Assembly (NCBI GenBank): GCA_949291125.1
Contig: CASEUJ010000015.1
Span: forward strand, 87,833 to 151,832
Reading direction: 5' to 3'
Source: an uncultured Ruminococcus sp.
GTDB taxonomy: Bacteria > Bacillota > Clostridia > Oscillospirales > Ruminococcaceae
DNA: 64,000 bases
Below, in pieces: positions 1 through 64,000 of this stretch. Under the pieces are notes generated by a model. The model did no database searches and was not told the DNA's origin. It saw nothing but the letters and a program-made list of their open reading frames with translations. The first letter of the stretch is position 1; each line of letters begins with the position of its first letter. The position numbers were made by a program, and so were the translations under genes.

Positions 1-1
1 C

Positions 2-1306
2 ATTATCCGCAAGGTGGAAAACGATCTCTTTTATGTGGTGATCGAGTCGCGTCATCTGCGCACGATGATGAATGGGCGTTTTCATGTACTTGATGAAGTC
101 CGCCAGATTCGGATCAACGACCGGATGCATGTGACATTTTCCATCGGCGTGGGTGAGGGTGCATCGTCTTTGGCGGAAAGCGAAAAATTTGCGCGCCAGT
201 CCCTCGATATGGCACTCGGCCGCGGCGGAGACCAGGCGGCAGTAAAGACCGAAAACGGCTTTTGCTTTTTCGGTGGAGCCTCCAAGGGTGTGGAGAAAAA
301 GTCCAAGACGAAGATCCGCTCGATTGCCCTTGCAATGCAGGAACTCATCGAAAATTCTGACCAGGTCTTTCTGATGGGGCATCGTTTCGGCGACCTCGAT
401 TCCATCGGGTCGGCATGTGGTTTGGCGGGGGCGATTCGCCTGATGCAGCGCCCGGCGTATGTCGTCGCCGACCGCCAGAGCTGCCTTGCTACCCAGCTGA
501 TCGACCGTATGGAACAGTGCAAGGAAGGACCGCAGTTCATGACTCCAGAGGATGCTGTGGACAAGATCACGGAAAACAGCCTGCTCATCATCGTCGATAC
601 GCATAATAAAGAGATTTTGGAAAGCCCGGCACTCTATCAGGCGGCACACTATGTCGTGGTGATCGACCACCACCGTAAGACGGTCAATTTCATCGAAAAT
701 GCGGTGATCTTCCACCATGAGCCATATGCGTCGTCGGCATCGGAGATGGTGACGGAAATCATTCAGTATTTCCGGCTTGATACCGAAATTTCCGCGATTT
801 ATGCCGATGCGCTTTTGTCCGGCATCATGCTTGATACGAAAAATTTTGTCATGCGCACCGGTGTGCGCACCTTTGAGGCGGCGGCATATCTGCGGAAGAT
901 CGGCGCAGATACAATTCAGGTCAAGACGCTGTTCTCCAATACGATCTCGATGTATTCCATGCGTGCTCAGATCGTGGCGCACGCAGAGCTATATAAAAAT
1001 AACGCGATCTCAGCGGTAAAGATCCCAAGCGAGGACGGCAGGCTCTTAGCGGCACAGGCCGCGGACGAGCTGCTCAGCATTCAGGGTGTCGAAGCATCGT
1101 TTGTGATCTATCTCACCGAAGCAGGTGTGTCGATTTCGGCGCGGTCGATGGGGAACGTGAATGTTCAGGTCATCATGGAACAAATGGGCGGCGGCGGTCA
1201 TCAGACCATGGCTGCGGTGCAATTGCCGGGATGTAATATCCAAGATGCCAAAGAACAGCTGCTGATGATCTTAGAGGCACAGGAAAAAGAACGCCAGCAC
1301 GCATAA
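2..1306 (+). CDS. gdpP: c-di-AMP phosphodiesterase GdpP, C-terminal part (5' end cut by window edge)
   Basis: The visible 434 residues match the second half of GdpP (YybT), the membrane enzyme that hydrolyses cyclic di-AMP to pApA. Residues 1 to about 95 resemble the end of the degenerate GGDEF domain. The DHH phosphoesterase domain follows, with MGHRFGDLDSIG near residue 125 and the signature DHH near residue 221. The C-terminal DHHA1 domain carries GGGGHQ. The reading frame is open to base 2, so the GTG at 14 is internal and the N-terminal membrane helices and PAS domain lie outside the window. The neighbours rplI and dnaB give the conserved Firmicutes order gdpP-rplI-dnaB. Family is certain; the substrate is taken from the family. 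Confidence 0.93.
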   Translation: MIRKVENDLFYVVIESRHLRTMMNGRFHVLDEVRQIRINDRMHVTFSIGVGEGASSLAESEKFARQSLDMALGRGGDQAAVKTENGFCFFGGASKGVEKKSKTKIRSIALAMQELIENSDQVFLMGHRFGDLDSIGSACGLAGAIRLMQRPAYVVADRQSCLATQLIDRMEQCKEGPQFMTPEDAVDKITENSLLIIVDTHNKEILESPALYQAAHYVVVIDHHRKTVNFIENAVIFHHEPYASSASEMVTEIIQYFRLDTEISAIYADALLSGIMLDTKNFVMRTGVRTFEAAAYLRKIGADTIQVKTLFSNTISMYSMRAQIVAHAELYKNNAISAVKIPSEDGRLLAAQAADELLSIQGVEASFVIYLTEAGVSISARSMGNVNVQVIMEQMGGGGHQTMAAVQLPGCNIQDAKEQLLMILEAQEKERQHA

Positions 1307-1325
1307 ATAGGAGGGTTTGTGTATT

Positions 1326-1772
1326 ATGAAAGTCATCTTTTTACAGGACGTCAAAGGCTCTGGGAAAAAGGGCGAAGTCAAAAATGTCGCAGACGGTTAT
1401 GCACGCAATATGCTGCTCAAAAACGGGCTTGCAGTAGAAGCGACGGCGAAAAATCTGTCTGAACTCGCCGGGAAACAGTCATCTGCGGCACACAAGATCG
1501 ATGTTGAAAAACAGCAGGCACGCGACATTGCCGCAAAACTCGACGGAAAAACGGTGCGTGCGGCGGCGAAGGCAGGAAACGGGGGACGGCTCTTTGGGGC
1601 TGTCACTGCGGCACAGATCGCAGCATGCATCGAACAGCAGTATCAGTGTAAGATCGACAAGAAAAAGATCTCTCTGAAAACCGATATCAAGAACTTCGGT
1701 ACCTATACCGCGGAGATCCGGCTCTATTCCGGTATTTCTGCAACGGTTACTGTTGAGGTTGTAGAAGCCTAA
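1326..1772 (+). CDS. rplI: 50S ribosomal protein L9
   Basis: 148 residues, the usual L9 length, beginning [18 protein letters not shown], the canonical N-terminal RNA-binding domain. It binds 23S rRNA at the base of the L1 stalk and affects frame maintenance. The ATG at 1326 is chosen over upstream in-frame TTG because the protein starts MKVIFL in the family; AGGAGGG lies about 11 bases upstream. It follows gdpP by 19 bases. Confidence 0.97.
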
Positions 1773-1788
1773 TTGTATAAAAGCTACG

Positions 1789-1822
1789 GGTGGGTGTCTG
1801 TCTTGGACACACACCCATTTTG
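1789..1822 (+). terminator. Hairpin with short T-run between rplI and dnaB
   Basis: TGGGTGTCTGT pairs with ACACACACCCA with one mismatch and is followed by TTTT. It lies 17 bases after the rplI stop and about 30 before the dnaB start, so it may be a partial terminator or attenuator that lowers dnaB expression relative to rplI. Confidence 0.5.
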
Positions 1823-1852
1823 TATCATTTCTCCCTGAAAGGAGCATACCAA

Positions 1853-3208
1853 GTGGCACAGACAGGAATTTCTTATACGCCCAATGAATCCGCAGAATTA
1901 CCCTTCAGCTTAGAGGCGGAACAGACGGTTTTGGGTGCGATCCTGATCGATCCCGGCGTGATGCCGATCGTTGTGGAAACGATTCGATCCGAATGCTTTT
2001 ATCTGGAGCATCACCGCGCGCTGTTCGATATCATGATGCAGATGTTTACTTCCGGTGAAAAGGCAGATGCGATTACGGTTTTGAATGCGGCGGTCGAACG
2101 CGGCGTATTTGAAACAGCCGACGAGGGAAGAAAATATCTGGCGGCATTGGTCAATATTGTGCCGTCCACCTCTAATATCGAAAGCTATTGCGCGATCGTC
2201 GCCGAAAAGTATTATATTCGATGTTTGGCGTTTGCGGCGCGTGGCATCTTGCAGGATATCCAGACCGGCGATTATCAGGCACAGACGCTGCTCGATGCCG
2301 CAGAACAACGCATTTTCGATATCCGGCAGGGTCGCGACGTACAGGGATTGGTCAAGATCGGCGATGCCATCTGTGAGGCGTATGACCGCATCGGCAAGAT
2401 TTCGGGCCCTGACCGCGAAAAATACCTCGGTGCAAAGACGGGCTTTACATATCTTGATACCGTGACTTCGGGTCTGAATAAGTCAGATCTCATCCTGATC
2501 GCGGCACGTCCGGGTATGGGTAAGACATCGTTTGCCCTCAATATTGCCACCAATGTGGCACGCCGCAGCGAAAAGGAAGTTGCGGTTTTTTCACTCGAAA
2601 TGTCAAAGGAACAGCTCGCAACGCGTATGCTCTCGACTGAAGCTCTCGTAGACTCCAATAAGCTCCGCAACGGATTTCTCACCAGTGAGGACTGGGTGCG
2701 GTTGGCATCGAGCGCCGGGGTGCTCAGTGGTTTGCCCATGTATATCGATGATACCGCAAGCGTGACTGTACAGCAGATCAAGGCCAAGCTGCGGCGGATG
2801 AAGAACTTAGGGCTTGTCGTCATCGACTACCTCCAGCTAATGGGCAGTACCTTGCGCACGGACAACCGCGTACTGATTATCTCGGAGATTACCCGACAGC
2901 TGAAGATCATGGCAAAAGAGCTGGACATCCCAGTGATCGTCCTGTCTCAGCTTTCCCGTGGACCGGAAAGCCGAACGGATAAGCGGCCGATGCTGTCCGA
3001 TCTGCGTGAATCCGGCTCGATCGAGCAGGACGCGGATATCGTCATGTTCCTCTACCGCGATGCGTATTATAACAAGGAAAGCCAGACCCCCAATGTGTCG
3101 GAATGTATTGTCGCAAAAAATCGTCACGGCGAAACCGGTACGATTCAGCTTGTCTGGGACGGTCAGTTTACACGTTTTTCGGATGCGGAGATGCGCCGTG
3201 AAGGGTGA
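1853..3208 (+). CDS. dnaB: Replicative DNA helicase DnaB
   Basis: 451 residues, standard for the hexameric helicase (DnaC in Bacillus) that unwinds DNA at the replication fork. The N-terminal primase-interacting domain begins LPFSLEAEQTVLGAIL. The RecA-like domain has Walker A ARPGMGKTS, Walker B LVVIDYLQLM and the downstream VLSQLSR motif. The GTG at 1853 is chosen because AAAGGAG lies 11 bases upstream and the protein then begins VAQTGISYTP; an upstream in-frame ATG at 1790 would run through the hairpin. The stop is 7 bases before tilS. Confidence 0.96.
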   Translation: MAQTGISYTPNESAELPFSLEAEQTVLGAILIDPGVMPIVVETIRSECFYLEHHRALFDIMMQMFTSGEKADAITVLNAAVERGVFETADEGRKYLAALVNIVPSTSNIESYCAIVAEKYYIRCLAFAARGILQDIQTGDYQAQTLLDAAEQRIFDIRQGRDVQGLVKIGDAICEAYDRIGKISGPDREKYLGAKTGFTYLDTVTSGLNKSDLILIAARPGMGKTSFALNIATNVARRSEKEVAVFSLEMSKEQLATRMLSTEALVDSNKLRNGFLTSEDWVRLASSAGVLSGLPMYIDDTASVTVQQIKAKLRRMKNLGLVVIDYLQLMGSTLRTDNRVLIISEITRQLKIMAKELDIPVIVLSQLSRGPESRTDKRPMLSDLRESGSIEQDADIVMFLYRDAYYNKESQTPNVSECIVAKNRHGETGTIQLVWDGQFTRFSDAEMRREG

Positions 3209-3215
3209 TGCTCTG

Positions 3216-4550
3216 ATGCGTCGGGTGCAGACACGGCTGATGGAAACTGTACGTTCCGGCGAAACCGTTTGTATCGCATTGTCTGGCGGAGCAGACAGTG
3301 TATGCCTGCTCCGGTGTCTGTCTGATCTGAAGCAGACGTGTGGCATTTTTGTCACAGCGGTGCATGTCAACCACCATTTGCGAGGTGCGGAAAGTGACCG
3401 GGATCAACAGTTTTGTCAGACGCTTTGTGGCGAGTTGGATGTGCCGCTGAAGATTATTTCAGTGGATGTGGAATCCCTCGCCAAGACACAAAAAATTTCC
3501 ATCGAACTTGCCGCCCGCCGGTGTCGCTATGCGGCGTTTGAAACCATTGCGGCAGATTGGATCGCCACGGCACACACCGCGTCCGACAATGCAGAAACAT
3601 TGATCCATCGGTTGGTGCGCGGCGCATCTCTTCACGGATTGACATCGATTCCGCCAGTGAATGGGCGATATCTGCGGCCGATGCTCGATGTGACACGTGC
3701 AGAGGTGGAGGCGTATTTGGAAGCCTACTCTCAATCCTATGTCACTGACAGTACAAATTTGACCGATCAATACACTCGAAATCGCATCCGCCATCAGATT
3801 ATGCCGGCGTTAGAAACGCTTAATCCGTCCTTTGTTCGCACCGCTTCTCACACCATTCGCAGCCTGTCCCGTGAGGACGACTATCTCTCCAAACAGGCGG
3901 TGGCAGCATATGCGGCGTGTTTTGACGGAAGCCATATGCTTACCGGGATTGCGGCGCTACACCCGGCGATTCGCATCCGGTGTCTGGCAAAGCTGTTGGA
4001 GCATCATGAACTTTCGTATGATGCGCCCTTGTTAGAGCGATTGGAACAGCTTTGTCAGCACGGCGGCAGATGGGAGATCGCCGGCAATGTTTACGCCGTC
4101 GCAAAACCGGGCATGCTTTGGATTGAGATCATCCCAGAGCCGCAGCAAACACCCCAGCCGGTACCGCTTCAAATCGGCAAAACCCGACTCTATCCGGGAT
4201 TTTTCTGTAGGGCACAGCGCATGGATGCCGCGGCATGGAAAAAAGCTCGAATTGTTCATAAAAATTTTGCAAATTACTATCTAGATTATGATAAAATAAA
4301 AGGTGACTTATTCCTCTCCCCGCGCTTTCCCGGAGCAAGGATGCGGCTTTCCGGCAGGAACTTTACGACGTTGCTCAAAAAAAGCATTCAGGCAAATGTG
4401 CCGAAAGAGCGGCGAGATACGCTGCATCTGTTGTGTGATGCGGAAGGCATTGTCTGGGCAGAGTTTATCGGTATTGCGGACCGTGTCGCGCCAAGGGCGG
4501 ATACAGCACACATTCTGTGCATTTCTGTGCAGGCAGAAGAGATTGGATAA
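3216..4550 (+). CDS. tilS: tRNA(Ile)-lysidine synthase TilS
   Basis: 444 residues. This ATP-dependent enzyme converts C34 of tRNA-Ile(CAU) to lysidine so that it reads AUA. The PP-loop SGGADS sits near residue 22, followed by the N-type ATPase domain (AVHVNHHLRG and TAHTASDNAET) and a weaker C-terminal substrate-binding domain. The ATG at 3216 has AAGGG about 10 bases upstream; an in-frame GTG at 3198, overlapping the dnaB end, is an alternative. In many Firmicutes tilS is followed by hpt and ftsH; here ftsH comes next with no hpt. Confidence 0.93.
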   Translation: MRRVQTRLMETVRSGETVCIALSGGADSVCLLRCLSDLKQTCGIFVTAVHVNHHLRGAESDRDQQFCQTLCGELDVPLKIISVDVESLAKTQKISIELAARRCRYAAFETIAADWIATAHTASDNAETLIHRLVRGASLHGLTSIPPVNGRYLRPMLDVTRAEVEAYLEAYSQSYVTDSTNLTDQYTRNRIRHQIMPALETLNPSFVRTASHTIRSLSREDDYLSKQAVAAYAACFDGSHMLTGIAALHPAIRIRCLAKLLEHHELSYDAPLLERLEQLCQHGGRWEIAGNVYAVAKPGMLWIEIIPEPQQTPQPVPLQIGKTRLYPGFFCRAQRMDAAAWKKARIVHKNFANYYLDYDKIKGDLFLSPRFPGARMRLSGRNFTTLLKKSIQANVPKERRDTLHLLCDAEGIVWAEFIGIADRVAPRADTAHILCISVQAEEIG

Positions 4551-4649
4551 GCCGGTATCAATTGAGAAAGAAACCATCAGGAAAACGTGCGGCGTCGATC
4601 TGAAAAACGCCGACGGGAAAAACATCAATCAGAAATGGAGTGAATGTGA

Positions 4650-6638
4650 TTGACACCAAAGAAAGGCCGTGGAGTTGGAACCTATCTGTTGATTGCGGTG
4701 CTGTTAATTGCGGCGCTGATCTTTTTATTGCCGAATCTAAACCGAAATACCGATAGCTATACCTATTCCGAGATTATCTCCTATTTTGACGAAAAAGAAG
4801 TCGCGTCTTATACGCTTGATCTCGGCTCAGGGGAGTTGGAAATGACGCTTGACAGCGGCGAACGGATCACCTATGAAGTGCCGTATGTGGCGCAATTTTT
4901 GGACGACACCGAAAACTATCGGAAGCAGTATAACCAAACACATGATGAGCCGGTAGAATACGACTACTATGAAGTACGCGATTCCTCGTGGCTGCTCACC
5001 ATCATCCCGACGGTCATTCTGGTAGTGATGATGATTTTCCTGTTCGTTTTCATGATGCGTCAGGCAAACGGCGGCGGAAAGTATACCTCGTTCGGCAAGG
5101 CAAATATTAAAAACCAGCTGAACACCCGAAAGGCGACTTTCGCGGACGTGGCTGGCGCCGATGAGGAAAAACATGAACTCGAGGAGATTGTGGACTTCCT
5201 CAAAAATCCGAAGAAATACAGCGACATTGGTGCACGGATTCCGAAGGGCGTTCTTCTGATGGGACCGCCCGGAACGGGTAAAACACTTTTGGCACGCGCT
5301 GTGGCAGGGGAGGCCGGCTGTCCGTTTTTCTCGATCTCCGGTTCGGATTTTGTGGAAATGTTTGTGGGCGTGGGTGCATCTCGTGTGCGTGACCTCTTTG
5401 AACAGGCGAAGAAGAATGCGCCGGCGATCATCTTCATCGACGAGATCGACGCCGTTGGCCGTCACCGCGGTACTGGCATCGGCGGTGGACATGATGAGCG
5501 TGAACAGACCCTCAACCAGTTGCTTGTGGAGATGGACGGCTTTACCGGCAAGGACAACGTCATCGTCATTGCGGCGACAAACCGCCGAGACATTCTCGAT
5601 CCGGCGCTGTTGCGTCCGGGGCGTTTTGACCGCCAGATCGTGGTGGGCTATCCGGATGTGAAGGGACGTGAACAGATTCTGCGTGTTCATACGAAAAATA
5701 AGAGCGTCGGGCCGGATGTGGATCTGACTACTATCGCAAAATCCACTGTCGGCTTTACTGGTGCAGACCTGGAGAACTTAGTCAACGAAGCGTGTCTGCT
5801 TGCGGCGCGCAAGAATAAAAAGGCATTCACCATGGAGGAAATCCAGGAGGCAACGATCAAGGTCATTGCCGGTCCGGAGAAGAAGTCCCATAAGGTTACT
5901 CCAAAAGAAAAGCGGCTTACTGCATTCCACGAGGCTGGTCACGCCGTCTGCACTTATTACTGCGATCATCAGGATAAGGTGCATCAAGTGTCCATCATTC
6001 CGCGCGGTATGGCGGGCGGCTATACCATGTCCCTTCCGGAACAGGACAAGAGTTTTGTTTCCAAACGGGAAATGGAAGAGAACATCATTACCCTTCTTGG
6101 TGGACGTGTGGCAGAGGCTCTGGTGCTCGACGATATTTCTACCGGTGCCTCCAACGACTTAGAGCGTGCCACATCTACGGCTCGGAGCATGGTAACCCGC
6201 TATGGCTTTAGCAAAAAGATGGGACCGGTGGTCTATGGCAATGACCAGAGCGAAGTGTTCTTAGGACGCGATCTGGGCTCGTCCCGGGATTATTCCGATC
6301 GCGTTGCCGGTGAGATCGACGACGAAGTGCGTGCCATTATTGAAACCGCTTACACCAAGGCAGAGGAGATCTTAAAGGCACACATGGATCAGTTAGAACG
6401 CCTGGCGAAATATCTGATGCTGCACGAAAAGATCGAGCGCGATGACTTTGAAAAGCTCATGCGCGGCGAGATGCCGGCGGAGATGTTTGAAGAACCGAAG
6501 GCAGAAGATGCAGCTGAATCGGATAAGGTGCAGGTGGAACCTACAGATGTTCCGAAAGTGATTGCACCGGATGCCGATCCGATTCAGTCGGATATGCCGG
6601 ATACACCCCCAGCAGATTCGGATCAGCCGCAGGCATGA
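4650..6638 (+). CDS. ftsH: ATP-dependent zinc metalloprotease FtsH
   Basis: 662 residues, a full-length membrane AAA+ protease that degrades misfolded membrane proteins and short-lived regulators. Two membrane segments (about residues 11-29 and 113-136) flank an extracytoplasmic stretch. The AAA domain has Walker A GPPGTGKT near residue 205 and Walker B IIFIDEID. The zinc-binding HEAGH lies near residue 427. The C-terminal tail is acidic and Pro-rich. The start is TTG at 4650, preceded by GGAG with 9-base spacing; no in-frame ATG fits the family N-terminus. It ends in a terminator shared with luxS. Confidence 0.97.
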
Positions 6639-6701
6639 TCCCTTTTCGCATGGAATACAGCATATTTGAAATTCAAAGCAGTTTCAAGATCACATAATAA
6701 T

Positions 6702-6745
6702 AAAGCTGTCTACACGGCGTCATCACCGTGCAGACAGCTTTTTGC
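6702..6745. terminator. Bidirectional terminator between ftsH and luxS
   Basis: AAAGCTGTCTACACGG pairs with CCGTGCAGACAGCTTT (one mismatch) around an 8-base loop, with TTTTT on the right and AATAATAAA on the left. It can end both convergent transcripts. Confidence 0.85.
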
Positions 6746-6758
6746 ATGTCATCATCGT

Positions 6759-7241
6759 TTAATCTGGGCAGACTTCTCTGGGATAGCGCAGCATCTTCGG
6801 CGTCCAGCCTTCCATCACCGGCAGCATTTCAATTGCCATCCGTTTTGCGCCGTCTAAGTCGTGGGCAAGATAATTGCCACACTCCTGTCGCTTTGCACCG
6901 GGGATCTCTCCAGAAAAGCCCGCGATAAAGCGCAAACTATCCTGTACCAGCCGGATTGCTGCATCACCCGGCACGCTGTCCCGGGTTAGAAAATAAAATC
7001 CCGTCCGACAGCCCATTGGCCCTGCATAGATAATGCCATTGGCATATGAAGAGTTGCGGACATACGTTGCAAAGAGATGCTCGAAAGAATGCATGGCATT
7101 GTTCTCGAGATAGTCGCCCTCTGGATTATTTGGCAGCTTCATGCGTAGGTCATAGGTGATGACATCTCCGTCGATCCGTGAAATGTACATGCCACGTTTG
7201 AGATAATCGTGGTTGATCGTAAAGCTTTTGATCTGTTTCAT
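6759..7241 (-). CDS. luxS: S-ribosylhomocysteine lyase LuxS
   Basis: 160 residues, usual LuxS size. It cleaves S-ribosylhomocysteine to homocysteine and DPD, the precursor of autoinducer-2, in the activated methyl cycle. The metal-binding and catalytic motif HSFEH (usually HTLEH), the catalytic cysteine in GPMGCRTGFY and the third metal ligand in ECGNY are all visible. The start codon at 7241 is chosen because AAGGAGC lies about 10 bases upstream and the family N-terminus MKQIKSF follows. It is monocistronic as far as can be seen. Confidence 0.96.
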   Translation of the reverse strand: MKQIKSFTINHDYLKRGMYISRIDGDVITYDLRMKLPNNPEGDYLENNAMHSFEHLFATYVRNSSYANGIIYAGPMGCRTGFYFLTRDSVPGDAAIRLVQDSLRFIAGFSGEIPGAKRQECGNYLAHDLDGAKRMAIEMLPVMEGWTPKMLRYPREVCPD

Positions 7242-7426
7242 GTTATGCTCGGCTCCTTTTTGCAATGGAAAGTGTAGGCGGTCGGACAGCGTGTTTATAT
7301 AAATGTATATGCACGTCTTTTTGGCATAATTTCACGTCTACTGCGTTAAAAATTCTTGCCTTGTGTCCGCGAAAATCTGCTGGAAAATCCGCATATGAAC
7401 ACGCTCTAGATTCGTAGGGTTATGTT

Positions 7427-7660
7427 TCATTTTTTGGAGATCTGGCTGCCCAGTGTGCGGATCATTTCGAGATCATCTTCCGTTACGCGCATATTGGTGC
7501 AAAGTTCTTTGCCTGAAGAAGTGGTCAGTGTGATTTCAATGACGCTTCCGGCATCGATACAGCCGGACGCCGCACGAAAAAACTGCGGAACTTTCGGGTG
7601 ATTCCGTTGAAATCGATCCAGCATTCCCTTGAGCTGGAGCAGTGTTTTCGGATTGATCAT
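7427..7660 (-). CDS. Small conserved-looking protein of unknown function
   Basis: 77 residues, with no family I recognise. It begins MINPKTLLQLKGMLDRFQ, an amphipathic helix, followed by a predicted strand-rich stretch (VIEITLTTSSGKEL) and a final charged helix. There is no signal peptide or membrane segment. It has its own near-consensus promoter 50-80 bases upstream and a Shine-Dalgarno GGAGG close to the start, so I believe it is expressed. It could be a small cytoplasmic adaptor. Confidence 0.72.
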   Translation of the reverse strand: MINPKTLLQLKGMLDRFQRNHPKVPQFFRAASGCIDAGSVIEITLTTSSGKELCTNMRVTEDDLEMIRTLGSQISKK

Positions 7661-7711
7661 ATCTGTCTGTCCTCCATCTGCTGTAAATGATTTTTGTTTG
7701 ATCTGCTACTT

Positions 7712-7740
7712 ATTGTAACACGTTTTTGGGAGAATGTCAA
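7712..7740 (-). promoter_or_regulatory. Sigma-A promoter of the 77-residue gene
   Basis: On the reverse strand TTGACA, 17 bases, then TACAAT. The transcription start would lie about 45 bases before the start codon at 7660. Confidence 0.8.
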
Positions 7741-7793
7741 TCATGGAGCCAAAGCACAGCACAGCGATGGGATTATAACTTTTAGAAGAAGTC

Positions 7794-9875
7794 TTAGTTC
7801 CAACTTGGCGTACCGCCGGCCGCCTCGGTTGCATAATATATCAGGATCCTGAATGCATCCGAAATGGTGATGCTTCCATCGCCGTCCACATCTGCGGCTC
7901 TGCGCTGGGCATCGGTCAGATCGTCGTCGAGTCCGGCGGAGGCTTTTGTATATGCAATAAGCGTATTGAAAGCGTCTTGTATTGTAATATTTCCGTCGCC
8001 GTCGAGGTCGCCGGTAGTAATGCCAGTAAAGATCGTGCCGTCGGCAAAGTGGATGGTGGCTGTGGAGAGAGCGGAGTTACCGTTATCAATGGTGATGGAT
8101 TTCCACTGTTCCTCAGTGCCGTCGTAATAGATGTCGGTGAGGGCGTCGCACGAACTGAAAGCATTCGCTTCGATTGCGATGACATTATTGGGAATTGTGA
8201 CCGATGTCAGACTCGGACACCAGCCGAACATACTCTCTTCAATGGTTGTGAGGCCGTCTGGCAGCATGATAGTATCCAAACGATTACATCCGTTAAATGC
8301 ATACTTTTTCAGCTCCGTGACGCTGTCGGGAATTGTGATCTCTGTCAGATTATCACAATAGGCAAATGCATAATAGCCGATTGAAGTAAGTCCGGTGGGG
8401 AGATTTACTGTCTGTAGATTCATACAGGTTCTGAACGCTTCATTTCCAATAGAGGTCAGGCTGTCTGGTAATGTGACTGACGTGATATTTTCGTTGAACA
8501 TAAATGCATCATCTGCAATCGCCGTAGTTCCATCCGGAACGGCATAGCTTCCTCCCATGCCGGTTGGAAAATAGATCAGCTCCATTGGTTCGCGGCGGAA
8601 CAATACGCCGTCGATGTCGTAATATGTCGTGTTTTCCGCTGAAATTGTAAGATTGGTCAGGCTGTCGCATCCGCTGAATACCCAATCCCCGATTACAGAG
8701 AGTCCGGCGCCGAGCGAAAGACTGGTCAGTCCTGTACAGCCGTTCAATGCGTCATCGCCGATCTGTACAACACTGTCAGATAGGGTGAGCGCTGTCAATT
8801 CGGTACAATTCGAAAATGAACTCTCGCCGATTGTGGTTACACCGTCTGGAATGTTGTAGGCGCCGGATTTCCCGTTGGGATAACGGATCAGCGTTGTCTG
8901 TGCCTTGTCATAGAGAACGCCGTCGATACTGCTATATGATGTGTTGTCCTCCGATACGGTGATTGCTGTCAGCGTACCGCTATAGTCAAGTGCAAACTGA
9001 TCGATATTTGTGACGCTTGCCGGAATGGTGATTTCGGATAATTCACAACTGTTGAATGCGCCCGTTTCAATCCGGGTAACACTGTCAGGAATGGTAATGC
9101 TTGTCACCGATCTTCCTTCGTCGTAATTCATAAAAGCATACTCCCCGATTACAGTTACGCCATCCGGGATTACGACATCGCCCTCACATGCAGTTGCGTC
9201 AATAAGCGTTCCATTTAAGACCACAAACGGGTCATGTTCCTGCTGTTGTATCAGCCATGCGGTTTCCAGGAATGCCCCGTTTTCAATATAGGTATGACTG
9301 CCTGCAAGGGAGACATTCTCCAAATTGCTGCAATTCGAGAATGCGCCGCTTCCGATATGAGTTACATTCTCCGGAATGATAACGCCGGTAATATCCGGAT
9401 TGCCGTAGAATGCTCCTCCGCTGATTGCAGAAACATTATCCGGAATTGTCACCATACCGCTGCACATTTTTCCATCTACAACTACGCCATTAACCACGAC
9501 AAGTGGATCATCGGCGCGCTGTGCCTCAAGCCACGGTGTATTTTCAAAAGCACCGTCGTAAATGGTCGTGATGCTGTCGGGGATAGTGATTTCCGTCAAG
9601 TCAGAGCATTCTAAAAACGCATGGTAGTAGATAGTTGTAACGGGAATTCCATCCACCTCGGATGGAATCTCGACCGCCGTCGCCGTATGATCGCAATACG
9701 CCACGGCAAGCGTTTCATCCTCTTGCCGGTAAAATGTCAGTGCACCTGCTTCGATGGGTGGATTTTCATAGTCATACATCCCGCTTGCTTCCGCGGTCAT
9801 TCCTGCCATAGGAATTCCTACCGCACAAGCCATCGCCGCACATGCCGCGACTAAAATATGTTTCCAGGTTTTCAT
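7794..9875 (-). CDS. Secreted BspA-type leucine-rich-repeat protein with C-terminal dockerin
   Basis: 693 residues. A signal peptide (KTWKHILVAACAAMACAVG, cleavage near residue 30) is followed by more than ten LRR_5/BspA repeats of the form ITIPDSVT.I...AF..C. Residues about 620 to 690 form a type I dockerin: two calcium-binding loops DLDGDGNITIQD and DVDGDGSITISD, each followed by a helix. Dockerins attach extracellular proteins to scaffoldin cohesins, so this is probably a cellulosome-bound binding or adhesion protein rather than an enzyme; no glycosidase domain is visible. It has its own strong promoter. The partner cohesin may be encoded at 59-64 kb, but specificity cannot be read from sequence alone. 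Confidence 0.93.
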   Translation of the reverse strand: MKTWKHILVAACAAMACAVGIPMAGMTAEASGMYDYENPPIEAGALTFYRQEDETLAVAYCDHTATAVEIPSEVDGIPVTTIYYHAFLECSDLTEITIPDSITTIYDGAFENTPWLEAQRADDPLVVVNGVVVDGKMCSGMVTIPDNVSAISGGAFYGNPDITGVIIPENVTHIGSGAFSNCSNLENVSLAGSHTYIENGAFLETAWLIQQQEHDPFVVLNGTLIDATACEGDVVIPDGVTVIGEYAFMNYDEGRSVTSITIPDSVTRIETGAFNSCELSEITIPASVTNIDQFALDYSGTLTAITVSEDNTSYSSIDGVLYDKAQTTLIRYPNGKSGAYNIPDGVTTIGESSFSNCTELTALTLSDSVVQIGDDALNGCTGLTSLSLGAGLSVIGDWVFSGCDSLTNLTISAENTTYYDIDGVLFRREPMELIYFPTGMGGSYAVPDGTTAIADDAFMFNENITSVTLPDSLTSIGNEAFRTCMNLQTVNLPTGLTSIGYYAFAYCDNLTEITIPDSVTELKKYAFNGCNRLDTIMLPDGLTTIEESMFGWCPSLTSVTIPNNVIAIEANAFSSCDALTDIYYDGTEEQWKSITIDNGNSALSTATIHFADGTIFTGITTGDLDGDGNITIQDAFNTLIAYTKASAGLDDDLTDAQRRAADVDGDGSITISDAFRILIYYATEAAGGTPSWN

Positions 9876-9931
9876 AGAACCCCAACTCCTTTTTCTGTCT
9901 GCAGCACAGACAAATTTAGTAAATATTATTT

Positions 9932-9960
9932 ATTATATCATAAATGCTATAATATGTCAA
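9932..9960 (-). promoter_or_regulatory. Consensus sigma-A promoter of the LRR-dockerin gene
   Basis: Reverse strand TTGACA, 17 bases, TATAAT: a perfect match in both boxes and spacing. Leader of about 50 bases with AAAGGAG before the start codon. Confidence 0.92.
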
Positions 9961-9967
9961 GCTCTAC

Positions 9968-10000
9968 ACAAAAAACCGGGCGCTTCCAATACGCCCGGTT
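9968..10000 (-). terminator. Rho-independent terminator of proS
   Basis: AACCGGGCG and CGCCCGGTT form a perfect 9-base-pair stem with a 9-base loop; read in reverse it is followed by a run of T. It lies about 70 bases beyond the proS stop, just upstream of the LRR-dockerin promoter. Confidence 0.9.
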
Positions 10001-10070
10001 AAATTCAAATAAATTGTATTCATGGAATACAAGCGATAGACCGGCAGAGGTGGATCAGAATAACCTCTGA

Positions 10071-11519
10071 TCAATACGCCTTGCCCCAATAGAGCAACTT
10101 CTTCGCCGGCTTTCCGCAGCACACGCATACATCGGACAGCTGTTCCTGCTCATCTGGAATACAGCGCGAACCTACGCCGGTGACTTCCTTCACCCTGTCC
10201 TCACATGCCTCATCGCCGCACCACATCGCACGGACAAAGCCGTCGCCGTGTTCCTCAAGCGCCTTTACGATCTCGTCCATGGTCGTGCAGTCATAGGTGT
10301 GCTGTCTGCGGTTTTCGAGTGCCTTCTGATACATCCGATCGCGCACTTCCTTTAACAGCGCCTTTACCGTATCGCCAAGGGTTTCGTCCAGCTGTGCGGT
10401 CTGCTTTTCACCGCCAACACGCGGAACCAGCACGCACTGACCATTTTCAATATCACGCGGGCCGATTTCCACGCGCACCGGGATGCCCTGCATCTCACAC
10501 TGTGCAAATTTCCAACCCGGCGAGTTGTCGCTGTCATCAAGCTTTGCACGGATGCCGGCAGATTTCAGCTGTGTCAAAAGTTCTTGTGCCTTTTCTAGTA
10601 CGCCCGGCTTGTGCATTGCCACCGGAACGACCATAACCTGTACCGGTGCCACTGCCGGCGGCAGTACCAGACCGCTGTCATCGCCATGCGTCATGATGAT
10701 CGCGCCGATCAGACGCGTGGTCACGCCCCAGCTTGTCTGGTGCGGATGACGGCGCTTGTTTTCCTTATCGGTGTATTCAATGTCAAACGCTTTCGCAAAT
10801 CCATCTCCAAAATAATGCGACGTACCCGCCTGCAACGCCTTTCCGTCATGCATGAGTGCCTCAATACAATAGGTGGAAACCGCACCGGCAAACTTATCGC
10901 TGTCGGTCTTTTGTCCCTTGATCACTGGCATCGCCAGTTCCTGTTCGCAAAAATCTGCATAGACATTCAGCATGCGCACGGTTTCTTCCATGGCCTCTTC
11001 TGCAGTGGCGTGGATGGTGTGCCCTTCCTGCCAGAGAAATTCGCGTGAACGCAGAAAAGGACGCGTTGTCTTTTCCCATCGCACGACGCTCACCCACTGG
11101 TTATAGAGCTTCGGCAGATCGCGATAGCTGTGGACAATATCGGCATAGTGTTCACAAAACAGCGTTTCCGAAGTCGGACGGACGCAAAGGCGTTCTTCAA
11201 GCTTTTCGCTGCCGCCGTGGGTAACCCATGCTACTTCCGGTGCAAATCCCTCGACGTGATCCTTTTCCTTCTGAAGTAAGCTTTCCGGAATGAACATCGG
11301 CATATTCACATTTTCGTGGCCGGTCTCTTTGAATTTCCGGTCGAGAATCCGCTGCATATTCTCCCAGATTGCATAGCCATACGGACGAATGACCATGCAT
11401 CCCTTGACGCTGGTGTAAGACACCAGTTCTGCCTTTTTCACAACGTCGGTGTACCATTTTGCAAAGTCCACCTGCATGGATGTGATCTCTTCTACCATTT
11501 TCTGATTGTTCTTTGCCAT
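10071..11519 (-). CDS. proS: Prolyl-tRNA synthetase, archaeal/eukaryal-type (ProS type 3)
   Basis: 482 residues, class II synthetase charging tRNA-Pro. The length and architecture are those of the archaeal/eukaryal-type enzyme: no editing insertion domain, and a C-terminal extension with paired cysteines (VCVCCGKPA) ending in the aromatic KAY tail typical of this type. Class II motif 2 shows as [17 protein letters not shown]. The start codon at 11519 has GGGAGGT 6 bases upstream; the longer open frame upstream covers the promoter and is not translated. It has its own promoter and terminator. Confidence 0.94.
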
Positions 11520-11556
11520 AAGAACCTCCCATATCATTTTCAATCCTATTGAACAT

Positions 11557-11585
11557 AGTATAGCATATTTCCATGGGAATTGCAA
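11557..11585 (-). promoter_or_regulatory. Sigma-A promoter of proS
   Basis: Reverse strand TTGCAA, 17 bases, TATACT, about 38 bases before the start codon. It is divergent from the greA promoter. Confidence 0.8.
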
Positions 11586-11640
11586 GAGGAAGTTTCGCGC
11601 ACAGTGTACTTTTCTCTGTAAATTCTTCCATGTCACACGC

Positions 11641-11669
11641 TTGACAAGACGGGGGAAATATACTATAAT
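11641..11669 (+). promoter_or_regulatory. Consensus sigma-A promoter of greA-lysS
   Basis: TTGACA, 17 bases, TATAAT: a perfect consensus. Transcription would start near 11676, 27 bases before greA. Confidence 0.93.
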
Positions 11670-11702
11670 AGACTTAATATCTGCATGAAGGAGTATCATA
11701 GC

Positions 11703-12173
11703 ATGGCAAAAAAACAAATTTCAAAGTCCGGTGCAGCAAAGCTGCGGGAAGAGCTGGACTTTCTGGTAACCGTTCGCCGTCAGGAAATGGCACAGAAACT
11801 GAAAGAAGCACGCGCACAGGGCGACCTGTCCGAGAACGCAGAATATGATGAAGCCAAAAACGAACAAGCGATCTTAGAAGCACAGATCGCTGAAATCCAG
11901 TTTACACTCGATAATTCCGAAGAAGTCGACGATAACGATATCTCGATCGATGAGGTCGGCCTTGGTTCCACCATCAAGCTGAAAAACTTCCGCACCGGCA
12001 AAATTGAAAACTTCCAGATCGTCAGCGTTAATGAAGCGAATTTTGCCGAAGGCAAGATCTCCGATGAATCCCCCATCGGGAAGGGCGCAATGAAGAAAAA
12101 GGTCGGCGATACCTTCATGATCGAAGCGCCGGTCGGCGAACTGAAATTCGAGATCCTTGAGATCGGAAAATAA
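11703..12173 (+). CDS. greA: Transcription elongation factor GreA
   Basis: 156 residues. GreA inserts its coiled coil into the RNA polymerase secondary channel and stimulates transcript cleavage in arrested complexes. The N-terminal coiled coil includes [20 protein letters not shown] with the tip acidic residues; the C-terminal FKBP-like domain has [17 protein letters not shown] 11703 follows AAGGAG by about 9 bases. It is 25 bases before lysS, so the two are likely cotranscribed. Confidence 0.96.
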
Positions 12174-12198
12174 ATCTGAGCACGAAGAGGTGAAACCA

Positions 12199-13818
12199 AT
12201 GTCCAACCAGACCAATCCGCCTGTTGCGGAACAGGAACAGGATCGCAATCAGCTGCGTCAAATTCGGATTGAAAAATTACAGCAGCGTCAGGCGGAGGAC
12301 AACGATCCCTTTGCCATCACAAAGTTTGACGTCACCGCAAAGGCGGCGTCCATCAAGGCATCCTATGAAGAAACGGAAGCAAAATTCCGGGTCGAGGCTG
12401 GCGACGATGACGAGGCATTTCAGGCAAAGCTCGACACGTTGAAGGAACAGTCCATCTCGATAGCCGGACGCATTATGAGCTGGCGCGATATGGGACGCGC
12501 AAACTTTATCGATGTGCATGACGACACCGACCGCATTCAGGTCTATGTGCGCTCCAACGATGTGGGCAAGGACTTTTTCAAAAACGACTTCAAACAGTGG
12601 GATATCGGCGATATTGTGGGAGTCAAGGGCTTTGTCTTCCGCACAAAAAAAGGTGAGATCTCCATCCACGCGCAGGAGATCACCATGCTTTCGAAGTCGC
12701 TATTGCCGCTGCCGGAAAAGTGGCATGGACTGAAGGATCAGGATATGCGCTATCGCCAGCGTTATCTGGATCTGATCGTCAATCCAGAAGTCAAGCAGAC
12801 TTTTGTCACACGTAGCCAGATCCTGCGTGAGATCCGTGCCTATCTCGATGGCATCGGCTATTTAGAGGTGGAAACGCCGGTACTATTGCCGCTCCAGATC
12901 GCTGCGGCGGCACGGCCGTTTGTGACACATCACAATACGCTGGATATGGATATGTACCTGCGCATTGAAACCGAACTGAATCTGAAAAAGCTCATTGTCG
13001 GCGGCTTTGACCGCGTCTATGAAGTCGGGAGGATCTTCCGAAACGAGGGCATGGATCCGTCCCACAACCCGGAATTCACAACCATTGAAATGTATCAGGC
13101 ATATACCGATTATAAGGGTATGATGGATCTGATCGAAGACATGTACCGTACGCTTGCCAAGAAGATCTGTGGCAAGGACGTAATCCCGTATCAGGGCACT
13201 GACATCCGCCTAGGCGAACCGTGGGAACGCCTGACCATGGTCGAGGCTGTGCAGAAGTATGCCGGCGTCAACTATTACGACTGGGAAACCGACGCAGATG
13301 CCAGAGCCTGTGCCAAGGAAAAGGGCGTTGAGGTTGAAGAGGGCGAACATGCCACAAAGGGGCATGTCCTGTTGGCATTCTTCGATGCCTTTGTCGAGGA
13401 ACAGCTCATCCAGCCGACGATCATCTACGACTATCCGGTGGAGAATTCACCGCTTGCAAAGCGTAAGCCGGAAGAGCCGGCGTTTACCGAACGATTTGAA
13501 TATTTCATCTATGCAAGAGAGATGGGCAACGCATTCTCCGAACTCAACGACCCGGTCGACCAGCGCGAACGCTTTGTCAAGCAGGTCGAGGCGCGCCGCG
13601 CACTGGGTGACACCACCGGCGAAGTGGATGAAGATTTCGTGACGGCACTGGAATACGGCATGCCGCCGACGGGCGGATTGGGGCTCGGTCTTGATCGTCT
13701 GGTCATGCTGCTCACGGACAGTGCGTCCATCCGGGATGTACTGCTGTTCCCGACCATGCGACCGCTGCCAAAGCTGGGGCAGGATGCATCGGAAGAATCA
13801 GAAATATCGGAAGCATAA
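12199..13818 (+). CDS. lysS: Lysyl-tRNA synthetase, class II
   Basis: 539 residues: an N-terminal OB-fold anticodon-binding domain (SISIAGRIMSWRDMGRANF) and a class II catalytic domain with motif 2 FRNEGMDPSHNPEFT and motif 3 GLGLGLDRLVMLL. An oddity is the loop before AARPF. Most bacterial LysRS have PGGA(A/S/T)ARPF, but here the sequence reads PLQIAAAARPF, replacing the double glycine. A little further on, the usual LRIA.EL reads LRIETEL. The rest of the active site looks intact, so it is probably functional. ATG 12199 is preceded by GAAGAGG. Confidence 0.94.
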   Translation: MSNQTNPPVAEQEQDRNQLRQIRIEKLQQRQAEDNDPFAITKFDVTAKAASIKASYEETEAKFRVEAGDDDEAFQAKLDTLKEQSISIAGRIMSWRDMGRANFIDVHDDTDRIQVYVRSNDVGKDFFKNDFKQWDIGDIVGVKGFVFRTKKGEISIHAQEITMLSKSLLPLPEKWHGLKDQDMRYRQRYLDLIVNPEVKQTFVTRSQILREIRAYLDGIGYLEVETPVLLPLQIAAAARPFVTHHNTLDMDMYLRIETELNLKKLIVGGFDRVYEVGRIFRNEGMDPSHNPEFTTIEMYQAYTDYKGMMDLIEDMYRTLAKKICGKDVIPYQGTDIRLGEPWERLTMVEAVQKYAGVNYYDWETDADARACAKEKGVEVEEGEHATKGHVLLAFFDAFVEEQLIQPTIIYDYPVENSPLAKRKPEEPAFTERFEYFIYAREMGNAFSELNDPVDQRERFVKQVEARRALGDTTGEVDEDFVTALEYGMPPTGGLGLGLDRLVMLLTDSASIRDVLLFPTMRPLPKLGQDASEESEISEA

Positions 13819-13923
13819 TTGGATCATAGAAACAGAACAGGGGGAATCGATGCAGACGGAAGTATTCCGCCTACCGGTTTCCCTTTTTCATTATAGCAGG
13901 TATGCACGAAAAGTGAGGTCACT

Positions 13924-14925
13924 ATGCAGGAAGAAGAAAAACACCCCATGCATTCGGAAACACCCGGGTCAGAAGAACCCGGCACACCGCCAAAAAAGAA
14001 AAAGGGCAAATCCCTGATCGAAACTATGCGCGAGATCGACGAAAAAGAAGCACAGCGGGAACAAGAGGCAGAAGAGCGCCGTCAAGCAATCATAGCCGAG
14101 CGCGAAAAACGCGAAAAAGAGGAATACGCCAAAAAGATTCAACAGGATCGCATCGAGCTGATGCGCTTAAAACAGGGCATTATCGAAGAGAGTGAAACTA
14201 TACGAGAGGAGAAAGAGGAAAAACCGAAACTCTCGTTCTGGAAAAAGATCTCGAACTTTTTTTACCACAGTAAATGGTGGCTTTGGATCACAGTATTCAT
14301 CGTCGGCGTCTTCGCCTATCTATTTATCGATTATATTACGCAGGTGCGCCCGGATATGATCGTCATGGTGCTAACTGACGACGAAGAGATTCAGCTTCGC
14401 ACACAGGAGCTGGAAGAATATTTTGAACAATTCACCGATGATGAAAACGGCGATGGCAAGATCCAGGTGGATATCTATCCCATCCCTGTCAACGATGACA
14501 TCGGCGTGAACGACTATTACACTGGCGATGCAACCAAGCTCTCCACCCAGATGATGCTCTCAGACTGTGTGATGGTTCTAACTGATACCAAGGCGAATGC
14601 ATACATCAACGCAGATGATACACTTGAGGATCTGGAGGCGATCTATCCCGACAACGAGAATGTCCGCGGAAACGGCTATTATCTGCGCCATACCGATTTT
14701 GCCACCAAAATTGGATATCCGGGCAACGTCGACCGCGATCTTTCGATCGGACTGCGCACACCGATCAAAACATACGACAGTTTAGAAGATATGCAGGAAA
14801 CCTATGATATCGCGAAAAAGGTCTTAGAACGAATTATGGCAGATCTCGATGGCACAACCGAGCCGGAGGATATCCCTGCCACAGAAAGTTCTACCGATCC
14901 ACAATCAGAAACGGAGGCACAGTAA
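13924..14925 (+). CDS. Coiled-coil, single-pass membrane protein of unknown function
   Basis: 333 residues. The first 20 residues are acidic, followed by a Lys/Glu/Arg-rich helix that should form a coiled coil (about residues 30-105). One membrane segment follows at about residues 120-140 (WWLWITVFIVGVFAYLFIDYI), then an extracytoplasmic domain of about 170 residues and a Thr/Ser/Glu tail. A calcium-like loop DDENGDGKIQVD lies in the outer domain. The positive residues before the helix place the N-terminus inside. No family recognised. It has GAGGT close to the ATG and sits 3 bases before the endonuclease IV gene, so the two are probably cotranscribed. Confidence 0.8.
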   Translation: MQEEEKHPMHSETPGSEEPGTPPKKKKGKSLIETMREIDEKEAQREQEAEERRQAIIAEREKREKEEYAKKIQQDRIELMRLKQGIIEESETIREEKEEKPKLSFWKKISNFFYHSKWWLWITVFIVGVFAYLFIDYITQVRPDMIVMVLTDDEEIQLRTQELEEYFEQFTDDENGDGKIQVDIYPIPVNDDIGVNDYYTGDATKLSTQMMLSDCVMVLTDTKANAYINADDTLEDLEAIYPDNENVRGNGYYLRHTDFATKIGYPGNVDRDLSIGLRTPIKTYDSLEDMQETYDIAKKVLERIMADLDGTTEPEDIPATESSTDPQSETEAQ

Positions 14926-14928
14926 GCA

Positions 14929-15762
14929 ATGCTCAGAATTGGAAATCATCTGCCCTCTTCCAAGGGCTATCTTGCCATGGCAAAACACGCTGAAAAACTC
15001 GGTGCCAATACCTTTGCGTTTTTTACACGCAATCCACGCGGCGGTGCCGCAAAGCCCATCGACGAGTCGGACATAGAGAAATTCCTATCTTACATTAAAG
15101 CACATGATATCAACCGTCTGGTGGCACATGCGCCATATACGATGAATCTCTGTTCGGCAAAGCCAGAGATTCGTCAGTTCGGGAAGGATATGCTGCGCGA
15201 TGACATGCAGCGTATGGAGTATACGCCAAACCAGTATTATAACTTCCACCCTGGCAGCCACACGGGACAAGGTGTGGAAGTGGGCATCGAACAAATTGCC
15301 GACGCCTTAAATGAAATCCTCACCCCAGAACAGCACACGACTGTGTTATTAGAAACCATGGCAGGCAAGGGCAGTGAAGTCGGACGCTCGTTTGAAGAAC
15401 TGCGAGAGATTCTCGACCGCGTCAAGCTGCCTGATAAGATGGGTGTTTGCCTTGATACTTGTCATGTCTGGGAGGCAGGCTATGACATTGTCGGAGACTT
15501 AGACGGTGTACTGGCACAGTTTGATCGCGTGATCGGACTGGATAAACTGTATGCGGTGCATCTCAATGACAGTATGAACTCGCGCAGTGCACACAAAGAC
15601 CGTCATCAAAAGATCGGACAAGGTCATATTGGACTTGATGCCATTGTGAGAGTGATCAATCACCCGGCATTAAAGACGCTGCCCTTTATTTTAGAAACGC
15701 CGAATGAAGACGAGGGTTATGCCGCAGAGATCGCGATGCTGCGCGCGGCTTATTCCGAATAA
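14929..15762 (+). CDS. nfo: Deoxyribonuclease IV (AP endonuclease, Nfo family)
   Basis: 277 residues. It cleaves 5' of abasic sites in base excision repair using three zinc ions in a TIM barrel. Metal-ligand motifs are visible: [31 protein letters not shown] and the DRH...IGQGHIG segment. The start ATG 14929 begins [13 protein letters not shown] and follows the previous stop by 3 bases with GGAGG inside the upstream gene. Confidence 0.95.
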
Positions 15763-15796
15763 AATGCATTTTTTTCAACTTATGGAGGTGACATCT

Positions 15797-17887
15797 ATGA
15801 AACCCTATGAAGACCCGACCCGTTCTGCACAGGAACGTGCAGAACTTCTGACGGACATGCTGACTGTCGAAGAACAGATTGGCCAGCTCAGATACGACGC
15901 CGAACCCATCGAACGCCTTGGCATTCCGGCATATAACTGGTGGAATGAGGGTCTGCATGGTCTGGCACGCGCCGGCGTTGCCACCATGTTTCCGCAGGCA
16001 ATCGGGCTTGCCGCCATGTTTGACCCGGAACTGCTGCGGCAGGCGGCAGACATCACCGCCACCGAAGCACGCGCTAAATACAATGAAATTTCGAAAAAAC
16101 ACGGGGATCATGATATCTATAAGGGATTGACCCTCTGGTCGCCTAATATCAATATTTTCCGCGATCCGCGCTGGGGACGGGGCCACGAAACCTATGGTGA
16201 AGATCCATTTCTGACCGCCCGGCTAGGCGTCGCCTTTGTTTGGGGGCTACAGGGCGAGGAGAAGATCCTGAAAACTGCCGCCTGTGCCAAACATCTTGCT
16301 GCACACAGCGGCCCGGAGGCCATTCGTCATGGCTTTGATGCCGTCGTCAGCGCCAAAGATCTGGAAGAAACCTATCTTCCAGCGTTTGAAGCATTGGTAA
16401 AAGAAGCTGGCGTGGAAGGCGTTATGGGCGCATATAACAGTATCAACGGCGATCCGGCGTGTGCGAACCCCATGCTGCAACAAAAGCTGGCGGAGTGGGG
16501 CTTTGACGGCTATTTTGTGTCGGATTGCTGGGCGATCCGGGATTTCCACGAACATCACCATATTACAAGCCGACCGGAAGAATCGGCGGCCATGGCGCTG
16601 AATGCTGGATGTGACCTCAACTGCGGCTGTACCTATCCAAGACTTCTGGCGGCACTTGAAGAGGGACTTGTGGACAGAGAAACCATCCGCCGCGCTTGTA
16701 TCCATGTGATGCGAACGCGTATCCGACTCGGTATGTTCGACCGAGAAACACCCTATGACGACATTCCCTACGAAATCGTCTCTTGTCCGGCACACAAGGC
16801 GGTTTCCCGCAAATGTGCGGAAGAATCCATTGTGCTGCTGCACAACAATGGTATTCTGCCGCTGGATCGGGAAAAGATCCGTACCATTGCTGTGATTGGT
16901 CCCAATAGCGACAGCCGCATGGCACTCGAAGGCAACTACTGTGGCACTGCTGACCGGTATGTTACCTTCCTCGAGGGCATTCAGGATGCCTTTGACGGCA
17001 GGGTGCTATACGCGGAAGGATGCCATCTGTTCCAGAACAGTACCTCAAACCTCACCCAACCCGGTGATCGATATGCCGAGGCGGTAACGGTAGCAGAACA
17101 TGCCGACGTGGTTGTCGTTTGTTTGGGACTGGATGCGACGCTGGAAGGCGAAGAAGGCGACACCGGCAATGAATTTGCCTCCGGGGACAAGCCAGATCTG
17201 AATTTGCCGCGGCCACAGCAGATCCTGATGGAAAAGCTTATGGCGGTGGGAAAGCCCGTGATCGCCGTGGTTGCCGCTGGTAGTGCGATCCATTTGGCGC
17301 AGACACCGGATGCACATCTACATGCGTGGTATCCCGGCTCAGAGGGCGGCCATGCATTGGCATCCATTCTTTTTGGCGAAATCTCGCCGTCGGGTAAGCT
17401 GCCGGTGACATTTTATCGCAGTGCGGACAAGCTTCCGGATTTCACCAATTATGCAATGCAGGGGCGTACCTACCGCTATACCGACGAAAATGTCGAGTAT
17501 CCGTTCGGCTTCGGGCTGACCTATGGCAAGATCGTCTGCACGGATATCACCTATCGCGGTGGAACGGCGTATGTGACGGCGAAAAATTGTGCCGACCGCA
17601 TCATTTCCGATGTGATCGAGCTGTATCTCAAAGACAACAGTCCACAGGCAGTTCCACGTCACAGCTTGTGCGGATTCTTGCGCATAACTCTTGCACCCGG
17701 TGAAGAACGGGTTTGTGAGATTCCGATTCCGGCGCAAGCCTTTACAGCAGTAGACGAGGACGGCACGCGAAAGGTATACGGCACAACATTCACCCTTTTT
17801 GCCGGCGTATGCCAGCCGGATGCACAGAGCGAATCGCTCAGTGGCACAACCTGTGTCAGCACACAGATTCACGATATCTGTGGATAA
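15797..17887 (+). CDS. Glycoside hydrolase family 3 (beta-xylosidase/beta-glucosidase type)
   Basis: 696 residues. GH3 enzymes remove terminal beta-linked sugars by a retaining mechanism. The N-terminal TIM-barrel domain has NWWNEGLHG and FPQAIGLAA; the nucleophile aspartate is in VSDCW at about residue 243. The alpha/beta sandwich domain follows (VVCLGLD...EGEEGD), then a fibronectin-III-like C-terminal domain (residues about 580-690). NWWNEGLHG and YFVSDCWAI are commonest in the xylosidase-like branch, so the substrate is probably xylo-oligosaccharide; this is inference. There is no signal peptide, so it acts in the cytoplasm on imported oligosaccharides, which suits a fibre degrader. ATG 15797 has GGAGGTG 7 bases upstream. 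Confidence 0.92.
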   Translation: MKPYEDPTRSAQERAELLTDMLTVEEQIGQLRYDAEPIERLGIPAYNWWNEGLHGLARAGVATMFPQAIGLAAMFDPELLRQAADITATEARAKYNEISKKHGDHDIYKGLTLWSPNINIFRDPRWGRGHETYGEDPFLTARLGVAFVWGLQGEEKILKTAACAKHLAAHSGPEAIRHGFDAVVSAKDLEETYLPAFEALVKEAGVEGVMGAYNSINGDPACANPMLQQKLAEWGFDGYFVSDCWAIRDFHEHHHITSRPEESAAMALNAGCDLNCGCTYPRLLAALEEGLVDRETIRRACIHVMRTRIRLGMFDRETPYDDIPYEIVSCPAHKAVSRKCAEESIVLLHNNGILPLDREKIRTIAVIGPNSDSRMALEGNYCGTADRYVTFLEGIQDAFDGRVLYAEGCHLFQNSTSNLTQPGDRYAEAVTVAEHADVVVVCLGLDATLEGEEGDTGNEFASGDKPDLNLPRPQQILMEKLMAVGKPVIAVVAAGSAIHLAQTPDAHLHAWYPGSEGGHALASILFGEISPSGKLPVTFYRSADKLPDFTNYAMQGRTYRYTDENVEYPFGFGLTYGKIVCTDITYRGGTAYVTAKNCADRIISDVIELYLKDNSPQAVPRHSLCGFLRITLAPGEERVCEIPIPAQAFTAVDEDGTRKVYGTTFTLFAGVCQPDAQSESLSGTTCVSTQIHDICG

Positions 17888-17941
17888 TCGACGCAGGATG
17901 GTACAAACTATTGTTACATTATAAAACAGGAGGGATTTCTT

Positions 17942-18250
17942 ATGGCAGTAACAATTCTCACAATGGATAATTTTCAGCAGGAAGTATTAGACGCATCCCA
18001 GAAGGTGCTGATCGATTTTTATGCAAGCTGGTGCGGACCTTGTCAGGCAATGGCACCACTCTTTGAAGAGGCGTCCAACGAAGCTACGAATGTGAAGTTC
18101 TGTAAGGTCAATGTCGATGAACAGCCAAAACTTGCCCGAAGCTTTGGCATCTCCAGCATTCCGACGCTGATCGTTTTTGAAAACGGGAAACCGGTGCAAC
18201 AGTCCGTCGGCGGTAGAACAAAGGAAGGGCTGTTAGAACTGGTGCGGTAA
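17942..18250 (+). CDS. trxA: Thioredoxin
   Basis: 102 residues with the redox motif WCGPC near residues 30-34 and the cis-proline in SIPTLIVF. A general protein disulfide reductase in the cytoplasm. GGAGGG lies 8 bases before ATG. The gap to the GH3 gene is 54 bases. Confidence 0.95.
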   Translation: MAVTILTMDNFQQEVLDASQKVLIDFYASWCGPCQAMAPLFEEASNEATNVKFCKVNVDEQPKLARSFGISSIPTLIVFENGKPVQQSVGGRTKEGLLELVR

Positions 18251-18345
18251 GTGGCGCAAATGCTGCCTGTTCTGTATGCAACTTTCCACATTTTTTAGTG
18301 GCTTTTCACAGAGTGCATAAAATTCGGGACGATACAGATTTCTTC

Positions 18346-18375
18346 TTGACAAAATGCCATATTTTATGGTATGAT
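18346..18375 (+). promoter_or_regulatory. Promoter of the DUF3793-flavodoxin unit
   Basis: TTGACA, 18 bases, TATGAT. Transcription should start near 18382, exactly where the first palindromic operator begins. Confidence 0.82.
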
Positions 18376-18382
18376 ATTTACA

Positions 18383-18398
18383 GTTAGATTCGGCTAAC
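18383..18398 (+). promoter_or_regulatory. Putative DtxR/IdeR-type metal-repressor operator, site 1
   Basis: GTTAG-ATTCGG-CTAAC, a 5-base inverted repeat with 6-base spacer. The core TTAG-N6-CTAA has the half-site spacing of the DtxR/IdeR iron-repressor consensus, and the site overlaps the predicted transcription start. Confidence 0.6.
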
Positions 18399-18402
18399 TA
18401 AA

Positions 18403-18447
18403 AAGAATCGCATCGCCGATCGAAGATGCAGAAGCGATGCGATTCTT
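18403..18447 (+). terminator. Perfect 14-bp hairpin in the DUF3793 leader
   Basis: AAGAATCGCATCGC pairs perfectly with GCGATGCGATTCTT around a 17-base loop and is followed by TCTTG rather than a long T-run. It lies between promoter and gene and is flanked by the two TTAG-N6-CTAA sites, so it may be an attenuator, an mRNA-stabilising hairpin, or a weak terminator. Confidence 0.55.
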
Positions 18448-18459
18448 TCTTGCCATATA

Positions 18460-18475
18460 GTTAGTCAAAGCTAAT
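18460..18475 (+). promoter_or_regulatory. Putative DtxR/IdeR-type operator, site 2
   Basis: GTTAG-TCAAAG-CTAAT repeats the TTAG-N6-CTAA pattern of site 1, 77 bases downstream and 15 bases before the DUF3793 start codon. Confidence 0.5.
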
Positions 18476-18489
18476 CACGGAGGCATGAT

Positions 18490-19092
18490 ATGACAAACAT
18501 CACACCAAACGCATTTGAATATAAGCTTGCTTTTCACAGTGCGCCGGCACTGATGGGCGTAAAGCCGGCAAGTTTATTCTCGCTCAGCCGACAGGAGTAT
18601 GATTTGGATACACTGACAGCGCAGTTTCATCAAAACGCCGGACAGCTTGGCCTTTCGATCCGCGTGATCTGCACCTGTCAGAGCAGAGCACTTTTGCTTG
18701 TCGTGCAGGAACCGCTGATGAAACGGCAGCTGGCACATCCTGCACGGCGTATGGTGTTGACGGAATATGGATATGCGAAAGAATGGGATATGCATGCGTG
18801 CCTATCCCATCTGGCGCGGCGCATGTCAAATCATGTTGAATTTCCGCATGAGACGGGCATATTCCTTGGTTATCCAGTGGAAGACGTTCTTGGATTCATC
18901 GAAAATCGCGGCGAGAACTGTAAGCTCTGCGGTTTCTGGAAAGTCTACAGCGATCCGGAACATGCGCGGCAGACATTTGCTGTATATGATCGCTGCCGGC
19001 GCTTTTTGTGTGGCGGTTTGCGGCAGGGTAGGACGCTCTACCAACTTCTACCGCAGTCGACTCGACCGGGATCCATGCCGACTCAGGCGTAA
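18490..19092 (+). CDS. DUF3793 family protein
   Basis: 200 residues with the DUF3793 hallmarks: an N-terminal LAFHSAPALMGVKPASLFSL segment and the C-terminal GYPVEDVLGFIENRG and CKLCGFWKVY motifs. The biochemical function is unknown. In Clostridia this family commonly sits beside flavodoxin and iron-transport genes, and a flavodoxin gene follows here 39 bases downstream. The operator pair upstream fits iron or manganese control, which would make this part of a metal-limitation response; that is inference. GGAGG lies before the ATG. Confidence 0.85.
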   Translation: MTNITPNAFEYKLAFHSAPALMGVKPASLFSLSRQEYDLDTLTAQFHQNAGQLGLSIRVICTCQSRALLLVVQEPLMKRQLAHPARRMVLTEYGYAKEWDMHACLSHLARRMSNHVEFPHETGIFLGYPVEDVLGFIENRGENCKLCGFWKVYSDPEHARQTFAVYDRCRRFLCGGLRQGRTLYQLLPQSTRPGSMPTQA

Positions 19093-19131
19093 ATATTTCG
19101 TATCCAATACCGACAAGGAGGAATTTTTCAG

Positions 19132-19528
19132 ATGAAAGCAGCAGTAATTTATTGGAGTGGAACGGGTAACACCGAACAGATGGCGATTGCCGTGGCAGGT
19201 GGCGTAGATGCGGAGCTTTACAGCGTTTCGGAATTTTCGGGCGATCTCAAGGCATACGACCGGATTGCATTCGGCTGCCCAGCAATGGGCGACGAGGTGC
19301 TGGAAGAGAGCGAATTCGAGCCGTTTTTCACGGCGATCGAGGGCGATCTGGCTGGTAAGGAAATCGCGTTGTTCGGTTCGTATGACCGGGGGTGACGGCG
19401 AATGGATGCGTCAGTGGGCAGAGCGTGTCAAGGCAGATGGTGCGGTATTGCTCCATGGCGAAGGACTGATCGTCAATAACACGCCAACGGAAGCAGATTT
19501 GGAAACGTGTAAGGCATTGTTGCAGTAA
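19132..19528 (+). pseudogene. Short-chain flavodoxin, interrupted by one frameshift
   Basis: The first frame (19132-19395) encodes the N-terminal part with the FMN phosphate loop WSGTGNTE and ends at FGSYDRG-stop. The +1 frame continues with [13 protein letters not shown] through LETCKALLQ to 19528. Removing one G from the GGGGG run at 19388-19392 gives an uninterrupted flavodoxin of about 131 residues with FGSY..GDGEWM, as in clostridial short-chain flavodoxins. The break is therefore a single-base insertion in a homopolymer, either a sequencing error or a recent mutation. Flavodoxins replace ferredoxin under iron limitation, which fits the operators upstream. A terminator follows at 19552. 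Confidence 0.88.
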
Positions 19529-19551
19529 ATTTTGTTTGCAGTTGTGTTGTG

Positions 19552-19585
19552 AGTTGCCGGGTGGAAATGCACCCGGCAACTTTTC
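19552..19585 (+). terminator. Rho-independent terminator of the flavodoxin unit
   Basis: AGTTGCCGGGTG pairs perfectly with CACCCGGCAACT around a 6-base loop, followed by TTTCTTATTTTT. Confidence 0.93.
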
Positions 19586-19884
19586 TTATTTTTGAAATGT
19601 TTTTGTTTTGTTCAAAATATCCTTGATTTTATATGCTATTATATCTATGAAAATATTTAATTTCCATACAACATAAAATGAGAAAAATTATATGAAATGT
19701 CGTGGCTAGCATGAGGTGTCAGTACAAAGAGCTACGGGAATTTGACAGAATCTGTTGGCGGAACATTTGGTTGAGATGAAACTGTCGACTTGTTACAATT
19801 TCATATTTAAGCCGACGTGACATTTGGTGAAGGGTTTGGCATGAGTGACATGCCTATTCCGCCGAAAAAAGAAAAGAGGTAAAA
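19586..19884 (+). other. AT-rich intergenic stretch without visible gene
   Basis: About 300 bases between the flavodoxin terminator and the next gene. It is AT-rich in its first half, with no convincing open frame and no good promoter match that I could place; AAAAGAGG precedes the ATG at 19885. Confidence 0.6.
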
Positions 19885-22092
19885 ATGAAAATTAATATTT
19901 GGGCTGGATTGTCAAGAATTTTCGCTGCTGTCTGGAAAGCAGCACATATAATATTGGTGTTTCTTTTTGTGCTAACTGCTTTTGGTACAATTTACAATTT
20001 TTCTTCTGTCAGCCTAGGTAGAGAGCAGGATAGGAAAGCGCTGTTCCTGATCGGGATCGTTTTGACTGTATTGCTAACAGGTGTTTTTGTTGTGATTTTC
20101 CGCTGGATTGATCGTTTGAAAATGCGAAAAGGACAGTATATCTTATCCGCAAGTTTGTTTGCCATAATGATAGCATTTTTCATTGTGCTTTTGACACAGT
20201 TCGATGTAAAGCCCAAGACAGACTCCTTGTATGATATTGATGCAGGATTGTATTTTTTGGATCATGATCGCGCAACATATGATTCTGGCTTAAATGGCTA
20301 TATGCTAAAGTGTGCCAATAACTATACGTTTTCGATTTTGTTGTCCTATTTTTTTCGGATGCTTATGTCGTTAGGCATCACAGATGTTCTGTTTCCCTTA
20401 TATATTGCAAATGTAATGGCGATTTTGCTTGCCGTAGTTCTGCTCTATATGATTGTAAAGGAAATGCTTGGGATTCGTGCTGCGAATAAAACACTCCTCC
20501 TCTGTACCCTCAATCCCATTTATTATGGACTGACTTTCTGGAGCTATACGACGACATTTAGTCTGCCAGTCATGATGGGCGTTATGTTATTTGCAATTCG
20601 GTGTTACAAAGCCAAAAAGATATGGTCTGAGATCCTGTTTGCGGTTGGCGAAGGATTGCTTTTGGTTCTGGGTTATGAGATCCGACCGACCGCGATATTC
20701 CCTTTTGTTGCAATTGTCCTATTCACCGTTGGAATCTTGCGAAAGCATCAAATTTTACGGAAAGTGCTGCGCAGCGGCATTTGCATTGTGTGTACGATTT
20801 GCGTGGCGATGGTGCTTTGGTCGAATGTGAAAAACAGCTATTTCTCCGAAGTTTCCAAAGGTGCTTTTCCGATCTCCTACTATTTTATGATGGGCTCTCA
20901 TGGAAACGGCGATCTCACGACGATCGGGAATGATCTGAACCTTATGAATGCCTATGAGACAACAGAAGAAAAATCAGAGGTTGCATGGGAAAAAACTTTT
21001 GAGAATTACAAACAACTAGGAATTTCAGGAACCGTAAATTTGTGGTATCGAAAGCTGGTGTCAACATTCTCTGACGGATATTCCAATATCACAACACGTG
21101 TGGATGCCGGTCAAACAGAAAGCAGCATGTACGAATGGTTTGCCGGAAATCGAAAGGGCTTGTTTCAGCTGTATGCTCAAGCGTTTCGCCTTATTACGAT
21201 TTTCGGCGCATGTATTGTGGTGCTGCGCAGTATCCGATCTTCTCGCACGCCGGCGTTTCTTTCGATTTTGTGTATCACAGTGTTGGGCGGCATGCTGTTT
21301 CATATGGTATGGGAGGCGAAAAACATATACTCCGCGCCGTTTCTACTCTGTTTGTTTCCGGTTACACAAGATGGTTTGTCGAAATATGAAACAGAGGGTA
21401 TGAAAAAATCCATCATCTCGCGGATCGACAAGAGCATAAAAGGTAGGATTGTCTTTGCCGGATTCACGATTTTTACCTGTTTGAATCTGCTTTCGATGTT
21501 TGCGCAGGAATCTTCGTTTGATTATTATCGTATCAACAACTTATTCCCAAATTATGTTGCAAAAATAGAGAGCGATATGTATATCCAGCAGGATTTTTAT
21601 GTCGAAAAATCGTTTAATCAGATCATATTCCAAGTGAAGAAAGCGGCGGGAGAAGCATCATATTCTACCTATGATGTCAGCGTCTCCGATGACAGTGGCA
21701 AAATTCTGGGACAGACCGTTGTTGGCGCGAAAGATATCAAGGATGATCACCTTACGGCAAGATTTCCGGAAGAGATCTCCGGTGAGACGCATTATACCTT
21801 ACAGATTTGGAAACAAGATCCATCCCAAAATTCGATTTCCTTTTTCACGCGAAATACACTGTATCTGGACGCATACGACGGCAGTATGATGGTAGATGGA
21901 AACGACACCTATGTCAGTGATTTGGTGATGGCCGTTCTTTTGCATTCAGACAAAGAGATGTATTTTTCCAAAGTTACACGCGGGGTAATCGTTCTGGTGA
22001 TCTTAATACTTGCCGCTGTGGTGTGTTTTGAACGCCCCATATATGAACGAATCCAAAAATCGATCAAAGCAACAGCGCCTAGTGAAGAGTAG
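19885..22092 (+). CDS. Large polytopic membrane protein, glycosyltransferase (GT-C) like
   Basis: 735 residues with about ten or more hydrophobic helices in the first 500 residues (for example near residues 17-37, 52-72, 88-108, 165-190), then a soluble beta-rich domain of about 170 residues and a last membrane helix near residues 700-720. The architecture and an early DIDAGLYFLDHDRA acidic loop resemble polyprenyl-phosphate-sugar-dependent GT-C transferases (PMT/ArnT-like), but I see no decisive motif. Base composition is clearly more AT-rich than its neighbours, and it stands alone between two terminators, which suggests acquisition by transfer. A cell-surface glycosylation role is inference. 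Confidence 0.7.
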   Translation: MKINIWAGLSRIFAAVWKAAHIILVFLFVLTAFGTIYNFSSVSLGREQDRKALFLIGIVLTVLLTGVFVVIFRWIDRLKMRKGQYILSASLFAIMIAFFIVLLTQFDVKPKTDSLYDIDAGLYFLDHDRATYDSGLNGYMLKCANNYTFSILLSYFFRMLMSLGITDVLFPLYIANVMAILLAVVLLYMIVKEMLGIRAANKTLLLCTLNPIYYGLTFWSYTTTFSLPVMMGVMLFAIRCYKAKKIWSEILFAVGEGLLLVLGYEIRPTAIFPFVAIVLFTVGILRKHQILRKVLRSGICIVCTICVAMVLWSNVKNSYFSEVSKGAFPISYYFMMGSHGNGDLTTIGNDLNLMNAYETTEEKSEVAWEKTFENYKQLGISGTVNLWYRKLVSTFSDGYSNITTRVDAGQTESSMYEWFAGNRKGLFQLYAQAFRLITIFGACIVVLRSIRSSRTPAFLSILCITVLGGMLFHMVWEAKNIYSAPFLLCLFPVTQDGLSKYETEGMKKSIISRIDKSIKGRIVFAGFTIFTCLNLLSMFAQESSFDYYRINNLFPNYVAKIESDMYIQQDFYVEKSFNQIIFQVKKAAGEASYSTYDVSVSDDSGKILGQTVVGAKDIKDDHLTARFPEEISGETHYTLQIWKQDPSQNSISFFTRNTLYLDAYDGSMMVDGNDTYVSDLVMAVLLHSDKEMYFSKVTRGVIVLVILILAAVVCFERPIYERIQKSIKATAPSEE

Positions 22093-22151
22093 CATAACGG
22101 AACATCAAACCGATTGACCACGTTATAAATCTCATAAAATCTATAAAATAC

Positions 22152-22200
22152 AAAAAATCCCGAAGCCAGACGCCGTATTGCGTTTGCCTTCGGGATTTTT
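22152..22200. terminator. Bidirectional terminator between membrane protein and oxidoreductase operon
   Basis: AAAAATCCCGAAG pairs with the CTTCGGGATTTTT on the far side, extended inward by imperfect pairing (CCAGACGC with GCGTTTG). The T and A runs allow use in both directions. Confidence 0.9.
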
Positions 22201-22229
22201 ATATCATATCAATTAGGCAATGCGGCGCA

Positions 22230-22763
22230 TTACTTCTGCGCCATGCCAAGCTCAATCGCCTTGAGATTCGCCTTGATCAGATGCGCACGCTTTGGTGGAA
22301 TACATTTTTCCATCGCCTTCTGCACTGTGTCCATGGAGAACAGGTTTGTCTCCGCCAGCATTCTGCCGAGCAGCACCATGTTCGCCGCACCGTTTAAGCC
22401 TGCATCTGTCGCAAGATCTGTCGCAGGAATCGAAACCTCCGTTACGTCCTTGCGGTCGCAGACTTCATCCACGATCGAGTTGTCAAGCAGCACCAGCCCG
22501 CCGGGCTTCACTGCGTCAATGAACTTCTTATACGATGGCCCATTCATGGCAATGAGATAGTCCGGATTGGATACTACCGGCGAGCCAATCGGCTCGTCCG
22601 AAATACACACGGCACAGTTTGCCGTTCCGCCGCGCATTTCCGGACCATAGGACGGCAGCCACGAGATCTCTTTGCCATCGATCAATGCGCAATACGCCAG
22701 CACTTTTCCGGCAAACAGAATTCCCTGTCCGCCAAATCCAGCTAAAATGATTTCAGTTGTCAT
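22230..22763 (-). CDS. 2-oxoacid:ferredoxin oxidoreductase, gamma subunit
   Basis: 177 residues, of the pyruvate/ketoisovalerate oxidoreductase gamma family, starting with the GFGGQGILFAGKVLA segment and SYGPEMRGGTAN. It is the last gene of the operon. Its ATG overlaps the beta-subunit stop by 4 bases, which implies translational coupling. The four-subunit enzyme oxidatively decarboxylates a 2-oxoacid to acyl-CoA and reduces ferredoxin, or runs in reverse for amino-acid synthesis. Confidence 0.93.
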   Translation of the reverse strand: MTTEIILAGFGGQGILFAGKVLAYCALIDGKEISWLPSYGPEMRGGTANCAVCISDEPIGSPVVSNPDYLIAMNGPSYKKFIDAVKPGGLVLLDNSIVDEVCDRKDVTEVSIPATDLATDAGLNGAANMVLLGRMLAETNLFSMDTVQKAMEKCIPPKRAHLIKANLKAIELGMAQK

Positions 22764-23518
22764 GCCTGTGTCCCCTCCTCTGCTGTGACATCTTTATATA
22801 CGCCGAGCGGATAATAGGGGATCATCTGATCCTTCACAAATTGCATTGACTCTGCCGGAGAAAGTCCCCAGTTAGTCGGACATGTGGAAAGAACCTCGAC
22901 GATCGAAAGTCCGCGCTTTGCCTTCTGGTTTTCAAATGCCTTGCGGATTGCCTTCTTTGCGGCACGGATATGGGGTACACTGTCGATCGCCACACGCTCT
23001 GCAAGTGCCGTTCCGCTCAAGGTCGCGAGCATCTCGCAAACCCGGATCGGATAGCCTGCGGTTTCGGTGTTTCTGCCATAAGGCGTTGTCTGCGTCACCT
23101 GACCCGGCAGCGTTGTCGGCGCCATCTGTCCGCCAGTCATGCCGTAGGTGGTGTTGTTGATAAAGATGATGACAATATTTTCGCCGCGCGTCGCCACATG
23201 TACGGTTTCTGCTGTGCCAATGGCGGCAAGGTCGCCGTCGCCCTGGTAGGAAAAGACCATCTTGTCGGGATTGGTGCGCTTGACGCCGGTAGCAACTGCT
23301 GGTGCTCTGCCGTGGGGTGCCTCGATGACATCGCAGCCAAAATAATTATAGGACATGACGGAACATCCTACCGGCACTACGCCGATGGTGTCGCCCTCAA
23401 TATTCATTTCGTCCAGTACTTCACAGACCAGACGATGGACAATGCCGTGGCCGCATCCCGGACAAAAGTGCGTCGGGACATCTAACAGCGATTTCGGACG
23501 CTCAAATACCACTGCCAT
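22760..23518 (-). CDS. 2-oxoacid:ferredoxin oxidoreductase, beta (TPP-binding) subunit
   Basis: 252 residues. CPGCGHG near residue 20 and the thiamine pyrophosphate/magnesium motif GDGDLAAIG followed by NNTTYGMTGGQ mark the TPP subunit. The start at 23518 is chosen because AGGAGGT lies 10 bases upstream and its A overlaps the alpha-subunit stop codon (TAATG); a longer open frame upstream is inside the alpha gene. Sequence style fits the VorA/KorB group, substrates 2-oxoisovalerate or 2-oxoglutarate; which one is not decided here. Confidence 0.93.
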   Translation of the reverse strand: MAVVFERPKSLLDVPTHFCPGCGHGIVHRLVCEVLDEMNIEGDTIGVVPVGCSVMSYNYFGCDVIEAPHGRAPAVATGVKRTNPDKMVFSYQGDGDLAAIGTAETVHVATRGENIVIIFINNTTYGMTGGQMAPTTLPGQVTQTTPYGRNTETAGYPIRVCEMLATLSGTALAERVAIDSVPHIRAAKKAIRKAFENQKAKRGLSIVEVLSTCPTNWGLSPAESMQFVKDQMIPYYPLGVYKDVTAEEGTQA

Positions 23519-24579
23519 TATGCTGCACCTCCTGTGAGTTTTTCGATCTCTGTCAATACTTCTGCCGGGGTCGGGATCACACCGCCGGTTCTGCCGAAGA
23601 ATGTCACCGGCAGCCGGCATGATGTCGCCAGACGCACATCGTCGATCATCTGTCCCATGGACATCTCGACATCGAGGATCTGGGATGCGTGCTTGGTGGC
23701 TTCACAAAGTTCTTTTTTCGGGAACGGCCACAAGGTCTTAGGACGGAACAGACCAGCTTTGATGCCCTTTTGCCGTGCTGCTGTTACGGCGGACTTAGCG
23801 ACTCTTGCCGATGCGCCATAGGCAGTCACCACGATCTCGGCGTCTTCGCACTGATACAGTTCTGCATCGGTTTCATTTGCCTCGATGATGGCATAGCGCT
23901 GGAAGCGTTCTTGTACCTTTTGTTCCAGAAGCGGGGCATCCAGGAACAGGGAATTGATGATGTGATGCTCGCGCTGGTTGCCGTGACCGCATGCTGCCCA
24001 GTCGGACTTGTCCGGTAGGGTCGTGCGCGGTTCCGGGAATGTGACCGGCTCCATCATCTGTCCGAGCAGACCATCTGCTAAGATCATCGCCGGAATGCGG
24101 TACTGATCTGCTTTGTCAAACGCCAGCATCACAGTGTCGACCATTTCTTGTACCGAACACGGCGCAAAGACCAGAATGTGAAAATCACCGTGTCCCATCG
24201 CGTGCGTTGCCTGGTAATAGTCAGACTGAGCCGGCTGGATGGAACCCAGACCCGGCCCCCCACGCTGGACGTTGATGATCAGTCCCGGCAGGTCTGAGCC
24301 TGCCATGTACGAGATGCCCTCTGCTTTCAGGGATACCCCCGGGGACGAGGACGAAGTCATGGCACGGACACCAGTAGAGGCGGCACCCAGCACCATGTTG
24401 ATCGCGGCGATCTCCGATTCTGCCTGTAAGAACACGCCGCCGGCCTTTTCCATGCGCTTTGCCATATAGGCAGACAGTTCGGTCTGGGGTGTGATCGGAT
24501 AGCCAAAGAAGCACTTACAGCCGGCACGGATCGCAGCTTCGGCGAGTGCTTCGTTGCCTTTCATCAGACTTTTTTCCAT
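23518..24579 (-). CDS. 2-oxoacid:ferredoxin oxidoreductase, alpha subunit (VorB/KorA-like)
   Basis: 353 residues. The N-terminal pyrimidine-binding domain has GNEALAEAAIRAGC and FGYPITPQTE; the SSSSPGVSLKAEGISYMAG and NVQRGGPGLGS segments are typical of the VorB/KorA branch. With the beta subunit it forms the catalytic core. It follows the ferredoxin gene by 18 bases. Annotation pipelines often call such genes 3-methyl-2-oxobutanoate dehydrogenase VorB; 2-oxoglutarate is the main alternative substrate. Confidence 0.92.
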   Translation of the reverse strand: MEKSLMKGNEALAEAAIRAGCKCFFGYPITPQTELSAYMAKRMEKAGGVFLQAESEIAAINMVLGAASTGVRAMTSSSSPGVSLKAEGISYMAGSDLPGLIINVQRGGPGLGSIQPAQSDYYQATHAMGHGDFHILVFAPCSVQEMVDTVMLAFDKADQYRIPAMILADGLLGQMMEPVTFPEPRTTLPDKSDWAACGHGNQREHHIINSLFLDAPLLEQKVQERFQRYAIIEANETDAELYQCEDAEIVVTAYGASARVAKSAVTAARQKGIKAGLFRPKTLWPFPKKELCEATKHASQILDVEMSMGQMIDDVRLATSCRLPVTFFGRTGGVIPTPAEVLTEIEKLTGGAA

Positions 24580-24597
24580 TGGAAGTTACCCTTCTTT

Positions 24598-24804
24598 CTA
24601 TTTTGAAATTGTGATGGCGCAGTCCGGACAGATCGTGGCGCACATGGCGCAGCTGATACAAGCGTCCTGATCGGTACAGACAGCAGTGAAATAGCCTTTT
24701 TCGTTGCGGTGCTCTTTTTGCAGCGCGACAATCTTTTTGGGACATGCAGTGATGCAAAGTCCACAGCCTTTACAACGGTCGAATTTGACGGTCATTTTTT
24801 CCAT
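24598..24804 (-). CDS. 2 x [4Fe-4S] ferredoxin, delta subunit of the oxidoreductase
   Basis: 68 residues with two complete cluster motifs, CKGCGLCITACP and CISCAMCATICP. It passes electrons from the TPP/iron-sulfur core to soluble ferredoxin. The start at 24804 (MEKMTVKF) has AAAGGGG upstream. First of the four contiguous oxidoreductase genes. Confidence 0.94.
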   Translation of the reverse strand: MEKMTVKFDRCKGCGLCITACPKKIVALQKEHRNEKGYFTAVCTDQDACISCAMCATICPDCAITISK

Positions 24805-24862
24805 GCGATTCACCCCTTTCTGCGTTAGAAATTGATAGGCAAGAGAATTTTGCCTTTGGTTT

Positions 24863-25519
24863 TTACTGCTCCCAAACCGCTCGCACATACCGTTCCACTG
24901 CCAGCCCCTGGGGGACTTCCAGCGTTAGATCCTTAGGATAGGTATTGTACACCAATGGCAGGTCGGCCTGCGCTGCAACTTCTTCTCCATAGGGCAACGC
25001 CCGAAGAATGGTCTGTGCCGTCGTTTCTCTGCCGAGGTTTGAGTTGTTGACGATCCCTGTGTGGCGCATCCGAGAAACGGCTTCGATATCCCGCATGAGT
25101 GAGAGTGTTTCATCGGGCTGTTCCGTAAGATAGCGATAGCGGTTTACGACATACCACATATCGAGTTGATCCGGCACATAGGCAGAAAATCCTTCGGCAT
25201 AGCGCCCGAGTCCAATGGCACCGGCATCATCGCCTCCCACATCGACGATCAGGTAGCCTGGCTCATACGCCATGCGCTCCATATCAAAGGAGATCGCCGG
25301 GATATCGAGACTGGTATTTGCGTACATGGATGCGGCAAGGGTGATTCCCCGGTCGGCAAACAGCTTTGCGAAGTCCGCCGTGCGGAAATAGGGGTTGACG
25401 ATATCAAAATCCACCACCGTGACTTTTTCTCCGGCATTCGCCAGCGACAGCGCCAGATTAACTGCAAGGTTAGTCTTGCCCGAGCCGTAGTGTCCAGTGA
25501 TGATGGTAATTTTTTTCAT
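24863..25519 (-). CDS. P-loop ATPase, CobQ/MinD/ParA-like
   Basis: 218 residues, beginning MKKITIITGHYGSGKTN, a P-loop of the CobQ/CobB/MinD/ParA group, followed by the Walker A' aspartates in VTVVDFDIVNPYFRT and a Walker B-like YLIVDVGGDD. There are no membrane segments or signal peptide. The gene heads the oxidoreductase operon (58-base gap, same strand, promoter only upstream of it). I infer a role in assembly or regulation, perhaps cofactor or cluster loading, but the family gives no specific function. Confidence 0.85.
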   Translation of the reverse strand: MKKITIITGHYGSGKTNLAVNLALSLANAGEKVTVVDFDIVNPYFRTADFAKLFADRGITLAASMYANTSLDIPAISFDMERMAYEPGYLIVDVGGDDAGAIGLGRYAEGFSAYVPDQLDMWYVVNRYRYLTEQPDETLSLMRDIEAVSRMRHTGIVNNSNLGRETTAQTILRALPYGEEVAAQADLPLVYNTYPKDLTLEVPQGLAVERYVRAVWEQ

Positions 25520-25589
25520 AGCGGTTTTCGATTCCTTTCCAAGTGTATGCACAAAGGGCATATGTCCGCCGGATATGACATATAAATTC

Positions 25590-25618
25590 ATTATACCACA
25601 CCCGGCGCAAAAATGCAA
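25590..25618 (-). promoter_or_regulatory. Promoter of the ATPase-ferredoxin-oxidoreductase operon
   Basis: Reverse strand TTGCAT, 17 bases, TATAAT; the start codon is about 70 bases downstream. Confidence 0.82.
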
Positions 25619-25693
25619 CAGAAAAACAATGACTTTTCCCGGCACTCTTATACCAGCGTATTGCATAAAAAATAAGCAATATGTACAAAAAAA

Positions 25694-25722
25694 TTGATTA
25701 TATTTCTACCGCTTTATATAAT
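25694..25722 (+). promoter_or_regulatory. Promoter of the large surface protein gene
   Basis: TTGATT, 17 bases, TATAAT, giving a leader of about 150 bases. A second TATAAT at 25762-25767 lacks a good -35 box. The region is very AT-rich, like many promoters of surface genes. Confidence 0.7.
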
Positions 25723-25876
25723 TTATAGTAAAATCGAAAAATTATATTCATATTCATATGATATAATAATAAAGAAGATGAAATTGAGTCAGACAGATGG
25801 CATACGGGTGGCAGATATGTGAAATAGGATTCCTGGGTGTCGGCTGTCAATTTTGTTACAAAAGGAGGAAACGCAT

Positions 25877-28800
25877 ATGAAAACAAGGAAAAGCCGTATC
25901 TTTAGCTTTCTGACTGCGGCGGTTTTGACGGCAACGGGGATTTTGGCGGGAAGTACTTTTCCGACGAGAGCGGCGACGAATTTGACTGGCGCAGACGGAA
26001 ATGATGGACATAGTCCGGTGGAACTCAGCGATGTAACGCTGCTGGTCGGGGATGGAAATTCACTTGCAGGCAGTACAGTGGCTCAGACGATTACAAATGC
26101 GGATAATTACTATTATTTAGGCATTGCAAGTCAATTCAGTATTTTTCTTTCAGGTACATTTACTGCAACAAACGCGGATGCCGAAGGAAGAGTTGCAGTC
26201 GGTGGTGATCTGGTTTTTGATGGCAATTACAACTATCAGGTCGGAAACGGCGATTTCGCCACTATGACCGCGCTGAAAAATACAGAGGAATATCAGGGGA
26301 TTACTAATTTTGCACATGCCATTGTCGGTGGAAAGCTTCATAACATTTCACCGCTTTCGGGCAGTAGTGAAAACGGTGGGCGCTCAGATGTAACACTGAG
26401 CGGTAATACATGGTACTACCCGGCGGACGAGGACTTATATAAACGTTTTGTCCTGCAAGATGCGACAAGGTATACAGATTCTACGCATATTACATGGCCG
26501 GCTGATGCGGGTTATGTTGCAACAGATACACTATATCAAAATGGCTGTGAACACGATGCTTTCCATCCAGACGAAGAAGCGCAAATATATGAAGCACAAT
26601 TGATTGATTTTGAAGCTGAATTTGAAAAGATCTACGAGCGCTCTAAAATTGTTGCAGAGCATGATTCGACTGGTACTGTTACACTTTCAAACGGCATCTT
26701 GACGCTTACTGCGTCAGAAGGTACAACGGATAAAATTATTTATTTTCATCTGCCTGAGGACGCATCATTTGAAAATGTAGATCAGATTCAGTATGTGAAT
26801 ATACCAGATGACGCATACATGGTCGTCACCAGCGAAGAAAAGGATATCCATATAGATACAGCAGATAACACCATTGATACAACCATCAACGGAACGTGGA
26901 TTTCGAATGCGGGGTCTCACAATACAAATAATAATAAAAATTCTTCCCGTATTCTGTATAACTTCCCGAATGCCACCGATGTATACATTTCGTGTAACTT
27001 CAACGGTACCATTCTGGCACCGCATGCAGACGTGACGTCTGAGGAGGAAGCATGCGAAGGTCACCTTTCCGGTGCGCTGATTGCAAAGTCATTCAGAGGT
27101 GGCTTAGAGTTTGGATATCGTCCGTTCCTCGGATTGGTTGAAATTTTAGGCACGGCATCTAATTATACGATTGACGTATCGAAAGTTGATGCCGACGGAA
27201 AATTTCTGGACGGTGCAACGTTGGGGCTGTACGAATACGACGAACAGACAGAAACGTATGCAGAAACTCCTGTCAGAACATTTGTGTCTTCCGGGGCTAA
27301 AGATACGATAACTGTAGAACCTGGCAGTTATATGCTGAAAGAGGTTAATCCACCCGATGGTTACGTCATGTCGGATGAGGCGTATTATTTTGAAGTGACA
27401 GAAGGCGACAGGCAGGAAGCGAATATCGATGGCATGACTGAGCCTGTACCGTACACGCCATATGTGACACTGACCGTATATCAAATGGACGACGGGGAGA
27501 AAATAGGAAACGCAACATATACTTATTCTGAAATCAGTCTGACAAGAAATGTTTATCAGATAGACGGCGTTGACTATAAGCTGTCTTTGGACGAGAATGA
27601 GATACTTACGGTTAAAGATAGCAATGGTGAAGCTGTCGACGATGCTGTCACTTCGAACTTTAGAGTAGAAAAAGTAGATGTAAAAGGATATGAAAACGAT
27701 GATAATTATCAGTCGGGCTATCTGGTATTTTATAATGACAAATTGATCAGCCCAACGATTGATTTGTGTGCAGTAGAAAATGCCTATGTTACAGAACCGA
27801 AAGATGCCAAGGCTCCGAATTTTGAAATCACTAACGAAACCGGTATCTTCTTCCAAAAAGTAGACGAGGAAGAGAGCCCCCTGACTGGTGCAGATATTGT
27901 TTTGCAAGCGGGAGCGATCACAAACGGCGCATTTGAAGAAGATCAATCTGTGGCGGTTGACTGGTGGAACTGGAGCAGTACAGACAGTTCGACGGCATTT
28001 GGTGTGGATAAACTGAAAGACAATCAGATCTACCGCATTTATGAGGTAACGCCGCCGGAAGGCTATGACTATCAGAATGACTTGTATCTGGAAAAGATGG
28101 ATGATACGGTCTATTGGACTTCTGTCGCGCACGATACTGTCCCGGCCGGAGCGCCCACAAGCTGGACGGAAATCAATATGACAACTCTCGATGGTCGTAC
28201 TCTGACTATGGAAGATGTAAAGATCACTGGTGCAAAAGTGCAACTGAAGAAGGTAAATTCTGACACCCATAAAATTGTTTCAGGCGCAACGCTAGAATTG
28301 TGGAAAGACGGCGAAAATCAGCCCATGAAAACTTTCAAGGAGTTTAATGGTGATGAACTTCTGGATGGATACCTTGAACCGGGCGTGTATTATATTGTTG
28401 AGACTGATGCACCGGATGGCTATCTGACGGATCAGGAAAACGTAAAGCATTATTTTACAGTATACAATGATGATTTTTCTGTAAAAGCTGGAAAACCAAC
28501 TGTTGTTGTCGATTCCAGTCCAACAAATAATGAAGAAACCTATTTTGGCGAGATGTATGCCAACAAAGAAATTTCAAAAATAGAAGTTGATGTTACAAGT
28601 GTAGAATGGGGAGCAGGTGGTATTCAGTTCAAACCTGTTGGCGATGAAACTGTATCTGAATCAACTACTCTTACTGTCGGCACGAATGAAATCACTCCGA
28701 GTTCACTTTCTTTCGGCGATAGCGGCAGAATGAAAATCACATTCTGGAATGCAACAATCACAGAAATCCGCTATTACTTTGAAACCGAAGAAGACAGCGC

Positions 28801-31800
28801 AAGCGATCTGGAGGATTCTGTACTGGATATTACACCTGATGGTAATACGGTTGCAATTGCCCTGCCAAACACAAAAGATGGTGAGGATGAAACCTCAACC
28901 ATTCAAATCAATAAAACCGACATGACCGGTGAAAAGACTCTGCCCAATGCATCCATGAAACTGACGGCAGAAGATCAAAGCGTCGATCTGACCGGCGTAG
29001 AGCTTACTGGTGCTATGCAGATATTGCCGATGGAGGAGGATTATATTCTGGCATGGACATCGGAAACCGGCGAAACGACCCTGACTGGTCTGCCGGCCGG
29101 CACTTACACCCTCGAAGAAACTGCCGCACCGGACGGCTATACGCTTGTGACGACGACTTTCCGGTTTACGGTAGATGCCACCGGTAACGTCACCGAAAGC
29201 AGCATTCTGGATGCCGACGGCAACCCGGTTGCGGATAGCCCGGACTTTGACGCAAGCGACAATGGGATCACCGTGGCAGACGCGGTTTCAGAGATCTCGA
29301 TTAGTAAGCTTGGCTTCGGCGGAATTGAGGTCGAGGGCGCAGAGATGACTCTGACGCTGGACACCGATGCCGAAACGCCCTTTGCAGAAGTCACCGCAAC
29401 GCAGGGCAACACCATCCTGACGGCGGACGGCACGGATGACGATGATTTCGAGATTGCCGGCAATGTGATTTCCTTTACTTCGGGTCTGGAAGATACAGTT
29501 CTGACCCAGCTCCCCGATGGCAATTATACCCTGGAAGAAGTCACTGCACCGGACGGCTATACTCTGGTGACTTCCACCTTTACGTTTACCATTGAGAATG
29601 GCGTCATTACCGACACCTACACCGAGACCGATGGCTTTACCGTAACGGACGGCGACACCATCACCGTCACCGATGACATCTCCCGGATCACGATCTCCAA
29701 GATGGATATCACCGGCGAAGCGGATGTTTCCGGCGCGACCATTGAGATTACCAACGAGGCGATTACCGACTGGACAGATATTCTGGCTCAGAATCCGGCT
29801 CTGACGGCAACGGTCAATGGCGTATCCTGGACTTCAAACGGCACGGATCTGGTGATCCAGGGACTGCCCGACGGCACCTATACCTTACAGGAAACCGGCG
29901 AGGAATTTGAGTCTGGCGGCGTAACTTATAGCGTCATCGACTCTACCGTCACATTCATTATCGATAACGGCGTTATCACTGGTATAACGGATGAAGATGG
30001 CAACGCCATTCCCACCGCACCTGTGGAAGACGCCACCGACGGCTATTACTATTATGACGCCGCGTCGGATACGATTGTAGTTTGCGACGCAGTGGCAGTG
30101 GCAGTGACGTCCACGTCAACAACACCGACCACAACCACCACGACAACCACCACGACAACCACCACGACAACCACCACGACAACCACCACCACAACGACTA
30201 CCACTACCACTACCACAACGACCACGACCACTATCACATCAACATCAACAACGGCTTCAACAACAGCATCAACGACGGTTACATCCGCAGGACCCACGAC
30301 AACATCTTCTCAGACAACGCAGACAACATCAACAACTGTATCAACTGCGCTGACGACTACGGCGACTTCTGCCGGACCGACGACAGCATCATCAACCACA
30401 CCGGCTGTGACAACTACGCTGACGACTACGGCGACTTCTGCCGGACCGACGACAACATCATCAACCGCACCGGCTGTGACAACTACGCTGACGACTACGG
30501 CAACTTCTGCCGGACCGACGACAACATCATCAACCGCACCGACTGTGACAACTACGGTAACGACTACGGCGGCTTCTGCCGGATCGACGACGTCGGAAAT
30601 CACAACGACGACAGCTGTTGTCACCACAGCAACGACCACAACAGAAACGACAGTTACCACTTCTGTCACACCGACAGAAACCATCACATCAACTACTGTC
30701 ACCACAACAACTGCGACGGCGGCCACGACTACAACCGCTGTTACGGCAATGACGACGACAACGATTGTGACTTATGAGATCTATGTTGATAAACAAGAGA
30801 TTGCCGGCGGCGAAAAGACAGGTGCAGAAGTTATTGGCGCGGCGCTCGAAGTAGTCGACACAGACGGAAATGTAATCGACAGCTGGATCTCCGACGGTTC
30901 TCGCCATTGGATTGGCGGACTGGAGGAAGGCGTAATCTATACGCTGACTGAAACAGGCGCTCCGGATGGTTATGCCTATGCGGAATCGATTCGGTTTACA
31001 TGGCGCGACGGTGCTGTTTGGATCGTGGAATCCGACGATAGTCTGACAGCTGTGGTCGACGGTACGATCGTGATGTATGATGAACGCATTGTGGAAACTA
31101 TGACTACGACCATCGAAACGACAGTACAGACAACGACACAGGTTGTGACATATGACATTCATATCAGCAAGCAGGAAATTTTAGACGGTGTGGAAACCGG
31201 CAAGGAAGTGCCGGGCGCATCGCTTGAACTGCGCAGCGAAGATGGTACACTGATCGATGCGTGGATTTCTGGCGACGAACCGCATTACATCGAGGGACTG
31301 ACCGAAGGTATCCTCTATACGTTGACTGAAACGCTTGCACCGGAAGGATATGAAATCGCTGAATCAATCTCGTTCATCATCACTGATGGTAATGTCTTTC
31401 TCGTTGAAGATGGTACGCATACACAAGCTGATTTTACAATCGTGATGCTTGACCGCTATGTGACAACACAAACTACAACGACAGCTGCTACAACGACAGA
31501 ATCGGTCACCACCGCGGCAACAACATCTGCGGCAACGACCGAGGTAACTACGACCACCGCGACGACAGCAAAAACGACTACAACGGTGATGACAACAGAA
31601 ACGACCCAGACCACAACGCTTGATTTGGTAATGGATGAAACGGTATCGTTTACCACGACACGATCTTCTGACACTACCAACAGTACGACCACAGCGATGA
31701 CCACACAGACATCTCCCACTCGGACACAGTCCGCGGGCACGAGTTCGAGTAACAGAACTAACACAAGCTCTGGCTTGAACCGCACCAACACATCGAGCTC

Positions 31801-31897
31801 ACCGAAGACCGGTGATCGCACGATTTATTCGCTTGGCATTGTCGGTGGATTGGGACTATTGATCGCGGCGGCGGCAGTGATGCAGAAAAAGCGGTAA
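25877..31897 (+). CDS. Giant wall-anchored surface protein: choice-of-anchor A domain, Cna-B repeats, Thr-rich stalk, SPKTG sortase signal
   Basis: 2006 residues. A signal peptide (residues 1 to about 34) is followed by a choice-of-anchor A domain (about 60-420; LGIASQFSIFLSG, GRVAVGGDL, VGGKLHN). About six Cna-B/SpaA-type prealbumin-like modules follow, each with an early lysine strand (for example INKTD, ISKMD) and the E...PDGY strand typical of isopeptide-forming domains. Next come a long Thr-rich tract (about residues 1415-1630) and two more Cna-B modules separated by Thr linkers. The C-terminus is SPKTG, a hydrophobic helix and QKKR, a sortase signal with S in place of the usual L. ATG 25877 has AAAGGAGG 9 bases upstream. 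It is probably an adhesin or matrix-binding fibre; the ligand is unknown. Confidence 0.92.
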   Translation: MKTRKSRIFSFLTAAVLTATGILAGSTFPTRAATNLTGADGNDGHSPVELSDVTLLVGDGNSLAGSTVAQTITNADNYYYLGIASQFSIFLSGTFTATNADAEGRVAVGGDLVFDGNYNYQVGNGDFATMTALKNTEEYQGITNFAHAIVGGKLHNISPLSGSSENGGRSDVTLSGNTWYYPADEDLYKRFVLQDATRYTDSTHITWPADAGYVATDTLYQNGCEHDAFHPDEEAQIYEAQLIDFEAEFEKIYERSKIVAEHDSTGTVTLSNGILTLTASEGTTDKIIYFHLPEDASFENVDQIQYVNIPDDAYMVVTSEEKDIHIDTADNTIDTTINGTWISNAGSHNTNNNKNSSRILYNFPNATDVYISCNFNGTILAPHADVTSEEEACEGHLSGALIAKSFRGGLEFGYRPFLGLVEILGTASNYTIDVSKVDADGKFLDGATLGLYEYDEQTETYAETPVRTFVSSGAKDTITVEPGSYMLKEVNPPDGYVMSDEAYYFEVTEGDRQEANIDGMTEPVPYTPYVTLTVYQMDDGEKIGNATYTYSEISLTRNVYQIDGVDYKLSLDENEILTVKDSNGEAVDDAVTSNFRVEKVDVKGYENDDNYQSGYLVFYNDKLISPTIDLCAVENAYVTEPKDAKAPNFEITNETGIFFQKVDEEESPLTGADIVLQAGAITNGAFEEDQSVAVDWWNWSSTDSSTAFGVDKLKDNQIYRIYEVTPPEGYDYQNDLYLEKMDDTVYWTSVAHDTVPAGAPTSWTEINMTTLDGRTLTMEDVKITGAKVQLKKVNSDTHKIVSGATLELWKDGENQPMKTFKEFNGDELLDGYLEPGVYYIVETDAPDGYLTDQENVKHYFTVYNDDFSVKAGKPTVVVDSSPTNNEETYFGEMYANKEISKIEVDVTSVEWGAGGIQFKPVGDETVSESTTLTVGTNEITPSSLSFGDSGRMKITFWNATITEIRYYFETEEDSASDLEDSVLDITPDGNTVAIALPNTKDGEDETSTIQINKTDMTGEKTLPNASMKLTAEDQSVDLTGVELTGAMQILPMEEDYILAWTSETGETTLTGLPAGTYTLEETAAPDGYTLVTTTFRFTVDATGNVTESSILDADGNPVADSPDFDASDNGITVADAVSEISISKLGFGGIEVEGAEMTLTLDTDAETPFAEVTATQGNTILTADGTDDDDFEIAGNVISFTSGLEDTVLTQLPDGNYTLEEVTAPDGYTLVTSTFTFTIENGVITDTYTETDGFTVTDGDTITVTDDISRITISKMDITGEADVSGATIEITNEAITDWTDILAQNPALTATVNGVSWTSNGTDLVIQGLPDGTYTLQETGEEFESGGVTYSVIDSTVTFIIDNGVITGITDEDGNAIPTAPVEDATDGYYYYDAASDTIVVCDAVAVAVTSTSTTPTTTTTTTTTTTTTTTTTTTTTTTTTTTTTTTTTTTITSTSTTASTTASTTVTSAGPTTTSSQTTQTTSTTVSTALTTTATSAGPTTASSTTPAVTTTLTTTATSAGPTTTSSTAPAVTTTLTTTATSAGPTTTSSTAPTVTTTVTTTAASAGSTTSEITTTTAVVTTATTTTETTVTTSVTPTETITSTTVTTTTATAATTTTAVTAMTTTTIVTYEIYVDKQEIAGGEKTGAEVIGAALEVVDTDGNVIDSWISDGSRHWIGGLEEGVIYTLTETGAPDGYAYAESIRFTWRDGAVWIVESDDSLTAVVDGTIVMYDERIVETMTTTIETTVQTTTQVVTYDIHISKQEILDGVETGKEVPGASLELRSEDGTLIDAWISGDEPHYIEGLTEGILYTLTETLAPEGYEIAESISFIITDGNVFLVEDGTHTQADFTIVMLDRYVTTQTTTTAATTTESVTTAATTSAATTEVTTTTATTAKTTTTVMTTETTQTTTLDLVMDETVSFTTTRSSDTTNSTTTAMTTQTSPTRTQSAGTSSSNRTNTSSGLNRTNTSSSPKTGDRTIYSLGIVGGLGLLIAAAAVMQKKR
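30131..30235 (+). repeat. In-frame poly-Thr minisatellite (12-base unit)
   Basis: About five copies of the 12-base unit ACAACCACCACG followed by degenerate ACC/ACG/ACA codons encode nearly 40 consecutive threonines within the surface protein. Any gain or loss of a 12-base unit keeps the frame, so stalk length could vary between strains. Confidence 0.9.
30349..30590 (+). repeat. 69-base tandem repeats encoding T/S/A/P-rich 23-residue units
   Basis: Starts at 30349, 30418 and 30487 are spaced exactly 69 bases apart and nearly identical, with a fourth, degenerate copy to about 30590. Each encodes a 23-residue unit containing TATSAGPTT. Probably a mucin-like stalk with O-glycosylation potential. 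Confidence 0.9.
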
Positions 31898-31980
31898 CGC
31901 CCGTATCATGCAGCATCTGAAAGGCTTGCATATGGAACAGCATAGAACCGATAACCTATAAAACTGCGCGAGATCGCGAC

Positions 31981-32021
31981 GCACTCTTCTGTGACATCTT
32001 TGTCATGGAAGAGTGCTTTTT
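31981..32021 (+). terminator. Terminator of the surface protein gene
   Basis: GCACTCTTC and GAAGAGTGC close an extended hairpin that also pairs GTGACA with TGTCA, followed by TTTTT. It lies about 85 bases after the stop codon. Confidence 0.88.
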
Positions 32022-32159
32022 GCATCCGGAACAGAAAAAAGTCCGGTCTGACCATTGACAAATTACTGGAAATCGCATATAATAAAACTATGACATCGCC
32101 GCATGATCGTGATGCGGGATTGCTTTTTTCATTTGAATCGAACAACAACGCAGCAGTTA

Positions 32160-32390
32160 GAGTAATGACAGCGCGTCCGCACAGAGAGCGCCGGGGCGGT
32201 GAGACGGCGACGGACACTGGAAATGAAGTGCAACTGTTAGTTGGCGCGGGGAATCCGGCGTGCCGGTAGTATCTGCGTCCGTCTTTGCCACGTTACGGCG
32301 GCTTTGAGTGAGAAATCAGAGTGGAACCGCGGGAAGTTCATACCGCCTCTGTGGGTGCATATACTGCATTTGCAGAGGTGGTTTTTTGTT
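32160..32390 (+). promoter_or_regulatory. T-box riboswitch, cysteine-specific
   Basis: An AGTA-type start and CACAGAGAGC-type stem I elements at 32161-32195 are followed by a specifier-loop-like GAAG-TGC-A, with TGC (Cys) at 32231-32233. The conserved T-box AGTGGAACCGCGGG is at 32321-32334. The terminator hairpin ACCGCCTCTG/CAGAGGTGGT (32344-32384) ends in TTTTTT. Uncharged tRNA-Cys binding to the TGC codon and T-box would favour the antiterminator and allow transcription of cysE and the genes behind it. The downstream cysE and cysS agree with the Cys specifier. Confidence 0.93.
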
Positions 32391-32466
32391 TGTCCGGTTC
32401 TCGTCGGTCTGTGCATAAAAATAACTGTTGCTGATATATTGGAGAAAGAATATGAGGTGAGACATC

Positions 32467-33138
32467 ATGCTGAAAAAACTTCGAGAAGATATTGCGATCG
32501 TTAAAGAAAAAGACCCTGCCGCACGCAGCAGTCTGGAGATTTTTCTGACCTACTCTGGACTAAAAGCGGTGCGCAGCTATCGGCGTGCCAACTGGTTTTA
32601 TCGGCATAAATGGTTTACGATCGCCAGGATCATTTCTCAGCGTGCCCGGCACAAGACCGGCATCGAGATCCACCCCGGCGCACAGATCGGCAAGGGACTC
32701 TTCATCGACCACGGCATGGGCGTAGTGATCGGCGAAACTACCGTGATCGGCGACAATTGCCTGCTCTATCAGGGCGTGACACTCGGCGGTACGGGCAAGG
32801 ATAAGGGCAAGCGCCACCCGACACTTGGCGACAACGTCATGGTCGGTGCCGGTGCAAAAGTGTTAGGACCGATCCGGATCGGGAATAATGTCAAAGTCGC
32901 GGCGAATGCCGTTGTCTTAAAAGACATCCCCGATAACTGCACCGCCGTCGGTGTTCCGGCGCGGATTGCACGGTGTGAGGGACAACGCGTGGAACAGGAT
33001 CTCGACCAGATCCACATGCCCGACTTGACCATGGAAGACATCACGATGCTCAAGCGTGCCGTCAAGTGCCTGCGTGATGAGATGACAGAGCTGGAACAGC
33101 AGAGCAATCTGTCCGACGCGCCGGAACAGAAATCATAA
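32467..33138 (+). CDS. cysE: Serine O-acetyltransferase
   Basis: 223 residues. It transfers acetyl from acetyl-CoA to serine, the first step of cysteine synthesis. A helical N-terminus is followed by a left-handed beta-helix of hexapeptide repeats with the active-site strands [22 protein letters not shown] and [10 protein letters not shown] (first cited in part: GKGLFIDHG). It follows the T-box by 77 bases; ATG 32467 has GAGGTGAG upstream. Expression should rise when tRNA-Cys is uncharged. Confidence 0.95.
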
Positions 33139-33170
33139 CCGCTAAAAATAGAAGGGAAGTGCATAAAGCC

Positions 33171-33827
33171 ATGGGGCAGTGCAAAAGCGTCGTATTTGAT
33201 ATGGACGGTGTGTTGTTCGACTCTGAAGCACTTGTGATTGCATGCTGGGAAGAAGTCGCGCAGAAATATGCCATTCCGGATATCCAGAAGATTTGTCGAC
33301 GGTGTTTGGGCAGCAATGCGACGGCATCTCGGGAGATGTTTCTTGCGTACTACGGTGCGGAGTTTCCCTACGATGAATATAAACGCGAAATGTCCGACCG
33401 ATACTGGGATGCCGTTCGGGTCGGCAAACTCATGCTCAAACCCGGCGTGCGTGAAATTTTAGCGGCGTTGAAACAGCATGGCTTTCTGACGGCAATTGCA
33501 TCTTCGACCCGGCGTGCGGTGATCTGTGAACAAGTGGGGCAGTTTGGGCTATTGAAATTCTTTGACCAGATCATTGGCGGCGATGAGGTGCACCACAGCA
33601 AGCCCCATCCAGAGATCTATCAGAAGGCATGTGAAGCTCTAGATGTTGCGCCGGAAACAGCATATGCGGTGGAGGATTCCTATAACGGCATTCGCAGTGC
33701 ATACGCCGCCGGGCTCCACCCGATCCTAATTCCCGACCTGCTGCCGCCGGATGCAGAGATGCAGCAGCTGGCAGAGCATATCTTTCCGCAGATGCAAGCG
33801 TTTCAGGAATTTTTATTTTCGAAATAA
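33171..33827 (+). CDS. HAD-superfamily hydrolase, beta-phosphoglucomutase/phosphatase-like
   Basis: 218 residues. Motif I DMDGVLFDSE carries the nucleophile and acid/base aspartates, motif II is IASST, motif III lies in HHSKPHPEIY and motif IV in VEDSYNGIRSA. The cap is the small helical type 1 cap. The substrate is unknown: a small phosphoester. It sits between cysE and cysS in the T-box-controlled unit, 32 bases after cysE. ATG 33171 is preferred over GTG 33159 because GAAGGG would be too close to the latter. Confidence 0.9.
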   Translation: MGQCKSVVFDMDGVLFDSEALVIACWEEVAQKYAIPDIQKICRRCLGSNATASREMFLAYYGAEFPYDEYKREMSDRYWDAVRVGKLMLKPGVREILAALKQHGFLTAIASSTRRAVICEQVGQFGLLKFFDQIIGGDEVHHSKPHPEIYQKACEALDVAPETAYAVEDSYNGIRSAYAAGLHPILIPDLLPPDAEMQQLAEHIFPQMQAFQEFLFSK

Positions 33828-33887
33828 GTCGACTGCTGCGCCGTCTGGCGTGGCTACATATCAATCCATACAAAGGAGCAAACTGCC

Positions 33888-35291
33888 ATGCAGATTTATA
33901 ACACACTCACTCGAAAAAAAGAAGAACTCATTCCCATCGAGCCGAACCATGTCAAAATTTATGCCTGCGGTCCGACGGTGTATAACTATATCCACATCGG
34001 GAATGCACGTCCGATCTGCGCATTTGACGTGTTGCGCCGCTATCTGAAGTTCCGCGGCTATCAGGTGACCTATGTCCAGAACTTCACGGATGTGGACGAT
34101 AAAATCATCAAAAAGGCAAACGAGGAATGCGTCCCGGCGTCTGAGATTGCTTCGCGCTATATTGCGGAATACAAAACCGATGCCCACGGACTGAATGTCA
34201 TGGATGCCGATGTGCACCCGACCGTGACAAACAGCATGGATCTGATCATTGACATTGTTCAAAATCTGGTGGACACCGGACACGCCTATCCGACTTCAAA
34301 CGGCGATGTCTACTTCCGCACCGCCTCTTTCCCGGAATACGGCAAACTCTCCGGCCAGCCAATAGAAGAGCTCCAGGCCGGTGCACGGATCGAAGTAGGG
34401 GATGAAAAGGAAAGCCCTCTGGACTTCGCCGTGTGGAAAGCGGCAAAGCCCGGCGAGCCGTACTGGGATTCGCCGTGGGGCAAGGGCAGACCCGGCTGGC
34501 ACATCGAGTGCTCTGCTATGTCCTGCCATTATCTGGGTAAGACTTTTGACCTCCACTGCGGCGGTCAGGATCTGATCTTTCCACACCATGAAAATGAAAT
34601 TGCCCAGAGCGAGGCGGCAAACGGCGTGCCTTTTGCGCACTACTGGATGCACAATGGCTATATCAACATTGGCAACAAAAAGATGTCGAAATCGCTTGGC
34701 AACTTTTTCACCGTGCGCGAAGTGGCAGAGAAATATGGCTATGAAGTTATCCGCTATATGATGGTACAGGCACACTATCGCAGCCCGATCAACTATTGCA
34801 AGGAGCTGCTCGATGCGTGCAAGGCGTCGCTTGAGCGGCTCTATGCCTGCCGGGATACGCTGGATCGTGCCATCGGCGCGGCAAACTCCGGCACGGTTTC
34901 GCCGGAGGCAAAAGAAATTTTCGACAAGCGCAGAGCGCAGTTCATCACCGCTATGGACGACGACCTGAATACTGCCGACGGCATGACGGCAATCTTTGAG
35001 TTGGTGCGCGAACTCAACCGCATGAGCGCCGACAGCACGACCCCGAAGGAACAGCTAGAAGCCGGTGCGGCATTGTTTGATGAACTCACTGGCGTAATGG
35101 GTCTGCTCTACAACCGCAAGGCGGCGGATGCCATTCCGTCAGAGGTGCTGGAACTGGTGGAACAGCGCAAGGCTGCTAGAAAGGTCAAGGACTTTGCCGA
35201 GGCTGACCGGCTTCGGGATGCCATTGCTGCTTTGGGCTATGCTGTCCGTGAAACCAGACAGGGTACTGAGATTACCAAGACCACAGACTAA
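33888..35291 (+). CDS. cysS: Cysteinyl-tRNA synthetase
   Basis: 467 residues, class I synthetase. CGPTVYNYIHIGNARP holds the zinc cysteine and the HIGH-type motif (HIGN); KKMSKSLGN is the KMSKS loop. Zinc ligands also lie in FDLHCGGQDLIFPHHENE. It is in the same direction as cysE and the HAD gene with no terminator between, so the T-box likely controls all three. AAAGGAG precedes the ATG. Confidence 0.97.
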   Translation: MQIYNTLTRKKEELIPIEPNHVKIYACGPTVYNYIHIGNARPICAFDVLRRYLKFRGYQVTYVQNFTDVDDKIIKKANEECVPASEIASRYIAEYKTDAHGLNVMDADVHPTVTNSMDLIIDIVQNLVDTGHAYPTSNGDVYFRTASFPEYGKLSGQPIEELQAGARIEVGDEKESPLDFAVWKAAKPGEPYWDSPWGKGRPGWHIECSAMSCHYLGKTFDLHCGGQDLIFPHHENEIAQSEAANGVPFAHYWMHNGYINIGNKKMSKSLGNFFTVREVAEKYGYEVIRYMMVQAHYRSPINYCKELLDACKASLERLYACRDTLDRAIGAANSGTVSPEAKEIFDKRRAQFITAMDDDLNTADGMTAIFELVRELNRMSADSTTPKEQLEAGAALFDELTGVMGLLYNRKAADAIPSEVLELVEQRKAARKVKDFAEADRLRDAIAALGYAVRETRQGTEITKTTD

Positions 35292-35306
35292 AAAGCGAGG
35301 CATTAT

Positions 35307-36113
35307 ATGGCACTGAGAGATCATAAAAAAGGGATTACACGGGCATTCATTACGGTATTGATTTTGTTTCTAATTTGTTTTGGACTGTTTTCCTGTACCA
35401 ATTATCTCCAACAGCAGACTGGTCCGTATATCGACCTGTCGGAAGTGACATTAGTACAACTTGACACGCCGGCGGACGATGCACCGGCGATGTGTGTCCA
35501 CACGACCTGCGGCGATATAGTGGCAGAACTTTATCCCGAACAGGCGCCGGACTATGTGGCGCAGTTCACTGAACTTGCCGAGTCCGGCTATTATGACAAT
35601 ACCTATATCTTTCAAATAGAACCCGGTGTCTATTTTGAAGCCGGGACTGCAAATCCGGACGGCACGGTGACAGACGACACCTATGAACATGTTGCAGCAG
35701 AGACCGACAGCAGTCTCTGGCCGTTTCGCGGCGCATTCTGTGCACCGACAGTATCACAGGAGGGCGGATTCTTTGATCGCCTGACCGGAAACATGACGTC
35801 TTATTGCGGTTCGCGCTTTGTGGTATGTGATACGATTGAATTTGATGACGACACGAAAGAAGCGCTTTCATCTGTTGCGGAGAACGCTGAAGCAATCAAC
35901 GACGCCTTCCTCGAATATGGCGGCATTCCGAATTACTCCCAGCAGATGACAATCTTCGCCCAGGCATACGGCGATGAGAGCTTTGCGACGATCGATGCAA
36001 TCACCGATGCCGCAGTACGGAATGCAGAAACCGAGGGTGGCTATACACCGCCGGTGGAGGAGATCCGGATTTTGTCCATCGAGATTGGCGTTTATGCGGA
36101 TTTTGCGTTCTGA
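35307..36113 (+). CDS. Divergent cyclophilin-type peptidyl-prolyl isomerase, lipoprotein
   Basis: 268 residues. A hydrophobic N-terminal helix (about residues 15-30) ends in LFSC, a plausible lipobox. The middle matches cyclophilins: VHTTCGDIVAELYPEQAPDYVAQF and YYDNTYIFQIEPGVYFEAG correspond to the usual first strands, but the catalytic arginine and the G.GGES-like loop are not conserved. Isomerase activity is therefore uncertain. It may be an extracytoplasmic chaperone. It lies 15 bases after cysS and is probably cotranscribed. Confidence 0.75.
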   Translation: MALRDHKKGITRAFITVLILFLICFGLFSCTNYLQQQTGPYIDLSEVTLVQLDTPADDAPAMCVHTTCGDIVAELYPEQAPDYVAQFTELAESGYYDNTYIFQIEPGVYFEAGTANPDGTVTDDTYEHVAAETDSSLWPFRGAFCAPTVSQEGGFFDRLTGNMTSYCGSRFVVCDTIEFDDDTKEALSSVAENAEAINDAFLEYGGIPNYSQQMTIFAQAYGDESFATIDAITDAAVRNAETEGGYTPPVEEIRILSIEIGVYADFAF

Positions 36114-36286
36114 TCGCGTCCTTTGCGGCGATCGGGTGGGCATACATTCCAGCATCTAACACGGAGATATGTCAGGAATGTAATATTATATACTATGATT
36201 TTGTGAAAATTATACAATTAAGATAGATATCAAAATGTTTTTTCTGGCGATTAATCCAAACAACGAAAAAAATACATGTTTTTGAC

Positions 36287-36315
36287 TTTACAAACACAAA
36301 ATTTTCGTGTATAAT
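36287..36315 (+). promoter_or_regulatory. Promoter of murA
   Basis: TTTACA, 17 bases, TATAAT; transcription would start near 36322, about 300 bases before murA. The 170 bases upstream, back to the isomerase gene, are AT-rich and I see no gene there. Confidence 0.78.
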
Positions 36316-36621
36316 AAGAAAGATCGCATACAAAATAATTGTACCGAAGCTGTAAAAACGGCGGTGCATTTTGCATCATGCGAACTTTGTTTTGTAAAAG
36401 AATGGCTCTGTTTTCGTGGGGTATGAACGGCGAAAATCTAGAGCGTATATACATCCGTTCGGCGGTGTCTGTTTGTCAGAGAACAAGACAGATCCTGCCG
36501 GCTGTGAAAGTCTGAGGAAGTCGGCTGCGGGACAACGCAGTATGGTTCCATGCATAGCGTTCCCTCTGGATGTGCGGACATGCATCTGTGATAGCACTAT
36601 GCAAACAAAGGAGAGACGAAA
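36316..36621 (+). other. Long structured murA leader, no open frame
   Basis: Transcribed leader of about 300 bases. Visible hairpins include TCTGTTTGT with ACAAGACAGA (one bulge, near 36467-36493) and TGCATAG with CTATGCA (near 36551-36604), the latter enclosing GATG/CATC. It matches no riboswitch class I can name. The AAAGGAG before the TTG start is just beyond the last hairpin, so folding could affect murA translation. Confidence 0.5.
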
Positions 36622-37911
36622 TTGGATAAATTTGTCATTCATGGCGGACATCGCCTGTCTGGAGAAATCGAAGTCAGCGGCGCAAAGAATGCAGCAGTTG
36701 CACTCATACCGGCTGTGCTGCTTTCTGACGAGCCGTGTATTTTAGAAAACGTCCCGGATATCAGTGACGTTTCCATCAGCCTGCGCATTTTGTGTGAAAT
36801 GGGTGCCCAGGTAGAGTATCTGAATAAGACGACCGTGCGCATTTCGGCACAGGGTCTGACCAGTTTTTGCGTGCCGTATGAGAGTGCGCGGAAAATGCGT
36901 GCATCGTATTATTTTCTCGGCGCACTTTTGGGACGTTATGGTAAGGCACGAGTATCCATGCCCGGCGGATGTCCGCTTGGCGACCGGCCGATTGACCAGC
37001 ATCTGAAGGCGTTTGCTGCCCTCGGCGCAAAGTGCAGCATTGAACATGGCATGGTGGATCTTGTGGCAGATGAGCTTGTCGGCAGCCAGATTTACTTAGA
37101 TGTCGTATCCGTTGGTGCGACAATGAACGCCATGCTTGCGGCAGTGCGTGCAAGAGGACTGACGGTGATTGAAAATGCGGCAAAAGAACCGCATATTGTC
37201 GACCTTGCAAACTTTTTGAACTCGATGGGGGCAGACATCATGGGCGCCGGTACGGATGTGATTAAGATTCGCGGTGTCGAGCGTCTGCATGGTGCGGTGT
37301 ATTCCGTGATCCCTGACCAGATTGAGGCTGGTACCTTTATGATCGCGGCGGCGGCGACCGGCGGCGATGTCTTGGTGACCAATGTCATTCCGAAACACTT
37401 AGAACCGATCTCAAGCAAGTTGCGCAAGATCGGCGTAAATATTGAAGAATTTGATGACAGTGTGCGTGTTTGGGTCGATGGGCCGCTTGTACGCACCAAT
37501 GTCAAGACCATGCCGCATCCGGGTTTCCCGACGGATATGCAGCCGCAGATTACGACCCTTCTGACGCTGGCTGAAGGCACGAGTATCATTACAGAAGGCG
37601 TCTGGGAACAGCGTTTCCGCTATGTGGATGAGCTGCGTCGGATGGGTGCGGATATTTCCGTAGATGGCAAGGTCGCCGTTGTCGAAGGCGTTGGGAAGCT
37701 GACCGGCGCTCCGGTAAAGGCGTGTGATCTGCGTGCAGGTGCGGCACTCATCATCGCCGGACTTGCGGCGCGCGGCGTCACCGAGATTGAGGATATCTAT
37801 CACATTGAGCGCGGTTATGCGAACTTAGATGCAAAGCTCCGGGAGATCGGTGCGGATATTCAGAAGGTTTCAGAACCAACTGCACACGCAGAATTGAAAG
37901 AGGCGCTTTGA
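36622..37911 (+). CDS. murA: UDP-N-acetylglucosamine 1-carboxyvinyltransferase (MurA)
   Basis: 429 residues. It transfers enolpyruvate from PEP to UDP-GlcNAc, the first committed step of peptidoglycan synthesis, and is the fosfomycin target. GAKNAA (PEP site) lies near residue 20 and the catalytic cysteine in MPGGCPLGDRPID near residue 117. Start TTG at 36622 with AAAGGAG 8 bases upstream. Firmicutes often have two paralogues (MurA1/MurA2); which one this is cannot be decided here. A terminator follows. Confidence 0.96.
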   Translation: MDKFVIHGGHRLSGEIEVSGAKNAAVALIPAVLLSDEPCILENVPDISDVSISLRILCEMGAQVEYLNKTTVRISAQGLTSFCVPYESARKMRASYYFLGALLGRYGKARVSMPGGCPLGDRPIDQHLKAFAALGAKCSIEHGMVDLVADELVGSQIYLDVVSVGATMNAMLAAVRARGLTVIENAAKEPHIVDLANFLNSMGADIMGAGTDVIKIRGVERLHGAVYSVIPDQIEAGTFMIAAAATGGDVLVTNVIPKHLEPISSKLRKIGVNIEEFDDSVRVWVDGPLVRTNVKTMPHPGFPTDMQPQITTLLTLAEGTSIITEGVWEQRFRYVDELRRMGADISVDGKVAVVEGVGKLTGAPVKACDLRAGAALIIAGLAARGVTEIEDIYHIERGYANLDAKLREIGADIQKVSEPTAHAELKEAL

Positions 37912-37940
37912 GATAAATTTATTTAATTCAATTAAGATTC

Positions 37941-37973
37941 AAAAGCCGTCAAGTGATATGACGGCTTTCGTTG
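37941..37973 (+). terminator. Terminator of murA
   Basis: AAAGCCGTCA pairs perfectly with TGACGGCTTT around a 7-base loop; the following tract TTTCGTTG is only moderately T-rich. Confidence 0.8.
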
Positions 37974-37997
37974 TAGCGTTAAAAAGCAGGTTGTGTG

Positions 37998-38513
37998 ATG
38001 AAAAGGAAGGAAACGCACCAGATAGTTGCATTTTGCTATGGAATATTTCTGGCATTGTGCATGACATATTGTACCGTGTCGGCGAATTCCTCATGGTACT
38101 GGATCTCAGAAAAGCGTCCCTACGATATATTGCCGTGGGTTGTGTTGGGTACGCTTTTGGTTGAAATTACGGCGGTTCGTGTGATTGCAGGATGTAAACC
38201 GCTTTGGAAGACGATGCTGGTGATTGTCTTTGGAAATGCGGTGTCATTTTTATTTCCGTGGATATTTCTGATGAAGGTTCCGATCGTGGGTGGCATGACA
38301 TGGCAGGAATATGTTGAGTACGCTCCTGTATATACGGTTGGAGTTGGGTTTTTGTTTCTCACACTTGTGATCGAATTTCCGCTGGGGTATTTTTTACTGC
38401 GAAAAAATACCACCCACCGCATACGTTTACTTTTCGTATTGATTGGCAGCAATCTTGTTACCACTGTTGGAACCGCGGCGGTGGAGCGGATGATTTGTTA
38501 TGGCGCATGGTGA
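37998..38513 (+). CDS. Small polytopic membrane protein, unknown
   Basis: 171 residues with four hydrophobic helices (about residues 10-28, 45-62, 70-92 and 110-135) and a weaker fifth near 145-165. No family recognised. ATG 37998 with AGCAGG about 7 bases upstream; GTG three bases earlier is an alternative. It stands between murA and the walJ-like gene in the same direction. Confidence 0.7.
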   Translation: MKRKETHQIVAFCYGIFLALCMTYCTVSANSSWYWISEKRPYDILPWVVLGTLLVEITAVRVIAGCKPLWKTMLVIVFGNAVSFLFPWIFLMKVPIVGGMTWQEYVEYAPVYTVGVGFLFLTLVIEFPLGYFLLRKNTTHRIRLLFVLIGSNLVTTVGTAAVERMICYGAW

Positions 38514-38548
38514 GATACTGCGAAGCGCCGCTTTAGGGAGGAATTAAA

Positions 38549-39343
38549 TTGTCAAAATTTTATTCGCTTTTCAGTTCCAGCAAGGGCAATGCATCTTTTG
38601 TCGGAAGCCCGGCCGGCGGCGTACTGGTGGATGCCGGGGTTTCGTGCCGAAAGCTGACCAGATCGCTGAAAGCACACGGCATTTCCGAAGAAGCGGTACA
38701 GGCGATTTTTATCACACACAGCCATAGCGACCATATCGCGGGACTGCGCGTTTTTTTGGGAAAGTACAACGTCCCGGTCTATGCGACGGCAGAAACAATC
38801 GCTGAGATCCGTAGGACAGTCAGCCTGCCTGAAGATGCCGTGCTATACGAAATAGAAGTGCAAAAGCCTGTGTATGCGGCAGAGATCGCGGCAGTGGCGT
38901 TTCCGACGATGCATGACGCACCCGGCAGCTGTGGCTATCGATTTATCATGCCGGATGGTCAGACCTGTGCCGTGTGTACAGACCTTGGCTGTGTGACGCC
39001 GGAGGTGGAGAAGGGTGTTCAGGGGGCAGATCTGGTGCTACTGGAGGCGAACTATGATCCCGGCATGCTTCGCACCGGACCCTATCCCGATTATTTGCAG
39101 AAGCGCATCCGCGGCAGCTATGGCCATTTGGCAAACGGCGACAGTGCGGCGTTCGCGGAAAAACTCATACATAACGGCACCACACGTCTGGTGCTGGGAC
39201 ATCTGAGCGAACAGAATAATACCATGCCACTTGCGGAACAGACTGTACAGGAGCATCTGGACGAAGAGGGCATGCGGCGCGGACAGGACTTTCTCCTCTC
39301 AGTGGCATCGCCAGAGGGACTTTATGAGGCGGTGATCTTCTGA
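38549..39343 (+). CDS. MBL-fold metallo-hydrolase, WalJ/YycJ-like
   Basis: 264 residues. Metal-binding motif HSHSDH near residue 53-58, further histidine in MHDAPGS, aspartate in CTDLGCV and final histidine in VLGHLSE. YycJ/WalJ proteins are proposed DNA exonucleases linked to the WalRK system; no walRK genes are present here. Start TTG at 38549 after GGAGGAA. The stop overlaps the rlmH start by one base (TGATG), indicating coupling; a walJ-rlmH order is common in Firmicutes. Confidence 0.9.
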   Translation: MSKFYSLFSSSKGNASFVGSPAGGVLVDAGVSCRKLTRSLKAHGISEEAVQAIFITHSHSDHIAGLRVFLGKYNVPVYATAETIAEIRRTVSLPEDAVLYEIEVQKPVYAAEIAAVAFPTMHDAPGSCGYRFIMPDGQTCAVCTDLGCVTPEVEKGVQGADLVLLEANYDPGMLRTGPYPDYLQKRIRGSYGHLANGDSAAFAEKLIHNGTTRLVLGHLSEQNNTMPLAEQTVQEHLDEEGMRRGQDFLLSVASPEGLYEAVIF

Positions 39344-39822
39344 TGCAGACGATTCAGATTTTAGCGCTGGGGAAGTGCAAGGAGTCGTACCTGCGCGAAG
39401 CGTGTAAGGAGTATGAAAAGCGGCTTTCGCGGTTTTGCAAACTCGACATCCTCGAAATCGAGCCGGCGTCGCTGCCGCAGAATCCGTCTGACCGTGAAAT
39501 TGTACAGGCGCTGGAAAAAGAGAGCGAGATGCTGTTCAAACGCATCAAAGGGTATTGCATCGCCATGTGCATTGAGGGCAAGATGCTCGACAGTCCGGGA
39601 CTGGCGAAAAAAATCGAAGCAGCAGCCGACGGCGGCGAGAGCGGCGCAGTGACGTTTTGTATCGGCAGTTCGTATGGACTTGCGACCGAAGTGAAGCGGC
39701 GCGCCGATCTGCGGCTTTCGATGTCGGCGATGACGTTTCCGCACCAGCTGGCGCGGGTGATGCTATTGGAACAGATCTACCGCAGTTATCAGATTATAGG
39801 CGGTACGAAATATCATAAATGA
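39343..39822 (+). CDS. rlmH: 23S rRNA (pseudouridine1915-N3)-methyltransferase RlmH
   Basis: 159 residues, standard for this SPOUT methyltransferase that modifies helix 69 on the 70S ribosome. The C-terminal segment MTFPHQLARVMLLEQIYRSY and the tail GTKYHK are diagnostic; the SAM-binding knot includes CIGSSYGL. Translationally coupled to the upstream MBL-fold gene. Confidence 0.96.
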   Translation: MQTIQILALGKCKESYLREACKEYEKRLSRFCKLDILEIEPASLPQNPSDREIVQALEKESEMLFKRIKGYCIAMCIEGKMLDSPGLAKKIEAAADGGESGAVTFCIGSSYGLATEVKRRADLRLSMSAMTFPHQLARVMLLEQIYRSYQIIGGTKYHK

Positions 39823-39841
39823 GAAAAGAGCGTGAACAGAT

Positions 39842-40459
39842 ATGAAAGGCTATCGGCTCAGTGTCATTCGCCATGGTATGACGGCGGCGAATGAAAAAGG
39901 CATTTACATCGGTCAGACGGACTATGCACTCTCAGATAAGGGTGCGGCGGAGCTGTTAGCGAAGACCGACGAGTATGTCTACCCGAACGTTGCACGTGTC
40001 TACAGCAGTCCGCTGAAACGCTGTATCGAAACGGCAGAGCTATTGTTTCCGGATACGACGATCCAGACGGTGGACAATCTCATGGAGATGAACCTTGGCA
40101 CATTTGAGGGAAAATCGTCGGACGAGCTTGTGGGCAAGGAAGAATTCCGGGAATGGCTGAGGGGCGGTATGGATGCGCGACCCCCGCAGGGTGAGAGCGT
40201 CAAGGAAGTGCAGCTGCGGATCTTCCGGGCACTACGTGAGATCGTTATGGACATGATGCAGGAAGATTTGCTTCACTGCGCTGTCATCACTCATGCAGGG
40301 ATCATTGCGAATATGCTTGCTGGCTTTGGGTTGCCGAAGATTCCGGCGGATCAGCTGCAATGTGCGCCGGGTGAGGGCTTTGATATTCATGTGACGGCAG
40401 ACCTCTGGCAGCGTTCGCAGGTGTTTGAGATCTTAGGGATGGTGCCATATCAGGAATAA
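39842..40459 (+). CDS. Histidine phosphatase family protein (CobC/phosphoglycerate-mutase-like)
   Basis: 205 residues with the phosphohistidine motif RHGMTAANE near residue 10, the second arginine in SSPLKRCIETAE, the acid in MNLGTFEGK and the second histidine in THAGIIANML. The best resemblance is alpha-ribazole phosphatase CobC, but no cobalamin genes are near, so a general phosphatase is as likely. It follows rlmH by 19 bases. Confidence 0.9.
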   Translation: MKGYRLSVIRHGMTAANEKGIYIGQTDYALSDKGAAELLAKTDEYVYPNVARVYSSPLKRCIETAELLFPDTTIQTVDNLMEMNLGTFEGKSSDELVGKEEFREWLRGGMDARPPQGESVKEVQLRIFRALREIVMDMMQEDLLHCAVITHAGIIANMLAGFGLPKIPADQLQCAPGEGFDIHVTADLWQRSQVFEILGMVPYQE

Positions 40460-40473
40460 ATGAAATCGAAATA

Positions 40474-40519
40474 AAATACGTCCGATGCTGGCTTTGTTCA
40501 ACGTGCATCGGACGTATTT
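40474..40519. terminator. Perfect 15-bp hairpin between convergent genes
   Basis: AAATACGTCCGATGC and GCATCGGACGTATTT pair perfectly around a 16-base loop, with AT-rich flanks on both sides. It can stop the histidine phosphatase transcript and the reverse-strand UDPGP transcript. Confidence 0.85.
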
Positions 40520-40668
40520 ATATTATCTGTTCTTATTTTTTTGCGTCGTCTGGAGTTTGTTTTTCCTGCATATAACATCTTGGCCTGTTGTTTTTGTTTC
40601 GCATAGACCCATAATGTGAATTTCTCTGCAAGATGGATCAGGACATCTGGATTGATGATGCGGCGCAT
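40498..40668 (-). CDS. Possible 56-residue basic protein after the pyrophosphorylase
   Basis: The ATG immediately abuts the stop codon of the UDPGP gene (TAA-ATG). The frame reads MRRIINPDVLIHLAEKFTLW near the start and ends with an Arg/Lys-rich tail containing SRRRKK. Its last codons lie inside the terminator hairpin, which counts against it. The absence of a gap to the previous gene and its helical start argue in favour. Doubtful. Confidence 0.35.
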   Translation of the reverse strand: MRRIINPDVLIHLAEKFTLWVYAKQKQQAKMLYAGKTNSRRRKKIRTDNINTSDAR

Positions 40669-41898
40669 TTATAACACCACGCCATTTTGCTCAAGCAGTG
40701 CCTGTGCGGTCTCGACCGAGTCTACACCTGTGGCGTTTTTCACCGGTGCAAACTCTTTGCTGCGGTCTACTTCAAATGCCAGACAGCTCTCTTGCATGTG
40801 CACCATATCCAGCACAAGCGTTTCAAACTTGTATGCGTTCGGTGCTTCCGGATGGATGAGCGTTTTTCCATCTTCGCCAAGATATGGAATCTTTTTATGC
40901 GCTACATGCAGGGGAAAATCTGACCCGAGCGTTTTCATCAGCGCATCCACCCGGAACAGATAGTTTAGGATTACACCAAACCGGTACGCAAGTGTACCGT
41001 CTGCATTGCGAAGCGTGCGCATTTCTTCCGTCATTTCGTAATACTCCACGATTGACGGCTTTCCGTCTTCGAGACACAGCACCCCGACGCGTTCATCCGG
41101 TGCGGCCTTGCTGACCACCTTGCTGCCGGAGATACAGCCCGATGCAATCGTTGCGCCAATAAACAGAGGATCGGCGATCTGCTGTAACACGTTGTCCACT
41201 GCAAAGACGTTGAGCCACTCTACGCCGAATTCGTTGATTTTTTTGAGCAATCCAGCACGCTGCATCGATGAGAACCAGCCGCCGTTTCCATTTGGTGTGA
41301 GGACGATCTCGCTGGGAGATTTCATGAGGATCTTACCGTTCTCCGCGATCGCCGGTTCGGTTTCCTGTTGGAAAAAGAGCACATGTCCGGCGCTGTATCC
41401 GAAATAGTGGTGGGTTTGGAAGAAGGCGCGTGTTTCGGCGTCGTTATCCTTGCTGGTCATGATGAGCAGTGGGACATATGCGCCTGCTTCGTCTGTTACA
41501 CGCTTGAGGTTTTCGATCAGACATTCGAAGATATAGAGGTTTCGTGTTTTGCCTATGTTGAACATGCCCTTGGGATGTGTGAATCCAAGACGTGAGCCTT
41601 GTCCACCGGCAAGCAGCACTGCACCGACCTTTCCAGTGCGGATGGCTTCTAAGCCAATCTCACGATAGCGTGCTGCGTCTTTCTTGATCTCTTCCAGCGT
41701 CAGTGCACCGAGCGGTTCAAATTTGCCGCGCTTTTGTTCCAATGCACTTAAATCGCGAAACTGTGGTCGATCAAGATCAAGCCCATCGATCTGTTTGAGC
41801 AGACAGGTCTGCTGCTCTGGCGAGAGTGTTTCGTAATACTTTAATAAATGGGACTGGCGGTGTGCCGCCAAAAAGTCCTGCGCCTGTTGATAGTCCAT
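40669..41898 (-). CDS. UDPGP-family nucleotidyltransferase (UDP-sugar pyrophosphorylase)
   Basis: 409 residues of the UDPGP type 1 family, the eukaryotic-like UTP:sugar-1-phosphate uridylyltransferases. The nucleotide-binding motif LLAGGQGSRLGFTHPKGMF lies near residues 94-112, with PNGNGGW and the downstream NAYKFETLVLD segment. UTP + GlcNAc-1-P or glucose-1-P to UDP-sugar is the expected reaction; the substrate is not settled by sequence. The usual bacterial enzymes are GlmU or GalU, which are a different fold family. It has its own promoter and AAAGGAAC upstream. Confidence 0.9.
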   Translation of the reverse strand: MDYQQAQDFLAAHRQSHLLKYYETLSPEQQTCLLKQIDGLDLDRPQFRDLSALEQKRGKFEPLGALTLEEIKKDAARYREIGLEAIRTGKVGAVLLAGGQGSRLGFTHPKGMFNIGKTRNLYIFECLIENLKRVTDEAGAYVPLLIMTSKDNDAETRAFFQTHHYFGYSAGHVLFFQQETEPAIAENGKILMKSPSEIVLTPNGNGGWFSSMQRAGLLKKINEFGVEWLNVFAVDNVLQQIADPLFIGATIASGCISGSKVVSKAAPDERVGVLCLEDGKPSIVEYYEMTEEMRTLRNADGTLAYRFGVILNYLFRVDALMKTLGSDFPLHVAHKKIPYLGEDGKTLIHPEAPNAYKFETLVLDMVHMQESCLAFEVDRSKEFAPVKNATGVDSVETAQALLEQNGVVL

Positions 41899-42047
41899 AA
41901 TTTTTTGTTCCTTTCTCTTGACAGCTTCCCCCTATCGTCATTGTCATAATGTTGGCTGTGCCATGCTGTCATAGATTTTTTGGTTGCATTATTGTTTGCT
42001 GATTGCTGCATAGACCCGCACTGCGCGTCATGTGTGATGATATAATC

Positions 42048-42076
42048 AGTATACCATATCTGATGCAAAAAAACAA
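42048..42076 (-). promoter_or_regulatory. Promoter of the UDPGP gene
   Basis: Reverse strand TTGTTT, 17 bases, TATACT with an extended -10 (TGG before TATACT). The leader is about 140 bases. The stretch 42077-42261 is AT-rich with no gene visible. Confidence 0.65.
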
Positions 42077-42261
42077 GTAAATATGAAAAAAACATGGTAA
42101 TTTGCAAATGATTTGAGGAAAAATATCCCAAATAAATGTTGCATTGTAGTGCTTTTTAGCGAAAACTTTATTTTTTAAGTTACGTGGAACGATCGATGTA
42201 ATGAAATTTCGGAGTTCACAAAAAATTTACATAAAAAAATTGAGAAAAAACGTCAAATCCC

Positions 42262-42290
42262 TTGCAATCTCCGGGAAAGTATGCTAAAAT
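42262..42290 (+). promoter_or_regulatory. Promoter of the S10-spc-alpha ribosomal supercluster
   Basis: TTGCAA, 17 bases, TAAAAT. It is the only good promoter I find before rpsJ; the mRNA would begin near 42297. Confidence 0.8.
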
Positions 42291-42296
42291 ATATAA

Positions 42297-42592
42297 GCTT
42301 GATTGCAAAAGATATGCGTTGAAGTGAAAGGTTGCCGGCGGTGTGCCGGGTAATTTTCATGGAGTATGTCCGATTTTAAACCGGGCGGATCAGGATAACG
42401 GACACTGTTTGTGTTGCATCTGTACAGAAAGGAAAATTCTGTACATGTGGGACATTTGTCTGTATTGGCTCGGAGGCAATGGTTTCCGGGTTATTTTTAT
42501 GCGTGCGGGTTGGAAACACCCGGCTGCGTGGATATCCTGATGGGGTGTGAGAAGCACTCCGGTCCCCTAAAATAGTGAGGAGGCGAAAAGTA
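42297..42592 (+). other. Structured 5' leader of the ribosomal supercluster
   Basis: About 295 bases, no convincing open frame. Hairpins: TGTACAGAA pairs perfectly with TTCTGTACA at 42421-42445; CCGGGTT-like and ACCCGG segments pair around 42488-42525. Leaders of this operon bind a ribosomal protein (L4 in enterobacteria) for autoregulation, so this is a candidate control element, but it matches no class I can name. Confidence 0.5.
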
Positions 42593-42907
42593 ATGGCAGT
42601 CAACGAAAAAATCAGAGTCAAGATCAAGGGTTATGAGCATGCAACAGTCGATGCTGCTGCTGCAAAGATCGTAGAAGCTGCAAAGAGAAGTGGCTCTCAG
42701 GTTTCGGGTCCGATCCCGCTCCCGACCGATAAGGAGATCATTACCATCCTGCGTGCGACACACAAGTATAAGGATAGCCGTGAGCAGTTCGAACGTCGTA
42801 CGCACAAGAGACTGATCGATGTGATCCGTCCGACTCAGAAGACGACAGATGCGCTGCAGAAGCTGGAGATTCCGGCTGGTGTAGACATTGTCATGGAGCT
42901 TAAGTAA
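42593..42907 (+). CDS. rpsJ: 30S ribosomal protein S10
   Basis: 104 residues, usual length; first gene of the cluster. It sits in the 30S head and also pairs with NusB in antitermination. Core segments GPIPLPT and [10 protein letters not shown] are visible. GAGGAGG precedes ATG 42593; the upstream in-frame start at 42575 is inside the Shine-Dalgarno region. The 106-base gap to rplC can fold (ATGACGGCA with TGCCGTC). Confidence 0.97.
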
Positions 42908-43013
42908 GTCTTGCGATGGCTCCGCGCGGTGAAAAAAGCCACCGCATGACGGCAGAATGTGCCGTCGGTCATGTTGGCGAATGTCAACCAATAACCAATA
43001 GGAGGAAACGAGA

Positions 43014-43646
43014 ATGCAGAAGGCAATTATCGGCAAGAAGATCGGCATGACTCAGATCTTCGATGAGGCCGGAAAAGTCATTCCGGTAACAGTTGTAGAA
43101 GCTGGCCCGTGCGTTGTGATCCAGAAGAAAACGATGGAAAACGATGGCTATGAGGCGGTACAGCTCGGCTATGGCGATGTGACAGCAAAGCATGTGACAA
43201 AGCCGATGCAGGGGCATTTCGCAAAGGGGAATGTTGCTGCAAAGAGAACACTGAAAGAATTTCGTCTGGCAGACTGCACATCTCTGAATGTGGGCGATGT
43301 CATCAAGGCAGACACGTTCGCAGCAGGCGACAGCGTCGATGTCAGCGGCACCAGCAAGGGTAAAGGTTTTGCCGGTGCGATCAAGCGCCACAATCAGCAT
43401 AGACTGAAAGAAACACACGGTACCGGCCCGGTTCACCGCCAGGCAGGTTCGATGGGCGCATGCTCTACTCCGTCCCGTATTTATAAGGGCAAGGGCATGG
43501 CAGGCCACATGGGCGCAGAAAAGGTGACAGTACAGAATCTGGAGATCGTAAAGGTCGACAGTGAAAATAACCTCATCGCAGTCAAGGGCGCAATCCCGGG
43601 TGCGAAGGGCGGAATCGTTGTCATCACTGACAGCGTGAAAGCGTAA
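43014..43646 (+). CDS. rplC: 50S ribosomal protein L3
   Basis: 210 residues, starting [16 protein letters not shown]. An early-assembly protein whose loop reaches the peptidyl-transferase centre; the loop segment [14 protein letters not shown] and [10 protein letters not shown] are visible. GGAGGAAACG before ATG. Confidence 0.97.
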
Positions 43647-43663
43647 GGAAGGAGGAAACAGCA

Positions 43664-44290
43664 ATGGCAAAAATTGCAGTATATGATATGGCAGGTCAGC
43701 AGGTGTCTGAGCTCGAGATCGCAGATGCGGTTTTCGCAGTGACACCGAATGAAGCAGTCATGCATGCGGCAGTTGTCAACTATCTTGCAAACCAGCGTCA
43801 GGGCACGCAGTCTACACTGACTCGCACCGAAGTACGCGGCGGCGGCAGAAAGCCGTGGAGACAGAAGGGTACTGGCCATGCAAGACAGGGCTCCATCCGC
43901 GCTCCGCAGTGGACACACGGCGGCGTGGCACTCGGTCCGAAGCCGAGAAGCTATCGCTATGCACTGACCAAGAAGACAAAGCGCCTGGCAATGAAATCGG
44001 CGCTTTCTACAAAGCTTCTCGATCAGAACCTGATCGTACTCGATACACTGGCATTTGAGAGCTATAAGACAAAGCCGGTTGTGGAAATGCTCAAAGCACT
44101 CGGCGTTGAGGGCAAGGCGATGCTCGTAACCGCGCAGGCGGATCAGAAGGTTGTCAAGAGCGCGGCAAACATCCCGGGTGTCAAGACCGCAGCGGTCAAT
44201 ACCCTGAATGTATATGACATCTTAAACTATGACAAGTTCATCGTTTCGAAGGATGCCGTGGAAAAAATCGAGGAGGTGTATGCAAAGTGA
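43664..44290 (+). CDS. rplD: 50S ribosomal protein L4
   Basis: 208 residues. It lines the exit tunnel with its extended loop ([19 protein letters not shown]), the site of macrolide-resistance changes in other bacteria. In enterobacteria it represses its own operon. The stop overlaps the rplW start by 4 bases. Confidence 0.97.
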
Positions 44291-44610
44291 AAGCACCGCA
44301 GGATATCATTCTGACGCCGGTGATCACCGAGCGCAGCGTGGACGATATGCAAAACAGCAAGTACACCTTCCGTGTTGCAAAGGATGCCAATAAGGTAGAG
44401 ATTGCACAGGCGGCAGAGGCTTTGTTCCAGGTACAGGTATTGAAGGTAAATACCGTAAACTGCACCGGCAAGACCAAGCGCATGGGTCGCTATGAGGGCA
44501 AGCGTCCGGATTACAAGAAGGCTGTGATCACCATCAATCCGGAGCCGACTCCGGATCGCGACGGCAAGAAGCGCAAGGGCACCATCGAGTTCTTCGACGG
44601 CATGTTCTGA
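44287..44610 (+). CDS. rplW: 50S ribosomal protein L23
   Basis: 107 residues, start GTG 44287 overlapping rplD by 4 bases; GAGGTG lies 9 bases upstream. It is located at the tunnel exit and is the docking site for trigger factor and SRP. The typical [19 protein letters not shown] segment is present. Confidence 0.96.
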
Positions 44611-44824
44611 TAGAGGCAGGATAGAAAGAGGCAAGAGGCAAGAGCTGGAACAGCCCTTGCGAATGCCGATTTCTAAATGGCTTGCTTTTGCAGGAGAATC
44701 AAGCGTAAAAAGCATAAGGCTTAGATTCCGAAGCGTCCGGTTTTTTACACAGAAATCTCTTGCATCCAGTATGGGAGTAATGCTCCCGCAAATACAGCAT
44801 TTTGATTAAGGAGTGAAAAGAAGA
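44611..44824 (+). other. Unusually long gap between rplW and rplB with inverted repeats
   Basis: 214 bases without an open frame in a cluster where gaps are usually 10-30 bases. GCAAGAGCTG..CAGCCCTTGC forms a hairpin at about 44638-44660, and later GGGAG..CTCCC at about 44772-44788. It contains no evident promoter. It could be a processing or attenuation site. Confidence 0.5.
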
Positions 44825-45658
44825 ATGGCTATTAAGAGCTATAAACCGACTTCCCCGTCGCGCAGAAATATGACCTGCACCGACTATTCGGGACTGTCGA
44901 AGGTAAAGCCGGAGAAGAGCCTGCTCGAGCCGCTGAAGAAGAACTCGGGTCGCAATAGCTACGGCAGAATCACCGTTCGCCATAGAGGCGGCGGAAACCG
45001 CAGAAAATATCGTGTCATTGACTTCAAGCGCAACAAGGACGGCATCAATGCAACTGTCCTGACGCTCGAATATGATCCGAACAGAAGCGCATTTATCGCA
45101 CTTGTACAGTATGAGGATGGCGAAAAGCGCTATATTATCGCACCGGATGGTCTGAAGGTTGGCGACACCGTTCGCTCTGGCTCTGATGCAGATATCAAGC
45201 CGGGCAATGCTCTCAAGCTCATTGACATCCCGGTAGGTACTTTTATCCATGCGATTGAACTGTATCCGGGCAAGGGCGCACAGCTGGTAAGAAGCGCCGG
45301 CAACATGGCACAGCTGATGGGTAAGGAAGGCGCATATGCCCTGATCCGCCTGCCCTCCGGCGAAATGAGAAGAGTGCCGATCGAATGCCGCGCAACCGTA
45401 GGTCAGGTTTCGAACCTCGATCATGAGAATGTACACTATGGTAAGGCTGGCCGTATGCGTAACAAGGGCTGGAGACCGACTGTCCGTGGTTCTGTTATGA
45501 ACCCGAACGATCACCCGCACGGCGGTGGTGAAGGTAAGTCGCCGATCGGACGTCCGGGTCCGGTTACTCCGTGGGGCAAGCCGGCACTTGGCTATAAGAC
45601 ACGGAAAAAGCACAAGGCATCTGATAAGTTTATCGTAAAGCGCCGTAACGGCAGATAA
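44825..45658 (+). CDS. rplB: 50S ribosomal protein L2
   Basis: 277 residues, an essential protein of the peptidyl-transferase region. The conserved histidine loop [14 protein letters not shown] is intact near residue 225. ATG 44825 begins [21 protein letters not shown] lies about 12 bases upstream. Confidence 0.97.
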
Positions 45659-45678
45659 GGGAAAGGAGGCACAATCAA

Positions 45679-45963
45679 ATGAGCAGAAGTATCAAAAAGG
45701 GACCTTATGTCCAGGAAGTCCTCCTCAAGCGTGTGCAGGCAATGAACGAATCCGGAGAGAAGAAGGTTCTGCGTACCTGGAGCCGCTCTTCCACGATTTT
45801 CCCGGATTTCGTAGGACACACCATCGCTGTGCATGACGGCCGCAAGCACGTTCCGGTATATGTTACAGAAGATATGGTAGGACACAAGCTGGGTGAATTT
45901 GCGCCGACCAGAACCTTTAAGGGTCACGCTGGCTCGAAGACATCCAATAACGGTAAGAAGTAA
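45679..45963 (+). CDS. rpsS: 30S ribosomal protein S19
   Basis: 94 residues. It forms a complex with S13 in the 30S head near the A site. Starts [11 protein letters not shown]; the [16 protein letters not shown] core is complete. AAAGGAGG precedes the ATG. Confidence 0.97.
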
Positions 45964-45981
45964 GCGGAAGGAGGAGTTCAC

Positions 45982-46320
45982 ATGGAAGCAAGAGCATATC
46001 TGAGAAATGCGCGCATTTCACCGCGCAAGGTTCAGATCGTTCTGGATCTGATCCGCAATAAGCCTGTTGATATCGCACTGGCGACTCTGGACCTCACCCC
46101 AAAGGCTGCCAGCCCGATGCTGGAAAAGCTTCTGAAGTCCGCAATTGCAAATGCAGAGAACAATCACAGCATGAACCGTGACCAGCTTTACGTAGCGCAG
46201 TGCTTCGTAACGCCGGGTCCGACAATGAAGCGCATCATGCCGAGAGCACAGGGCAGAGCGTATCGCATTTTGAAGAGAACTTCACATGTTACTATTGTTC
46301 TGAAAGAAACAGAAGAATAA
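45982..46320 (+). CDS. rplV: 50S ribosomal protein L22
   Basis: 112 residues. Its beta-hairpin narrows the exit tunnel; the tip segment [15 protein letters not shown] is present. AAGGAGGAG precedes the ATG. Confidence 0.97.
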
Positions 46321-46342
46321 AATCCAGTAGGAGGAGAGAATT

Positions 46343-47134
46343 ATGGGCCAGAAGGTTAATCCGCACGGTCTCCGTGTCGGTGTCATCAAGGATTGGGATT
46401 CCCGCTGGTTTGCGAATAAGTCTGACTTCGGCGATACGCTGGTTGAAGATTATAACATTCGTAAGTTCATCAAGAAGAACCTGTATGCTGCGGGCGTTCC
46501 GAAGATTGAGATCGAACGCTTTGCAGATAAAGTAAGAATCCACATCCACTGCGCAAAGCCGGGCGTTGTAATCGGCAGAGGCGGCGCAGAAATTGAAAAG
46601 CTGCGGACACAGCTCGAAAAGATGCTGAATAAGCAGGTTTACGTCAATATTGTAGAAGTGAAGCAGCCGGATATGGATGCACAGCTCGTGGCAGAAAAGA
46701 TCGCGCTGGATCTGGAAAATCGTATTTCCTTCCGTCGTGCGATGAAACAGTCCATCGGCAGAACCATGCGTCTGGGCGCAAAGGGCATCAAGACTAAGGT
46801 TTCCGGCAGACTCGGCGGCGCAGAAATCGCGCGTTCTGAAAGCTATCACGAGGGTACGATCCCGCTCCAGACCATCCGCGCAGATATCGATTATGGCTTC
46901 GCAGAGGCACATACCACTTATGGCAGAATCGGCGTAAAGGTATGGATCTATAAGGGCGAAGTACTCAAGGGCGACGCTGCAAAGGCAGCTGCACAGAGAG
47001 AAAAGGTAGAGAGAAAGTCCCGCGAGAACCGTGGCGGCAGAGATGATCGTCGCCGTCGCAATGACCGCGGTGACCGCAGAAACGGCGGCAACTTCCGCCG
47101 CGGTGACGCAAGAAGAGAAGGAGGTAACCGATAA
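46343..47134 (+). CDS. rpsC: 30S ribosomal protein S3 with Arg/Gly/Asp-rich tail
   Basis: 263 residues. It shapes the mRNA entry channel and has helicase activity there. The KH domain with [13 protein letters not shown] is near residues 74-86. The last 45 residues form an extension rich in Arg, Gly, Asp and Asn ([17 protein letters not shown]), longer than in Bacillus S3 (about 218 residues). The stop overlaps the rplP start by one base. Confidence 0.97.
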
Positions 47135-47559
47135 TGCTGCTTCCGAAGAGAGTAAAATATCGTCGTGTTCACAGAGGTCGTATGACTGGTAAGGCAACCC
47201 GCGGCAATTTCGTTAGCTATGGCGAATATGGCCTGCAGGCATTAGAGCCGGCGTGGATCACTTCGAATCAGATTGAGGCTGCCCGTATTGCGATGACACG
47301 TTACATCAAGCGTGGCGGTCAGGTATGGATCAAGATCTTCCCGGATAAGCCGGTTACCAAAAAGCCGGCAGGAACTCGAATGGGTTCTGGTAAGGGCGCA
47401 CCGGAATATTGGGTAGCTGTTGTAAAGCCGGGTAGAATCATGTTCGAAATTGCAGGCGTGCCGGAAGAAACCGCTCGCGAGGCAATGCGTCTGGCCATGC
47501 ACAAGCTGCCGATCAAGTGTAAGTTTGTGAAGGCTGAAAAAGGAGGCGAGCAGTCATGA
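47134..47559 (+). CDS. rplP: 50S ribosomal protein L16
   Basis: 141 residues, starts [17 protein letters not shown]. It organises the A-site region of the 50S. The GAGGTAACCG preceding the ATG lies inside rpsC. It overlaps rpmC by 4 bases. Confidence 0.97.
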
Positions 47560-47756
47560 AAGCAATCGACGTAAAAAATATGCCGGTGGATGAGCTGACA
47601 GCAAAGCTGACCGATCTGAAGGAAGAGCTGTTTAACCTGCGCTTTCAGCTGGCGGCAAATCAGCTTGAGAATACAGCTCGCATCAAGGCTGTAAAGAAAG
47701 ACATTGCCCGTGTGAAGACCGCTCTCCGTGCGGCAGAGCTGTCCGCACAGCAGTAA
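47556..47756 (+). CDS. rpmC: 50S ribosomal protein L29
   Basis: 66 residues in two helices, typical. Near the tunnel exit beside L23. ATGA overlap with rplP; AGGAGG lies inside the upstream gene. Confidence 0.96.
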
Positions 47757-47769
47757 GGAGGAGATCTTC

Positions 47770-48027
47770 GTGGCTGAGAGAAATTTGAGAAAAACCAGAG
47801 TCGGCAGAGTCGTCAGCGATAAGATGGATAAGACAGTCGTTGTTGCAATCGTCGACAATGTAAAGCACCCGCTGTATAAGAAGATTGTCAAGAGAACCGT
47901 TCGCCTCAAGGCGCATGACGAAAACAACGCATGCCGCGTCGGCGACCGCGTAGAAGTGATGGAAACCCGTCCGCTCTCGAAAGACAAGAGATGGCGCGTG
48001 GTAGAGATCATCGAAAAGGCGAAGTAA
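47770..48027 (+). CDS. rpsQ: 30S ribosomal protein S17
   Basis: 85 residues, OB fold, with [14 protein letters not shown] and HPLYKK. Start GTG 47770 follows AAGGAGGAG at the rpmC stop; the longer open frame upstream overlaps rpmC and is not used. Confidence 0.96.
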
Positions 48028-48110
48028 GTTAGATCAAATGAATAGAAACCAGAACCAGTCTGCGGCGTGAAAATCTTGCCGCAAGAGGATTCTGAAAGGA
48101 GGAACTCGCT

Positions 48111-48479
48111 GTGATTCAGATGCAGTCTTATTTGAAGGTTGCGGATAACACCGGTGCAAAAGAACTGATGTGCATCAGAGTTCTGGGCGGCACGCGCAGA
48201 AGATATGCCAATATCGGCGATGTCGTTGTTGCATCTGTTAAAAAGGCAACACCCGGCGGCGTTGTAAAGAAGGGCGACGTAGTCAAGGCAGTGATCGTTC
48301 GTTCGGTAAAAGGTCTGCGCAGAGAAGACGGGACCTATATCCGCTTTGATGAAAACGCTGCGGTAATTATCCGTGAAGATAAAAACCCCAGAGGTACCCG
48401 TATCTTTGGGCCGGTGGCAAGAGAGCTCCGCGACAAGGACTATATGAAGATCCTGAGCCTTGCGCCGGAAGTACTCTAA
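48111..48479 (+). CDS. rplN: 50S ribosomal protein L14
   Basis: 122 residues, starting at GTG 48111 ([18 protein letters not shown]). It sits at the subunit interface and contacts L19. AAAGGAGGA lies 9 bases upstream. The gap of 83 bases from rpsQ includes no gene. Confidence 0.97.
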
Positions 48480-48493
48480 ATGGAGGTGTCAAG

Positions 48494-48847
48494 ATGAGTA
48501 AGGTTCATGTAAAAACAGGTGACACCGTTATCCTGCTGACAGGTAAGGATAAATACCAGTATAACGATCCGGAAAAGAAGGAAAAGGGCAGAAAGACCGG
48601 CAAGGTCGTAGCCGTAAGCCCGAAGGAAGGTAAGGTCATCGTAGAAGGCTTTAATATCGTCACCAAGCACGTAAAGCCGACACGGATGGGTCAGGTTGGC
48701 GGCATCGTCAACACCGAAGCAGCACTTTATGCAAGCAAGGTACAGCTCGTATGCCCGAAGTGCGATCAGCCGACCAGAGTCGGTCACGTGATCGAAGACG
48801 GCAAGAAGATGCGTGTCTGCAAGAAGTGCGGCAAATCTTTTGAGTAA
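48494..48847 (+). CDS. rplX: 50S ribosomal protein L24
   Basis: 117 residues. The N-terminal KOW motif (VHVKTGDTVILLTGKDK) nucleates 50S assembly. The C-terminus has two cysteine pairs (CPKC and CKKC) that can bind zinc. GGAGGTG precedes the ATG. Confidence 0.96.
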   Translation: MSKVHVKTGDTVILLTGKDKYQYNDPEKKEKGRKTGKVVAVSPKEGKVIVEGFNIVTKHVKPTRMGQVGGIVNTEAALYASKVQLVCPKCDQPTRVGHVIEDGKKMRVCKKCGKSFE

Positions 48848-48859
48848 AGGAGAAACGAT

Positions 48860-49399
48860 ATGTCGACGTTAAAGGATTATTATAACAGCACCGTTGCTCC
48901 TGCCATGATGAAGAAGTTCGGCTATAAAAATGTGATGCAAATCCCGAAGCTCGATAAGGTTGTCGTAAACGTTGCGGCAGGCGAGGCAAAGGATAATGCA
49001 AAGGTGATCGACGCGATCATGACAGATCTGGCAGCAATCACCGGACAAAAGCCGGTTGTGTGCAGAGCAAAGAAGTCGGTTGCAAATTTTAAGCTTCGTG
49101 AAGGAATGCCGATCGGCGTCAAGGTTACCCTGCGTGGCGAAAAGATGTATGAATTTGTATACAAGCTGTTTAACGTCAGCTTCCCGCGTGTTCGTGACTT
49201 CCGCGGCATCAACGCAAATTCCTTCGACGGCAAGGGCAACTATTCGACCGGTATCAAAGAACAGCTGATCTTCCCGGAAATCGAATATGATAAGATCGAT
49301 AAGGTAAGAGGTATGGATATCAACTTTATCACTACCGCCCAGACCGACGAAGAGGCAAAAGAACTGCTGACACTGCTCGGCGCACCGTTTGCAAAGTAA
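48860..49399 (+). CDS. rplE: 50S ribosomal protein L5
   Basis: 179 residues. It binds 5S rRNA in the central protuberance and contacts P-site tRNA. The segment [19 protein letters not shown] is characteristic. Confidence 0.97.
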
Positions 49400-49415
49400 T
49401 CAGGGAGGAAAAATC

Positions 49416-49601
49416 ATGGCAAAAAAGGCAATGAAATTAAAGCAGCAAAAGACTCCCAAGTTTTCCACAAGAGCTTATACCCGCTGCAAGATCTGCGGAA
49501 GACCGCATGCCTATCTGAGAAAGTACGGCATCTGCCGTGTTTGCTTCCGTGAACTGGCACATGAGGGCAAGATTCCGGGTGTGAAGAAAGCAAGCTGGTA
49601 A
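49416..49601 (+). CDS. rpsZ: 30S ribosomal protein S14, zinc (type Z) form
   Basis: 61 residues, the short zinc-binding form with CKIC and CRVC. Many Firmicutes have a second zinc-free copy for zinc starvation; none is in this window. GGGAGGA precedes ATG 49416. Confidence 0.96.
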
Positions 49602-49630
49602 AGAGGAGTTTCAAAAAGGAGGTCATTGGC

Positions 49631-50029
49631 ATGCAGATTACAGATACAATCGCAGATATTCTGACAAGAATTCGCAATGCGAGTTCCGCACGGCACGCCA
49701 CGGTTGACGTTCCCGCTTCTAATGTCAAGAAGGCAATCACACAGATCCTCTTGGACGAAGGCTATATTAAGGGCTTTCAGGTAATCGAAGATGGGAAGCA
49801 GGGCGTGATCCGCATCACACTGAAGTATACAGACAATCGCTCGCCGGTTATTACCGGTCTGCGCCGCGTATCCAAGCCGGGTCTGAGAATCTACTCCAGC
49901 TGTGAAGATATGCCGAAGGTTCGTAAGGGGCTGGGCATTGCAATCGTTTCTACCTCAAAGGGTATTATGACAGATAAGAAGGCACGCGAACTCAATGTTG
50001 GCGGCGAAGTCTTAGCATTCGTTTGGTAA
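49631..50029 (+). CDS. rpsH: 30S ribosomal protein S8
   Basis: 132 residues. Binds the central domain of 16S rRNA; in E. coli it represses the spc operon. The C-terminal [14 protein letters not shown]-type segment (here [14 protein letters not shown]) is present. Confidence 0.97.
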
Positions 50030-50043
50030 GGAGGAATCGGAAT

Positions 50044-50589
50044 ATGTCAAGAATTGGGAAAAAGCCGATTAGTGTTCCTGCCGGCGTAGAAGTTAAGTGC
50101 GAAGACAACTTGGTAACCGTAAAGGGCGCAAAGGGTACTCTGTCCAGACAGTTTTCCAAGGATCTGGGCATCGAGATCGCAAATGGCGAGATCAATGTAA
50201 CCCGCCCGTCGGACGATAAGACGCATCGTTCGCTCCACGGTTTGACCAGAACGCTCATCGCAAACATGGTAGAGGGCGTGACAAACGGCTATTCAAAAAC
50301 CTTGATCATCGAGGGCGTTGGTTATCGTGCCGCAAAGAAGGGCAAGGATGTTGTGATGAACTTGGGCTTTTCGCATCAGGTAATTGTCACAGAAAATGAT
50401 GATATTAAGCTGGAAGTGCCACAGCCGAACACCGTGGTTGTCAGTGGAATTGACAAGCAGAAGGTTGGTCAGTTTGCGGCAGAAATCAGAGAAAAGCGCC
50501 CGCCGGAGCCGTATAAGGGTAAGGGCATCCACTATGTCGACGAACGTATCATCCGCAAGGAAGGTAAAGCCGGCAAGGGTAAGAAGTAA
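50044..50589 (+). CDS. rplF: 50S ribosomal protein L6
   Basis: 181 residues in two homologous halves, near the factor-binding site. Starts MSRIGKKPI at 50044 after AAGGAGG; ends with PEPYKGKGIHY and a Lys/Gly tail. Confidence 0.97.
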   Translation: MSRIGKKPISVPAGVEVKCEDNLVTVKGAKGTLSRQFSKDLGIEIANGEINVTRPSDDKTHRSLHGLTRTLIANMVEGVTNGYSKTLIIEGVGYRAAKKGKDVVMNLGFSHQVIVTENDDIKLEVPQPNTVVVSGIDKQKVGQFAAEIREKRPPEPYKGKGIHYVDERIIRKEGKAGKGKK

Positions 50590-50611
50590 GTAAGGAAAGG
50601 AGTCGACCGCA

Positions 50612-50971
50612 ATGATTAAAAAGTTGGACAGCAAAAAAGCGAGAGCAAAACGGCATGCAAGAGTTCGCATGAAGATCTCCGGTACTCCTGAGCGCCCGCG
50701 TCTGTGCGTATTTCGCTCTGCAAAGCACATCTATGCACAGCTGATCGATGATGTCAATAGTGTAACACTGGCATCGGCATCAAGCATGGATAAGGCATTT
50801 GAAGGTGCCGGCGGCAATGCCGAAGGCGCAAAGAAGGTTGGCGAAATGATTGCAAAGCGCGCACTCGAAAAGAACATCACTGATGTTGTCTTTGACAGAG
50901 GCGGCTACCTGTATCACGGCAGAGTCAAGGAATTGGCAGACAGTGCACGTGAGAACGGACTGAAGTTCTAA
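50612..50971 (+). CDS. rplR: 50S ribosomal protein L18
   Basis: 119 residues, 5S rRNA-binding. [10 protein letters not shown]-type core and the C-terminal [17 protein letters not shown] segment are intact. AAAGGAG lies 12 bases before the ATG. Confidence 0.97.
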
Positions 50972-50988
50972 ACAAGGGAGGTATTACT

Positions 50989-51489
50989 TTGGCTAAAATT
51001 GATCCGCAGGGACTTGAACTCGTAGAAAAGGTGGTTTCCATTAACCGCGTATCCAAGACCGTTAAGGGCGGACGCATTATGAAGTTTGCGGCGCTGGTCG
51101 TAGTCGGTGACGGAAACGGCATTGTGGGCTTTGGCCTCGGAAAGTCCGGCGAAGTTCCGGATGCAATCCGCAAGGGCATCGAAGATGCGAAGAAGAACCT
51201 GATCCAGATCCCGCTGCGCGGCACAACCATCCCGCACGAGATCATCGGTAAGTTCGGCGCTGGAGAAGTTCTGATGCGTCCGGCAGCAGCCGGTACCGGT
51301 GTAATTGCCGGCGGTCCGGTGCGTGCCGTGGTAGAAGTTGCTGGTATCAAGGATATCCGTACGAAGTCGCTGCGCTCGAATAATCCGTGCAACGTGGTAC
51401 GCGCAACCATCAATGGACTGGCATCGTGCACAATCGCAGCAGAAGTTGCAGAAAAGCGCGGCAAGTCTGTCAAAGAAATTTATAAATAA
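50989..51489 (+). CDS. rpsE: 30S ribosomal protein S5
   Basis: 166 residues, needed for decoding accuracy. The dsRNA-binding-like N-half has [10 protein letters not shown], site of spectinomycin-resistance changes elsewhere. Start TTG at 50989 after GGGAGG with 8-base spacing; the protein then begins [11 protein letters not shown]. Confidence 0.96.
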
Positions 51490-51505
51490 GTAAGGAGGGT
51501 GCGAA

Positions 51506-51682
51506 ATGGCAAAGGAAATCAAGCTCGTCAAAAGCCTGATCGGTCGCAAGAAAGATCAGATCGCGACAGCAAATTCGCTGGGTCTGAAGAAGATCGGTGA
51601 TATCACCGTACAGCCTGAGAATGCGGCAACCCTCGGCAAGATTCAGAAAATTTCTCACCTCGTAGAGGTTACAGAAGCATAA
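51506..51682 (+). CDS. rpmD: 50S ribosomal protein L30
   Basis: 58 residues beginning [20 protein letters not shown]. Short but in its standard place between rpsE and rplO, with AAGGAGGGT before the ATG. Confidence 0.95.
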
Positions 51683-51709
51683 GTTATCATCTAAGGAGGT
51701 GCATTTAGC

Positions 51710-52150
51710 ATGAAACTTCACGAATTGTCTCCGGCACAGGGGTCGACAAAGGAAGTCAAGAGAATCGGCCGCGGTCACGGTTCGGGTAACGGCAAGACTG
51801 CCGGCAAGGGCCACAAGGGTCAGAATGCCCGCAGCGGCGGCGGCGTCAGAATCGGATTTGAAGGCGGTCAGATGCCGCTGACCAGACGTATTCCGAAGAG
51901 AGGTTTCAATAACATCTTCGCAAAGGAATATGCAATTGTAAACGTTTCCGACCTCAATCAGTTCACAGAGGATACAGTTGTCGACGCAGAGCTGCTCAAG
52001 GCTGCTGGTCTGATCAAGAAGACCTGCGACGGCGTTAAAGTTCTCGGTAATGGCGAACTGACAACTAAGCTGACTGTAAAGGCTGCAAAGTTCACAAAGA
52101 GTGCAGCTGAAAAAATTGAAAAGGCTGGCGGAAAAGCAGAGGTGATGTAA
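51710..52150 (+). CDS. rplO: 50S ribosomal protein L15
   Basis: 146 residues. The long basic N-terminal extension ([19 protein letters not shown]) threads into 23S rRNA. AAGGAGG precedes the ATG; the stop is one base before the secY start codon. Confidence 0.97.
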
Positions 52151-52151
52151 C

Positions 52152-53477
52152 GTGTTTAAGACGTTGAGAGATGCATTCAGCATCCCGGAGATCCGGAAAA
52201 AACTCCTGTACACATTACTCATGCTCCTGGTATTCCGTCTTGGTAGTGCAGTTGTGGTACCGTTTCTCGACACTGCGACCGTAAGCTCATGGATGGAGTC
52301 GAACGCAACCGGCGGTAACTTCCTCGAATACCTGAACATTATCACCGGTGGTGCGCTGTCTCAGGCGACGGTGTTCTCACTTTCCATCACCCCGTATATT
52401 AATGCCTCGATCATTATGCAGCTTTTGACCTACGCTCTGCCGCCGCTCGAACGGCTGCGCGATGAGGGCGAAGAGGGACAGAAAAAGCTCAATAAGATCA
52501 CTGCGGCAGTTTCCCTGGCGCTGTCCGCGTTTATGTCGTTTGCATACTATCTGACCCTGAAAAATCAGATGGGTGCTGTCGTAGACGGCGGATCAAAGGG
52601 TGCAAATGTGTTTATCGCATTTGTCATCATTTTCTCGTTTATCGCCGGTACCTCCATCGTTGTATGGATGGGCAACCGCATTAACGATAAGGGAATCGGT
52701 AACGGGATCTCTATGCTCCTATTCGCCGGCATTCTTGCACGATTCCCGGTTATGGCAGGTACGCTCGCAGAGCTCACGATGGAAGAACCTCAGCGTTACT
52801 TCTTCGAATCGCTTGCAGTTCTGGTGCTGTTCATCGCGATGATCGCTTTCATTGTTTTCATGAACGCTGCAGAACGCCGGATCCCGATCCAGTATGCAAA
52901 GCGCGTTGTCGGCAGAAAACAGTATGGTGGTCAGTCCACCCACATTCCGGTAAAGGTCTGCATGAGCGGCGTTATGCCGATCATCTTCGCGATGTCCTTT
53001 ATGTCTCTGCCAAGTACGATCAGCCTGTTCCGACCGCTCTATGAAGATCCGAGCAGTTTCGGGCAGAGATTCTACAATGGCTTTATCAACTTCTTTAATA
53101 CTCAGAGCTGGACTTATGCAGTCGTATACTTCCTGCTCATTATTGCATTCAACTACTTCTATGTATCGATGCAGTATAATCCGGTGGAAATTGCCAATAA
53201 TCTGCGCCAGAATAACGGCGGCATTCCGGGCATCCGTCCGGGTAAGCCGACCTCGGATTATATCCAGCGCGTCCTCTCGAAGATCACCCTTGTCGGTGCA
53301 TTCTTCCTTGGAATTATCGCAATTTTCCCGATCGCAATGACACATATGGATCAGAACCTGAGCTCACTCGCAATGGGCGGTACTACGATCCTGATCGTTG
53401 TCAGCGTCGCACTCGAAACCGTCCGCACGCTGGAGTCTGAAATGATGATGCGTCATCACAAGGGCTTCCTCGAATAA
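52152..53477 (+). CDS. secY: Protein translocase subunit SecY
   Basis: 441 residues with ten membrane helices, the channel of the Sec translocon. Conserved cytoplasmic segments include NKGIGNGISML and the C5 loop PYNP-like MQYNPVEIANNLRQNNGGIPGIRPG (cited in part: NNGGIPGIRPG). Start GTG 52152; GAGGTGAT lies in the rplO end, so translation is coupled. Confidence 0.97.
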   Translation: MFKTLRDAFSIPEIRKKLLYTLLMLLVFRLGSAVVVPFLDTATVSSWMESNATGGNFLEYLNIITGGALSQATVFSLSITPYINASIIMQLLTYALPPLERLRDEGEEGQKKLNKITAAVSLALSAFMSFAYYLTLKNQMGAVVDGGSKGANVFIAFVIIFSFIAGTSIVVWMGNRINDKGIGNGISMLLFAGILARFPVMAGTLAELTMEEPQRYFFESLAVLVLFIAMIAFIVFMNAAERRIPIQYAKRVVGRKQYGGQSTHIPVKVCMSGVMPIIFAMSFMSLPSTISLFRPLYEDPSSFGQRFYNGFINFFNTQSWTYAVVYFLLIIAFNYFYVSMQYNPVEIANNLRQNNGGIPGIRPGKPTSDYIQRVLSKITLVGAFFLGIIAIFPIAMTHMDQNLSSLAMGGTTILIVVSVALETVRTLESEMMMRHHKGFLE

Positions 53478-53495
53478 GAAAGAGAGGCATATCCT

Positions 53496-54131
53496 ATGAA
53501 TCTGATCCTTTTAGGTGCACCGGGTGCCGGCAAGGGCACACAGGCAGAAGTGATCTCAAACGCACTTTCGATTCCCCAGATTTCAACCGGCAATATGTTG
53601 CGTGAAGCGGTTCGTAACGGTACGGAATATGGCGTGAAGGCAAAGGCTGCTATGGACGCCGGCGCACTCGTTTCGGACGACATCGTCATCGGCATCCTCA
53701 AAGAGCGCATCGCACAGGACGACTGCAAAAACGGCTTTATCCTCGATGGGTTCCCGCGCAGCGTTCCGCAGGCAGAGGCGCTCGATGAGATGGGCGTCAA
53801 GATCGACAAAGTCATCGAGATTTTTGTTCCGGATGAAACCATCCAGGCTCGCGTTTCTGGCAGAAGAGTTTGCGAGATGTGTGGCGCAACTTATCATATT
53901 CAGTATAAGCCGTCTAAGGTAGAAGGCGTTTGCGACAAGTGTGGCGGAAAGACCATTATCCGTAAGGATGATGAGCCCCAGACTGTGCTGGATCGTCTGG
54001 CAACTTATCATAAGACCACTGAACCGCTGAAGGCATATTACGAAAAACAGGGCAAGCTGGAAACCGTGATTGGTCAGGAAGAAGTGGCAGATACCACAGC
54101 GCTGACTCTGAAGGCAGTGGGCGTAAAATGA
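53496..54131 (+). CDS. adk: Adenylate kinase
   Basis: 211 residues. Catalyses ATP + AMP to 2 ADP. P-loop [10 protein letters not shown] at the N-terminus; FILDGFPRS; the long LID domain has a four-cysteine zinc site (CEMC and CDKC), as in Gram-positive enzymes. The stop overlaps map by 4 bases. Confidence 0.97.
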
Positions 54132-54880
54132 GCGTCACGATCAAATCAAAATCGGATCTTCTGAAAATGCGGGAGGCCGGCAGAGTTGCCGCCCGTGCAC
54201 TGGAGCATGCCGGCAAGGTGATTCACCCCGGTATGACAACCAAACAGCTCGATAAATCGATCCATGATTTTATCGTAAGCTGCGGCGCCGTGCCGACCTT
54301 TCTCGGATATGGCGGCTTTCCGGCAAGCGCTTGCATCTCGATCAATGACGAGGTGATCCATGGGATCCCAAGTCCAAAGCGCGTGATTCATGAGGGCGAT
54401 GTTGTCAGCGTGGATGTCGGCGCGACCTTTGAGGGTTTTGTGGGAGATACGGCATACACCTTTGCGGTGGGCAATATTTCACAAGAAGCAGCCGATCTGC
54501 TGCGCGTCACGGAAGAGAGTTTGTACGCGGCGATCGATGTGGCACGTGTGGGTGCACGCCTCGGCGATGTTTCGCATACGGTGGAGGAATATTGCGCATC
54601 TCGTGGGTATGGCATTGTGCGGGAATACTGTGGACATGGCATCGGTCATGAGATGCATGAAGACCCAGAAGTGCCGAACTATGGTAAGCCCGGTCATGGG
54701 ATGCGGCTGATGCCCGGCATGACGTTCTGTATTGAACCGATGATCAACGGAAAGGGAGATGCAGTCCGCGTTCTGCGCGACGGCTGGACAGTTGTGACGG
54801 TAAGCGGCTCACTTGCGGCGCATTTCGAACATGAAATCGCAGTGACGCAGGATGGTCCGGTGATTCTGACCAGGCCATGA
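54128..54880 (+). CDS. map: Methionine aminopeptidase, type I
   Basis: 250 residues. Removes the initiator methionine. Metal ligands are visible in [25 protein letters not shown] and the final FEHEIAV. ATGA overlap with adk. Confidence 0.97.
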
Positions 54881-54894
54881 TAAAGGGAGGTTCT

Positions 54895-55206
54895 ATGGAA
54901 CTGACAAGAGGTCTGGTGGTGCGTGCACTCGCAGGGCGGGACAAAGGCGACTATTTTGTGGTTGTGTCCGTACAGGATGGATCGGTATATATCGCCAATG
55001 GAAAACGTCGAAGGCTGTGTGCTCCAAAACGGAAAAATATTCGTCATCTCCAGCGGACAAATACTGTCCTGGATCTGGAATGCGTCACGGATAAAAAGCT
55101 CAGAAGTGTGTTGAAAGAATATCAGACCGGCAGCGCCTTGTCAGACAATGCCGGGACAAAGCCCGATCGGGGAGGTAGTGAATTTGTCGAAGCAAGACGT
55201 AATTGA
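54895..55206 (+). CDS. KOW-domain RNA-binding protein (L14e/L6e/L27e-like)
   Basis: 103 residues. The first half ([21 protein letters not shown]) is a KOW fold like archaeal/eukaryal L14e, and is found between map and infA in many Clostridia; the function is unproven, presumably ribosome-related. ATG 54895 is chosen because GGGAGG lies 7 bases upstream; an earlier ATG at 54877 overlaps the map stop. Its end overlaps infA by 23 bases, in another frame. Confidence 0.85.
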
Positions 55207-55402
55207 GGTCGAAGGGATCGTGCGCGAATCTTTGCCGAATGCGATGTTCAAGGTAGAACTTCAGAATAAGCATATGATCCTGGCACACGTATCCGGTAAG
55301 TTGCGGATGAATTATATTCGCATCGTCCCGGGTGATAAGGTGACGGTCGAAATGTCGCCTTATGACCTGACCAAAGGCAGAATCACTTGGAGAGCCAAGT
55401 AA
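55184..55402 (+). CDS. infA: Translation initiation factor IF-1
   Basis: 72 residues, the standard IF-1 length, with [23 protein letters not shown] and [14 protein letters not shown]. Start is TTG at 55184 after GGAGGT with 7-base spacing; it lies inside the KOW gene. It blocks the A site during initiation. Confidence 0.96.
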
Positions 55403-55448
55403 AGAAATACGCTGTTGTCCTTATAGCACCGCTCTGCATGCAGCATGA

Positions 55449-55664
<216 letters not shown>

Positions 55665-55698
55665 GAACGGATTTTGTAAAATTGGAGGTGCAGGAAGA

Positions 55699-56067
55699 AT
55701 GGCAAGAATTTCAGGTGTAGACCTTCCGAAGAATAAGCGGGTTGAGATCGGCCTGACTTATATCTATGGAATTGGCCGCAGCACAGCAGATCAGATCCTC
55801 GCAGACACCGGCGTTAACCCGGATACACGCGTCAAGGATCTGTCGGAAGAAGATGTAGCAAAGCTGCGTGACTATATTGACAAGCACTGTACGGTAGAAG
55901 GCGACCTTCGCCGTGAAGTTGCGCTGAATATCAAAAGACTGGTAGAAATTGGTTGTTACCGCGGTGTGCGTCACCGCAAGAGCCTGCCGGTAAGAGGTCA
56001 GCGCACCAAGACAAACGCAAGAACACGCAAGGGTCCGGTAAAGACCATCGCAAACAAGAAGAAGTAA
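55699..56067 (+). CDS. rpsM: 30S ribosomal protein S13
   Basis: 122 residues, at the top of the 30S head, contacting P-site tRNA through its basic tail. [16 protein letters not shown] and [15 protein letters not shown] are intact. GGAGGTG precedes the ATG. Confidence 0.97.
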
Positions 56068-56080
56068 GGAGGGGTTTCGT

Positions 56081-56482
56081 TTGGCACAGCAGAAAGGCAA
56101 GAAGGTTGTGATCCGCCGCCGCAGAGAGCGCAAGAATATCGAAAACGGCGCGGTACACATTCAGTCTACGTTTAACAACACCATCGTAACCATTACGGAT
56201 ACGCAGGGCAATGCGATTTCATGGGCAAGCTCGGGTGGTCTCGGTTTCCGCGGCTCGCGAAAGTCTACTCCGTTTGCAGCACAGACTGCGGCTGAAACCG
56301 CAGCAAAAGCAGCGATGGAACACGGCCTAAAGACCGTAGAAGTATATGTCAAGGGTCCGGGTTCGGGCAGAGAAGCTGCGATCCGTGCGCTTCAGACCGT
56401 AGGACTCGAAGTAAAGATGATTAAGGACGTTACGCCGATCCCGCATAACGGCTGCCGTCCGCCGAAAAGACGTCGTGTCTGA
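56081..56482 (+). CDS. rpsK: 30S ribosomal protein S11
   Basis: 133 residues, platform protein. Start TTG 56081 after AAGGAGGGG. Core [15 protein letters not shown] and the tail [13 protein letters not shown] are typical. Confidence 0.97.
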
Positions 56483-56504
56483 TTACAGGGAGGTGTAATG
56501 TATC

Positions 56505-57101
56505 ATGGCAGTAAGCAGAGAACCGATTCTGAAAAGATGCCGCTATCTGGGCATCAGCCCGATGGTAATGGGTATTGCAAAAGAGTCTAAGCGCAATCCG
56601 GGTGCAAACAGCCGCCGCAAGGTTTCGGAATATGGCACACAGCTCAAGGAAAAACAGAAGCTCAAGTTCATTTATGGCGTGGGCGAAAAGCAGTTCCGTC
56701 ATCTGTTTGAGATTGCTTCGAAGATGGAGGGGAAGGCCGGCGATAACCTGATCGCATGCCTCGAATCTCGTCTGGACAGCGTGGTGTTCCGCATGGGTCT
56801 TGCGCTGACACGTAGAGATGCAAGACAGCTGGTAACACACCGTCATTTTACCGTAAACGGTCAGGCAGTCGATATCCCGTCTTATCGTGTGAAGGAAGGC
56901 GATGTCATCGCACTGTGCGAAAAGAGCCGTTCGAGCGCAAAGTTCAAGGACGTCGTAGAACAGACTGCTGGCCGCACCATTCCGGTATGGCTTGAAGCAA
57001 ATAAGGAAAACTTCTCAGCAAAGGTTACCCGGCTGGCAACACCGGAAGATCTGGATTATGAAGTAGCAGCACACTTGATCGTCGAGCTGTATTCGAAATA
57101 A
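56505..57101 (+). CDS. rpsD: 30S ribosomal protein S4
   Basis: 198 residues. Primary 16S-binding protein at the mRNA entry. The N-terminus has a single cysteine (ILKRCRYLG), so it is a zinc-free form. The S4 domain (RLDSVVFRMGLALTRRDARQ) is intact. Confidence 0.97.
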   Translation: MAVSREPILKRCRYLGISPMVMGIAKESKRNPGANSRRKVSEYGTQLKEKQKLKFIYGVGEKQFRHLFEIASKMEGKAGDNLIACLESRLDSVVFRMGLALTRRDARQLVTHRHFTVNGQAVDIPSYRVKEGDVIALCEKSRSSAKFKDVVEQTAGRTIPVWLEANKENFSAKVTRLATPEDLDYEVAAHLIVELYSK

Positions 57102-57167
57102 TCGCTGGAAATCGGGAAGAATGGAAGAAACCACAGACGAAGCGACCACGCATAGGAGGGTGTTTTT

Positions 57168-58121
57168 ATGCTGGAGAAGATTGAAAAGCCGGAACTGGAC
57201 ACAGTGGAACTGCGCAGCGATGGAAAATACGGCAAGTTTGTATTGGCACCGCTGGAACGCGGCTATGGCATTACGCTCGGTAATAGTCTGCGGCGTGTGC
57301 TGCTCTCTTCATTGCCCGGAGTGGCAGTTAACTCCGTCAAGATCGACGGTGTACACCATGAACTCAGCACGATTCCCGGCGTGAAAGAAGACGTCACGGA
57401 AATTATTCTCAGTCTGAAGGGTCTTACCGCGAAGCTCTATGGCGATGGTCCGAAGACACTCTGTATCGAAGCAGAGGGCGAATGCGAAATTACCGCAGGC
57501 GATATCAAAACTGACTCAGAGGTCAATATCCTCGATCCGGGTATGCATATCGCAACACTGGGAAAGGGCGCAAAGCTGTATATGGAAATCGTCATCGATC
57601 GCGGCAGAGGCTATGTTTCGGCAGAGCGCAATAAGCAGATGATGAATACACCGATCGATGTGATCGCAGTGGATAGCATCTATACCCCTGTGCTGAAGGT
57701 GAATTATCAGGTGGAAGACACCCGTCTCGGTCAGGTGACAGACTATGACAAGCTTACGCTTGAGGTCTGGACTGATGGCACGATTTCTGCCAAGGAAGCC
57801 ATCTCACAGGCAGCCAATCTCCTCAACGAGCATCTCAAGTTGTTTGTTGACCTCTCGGATGAGGACAGCATTGCGGAAGTTCTTGTGGAAAAGAACGACA
57901 AGGGTAAAGAGAAAATCCTGGAGATGACCATTGAGGAACTTGACTTATCGGTACGGTCGTTCAATTGCCTGAAGCGTGCCGGTATCAATACCGTGGACGA
58001 CCTGATCAACAAATCAGAGGAAGAAATGCTGAAGGTAAGAAACCTCGGTAAAAAATCCTTTGACGAGGTGCGTGAAAAGCTCCAGTCGCTGGGCTTTGAC
58101 CTCGCCAGTGAAGAAGACTGA
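57168..58121 (+). CDS. rpoA: RNA polymerase alpha subunit
   Basis: 317 residues. The N-terminal dimerisation domain ([20 protein letters not shown]) and the C-terminal helix-hairpin-helix domain ([16 protein letters not shown]) that binds UP elements are both present. AGGAGGG precedes the ATG. Confidence 0.98.
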
Positions 58122-58188
58122 GAAACCACAGCATGACGTGATGTCGGAATGCCGCCATGCGTCATGAGTAGAAAAGGAGTGAATGACA

Positions 58189-58530
58189 ATGCCGGGTACC
58201 AGAAAACTGGGCAGACCGACCGACCATAGAAAGGCTATGCTGCGCGGCATGGTGACCTATCTGCTGGAAAATGGTCAGATTGAGACCACCGTTACACGCG
58301 CAAAAGAAGTGCGCGCAGCAGCAGAAAAGATGATTACTATCGCAAAGACATCGGATCTGCATGCAAAGCGCCAGGTTATGGCATATGTGACCAAAGAAAG
58401 CGTTGCAAAAAAGCTGTTTGATGAGATCGCACCGAGCTATGCAGACCGCAAGGGCGGATATACACAGATCATCAAGACTGGTCCGCGCCGCGGTGACGCC
58501 GCAGAGATGGCGATTATCAAGCTGGTATAA
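58189..58530 (+). CDS. rplQ: 50S ribosomal protein L17
   Basis: 113 residues, last gene of the cluster; starts [22 protein letters not shown] 58189 is preferred over 58183 because AAGGAG is then 9 rather than 3 bases away. A terminator follows 40 bases downstream. Confidence 0.97.
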
Positions 58531-58570
58531 GATCGATATGATTTTGCCGGAAATCGGCAATCAGATAAGG

Positions 58571-58605
58571 GCGGTGTGCTACATGGATGTGGCACACCGC
58601 TTTTT
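58571..58605 (+). terminator. Terminator of the ribosomal supercluster
   Basis: GCGGTGTGC pairs perfectly with GCACACCGC around a 12-base loop, followed by TTTTT. Confidence 0.92.
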
Positions 58606-58735
58606 GGTATCAGAAAACAAAATCGTTCGCCTAATGCAATCGAAAAACATCCTACAAATGTCAAAAAATATTGTGCAGCTTGCTGAAAAACAAGAATTAC
58701 TTTTATGAATTACTACCAAAAAATGCGGTTGACCC

Positions 58736-58764
58736 TTTACAATTTGATCGTTTTGGAGTATAAT
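58736..58764 (+). promoter_or_regulatory. Promoter of an uncharacterised transcript
   Basis: TTTACA, 17 bases, TATAAT. It lies 500 bases before the next protein gene, with a structured GC-rich stretch directly downstream. The 130 bases between the ribosomal terminator and this promoter hold nothing else visible. Confidence 0.65.
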
Positions 58765-58769
58765 TGAAG

Positions 58770-59100
58770 TAAACGATTCTGTTGTATGTTTCCTCGTATC
58801 AACAGGACGGATAGCGTGGATCATGCCATTGGCGCTTTGTACAAATCTGTACAAAGCCCCCTTGCCATTTGCGGGTTCACTTGCTGTGCAATGAATGCGG
58901 CGTGGTGCGCCTGTGCCGCCGGATGGGATCGCGGCGTCTTGGGGCAGAAGCGGTCTTTGGCGGTCATTTACACCACTTGCCGCAGCAGAAAGAAAATAGG
59001 TCGCCATGCGCAAAATGCCGGGTTTTCCGGTATGGGCGTGAAGTCCGGGCGTGAATTGGGATAATACACAATTATGCTGGAATGGTTTTGTAGTAATTAA
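58770..59100 (+). other. GC-rich structured intergenic region, candidate non-coding RNA
   Basis: About 330 bases with no convincing protein frame but several strong hairpins. CTGTTG pairs with CAACAG (58779-58806). GCTTTGTACA pairs perfectly with TGTACAAAGC around AATC (58834-58857). GCCGC pairs with GCGGC near 58916-58937, and CCGG pairs with CCGG around TTTT near 59021. It stands between two promoters. No known RNA family recognised. Confidence 0.4.
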
Positions 59101-59120
59101 ACAAAAACTATCTGCGTCTA

Positions 59121-59149
59121 TTGACATTTCTGTTGCAATACACTATAAT
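59121..59149 (+). promoter_or_regulatory. Consensus sigma-A promoter of the scaffoldin genes
   Basis: TTGACA, 17 bases, TATAAT: a perfect match. The leader is about 125 bases to the start codon at 59280. Confidence 0.92.
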
Positions 59150-59279
59150 TAATACAATTGGAACAGCATGGAGCCGGGAAGCAATTCTGCTATTGAGAAT
59201 GATAGTGACCCGAGCATTTTTACAGGGCTGCCGACGCGGAACATCGGTGAGCGCCTGTATGAAACTGAGGAGGATAACA

Positions 59280-60296
59280 ATGAAGGCAAAAAAAACAATT
59301 GCAGGTGTTCTGGCGCTTTCGGCGCTGGTAGCTGCGGCGGTGTCCGTACAGGCTTCTGCGGCAGATGCGGCAGTAACATTGTCGGCATCTCATGAGACCG
59401 TTACGGCGGCTGGGGACGCATTCAGCGTCGATGTATCAATCGCAGATGTCCCGGAGACAAAGGTCAGTGTTCTTGACTTTGCGCTGACGTATGACTCGAG
59501 CATATTGACCGTTACCGATATCGCGATCGGCGATGCGGCAAATACCGATGTTTCCGCAGATACGACTGCGGCAGATGCACCGGTGTTTGCGTATGTCATC
59601 AAAGATGGCGAGATCACTGTTAGCTGGACCACTGCACTCGGCTCTGATGCATGGATTGCCGACGACGGCGTGATCCTGACCATCAGCGGTACCGTGAATG
59701 ACGGCGTTGCGGACGGAACGGTTACACCGATCGATTTTGCACCGGTTACGCGTGAGACTTTTGAGGGATCTGGTGAGATGAACTCCACCATGATCGTTGG
59801 TATGATCGATGGTACGGATTATGCATCGTATGATCTATCTACAACGGCTGGTTCTGTGACAGTTGGTACATCGGTTGATCCGACAGATCCGCCGGAAACT
59901 ACGACTGCGCCGCCTGTGACCGACGAGCCGGATGTGACAACTGTGCCATCAGAAACGGATGAGCCGGATGTGACAACTGTAACGTCTGAAACCGATGCGC
60001 CGGATGTGACAACAGATGCACCTGTGACCACAGAACCGGCAGGAGACGAAACAACAACACAACCGACCATCAGTGGGTCAAGTACGCTTTGCGGTGACGT
60101 CAATGTAGACGGCGACGTAAATATGGCGGACGTTATCTGTCTGAATAAGGTTGCTGTCAATATCATGGATCTGACGACCATTGGTAGGGCAAATGCAGAC
60201 GTCAATGTGGATGGTCAGGTAGATGGTAACGACGCAATGGTACTGCTGCGTTTCCAGGTACAGCTGATCAATACGCTGCCGTATACTGGTGAGTGA
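59280..60296 (+). CDS. Cohesin-dockerin adaptor scaffoldin, ScaC-like
   Basis: 338 residues. Signal peptide (residues 1 to about 28, ending ASAADA), then one cohesin module (about 30-195) with the strand pattern of ruminococcal cohesins (FSVDVSIADVP, LDFALTYDSSILTV, GVILTISGTV). A Pro/Thr/Asp/Glu linker follows (about 195-265), then a C-terminal dockerin with calcium loops DVNVDGDVNMAD and DVNVDGQVDGND. The cohesin-plus-dockerin layout is that of ScaC of Ruminococcus flavefaciens, an adaptor that switches which enzymes are loaded on the primary scaffoldin. Start at ATG 59280 after GAGGAG; the open frame further upstream crosses the promoter. Calling it ScaC is inference from architecture and position. 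Confidence 0.88.
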   Translation: MKAKKTIAGVLALSALVAAAVSVQASAADAAVTLSASHETVTAAGDAFSVDVSIADVPETKVSVLDFALTYDSSILTVTDIAIGDAANTDVSADTTAADAPVFAYVIKDGEITVSWTTALGSDAWIADDGVILTISGTVNDGVADGTVTPIDFAPVTRETFEGSGEMNSTMIVGMIDGTDYASYDLSTTAGSVTVGTSVDPTDPPETTTAPPVTDEPDVTTVPSETDEPDVTTVTSETDAPDVTTDAPVTTEPAGDETTTQPTISGSSTLCGDVNVDGDVNMADVICLNKVAVNIMDLTTIGRANADVNVDGQVDGNDAMVLLRFQVQLINTLPYTGE

Positions 60297-60463
60297 TCAC
60301 CGATCCGCACACAACTTCCACTGTGTGCAGACGCTCTGAATTGTAGAGCATCTTAATCATTGTATATTTAGGGAATGCATTCCGAGGGGGGGTGGGTTCC
60401 CTAACTATAGGTAAATTTACAATGTGTTTCTGACAAATGTCAGGAAGGAAAGGGAAGAAAAAT

Positions 60464-63400
60464 ATGAAGACACGATCGAAAAAAGTGTTGTCTGTCGGGA
60501 TTTCTGCTCTGATGGCGCTTTCTTCGCTGCCGCTCAGCGCCCTGCCGGTAAGTGCAGTAATCGGTGCGAGCCAGACGGAAAACGCCGGAACGCCGTACAA
60601 TTTTGTACTGCAGGAAGCAGGAACCGGGTCGCAGACAATCGAAATCTCGTCGGATGAGGTTGCTGCTGGTGATGTTACTAAGTCGCTGTACCTCTATCTG
60701 GATTCCGATGAATGGGCATCCGACAACTACATCCAGCAGGCGACGATCAGCTGGGCGACCACAAGCGGCGCACCGCTTACTGATGGCGGCGAAGTATACT
60801 CTGATATCTACTATCAGAATATTAAGCAGCCGGATACCAAGAGCGGAACAGCAGACCGTACTTATGTAGCGGCAGATGGCACAGAGTATAATGTCAGCAG
60901 TACAGGCTATGAATTCCCGTTCTGCCTGACAAAGCTTTCTAAGCTTGGCTCCAAACTGCGTTACAACGATGCATATTGCATGACAACAGTAAACTCTATT
61001 GCAATGGAACGTGCATTCGGTTCTCAGATCGAATATGTTTCCGAAAATGTAGTACAGTTCTCGTATTCGTATGTGGCATCCGCAGAAGATCTGGCGGCTG
61101 GTATCAAGACGAACCACACAGAAGTCTGTGATGTACAGTATGACGAAGATGGGGTAGCTTACATCGAATATGACTATGTAAGACAGGATAACTATCAGAC
61201 CGAAACAAAGGTTCTGAAGATGCCGAGCTATTCGACTACACGTTACATTGAAGATGCAACTGGCAAAAAATATGTTCCGGGTTCGAGTGACCTTTATAAC
61301 TGGAAGACCACACAGTCTACTCCGGTAACCGAATACTTTGGCGGCGACTCAATGCAGTTCCCGTTCACCGGATTTGATGTAGTTATCCCGCAGGGCACAC
61401 CGGACGGCGTATATTATGTACAGATTGCATCACGTGAAGGCGACGGCGAAACAATTTGTGCACTGCAGACTGCATCGGATTTCGAGGCACTCAAGGCAGA
61501 ACAGGAAGCAAACCCAGATTACAATGATGTTTGCACACGTATCTATGCAAGCGGCAACGCACCGAACAACTTTGCACTGCCGCAGGATGAAAGTAAGGAA
61601 ACTGCTGTCGTTCAGATCGTAGTCGGTGATGTAGCTCCGTCTACAACAGAACCGGTAACCACAACAGAACCGGCAGATACAACTACCCAAACGCCGGTTG
61701 ATCCGTCTGGCTATCCGGAATGGGTAATTCCGGAGGTAAATACCGAACCGGGCGCTGAGATCGAATTCTCGATCACACAGAATGCTGGTCGTGCAACGGC
61801 TGGTATCGGCGGCGGCTTTGAACTCCCAGATGCAACTAGGGCAATTCTGGGCCTTTTGGAAGGCGCAACTCTGGAAGAGTCGGTTTGGTCCGGCGATGCA
61901 TATGGCTCGCTGACACCGGTTATCAATCTCGACCGCTATGATTCGGATGGCATTGTGCTCTTCGGTGCAAGCGGCAGCGCCGTTGCTCCGGCACCGGCAG
62001 ACGGCTCTTCTCTGCTTGGTATGGCATTCCAGGTTGCAGACGCTGAAACAGTTGCTTCTGTTGCACAGGAATATAATATCAAAGCACAGACAGATGCAGA
62101 TGGTAACACTTATTATTCGTTCCCGATCGTATGGTCTGATGTTGATGCACAGGATCCGGGCGAAACAGTAGATGGTTCGGGCAATACCGTTACCGTAATG
62201 CGCAACCGCTTTAGCTACTGCGACGGTGACGAAAATGCACCGGATATCTCGAAGTCTTTGACTTATACTGACGGTGCGATCAACATCTATACAGAAGTAG
62301 AGGATGTGCCGTCTGGCAATTATCCGGAATGGGTAATTCCGGAGGTAAACACCGAACCGGGCGCTGAGATCGAATTCTCGATCACACAGAATGCTGGTCG
62401 TGCAACGGCTGGTATCGGCGGCGGCTTTGAGCTTTCGGCTGCAACCAGAGCAGTTCTTGGACTTCTGGAAGGTGCAACTCTGGAAGAGTCGGTTTGGTCC
62501 GGCGATGCATATGGTTCGCTGACACCGGTTATCAACCTCGACCGCTATGATTCGGATGGCATTGTACTCTTCGGTGCAAGCGGCAGCGCCGTTGCTCCGG
62601 CACCGGCAGACGGCGCTTCTCTGCTTGGTATGGCATTCCAGGTTGTAGACGAAGCAACTGTAATTGCAACTGCACAGGAATATGGCATTGAAGCACAGAC
62701 AGATGCAGATGGCAACACCTATTATTCGTTCCCGATCGCATGGTCTGATGTTGATGCACAGGATCCGGGCGAAACAGTAGATGGTTCGGGCAATACCGTT
62801 ACCGTAATGCGTAACCGCTTTAGCTATTGCGATGGTGACGAAAATGCACCGGATATCTCGAAGTCTTTGACTTACACTGACGGTGCAATCAATATCTATG
62901 TAAGCGACATTCCTGATACAACAGAATCGACAACAGATGTAACAACGACAACAACAACTGCTGCGACAACAACTACTACTGCAGAAGCTACAACCACAAC
63001 AGAACCGGCTCAGACGGAACCGCCGACGACTCTGTATCCGTCAGATGAAAAGTCTGTATGGTCACTCGAAGAGAAAACGGTAACTGCTGGCGCAGAAATG
63101 CAGGAAGTTATTTATAACGCAGGCATTACCAATGCAATCCCGGCAGAAGCACTCCAGGGTGCAATTGAATTCCCGGATGCAACATTCGCACTGCTGACAT
63201 TCCCGTACGCTGATGGTACGGTATACAACAATGGTGTATACGCATCGATGCAGTCGATCACGAACATGCGCTATATCAACGAAGGCGAAGGCAAGCTTCT
63301 GTTCGGTCTCCAGGCTTCTGGTACAGTATTCCCGGTTGACCCGTCTGACCTTGTAACACCGATGACCGATGGTCAGCTCGTAGAGATCAACTTCGCGATC

Positions 63401-64000
63401 CCGAATGATGAAGGCGTTGTCGCAGTTGCCCGTGAATACGGATTGACTGCACAGCAGGATGCAGATGGAAACTGGTACTATGAGTTCCCGATCAACTGGA
63501 TGGCTCCGGGTCAGGATCAGCAGACCACGATTGACAACAGCACCGGTGAACCGGTATCGATCATGGTAGATCGCTTCCAGTACATTGCTGCAGGCGGCGA
63601 TACAAACGTATTTGATGATTATGTTGAACTTGAAAACGGTTATCTCCGCGTAATCGTTGATGAAGATGTAATCAATGCAACGGAAACAACAACTGAAGAA
63701 GCAACAACCACTGAGGAAGCAACAACAACTGTTGCATCTACAACAGAAGCAACAACAACCGAACCTGTGACAACAACTACAGAGGAACCGGCAACTACAA
63801 CTTCTACTGAGTCAGAAACCACGACAACAGAGTCGGCTACCACAACTGAAGAAGCAACGACAACAGAACCGGCAGAAACAACAGTTTCTTATGAAGTTGA
63901 GATCCTGACGGATGCTGCATTCTTCTTCTCCGTTGATGATCGCGATTTCGTTCCGTCTGACCTGATGCAGGTAACTGCACACGGCGAAGATGGCAGCACA
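60464..64000 (+). CDS. Large secreted scaffoldin-like protein with repeated cohesin-like modules (3' end beyond window)
   Basis: 1179 residues are visible with no stop to the window edge. Signal peptide residues 1 to about 31 (LMALSSLPLSALPVSA). Residues 32-390 form an N-terminal region I do not recognise, beta-rich by appearance. A Thr/Pro linker follows, then module A (about 417-615), module B (about 620-816), a Thr linker, module C (about 863-1065), a Thr/Glu linker (about 1068-1140) and the start of a further domain. Modules A and B are nearly identical; C is clearly related. They show a cohesin-like plan (PGAEIEF...NAG, DGIVLFGASGSA, LLGMAFQVADA, final DGAINIY strand) with extra inserts. 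ATG 60464 with AAGGGAAG upstream. It probably corresponds to a primary scaffoldin of the sca cluster; ScaA or ScaB cannot be chosen. Confidence 0.8.
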   Translation, partial: MKTRSKKVLSVGISALMALSSLPLSALPVSAVIGASQTENAGTPYNFVLQEAGTGSQTIEISSDEVAAGDVTKSLYLYLDSDEWASDNYIQQATISWATTSGAPLTDGGEVYSDIYYQNIKQPDTKSGTADRTYVAADGTEYNVSSTGYEFPFCLTKLSKLGSKLRYNDAYCMTTVNSIAMERAFGSQIEYVSENVVQFSYSYVASAEDLAAGIKTNHTEVCDVQYDEDGVAYIEYDYVRQDNYQTETKVLKMPSYSTTRYIEDATGKKYVPGSSDLYNWKTTQSTPVTEYFGGDSMQFPFTGFDVVIPQGTPDGVYYVQIASREGDGETICALQTASDFEALKAEQEANPDYNDVCTRIYASGNAPNNFALPQDESKETAVVQIVVGDVAPSTTEPVTTTEPADTTTQTPVDPSGYPEWVIPEVNTEPGAEIEFSITQNAGRATAGIGGGFELPDATRAILGLLEGATLEESVWSGDAYGSLTPVINLDRYDSDGIVLFGASGSAVAPAPADGSSLLGMAFQVADAETVASVAQEYNIKAQTDADGNTYYSFPIVWSDVDAQDPGETVDGSGNTVTVMRNRFSYCDGDENAPDISKSLTYTDGAINIYTEVEDVPSGNYPEWVIPEVNTEPGAEIEFSITQNAGRATAGIGGGFELSAATRAVLGLLEGATLEESVWSGDAYGSLTPVINLDRYDSDGIVLFGASGSAVAPAPADGASLLGMAFQVVDEATVIATAQEYGIEAQTDADGNTYYSFPIAWSDVDAQDPGETVDGSGNTVTVMRNRFSYCDGDENAPDISKSLTYTDGAINIYVSDIPDTTESTTDVTTTTTTAATTTTTAEATTTTEPAQTEPPTTLYPSDEKSVWSLEEKTVTAGAEMQEVIYNAGITNAIPAEALQGAIEFPDATFALLTFPYADGTVYNNGVYASMQSITNMRYINEGEGKLLFGLQASGTVFPVDPSDLVTPMTDGQLVEINFAIPNDEGVVAVAREYGLTAQQDADGNWYYEFPINWMAPGQDQQTTIDNSTGEPVSIMVDRFQYIAAGGDTNVFDDYVELENGYLRVIVDEDVINATETTTEEATTTEEATTTVASTTEATTTEPVTTTTEEPATTTSTESETTTTESATTTEEATTTEPAETTVSYEVEILTDAAFFFSVDDRDFVPSDLMQVTAHGEDGST
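61712..62308 (+). repeat. Scaffoldin tandem module, copy A
   Basis: About 600 bases nearly identical to 62321-62917, offset exactly 609 bases (203 residues). Shared landmarks include TCCGGAATGGGTAATTCCGG at the start of each copy and identical sequence around the DRYDSDGIVLFG segment. Confidence 0.92.
62321..62917 (+). repeat. Scaffoldin tandem module, copy B
   Basis: Second copy of the module at 61712. Differences are concentrated in two places: the segment after GGGFEL (SAATRAVLG against PDATRAILG) and the segment after AFQV, plus the linker joins. Confidence 0.92.

Follow-up and report, generated by a model that had tools for sequence, protein, structure and literature searches.

The DNA was analysed as a window of 64,000 nt from a gut species related to Ruminococcus callidus. 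It ends in two scaffoldin genes on the forward strand that adjoin ribosomal protein genes, the first of them (gene 1) lying behind rplQ. Upstream of gene 1 there is a sigma-70 type promoter of perfect consensus, as the earlier note had claimed (TTGACA-17-TATAAT, 59121..59149, +), assigned by its 12/12 consensus match only. Perfect sites of this form were counted four times within the window (three on the + strand and one on the − strand), and the looser promoter-like sites in 58500–60600, also four, were at chance level (shuffles 3.5 ± 1.8). Rfam search of 57000–64000 gave no match.

Gene 1 (59280..60296, +; ATG at 59280, stop at 60296) encodes a protein of 338 aa with a signal peptide, recognised by inspection of the translation, followed by a cohesin, a T/P-rich linker and a dockerin. 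Its description as a cohesin-linker-dockerin protein was confirmed with Pfam, in which Cohesin (46.5 bits) and Dockerin_1 (33.6 bits) both scored above cut-off. The cohesin (residues 31–196, 59370..59867, +) was delimited by the top PDB match of gene 1, the R. flavefaciens ScaC cohesin 5lxv_A (7.6e-28), and the dockerin (residues 267–336, 60078..60287, +) by PDB 1daq. Being secreted, having a single ScaC-type cohesin with a C-terminal dockerin, and standing first, before a scaffoldin in the scaA position, gene 1 was assigned as a ScaC-type adaptor scaffoldin from Pfam, PDB search and genus synteny. The GH48 cellulase of the same genome carries a C-terminal dockerin (Pfam 12.9 bits, below cut-off) that shares 54% identity over 72 residues with the gene 1 dockerin, so that the two proteins, adaptor and main enzyme, probably have a cohesin target in common.

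Gene 2 (60464..64000, +), placed by its open frame and its orthologs, starts with ATG at 60464 and is still open at the window end, where contig C15 also ends, so that the gene is truncated. It encodes a secreted scaffoldin with three cohesins of about 200 residues: module A (61712..62299, +, 196 aa), module B (62315..62908, +, 198 aa) and module C (63050..63667, +, 206 aa). These are preceded by a module of about 360 residues, here called domain X (60557..61630, +), and followed by a Thr-rich linker read from the sequence (63668..63901, +) and the start of an X-dockerin, in its X module (63902..64000, +). The second large secreted protein with at least three cohesin-like modules was thus correctly anticipated; the N-terminal module, the X-dockerin start and the truncation at the contig end are corrections to that description.

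Modules A and B are near-duplicates (538/588 DNA positions identical). Pfam search of gene 2 gave no Cohesin (PF00963) match for modules A–C, and Pfam failures have also been reported for other ruminococcal cohesins (PMC11557425). Searched against PDB by phmmer, gene 2 matched 10uq_A ('Cohesin domain number 3', 7.2e-22) and 10ur_A ('number 4', 1.9e-18), chains which are, respectively, close to the penultimate cohesin of the R. callidus ortholog and identical to its last cohesin but for one difference in 213 aligned positions. PDB matches were assigned to modules A and C. The AlphaFold2 model of module A had a pLDDT of 91.4, and its Foldseek matches 1–36 were all titled cohesins, scaffoldins or cellulosome components, the top match being 5n5p, ScaB cohesin 5 of R. 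flavefaciens (5.6e-8). Modules B and C aligned with module A, both directly and by profile. The cohesin fold is accordingly assigned to A from its model and, through their alignments and profiles, to B and C, and the placement outside that fold which the earlier note had allowed for was not obtained.

X-dockerins are the ScaB/CttA-type anchor for the cell-wall protein ScaE. The window reaches about 30 residues into that of gene 2, which was recognised by ortholog comparison, the final 28 codons matching the start of the tail of ortholog G006 at 57%. A full X-dockerin is carried by the complete ortholog (G001, 1319 aa), the tail of which matches the CttA XDoc 4iu2_B in PDB (7.6e-9); it is read through to a stop only in G001, the G006 tail running to a contig end. 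Both orthologs have several cohesins and a C-terminal X-dockerin and are in this respect ScaB-like, and a profile was made from the tails of G001, of G006 and of two further proteins of this genome, four in all, which found more multi-cohesin proteins and domain X proteins in the genus. The rest of gene 2 would sit at the end of contig C14, judging from one 76-aa open end, and the copy in this genome would then end in a complete X-dockerin. The gene in the scaA slot of G002 ends in an ordinary dockerin and no domain X was detected in that of G013; the architecture of gene 2 is therefore not fixed across the genus.

The order rplQ-scaC was found in 8/16 genus genomes, with a domain X gene next after scaC in seven of these eight. 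In a genome of another genus (G413) a full five-gene scaC-scaA-scaB-cttA-scaE-like cluster is present, and its scaA-slot gene combines a domain X-like start with a ScaA dockerin of the R. flavefaciens type (5n5p_B, 1.5e-17); scaC and the next gene do, therefore, correspond to how the sca cluster begins. The claimed likeness to that beginning holds, with the amendment that scaB, cttA and scaE do not come directly after the two genes. No scaB- or scaE-like gene directly follows gene 2 in the 6.7 kb behind it in G001, nor, judging from contig C14, would scaB, cttA and scaE follow contiguously in this genome. Gene 2 itself does not lie between scaA and cttA, the position of ScaB.

Of the ScaB, CttA and ScaE-like genes that were to be sought downstream, a cttA-scaE-like pair is present in the genome, 108 kb from the gene pair. 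The ScaE-like gene (C15:38618-39337) was identified by its LPXTG_anchor match (16.8 bits, cut-off 15.9) and by a cohesin recognised in PDB (10uv, 2.9e-5) and by profile (87% against ScaC cohesins); Pfam gave no cohesin match for this protein and an anchor model score of 13.3 of 20 bits, below cut-off, and the ScaE cohesin 4iu2_A was absent among its PDB matches. The gene immediately before it encodes an X-dockerin protein, an arrangement present in 13/16 genus genomes, this one included. The genome gave 68 dockerin matches, 66 of them above cut-off, and it encodes further cohesin proteins besides the gene pair, so that additional scaffoldin and dockerin genes do exist and the reading of the locus as a structural core is supported. 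In gene content, dockerin-bearing cellulases and a wall-anchored scaffoldin occur in one genome, as in a cellulosome producer.

Domain X is present in 16/16 genus genomes and recurs in other genera behind scaC, where the start of ScaA bears a distant resemblance to it. Pfam search gave no match above cut-off. An AlphaFold2 model from five sequences had a pLDDT of 47.9, and Foldseek found no match at E ≤ 0.001, a result for which the model confidence is too low to carry much meaning. Profile–profile comparison with cohesins gave 0.3–0.9%; a true cohesin pair, A–C against ScaC, was also missed (0.7%), so this negative carries little weight. Bridging sequences searched with Pfam and against PDB showed no cohesin in domain X. 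When a profile including the ScaA starts of other genera was searched against PDB, the best E values were 0.12–0.2, with an antibody chain first and the R. flavefaciens cohesins 5m2s, 5m2o and 5aoz as the best non-antibody matches (E 0.16–0.2), which is a hint only that domain X may be a cohesin. The numbering of the PDB chains as cohesins 3 and 4 would agree with domain X being number 1; this was discounted because the R. callidus ortholog is interrupted by a 100-N gap that could hide a module. Domain X is probably a fourth, still larger cohesin-like module.

It is unlikely, though worth weighing, that gene 2 is instead a CttA-like substrate-binding protein that gained cohesins, with domain X as a carbohydrate-binding module that gives the scaffold its own grip on fibre. 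Domain X recurs in the genus in proteins of 500–600 aa in which no cohesin was detected and which end in a dockerin or X-dockerin, the outline of CttA; one of these (508 aa) lies about 18.6 kb further along contig C14, and the lack of a confident fold model suits this reading as well. Against it, no domain X match was obtained for the X-dockerin protein that adjoins scaE, the place proper to CttA, and the nearest non-antibody structures are the cohesins named above, at marginal E values.

The scaA position, the ScaA-like start and the X-dockerin of the ortholog make gene 2 look like a composite of ScaA and ScaB, which are separate proteins in the best-studied relative. That it is a plain ScaA ortholog, which would dock onto a separate ScaB, is improbable: synteny, the distant resemblance of its N-terminal module to the scaA-slot genes of other genera and the ordinary dockerin in G002 agree with it, but the complete ortholog ends in the CttA-matching X-dockerin and not in a group-5 ScaA dockerin as in G413, and module A is nearest to a ScaB cohesin in the fold search. 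Gene 2 thus agrees with ScaA in position and, by distant similarity, in its N-terminal module, and not in the unique group-5 C-terminal dockerin, in whose place the complete ortholog has the X-dockerin; the copy in the window is truncated. That modules A–C are adhesin-like beta-sandwiches without dockerin binding agrees with their lack of Pfam cohesin matches and is very hard to credit given the cohesin fold of the module A model, the PDB chains named cohesins that match modules of the R. callidus ortholog, the adjoining scaC and the wealth of dockerins in the genome.

The composite reading is preferred: the locus likely codes for the front half of the scaffold in a cellulosome, and gene 2 would unite a ScaA-like start and gene position with a ScaB-like anchor. 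Genes 1 and 2 may be co-transcribed. Gene 2 would be the main scaffoldin, its three large cohesins and probable N-terminal cohesin-like module collecting dockerin-bearing enzymes and ScaC; the adaptor dockerin would plug into an enzyme-binding cohesin of this scaffold, and the adaptor cohesin, by offering a different specificity, would widen the set of enzymes bound. The C-terminal X-dockerin would lock the assembly onto the distant sortase-anchored ScaE-like cohesin. This scheme is built on module identities, gene order, conservation, the scaE-like gene and the dockerin-bearing enzymes, and every binding event in it is a prediction. For the genus of R. callidus as a whole, we give even chances to the view that the ScaA and ScaB tiers were merged in one protein (a ScaA-type N-terminal module that is itself an oversized cohesin, then three large cohesins forming a distinct subtype, then a ScaB-type X-dockerin that binds the wall anchor directly), and that the five-gene sca cluster was divided between two loci, rplQ-scaC-scaAB and cttA-scaE. 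The results place a set of cellulosome parts in this genus, show modularity in the scaffold plan of ruminococci at the level of gene clusters, make the evolution of the ScaA/ScaB tiers testable through an apparently composite scaffoldin, and provide sequences from across the genus for cohesins and an N-terminal module that escape standard profiles.

In R. callidus ATCC 27760 (NZ_KI260414.1) the gene 2 ortholog lies beside scaC; over the N-terminal stretch that aligns, it shares 41% identity with gene 2. No paper naming Ruminococcus callidus and cellulosome in title or abstract was found, and 'callidus' is absent from the main text of a cellulosome survey published in 2024 (PMC11557425). Compared with R. 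flavefaciens ScaB, gene 2 shares multiple cohesins, T-rich linkers, the X-dockerin as read in its orthologs and, in module A, the nearest fold; it differs in its extra N-terminal module, in its place directly after scaC and in cohesins of 196–206 aa as against 138 aa in the 5n5p chain, although the R. flavefaciens cohesin 4n2o also has 191–193 aa. The sca cluster of R. flavefaciens is alike in having scaC first and then a scaffoldin, and X-dockerin and sortase-anchored ScaE-like parts are present in both, whereas here only two genes stand together behind rplQ, the cttA-scaE-like pair is remote, and the cohesins of the scaA-slot gene are larger, its complete ortholog ending in an X-dockerin. 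The cellulosome system is of a known kind, with what appears to be a ScaA/ScaB composite scaffold and with large cohesins missed by Pfam, and we hold with good confidence that the locus genuinely belongs to a cellulosome core and varies on the type known from R. flavefaciens.

The gene for the ScaC-type adaptor scaffoldin (gene 1) was located at 59280-60296, 749 bases behind a frame at 58183-58530 that we take, from its sequence, to be rplQ, and a perfect -35/-10 pair was found at 59121 within this gap. The 338-aa product consists of a signal peptide (called by inspection), a cohesin (Pfam, 46.5 bits), a Thr/Pro-rich linker and a dockerin (33.6 bits), as the earlier note had claimed in describing a cohesin-linker-dockerin protein behind a perfect promoter. 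The closest PDB chain was 5lxv_A, the ScaC cohesin of R. flavefaciens (7.6e-28). Within its own genome, gene 1 gave 35 matches at E <= 0.001; among those listed, many span the dockerin end, and one falls in the frame of the only GH48 cellulase gene, whose last 81 residues form a dockerin 54% identical to that of gene 1 over 72 columns (12.9 bits in Pfam, below cut-off). For R. flavefaciens FD-1, the accessible text of PMC5934362 describes binding of the group-1 dockerin of ScaC to cohesins of ScaA or ScaB 1-4.

Gene 2 starts at 60464, 167 bases past gene 1, and runs to the window end; the interval was scanned for terminator-like sites on the + strand and none was found. Using our own module boundaries, the product was divided into a signal peptide (residues 1-31), an N-terminal domain X (32-389) followed by a short linker, cohesin A (417-612), cohesins B (618-815) and C (863-1068), each followed by a T-rich linker, and the beginning of an X module at residue 1147. 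None of cohesins A-C was detected with Pfam and NCBIfam; divergent ruminococcal cohesins missed by profiles have already been reported, according to the accessible part of PMC11557425. Searches of the PDB with phmmer returned 10uq and 10ur, titled cohesin domain number 3 and 4, as did a 10-row cohesin profile (3.8e-70 and 2.6e-66, respectively) that includes the two R. callidus modules which these entries match. Module A was modelled with AlphaFold2 (pLDDT 91.4), and the first Foldseek match was 5n5p, ScaB cohesin 5 of R. flavefaciens (5.6e-8); every title at ranks 1-36 named a cohesin, a scaffoldin or a cellulosome component, an antibody complex came at rank 37, and 10uq and 10ur were absent from the best 50 rows. 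The at least three cohesin-like modules proposed for this secreted protein were recovered, A by its modelled fold and B and C by alignment and profile. The long extra segments ascribed to them are likewise real, since modules A-C, at 196-206 aa, are longer than the 5n5p chain (138 aa), yet another R. flavefaciens cohesin, 4n2o, is also long (191-193 aa). Modules A and B are identical at 538 of 588 DNA positions, which suggests a recent duplication.

A scan of genome contigs for gene 2 orthologs gave four loci, in R. callidus ATCC 27760 and three Ruminococcus sp. or uncultured Ruminococcus sp. The last R. callidus cohesin agrees with 10ur_A at all but one of 213 aligned positions and the penultimate one is close to 10uq_A, so that, judged by sequence match, solved structures fitting orthologous cohesins exist already; no paper on 10uq/10ur was recognisable by title among those listed by the literature searches. 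PDB chains 10uq, 10ur, 10us, 10ut, 10uv and 10uw, titled cohesin domain number 1-4, match cohesins of the genus.

The window occupies positions 87833-151832 of contig C15 in the source genome (G000; 2.2 Mb, 47 contigs, completeness 87%), and this contig stops where the window stops. The complete ortholog in genome G001 has 1319 aa, and its last 187 residues match the CttA X-dockerin of R. flavefaciens (4iu2_B, 7.6e-9). A profile of four such tails also picked up the tails of further proteins in the genus that carry several cohesins (among them ones on G001:C14, G003:C156, G004:C4 and G011:C69). The G006 tail aligns at its start with the last 28 window codons (57%) and over its final part with a 76-aa open end on C14 (C14:48009-48185, 56%), so the two contigs C15 and C14 probably join inside gene 2, with roughly 85 codons missing. 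Past this open end, C14 carries short ORFs, a TrmH-like methyltransferase and other unrelated-looking genes (named by eye), with no scaB- or scaE-like gene seen, and the 6.7 kb behind gene 2 in G001 hold unrelated genes (by eye); the scaB/ScaE-like genes looked for downstream of gene 2 were not found there. A 508-aa protein with domain X and an X-dockerin lies about 18.6 kb further along C14. The dockerin-like end of a 693-aa frame at 7794-9875 (-) of the window matches the X-dockerin profile in part (best stretch 1.3e-8). Two more Thr-rich proteins that end in dockerin-like sequence, one of them also with a cohesin, are truncated at the starts of contigs C17 (L041:2-1618) and C29 (L052:3-1385), so this assembly may have been interrupted several times by scaffoldin repeats.

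Domain X was present in all 16 genomes of the genus, many of its bearers having 500-600 aa and a C-terminal X-dockerin or ordinary dockerin; all ten domain-X proteins tested gave a dockerin match at E <= 0.01, seven above cut-off. A distant form begins the gene after scaC at 11 of 25 scaC loci outside the genus, in genera g20 and g52 (sequence E <= 1e-4, small ORF set), the other 14 giving no domain X at that level. In G413 (g20), this gene belongs to a five-gene cluster headed by scaC and encodes a 558-aa protein whose dockerin matches that of R. flavefaciens ScaA (5n5p_B, 1.5e-17). The three genes that follow encode a protein of 1793 aa in which Pfam marks six cohesin stretches and which has an X-dockerin, an X-dockerin protein of 786 aa, and a protein of 329 aa whose C-terminus contains NPKTG. 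On this evidence, domain X is probably a variant of the N-terminal ScaA module. For its fold we lean towards a cohesin, in part because of how we read its end pattern; it may instead be a carbohydrate-binding module.

rplQ precedes scaC by 0.6-0.9 kb in 8 of 16 genomes of the genus (G000, G001, G002, G006, G008, G013, G014 and G015), and in seven of these the following gene bears domain X; that of G013 has cohesins and no domain X match. In R. callidus the scaC-gene 2 pair occupies a 5.3-kb contig on which rplQ was not seen, and G012 has its scaC next to a contig end, the 8.3 kb read showing no rplQ. Among the gene 1 matches listed, full scaC was not seen in G003, G005, G007, G009, G010 and G011, and G010 and G011 gave no match to the gene 1 cohesin half at 1e-10. 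As rplQ was found in the flank (up to 1.5 kb) of none of the 25 scaC loci outside the genus, the ribosomal neighbourhood looks like a genus trait outside the general sca plan.

A ScaE-like gene was found at C15:38618-39337 (240 aa), 107,775 bases before gene 1. Its product has one cohesin-like module (PDB 10uv, 2.9e-5; 87% against ScaC cohesins in profile comparison), gave no cohesin match in Pfam, and carries a sorting signal above the NCBIfam LPXTG cut-off and below that of Pfam. A 714-aa X-dockerin protein directly precedes it, in the position of CttA, and this order recurs in 13 of 16 genomes of the genus, its own included; no X-dockerin was seen at L174, L176 and L177, the first two of which are short stretches close to the end of a contig. 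A recombinase-like gene lies behind scaE (C15, about 39.5-41 kb; L051:9464-10960; by eye), and a short motif placed such a gene at 8 of the 16 scaE loci L162-L177, its own included (L162, L165, L166, L167, L170-L173). The genome gave three Pfam cohesin matches including gene 1, two over cut-off, and 68 dockerin matches, 66 over cut-off; another cohesin of the gene 2 kind lies at the start of C17. A 206-aa cohesin-dockerin protein (L043:3226-3846, contig C43; Pfam dockerin over and cohesin just under cut-off) adjoins genes resembling phage terminase and portal genes (by eye). The C-terminal cohesin of a lipoprotein-like 319-aa protein (L042:2983-3942, contig C40) is cut short (Pfam positions 2-54 of 139); the gene may be broken, or its product may represent a second means of attachment to the surface.

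In the arrangement proposed here, dockerin-bearing enzymes and ScaC would most likely dock onto cohesins A-C, perhaps with domain X as a further docking site, ScaC would contribute a second specificity, and the X-dockerin of gene 2 would tie the whole assembly to the ScaE-like wall protein. The kind of system is already known; so far as the literature searched shows, what is new is the ScaA/ScaB composite, the division of the cluster and the genus-wide position. According to the accessible parts of PMC5301203, PMC4081043, PMC2930009 and PMC5934362, ScaA of R. flavefaciens is docked on ScaB, which in turn docks on ScaE. Here one protein appears to fill both roles, with one tier fewer.
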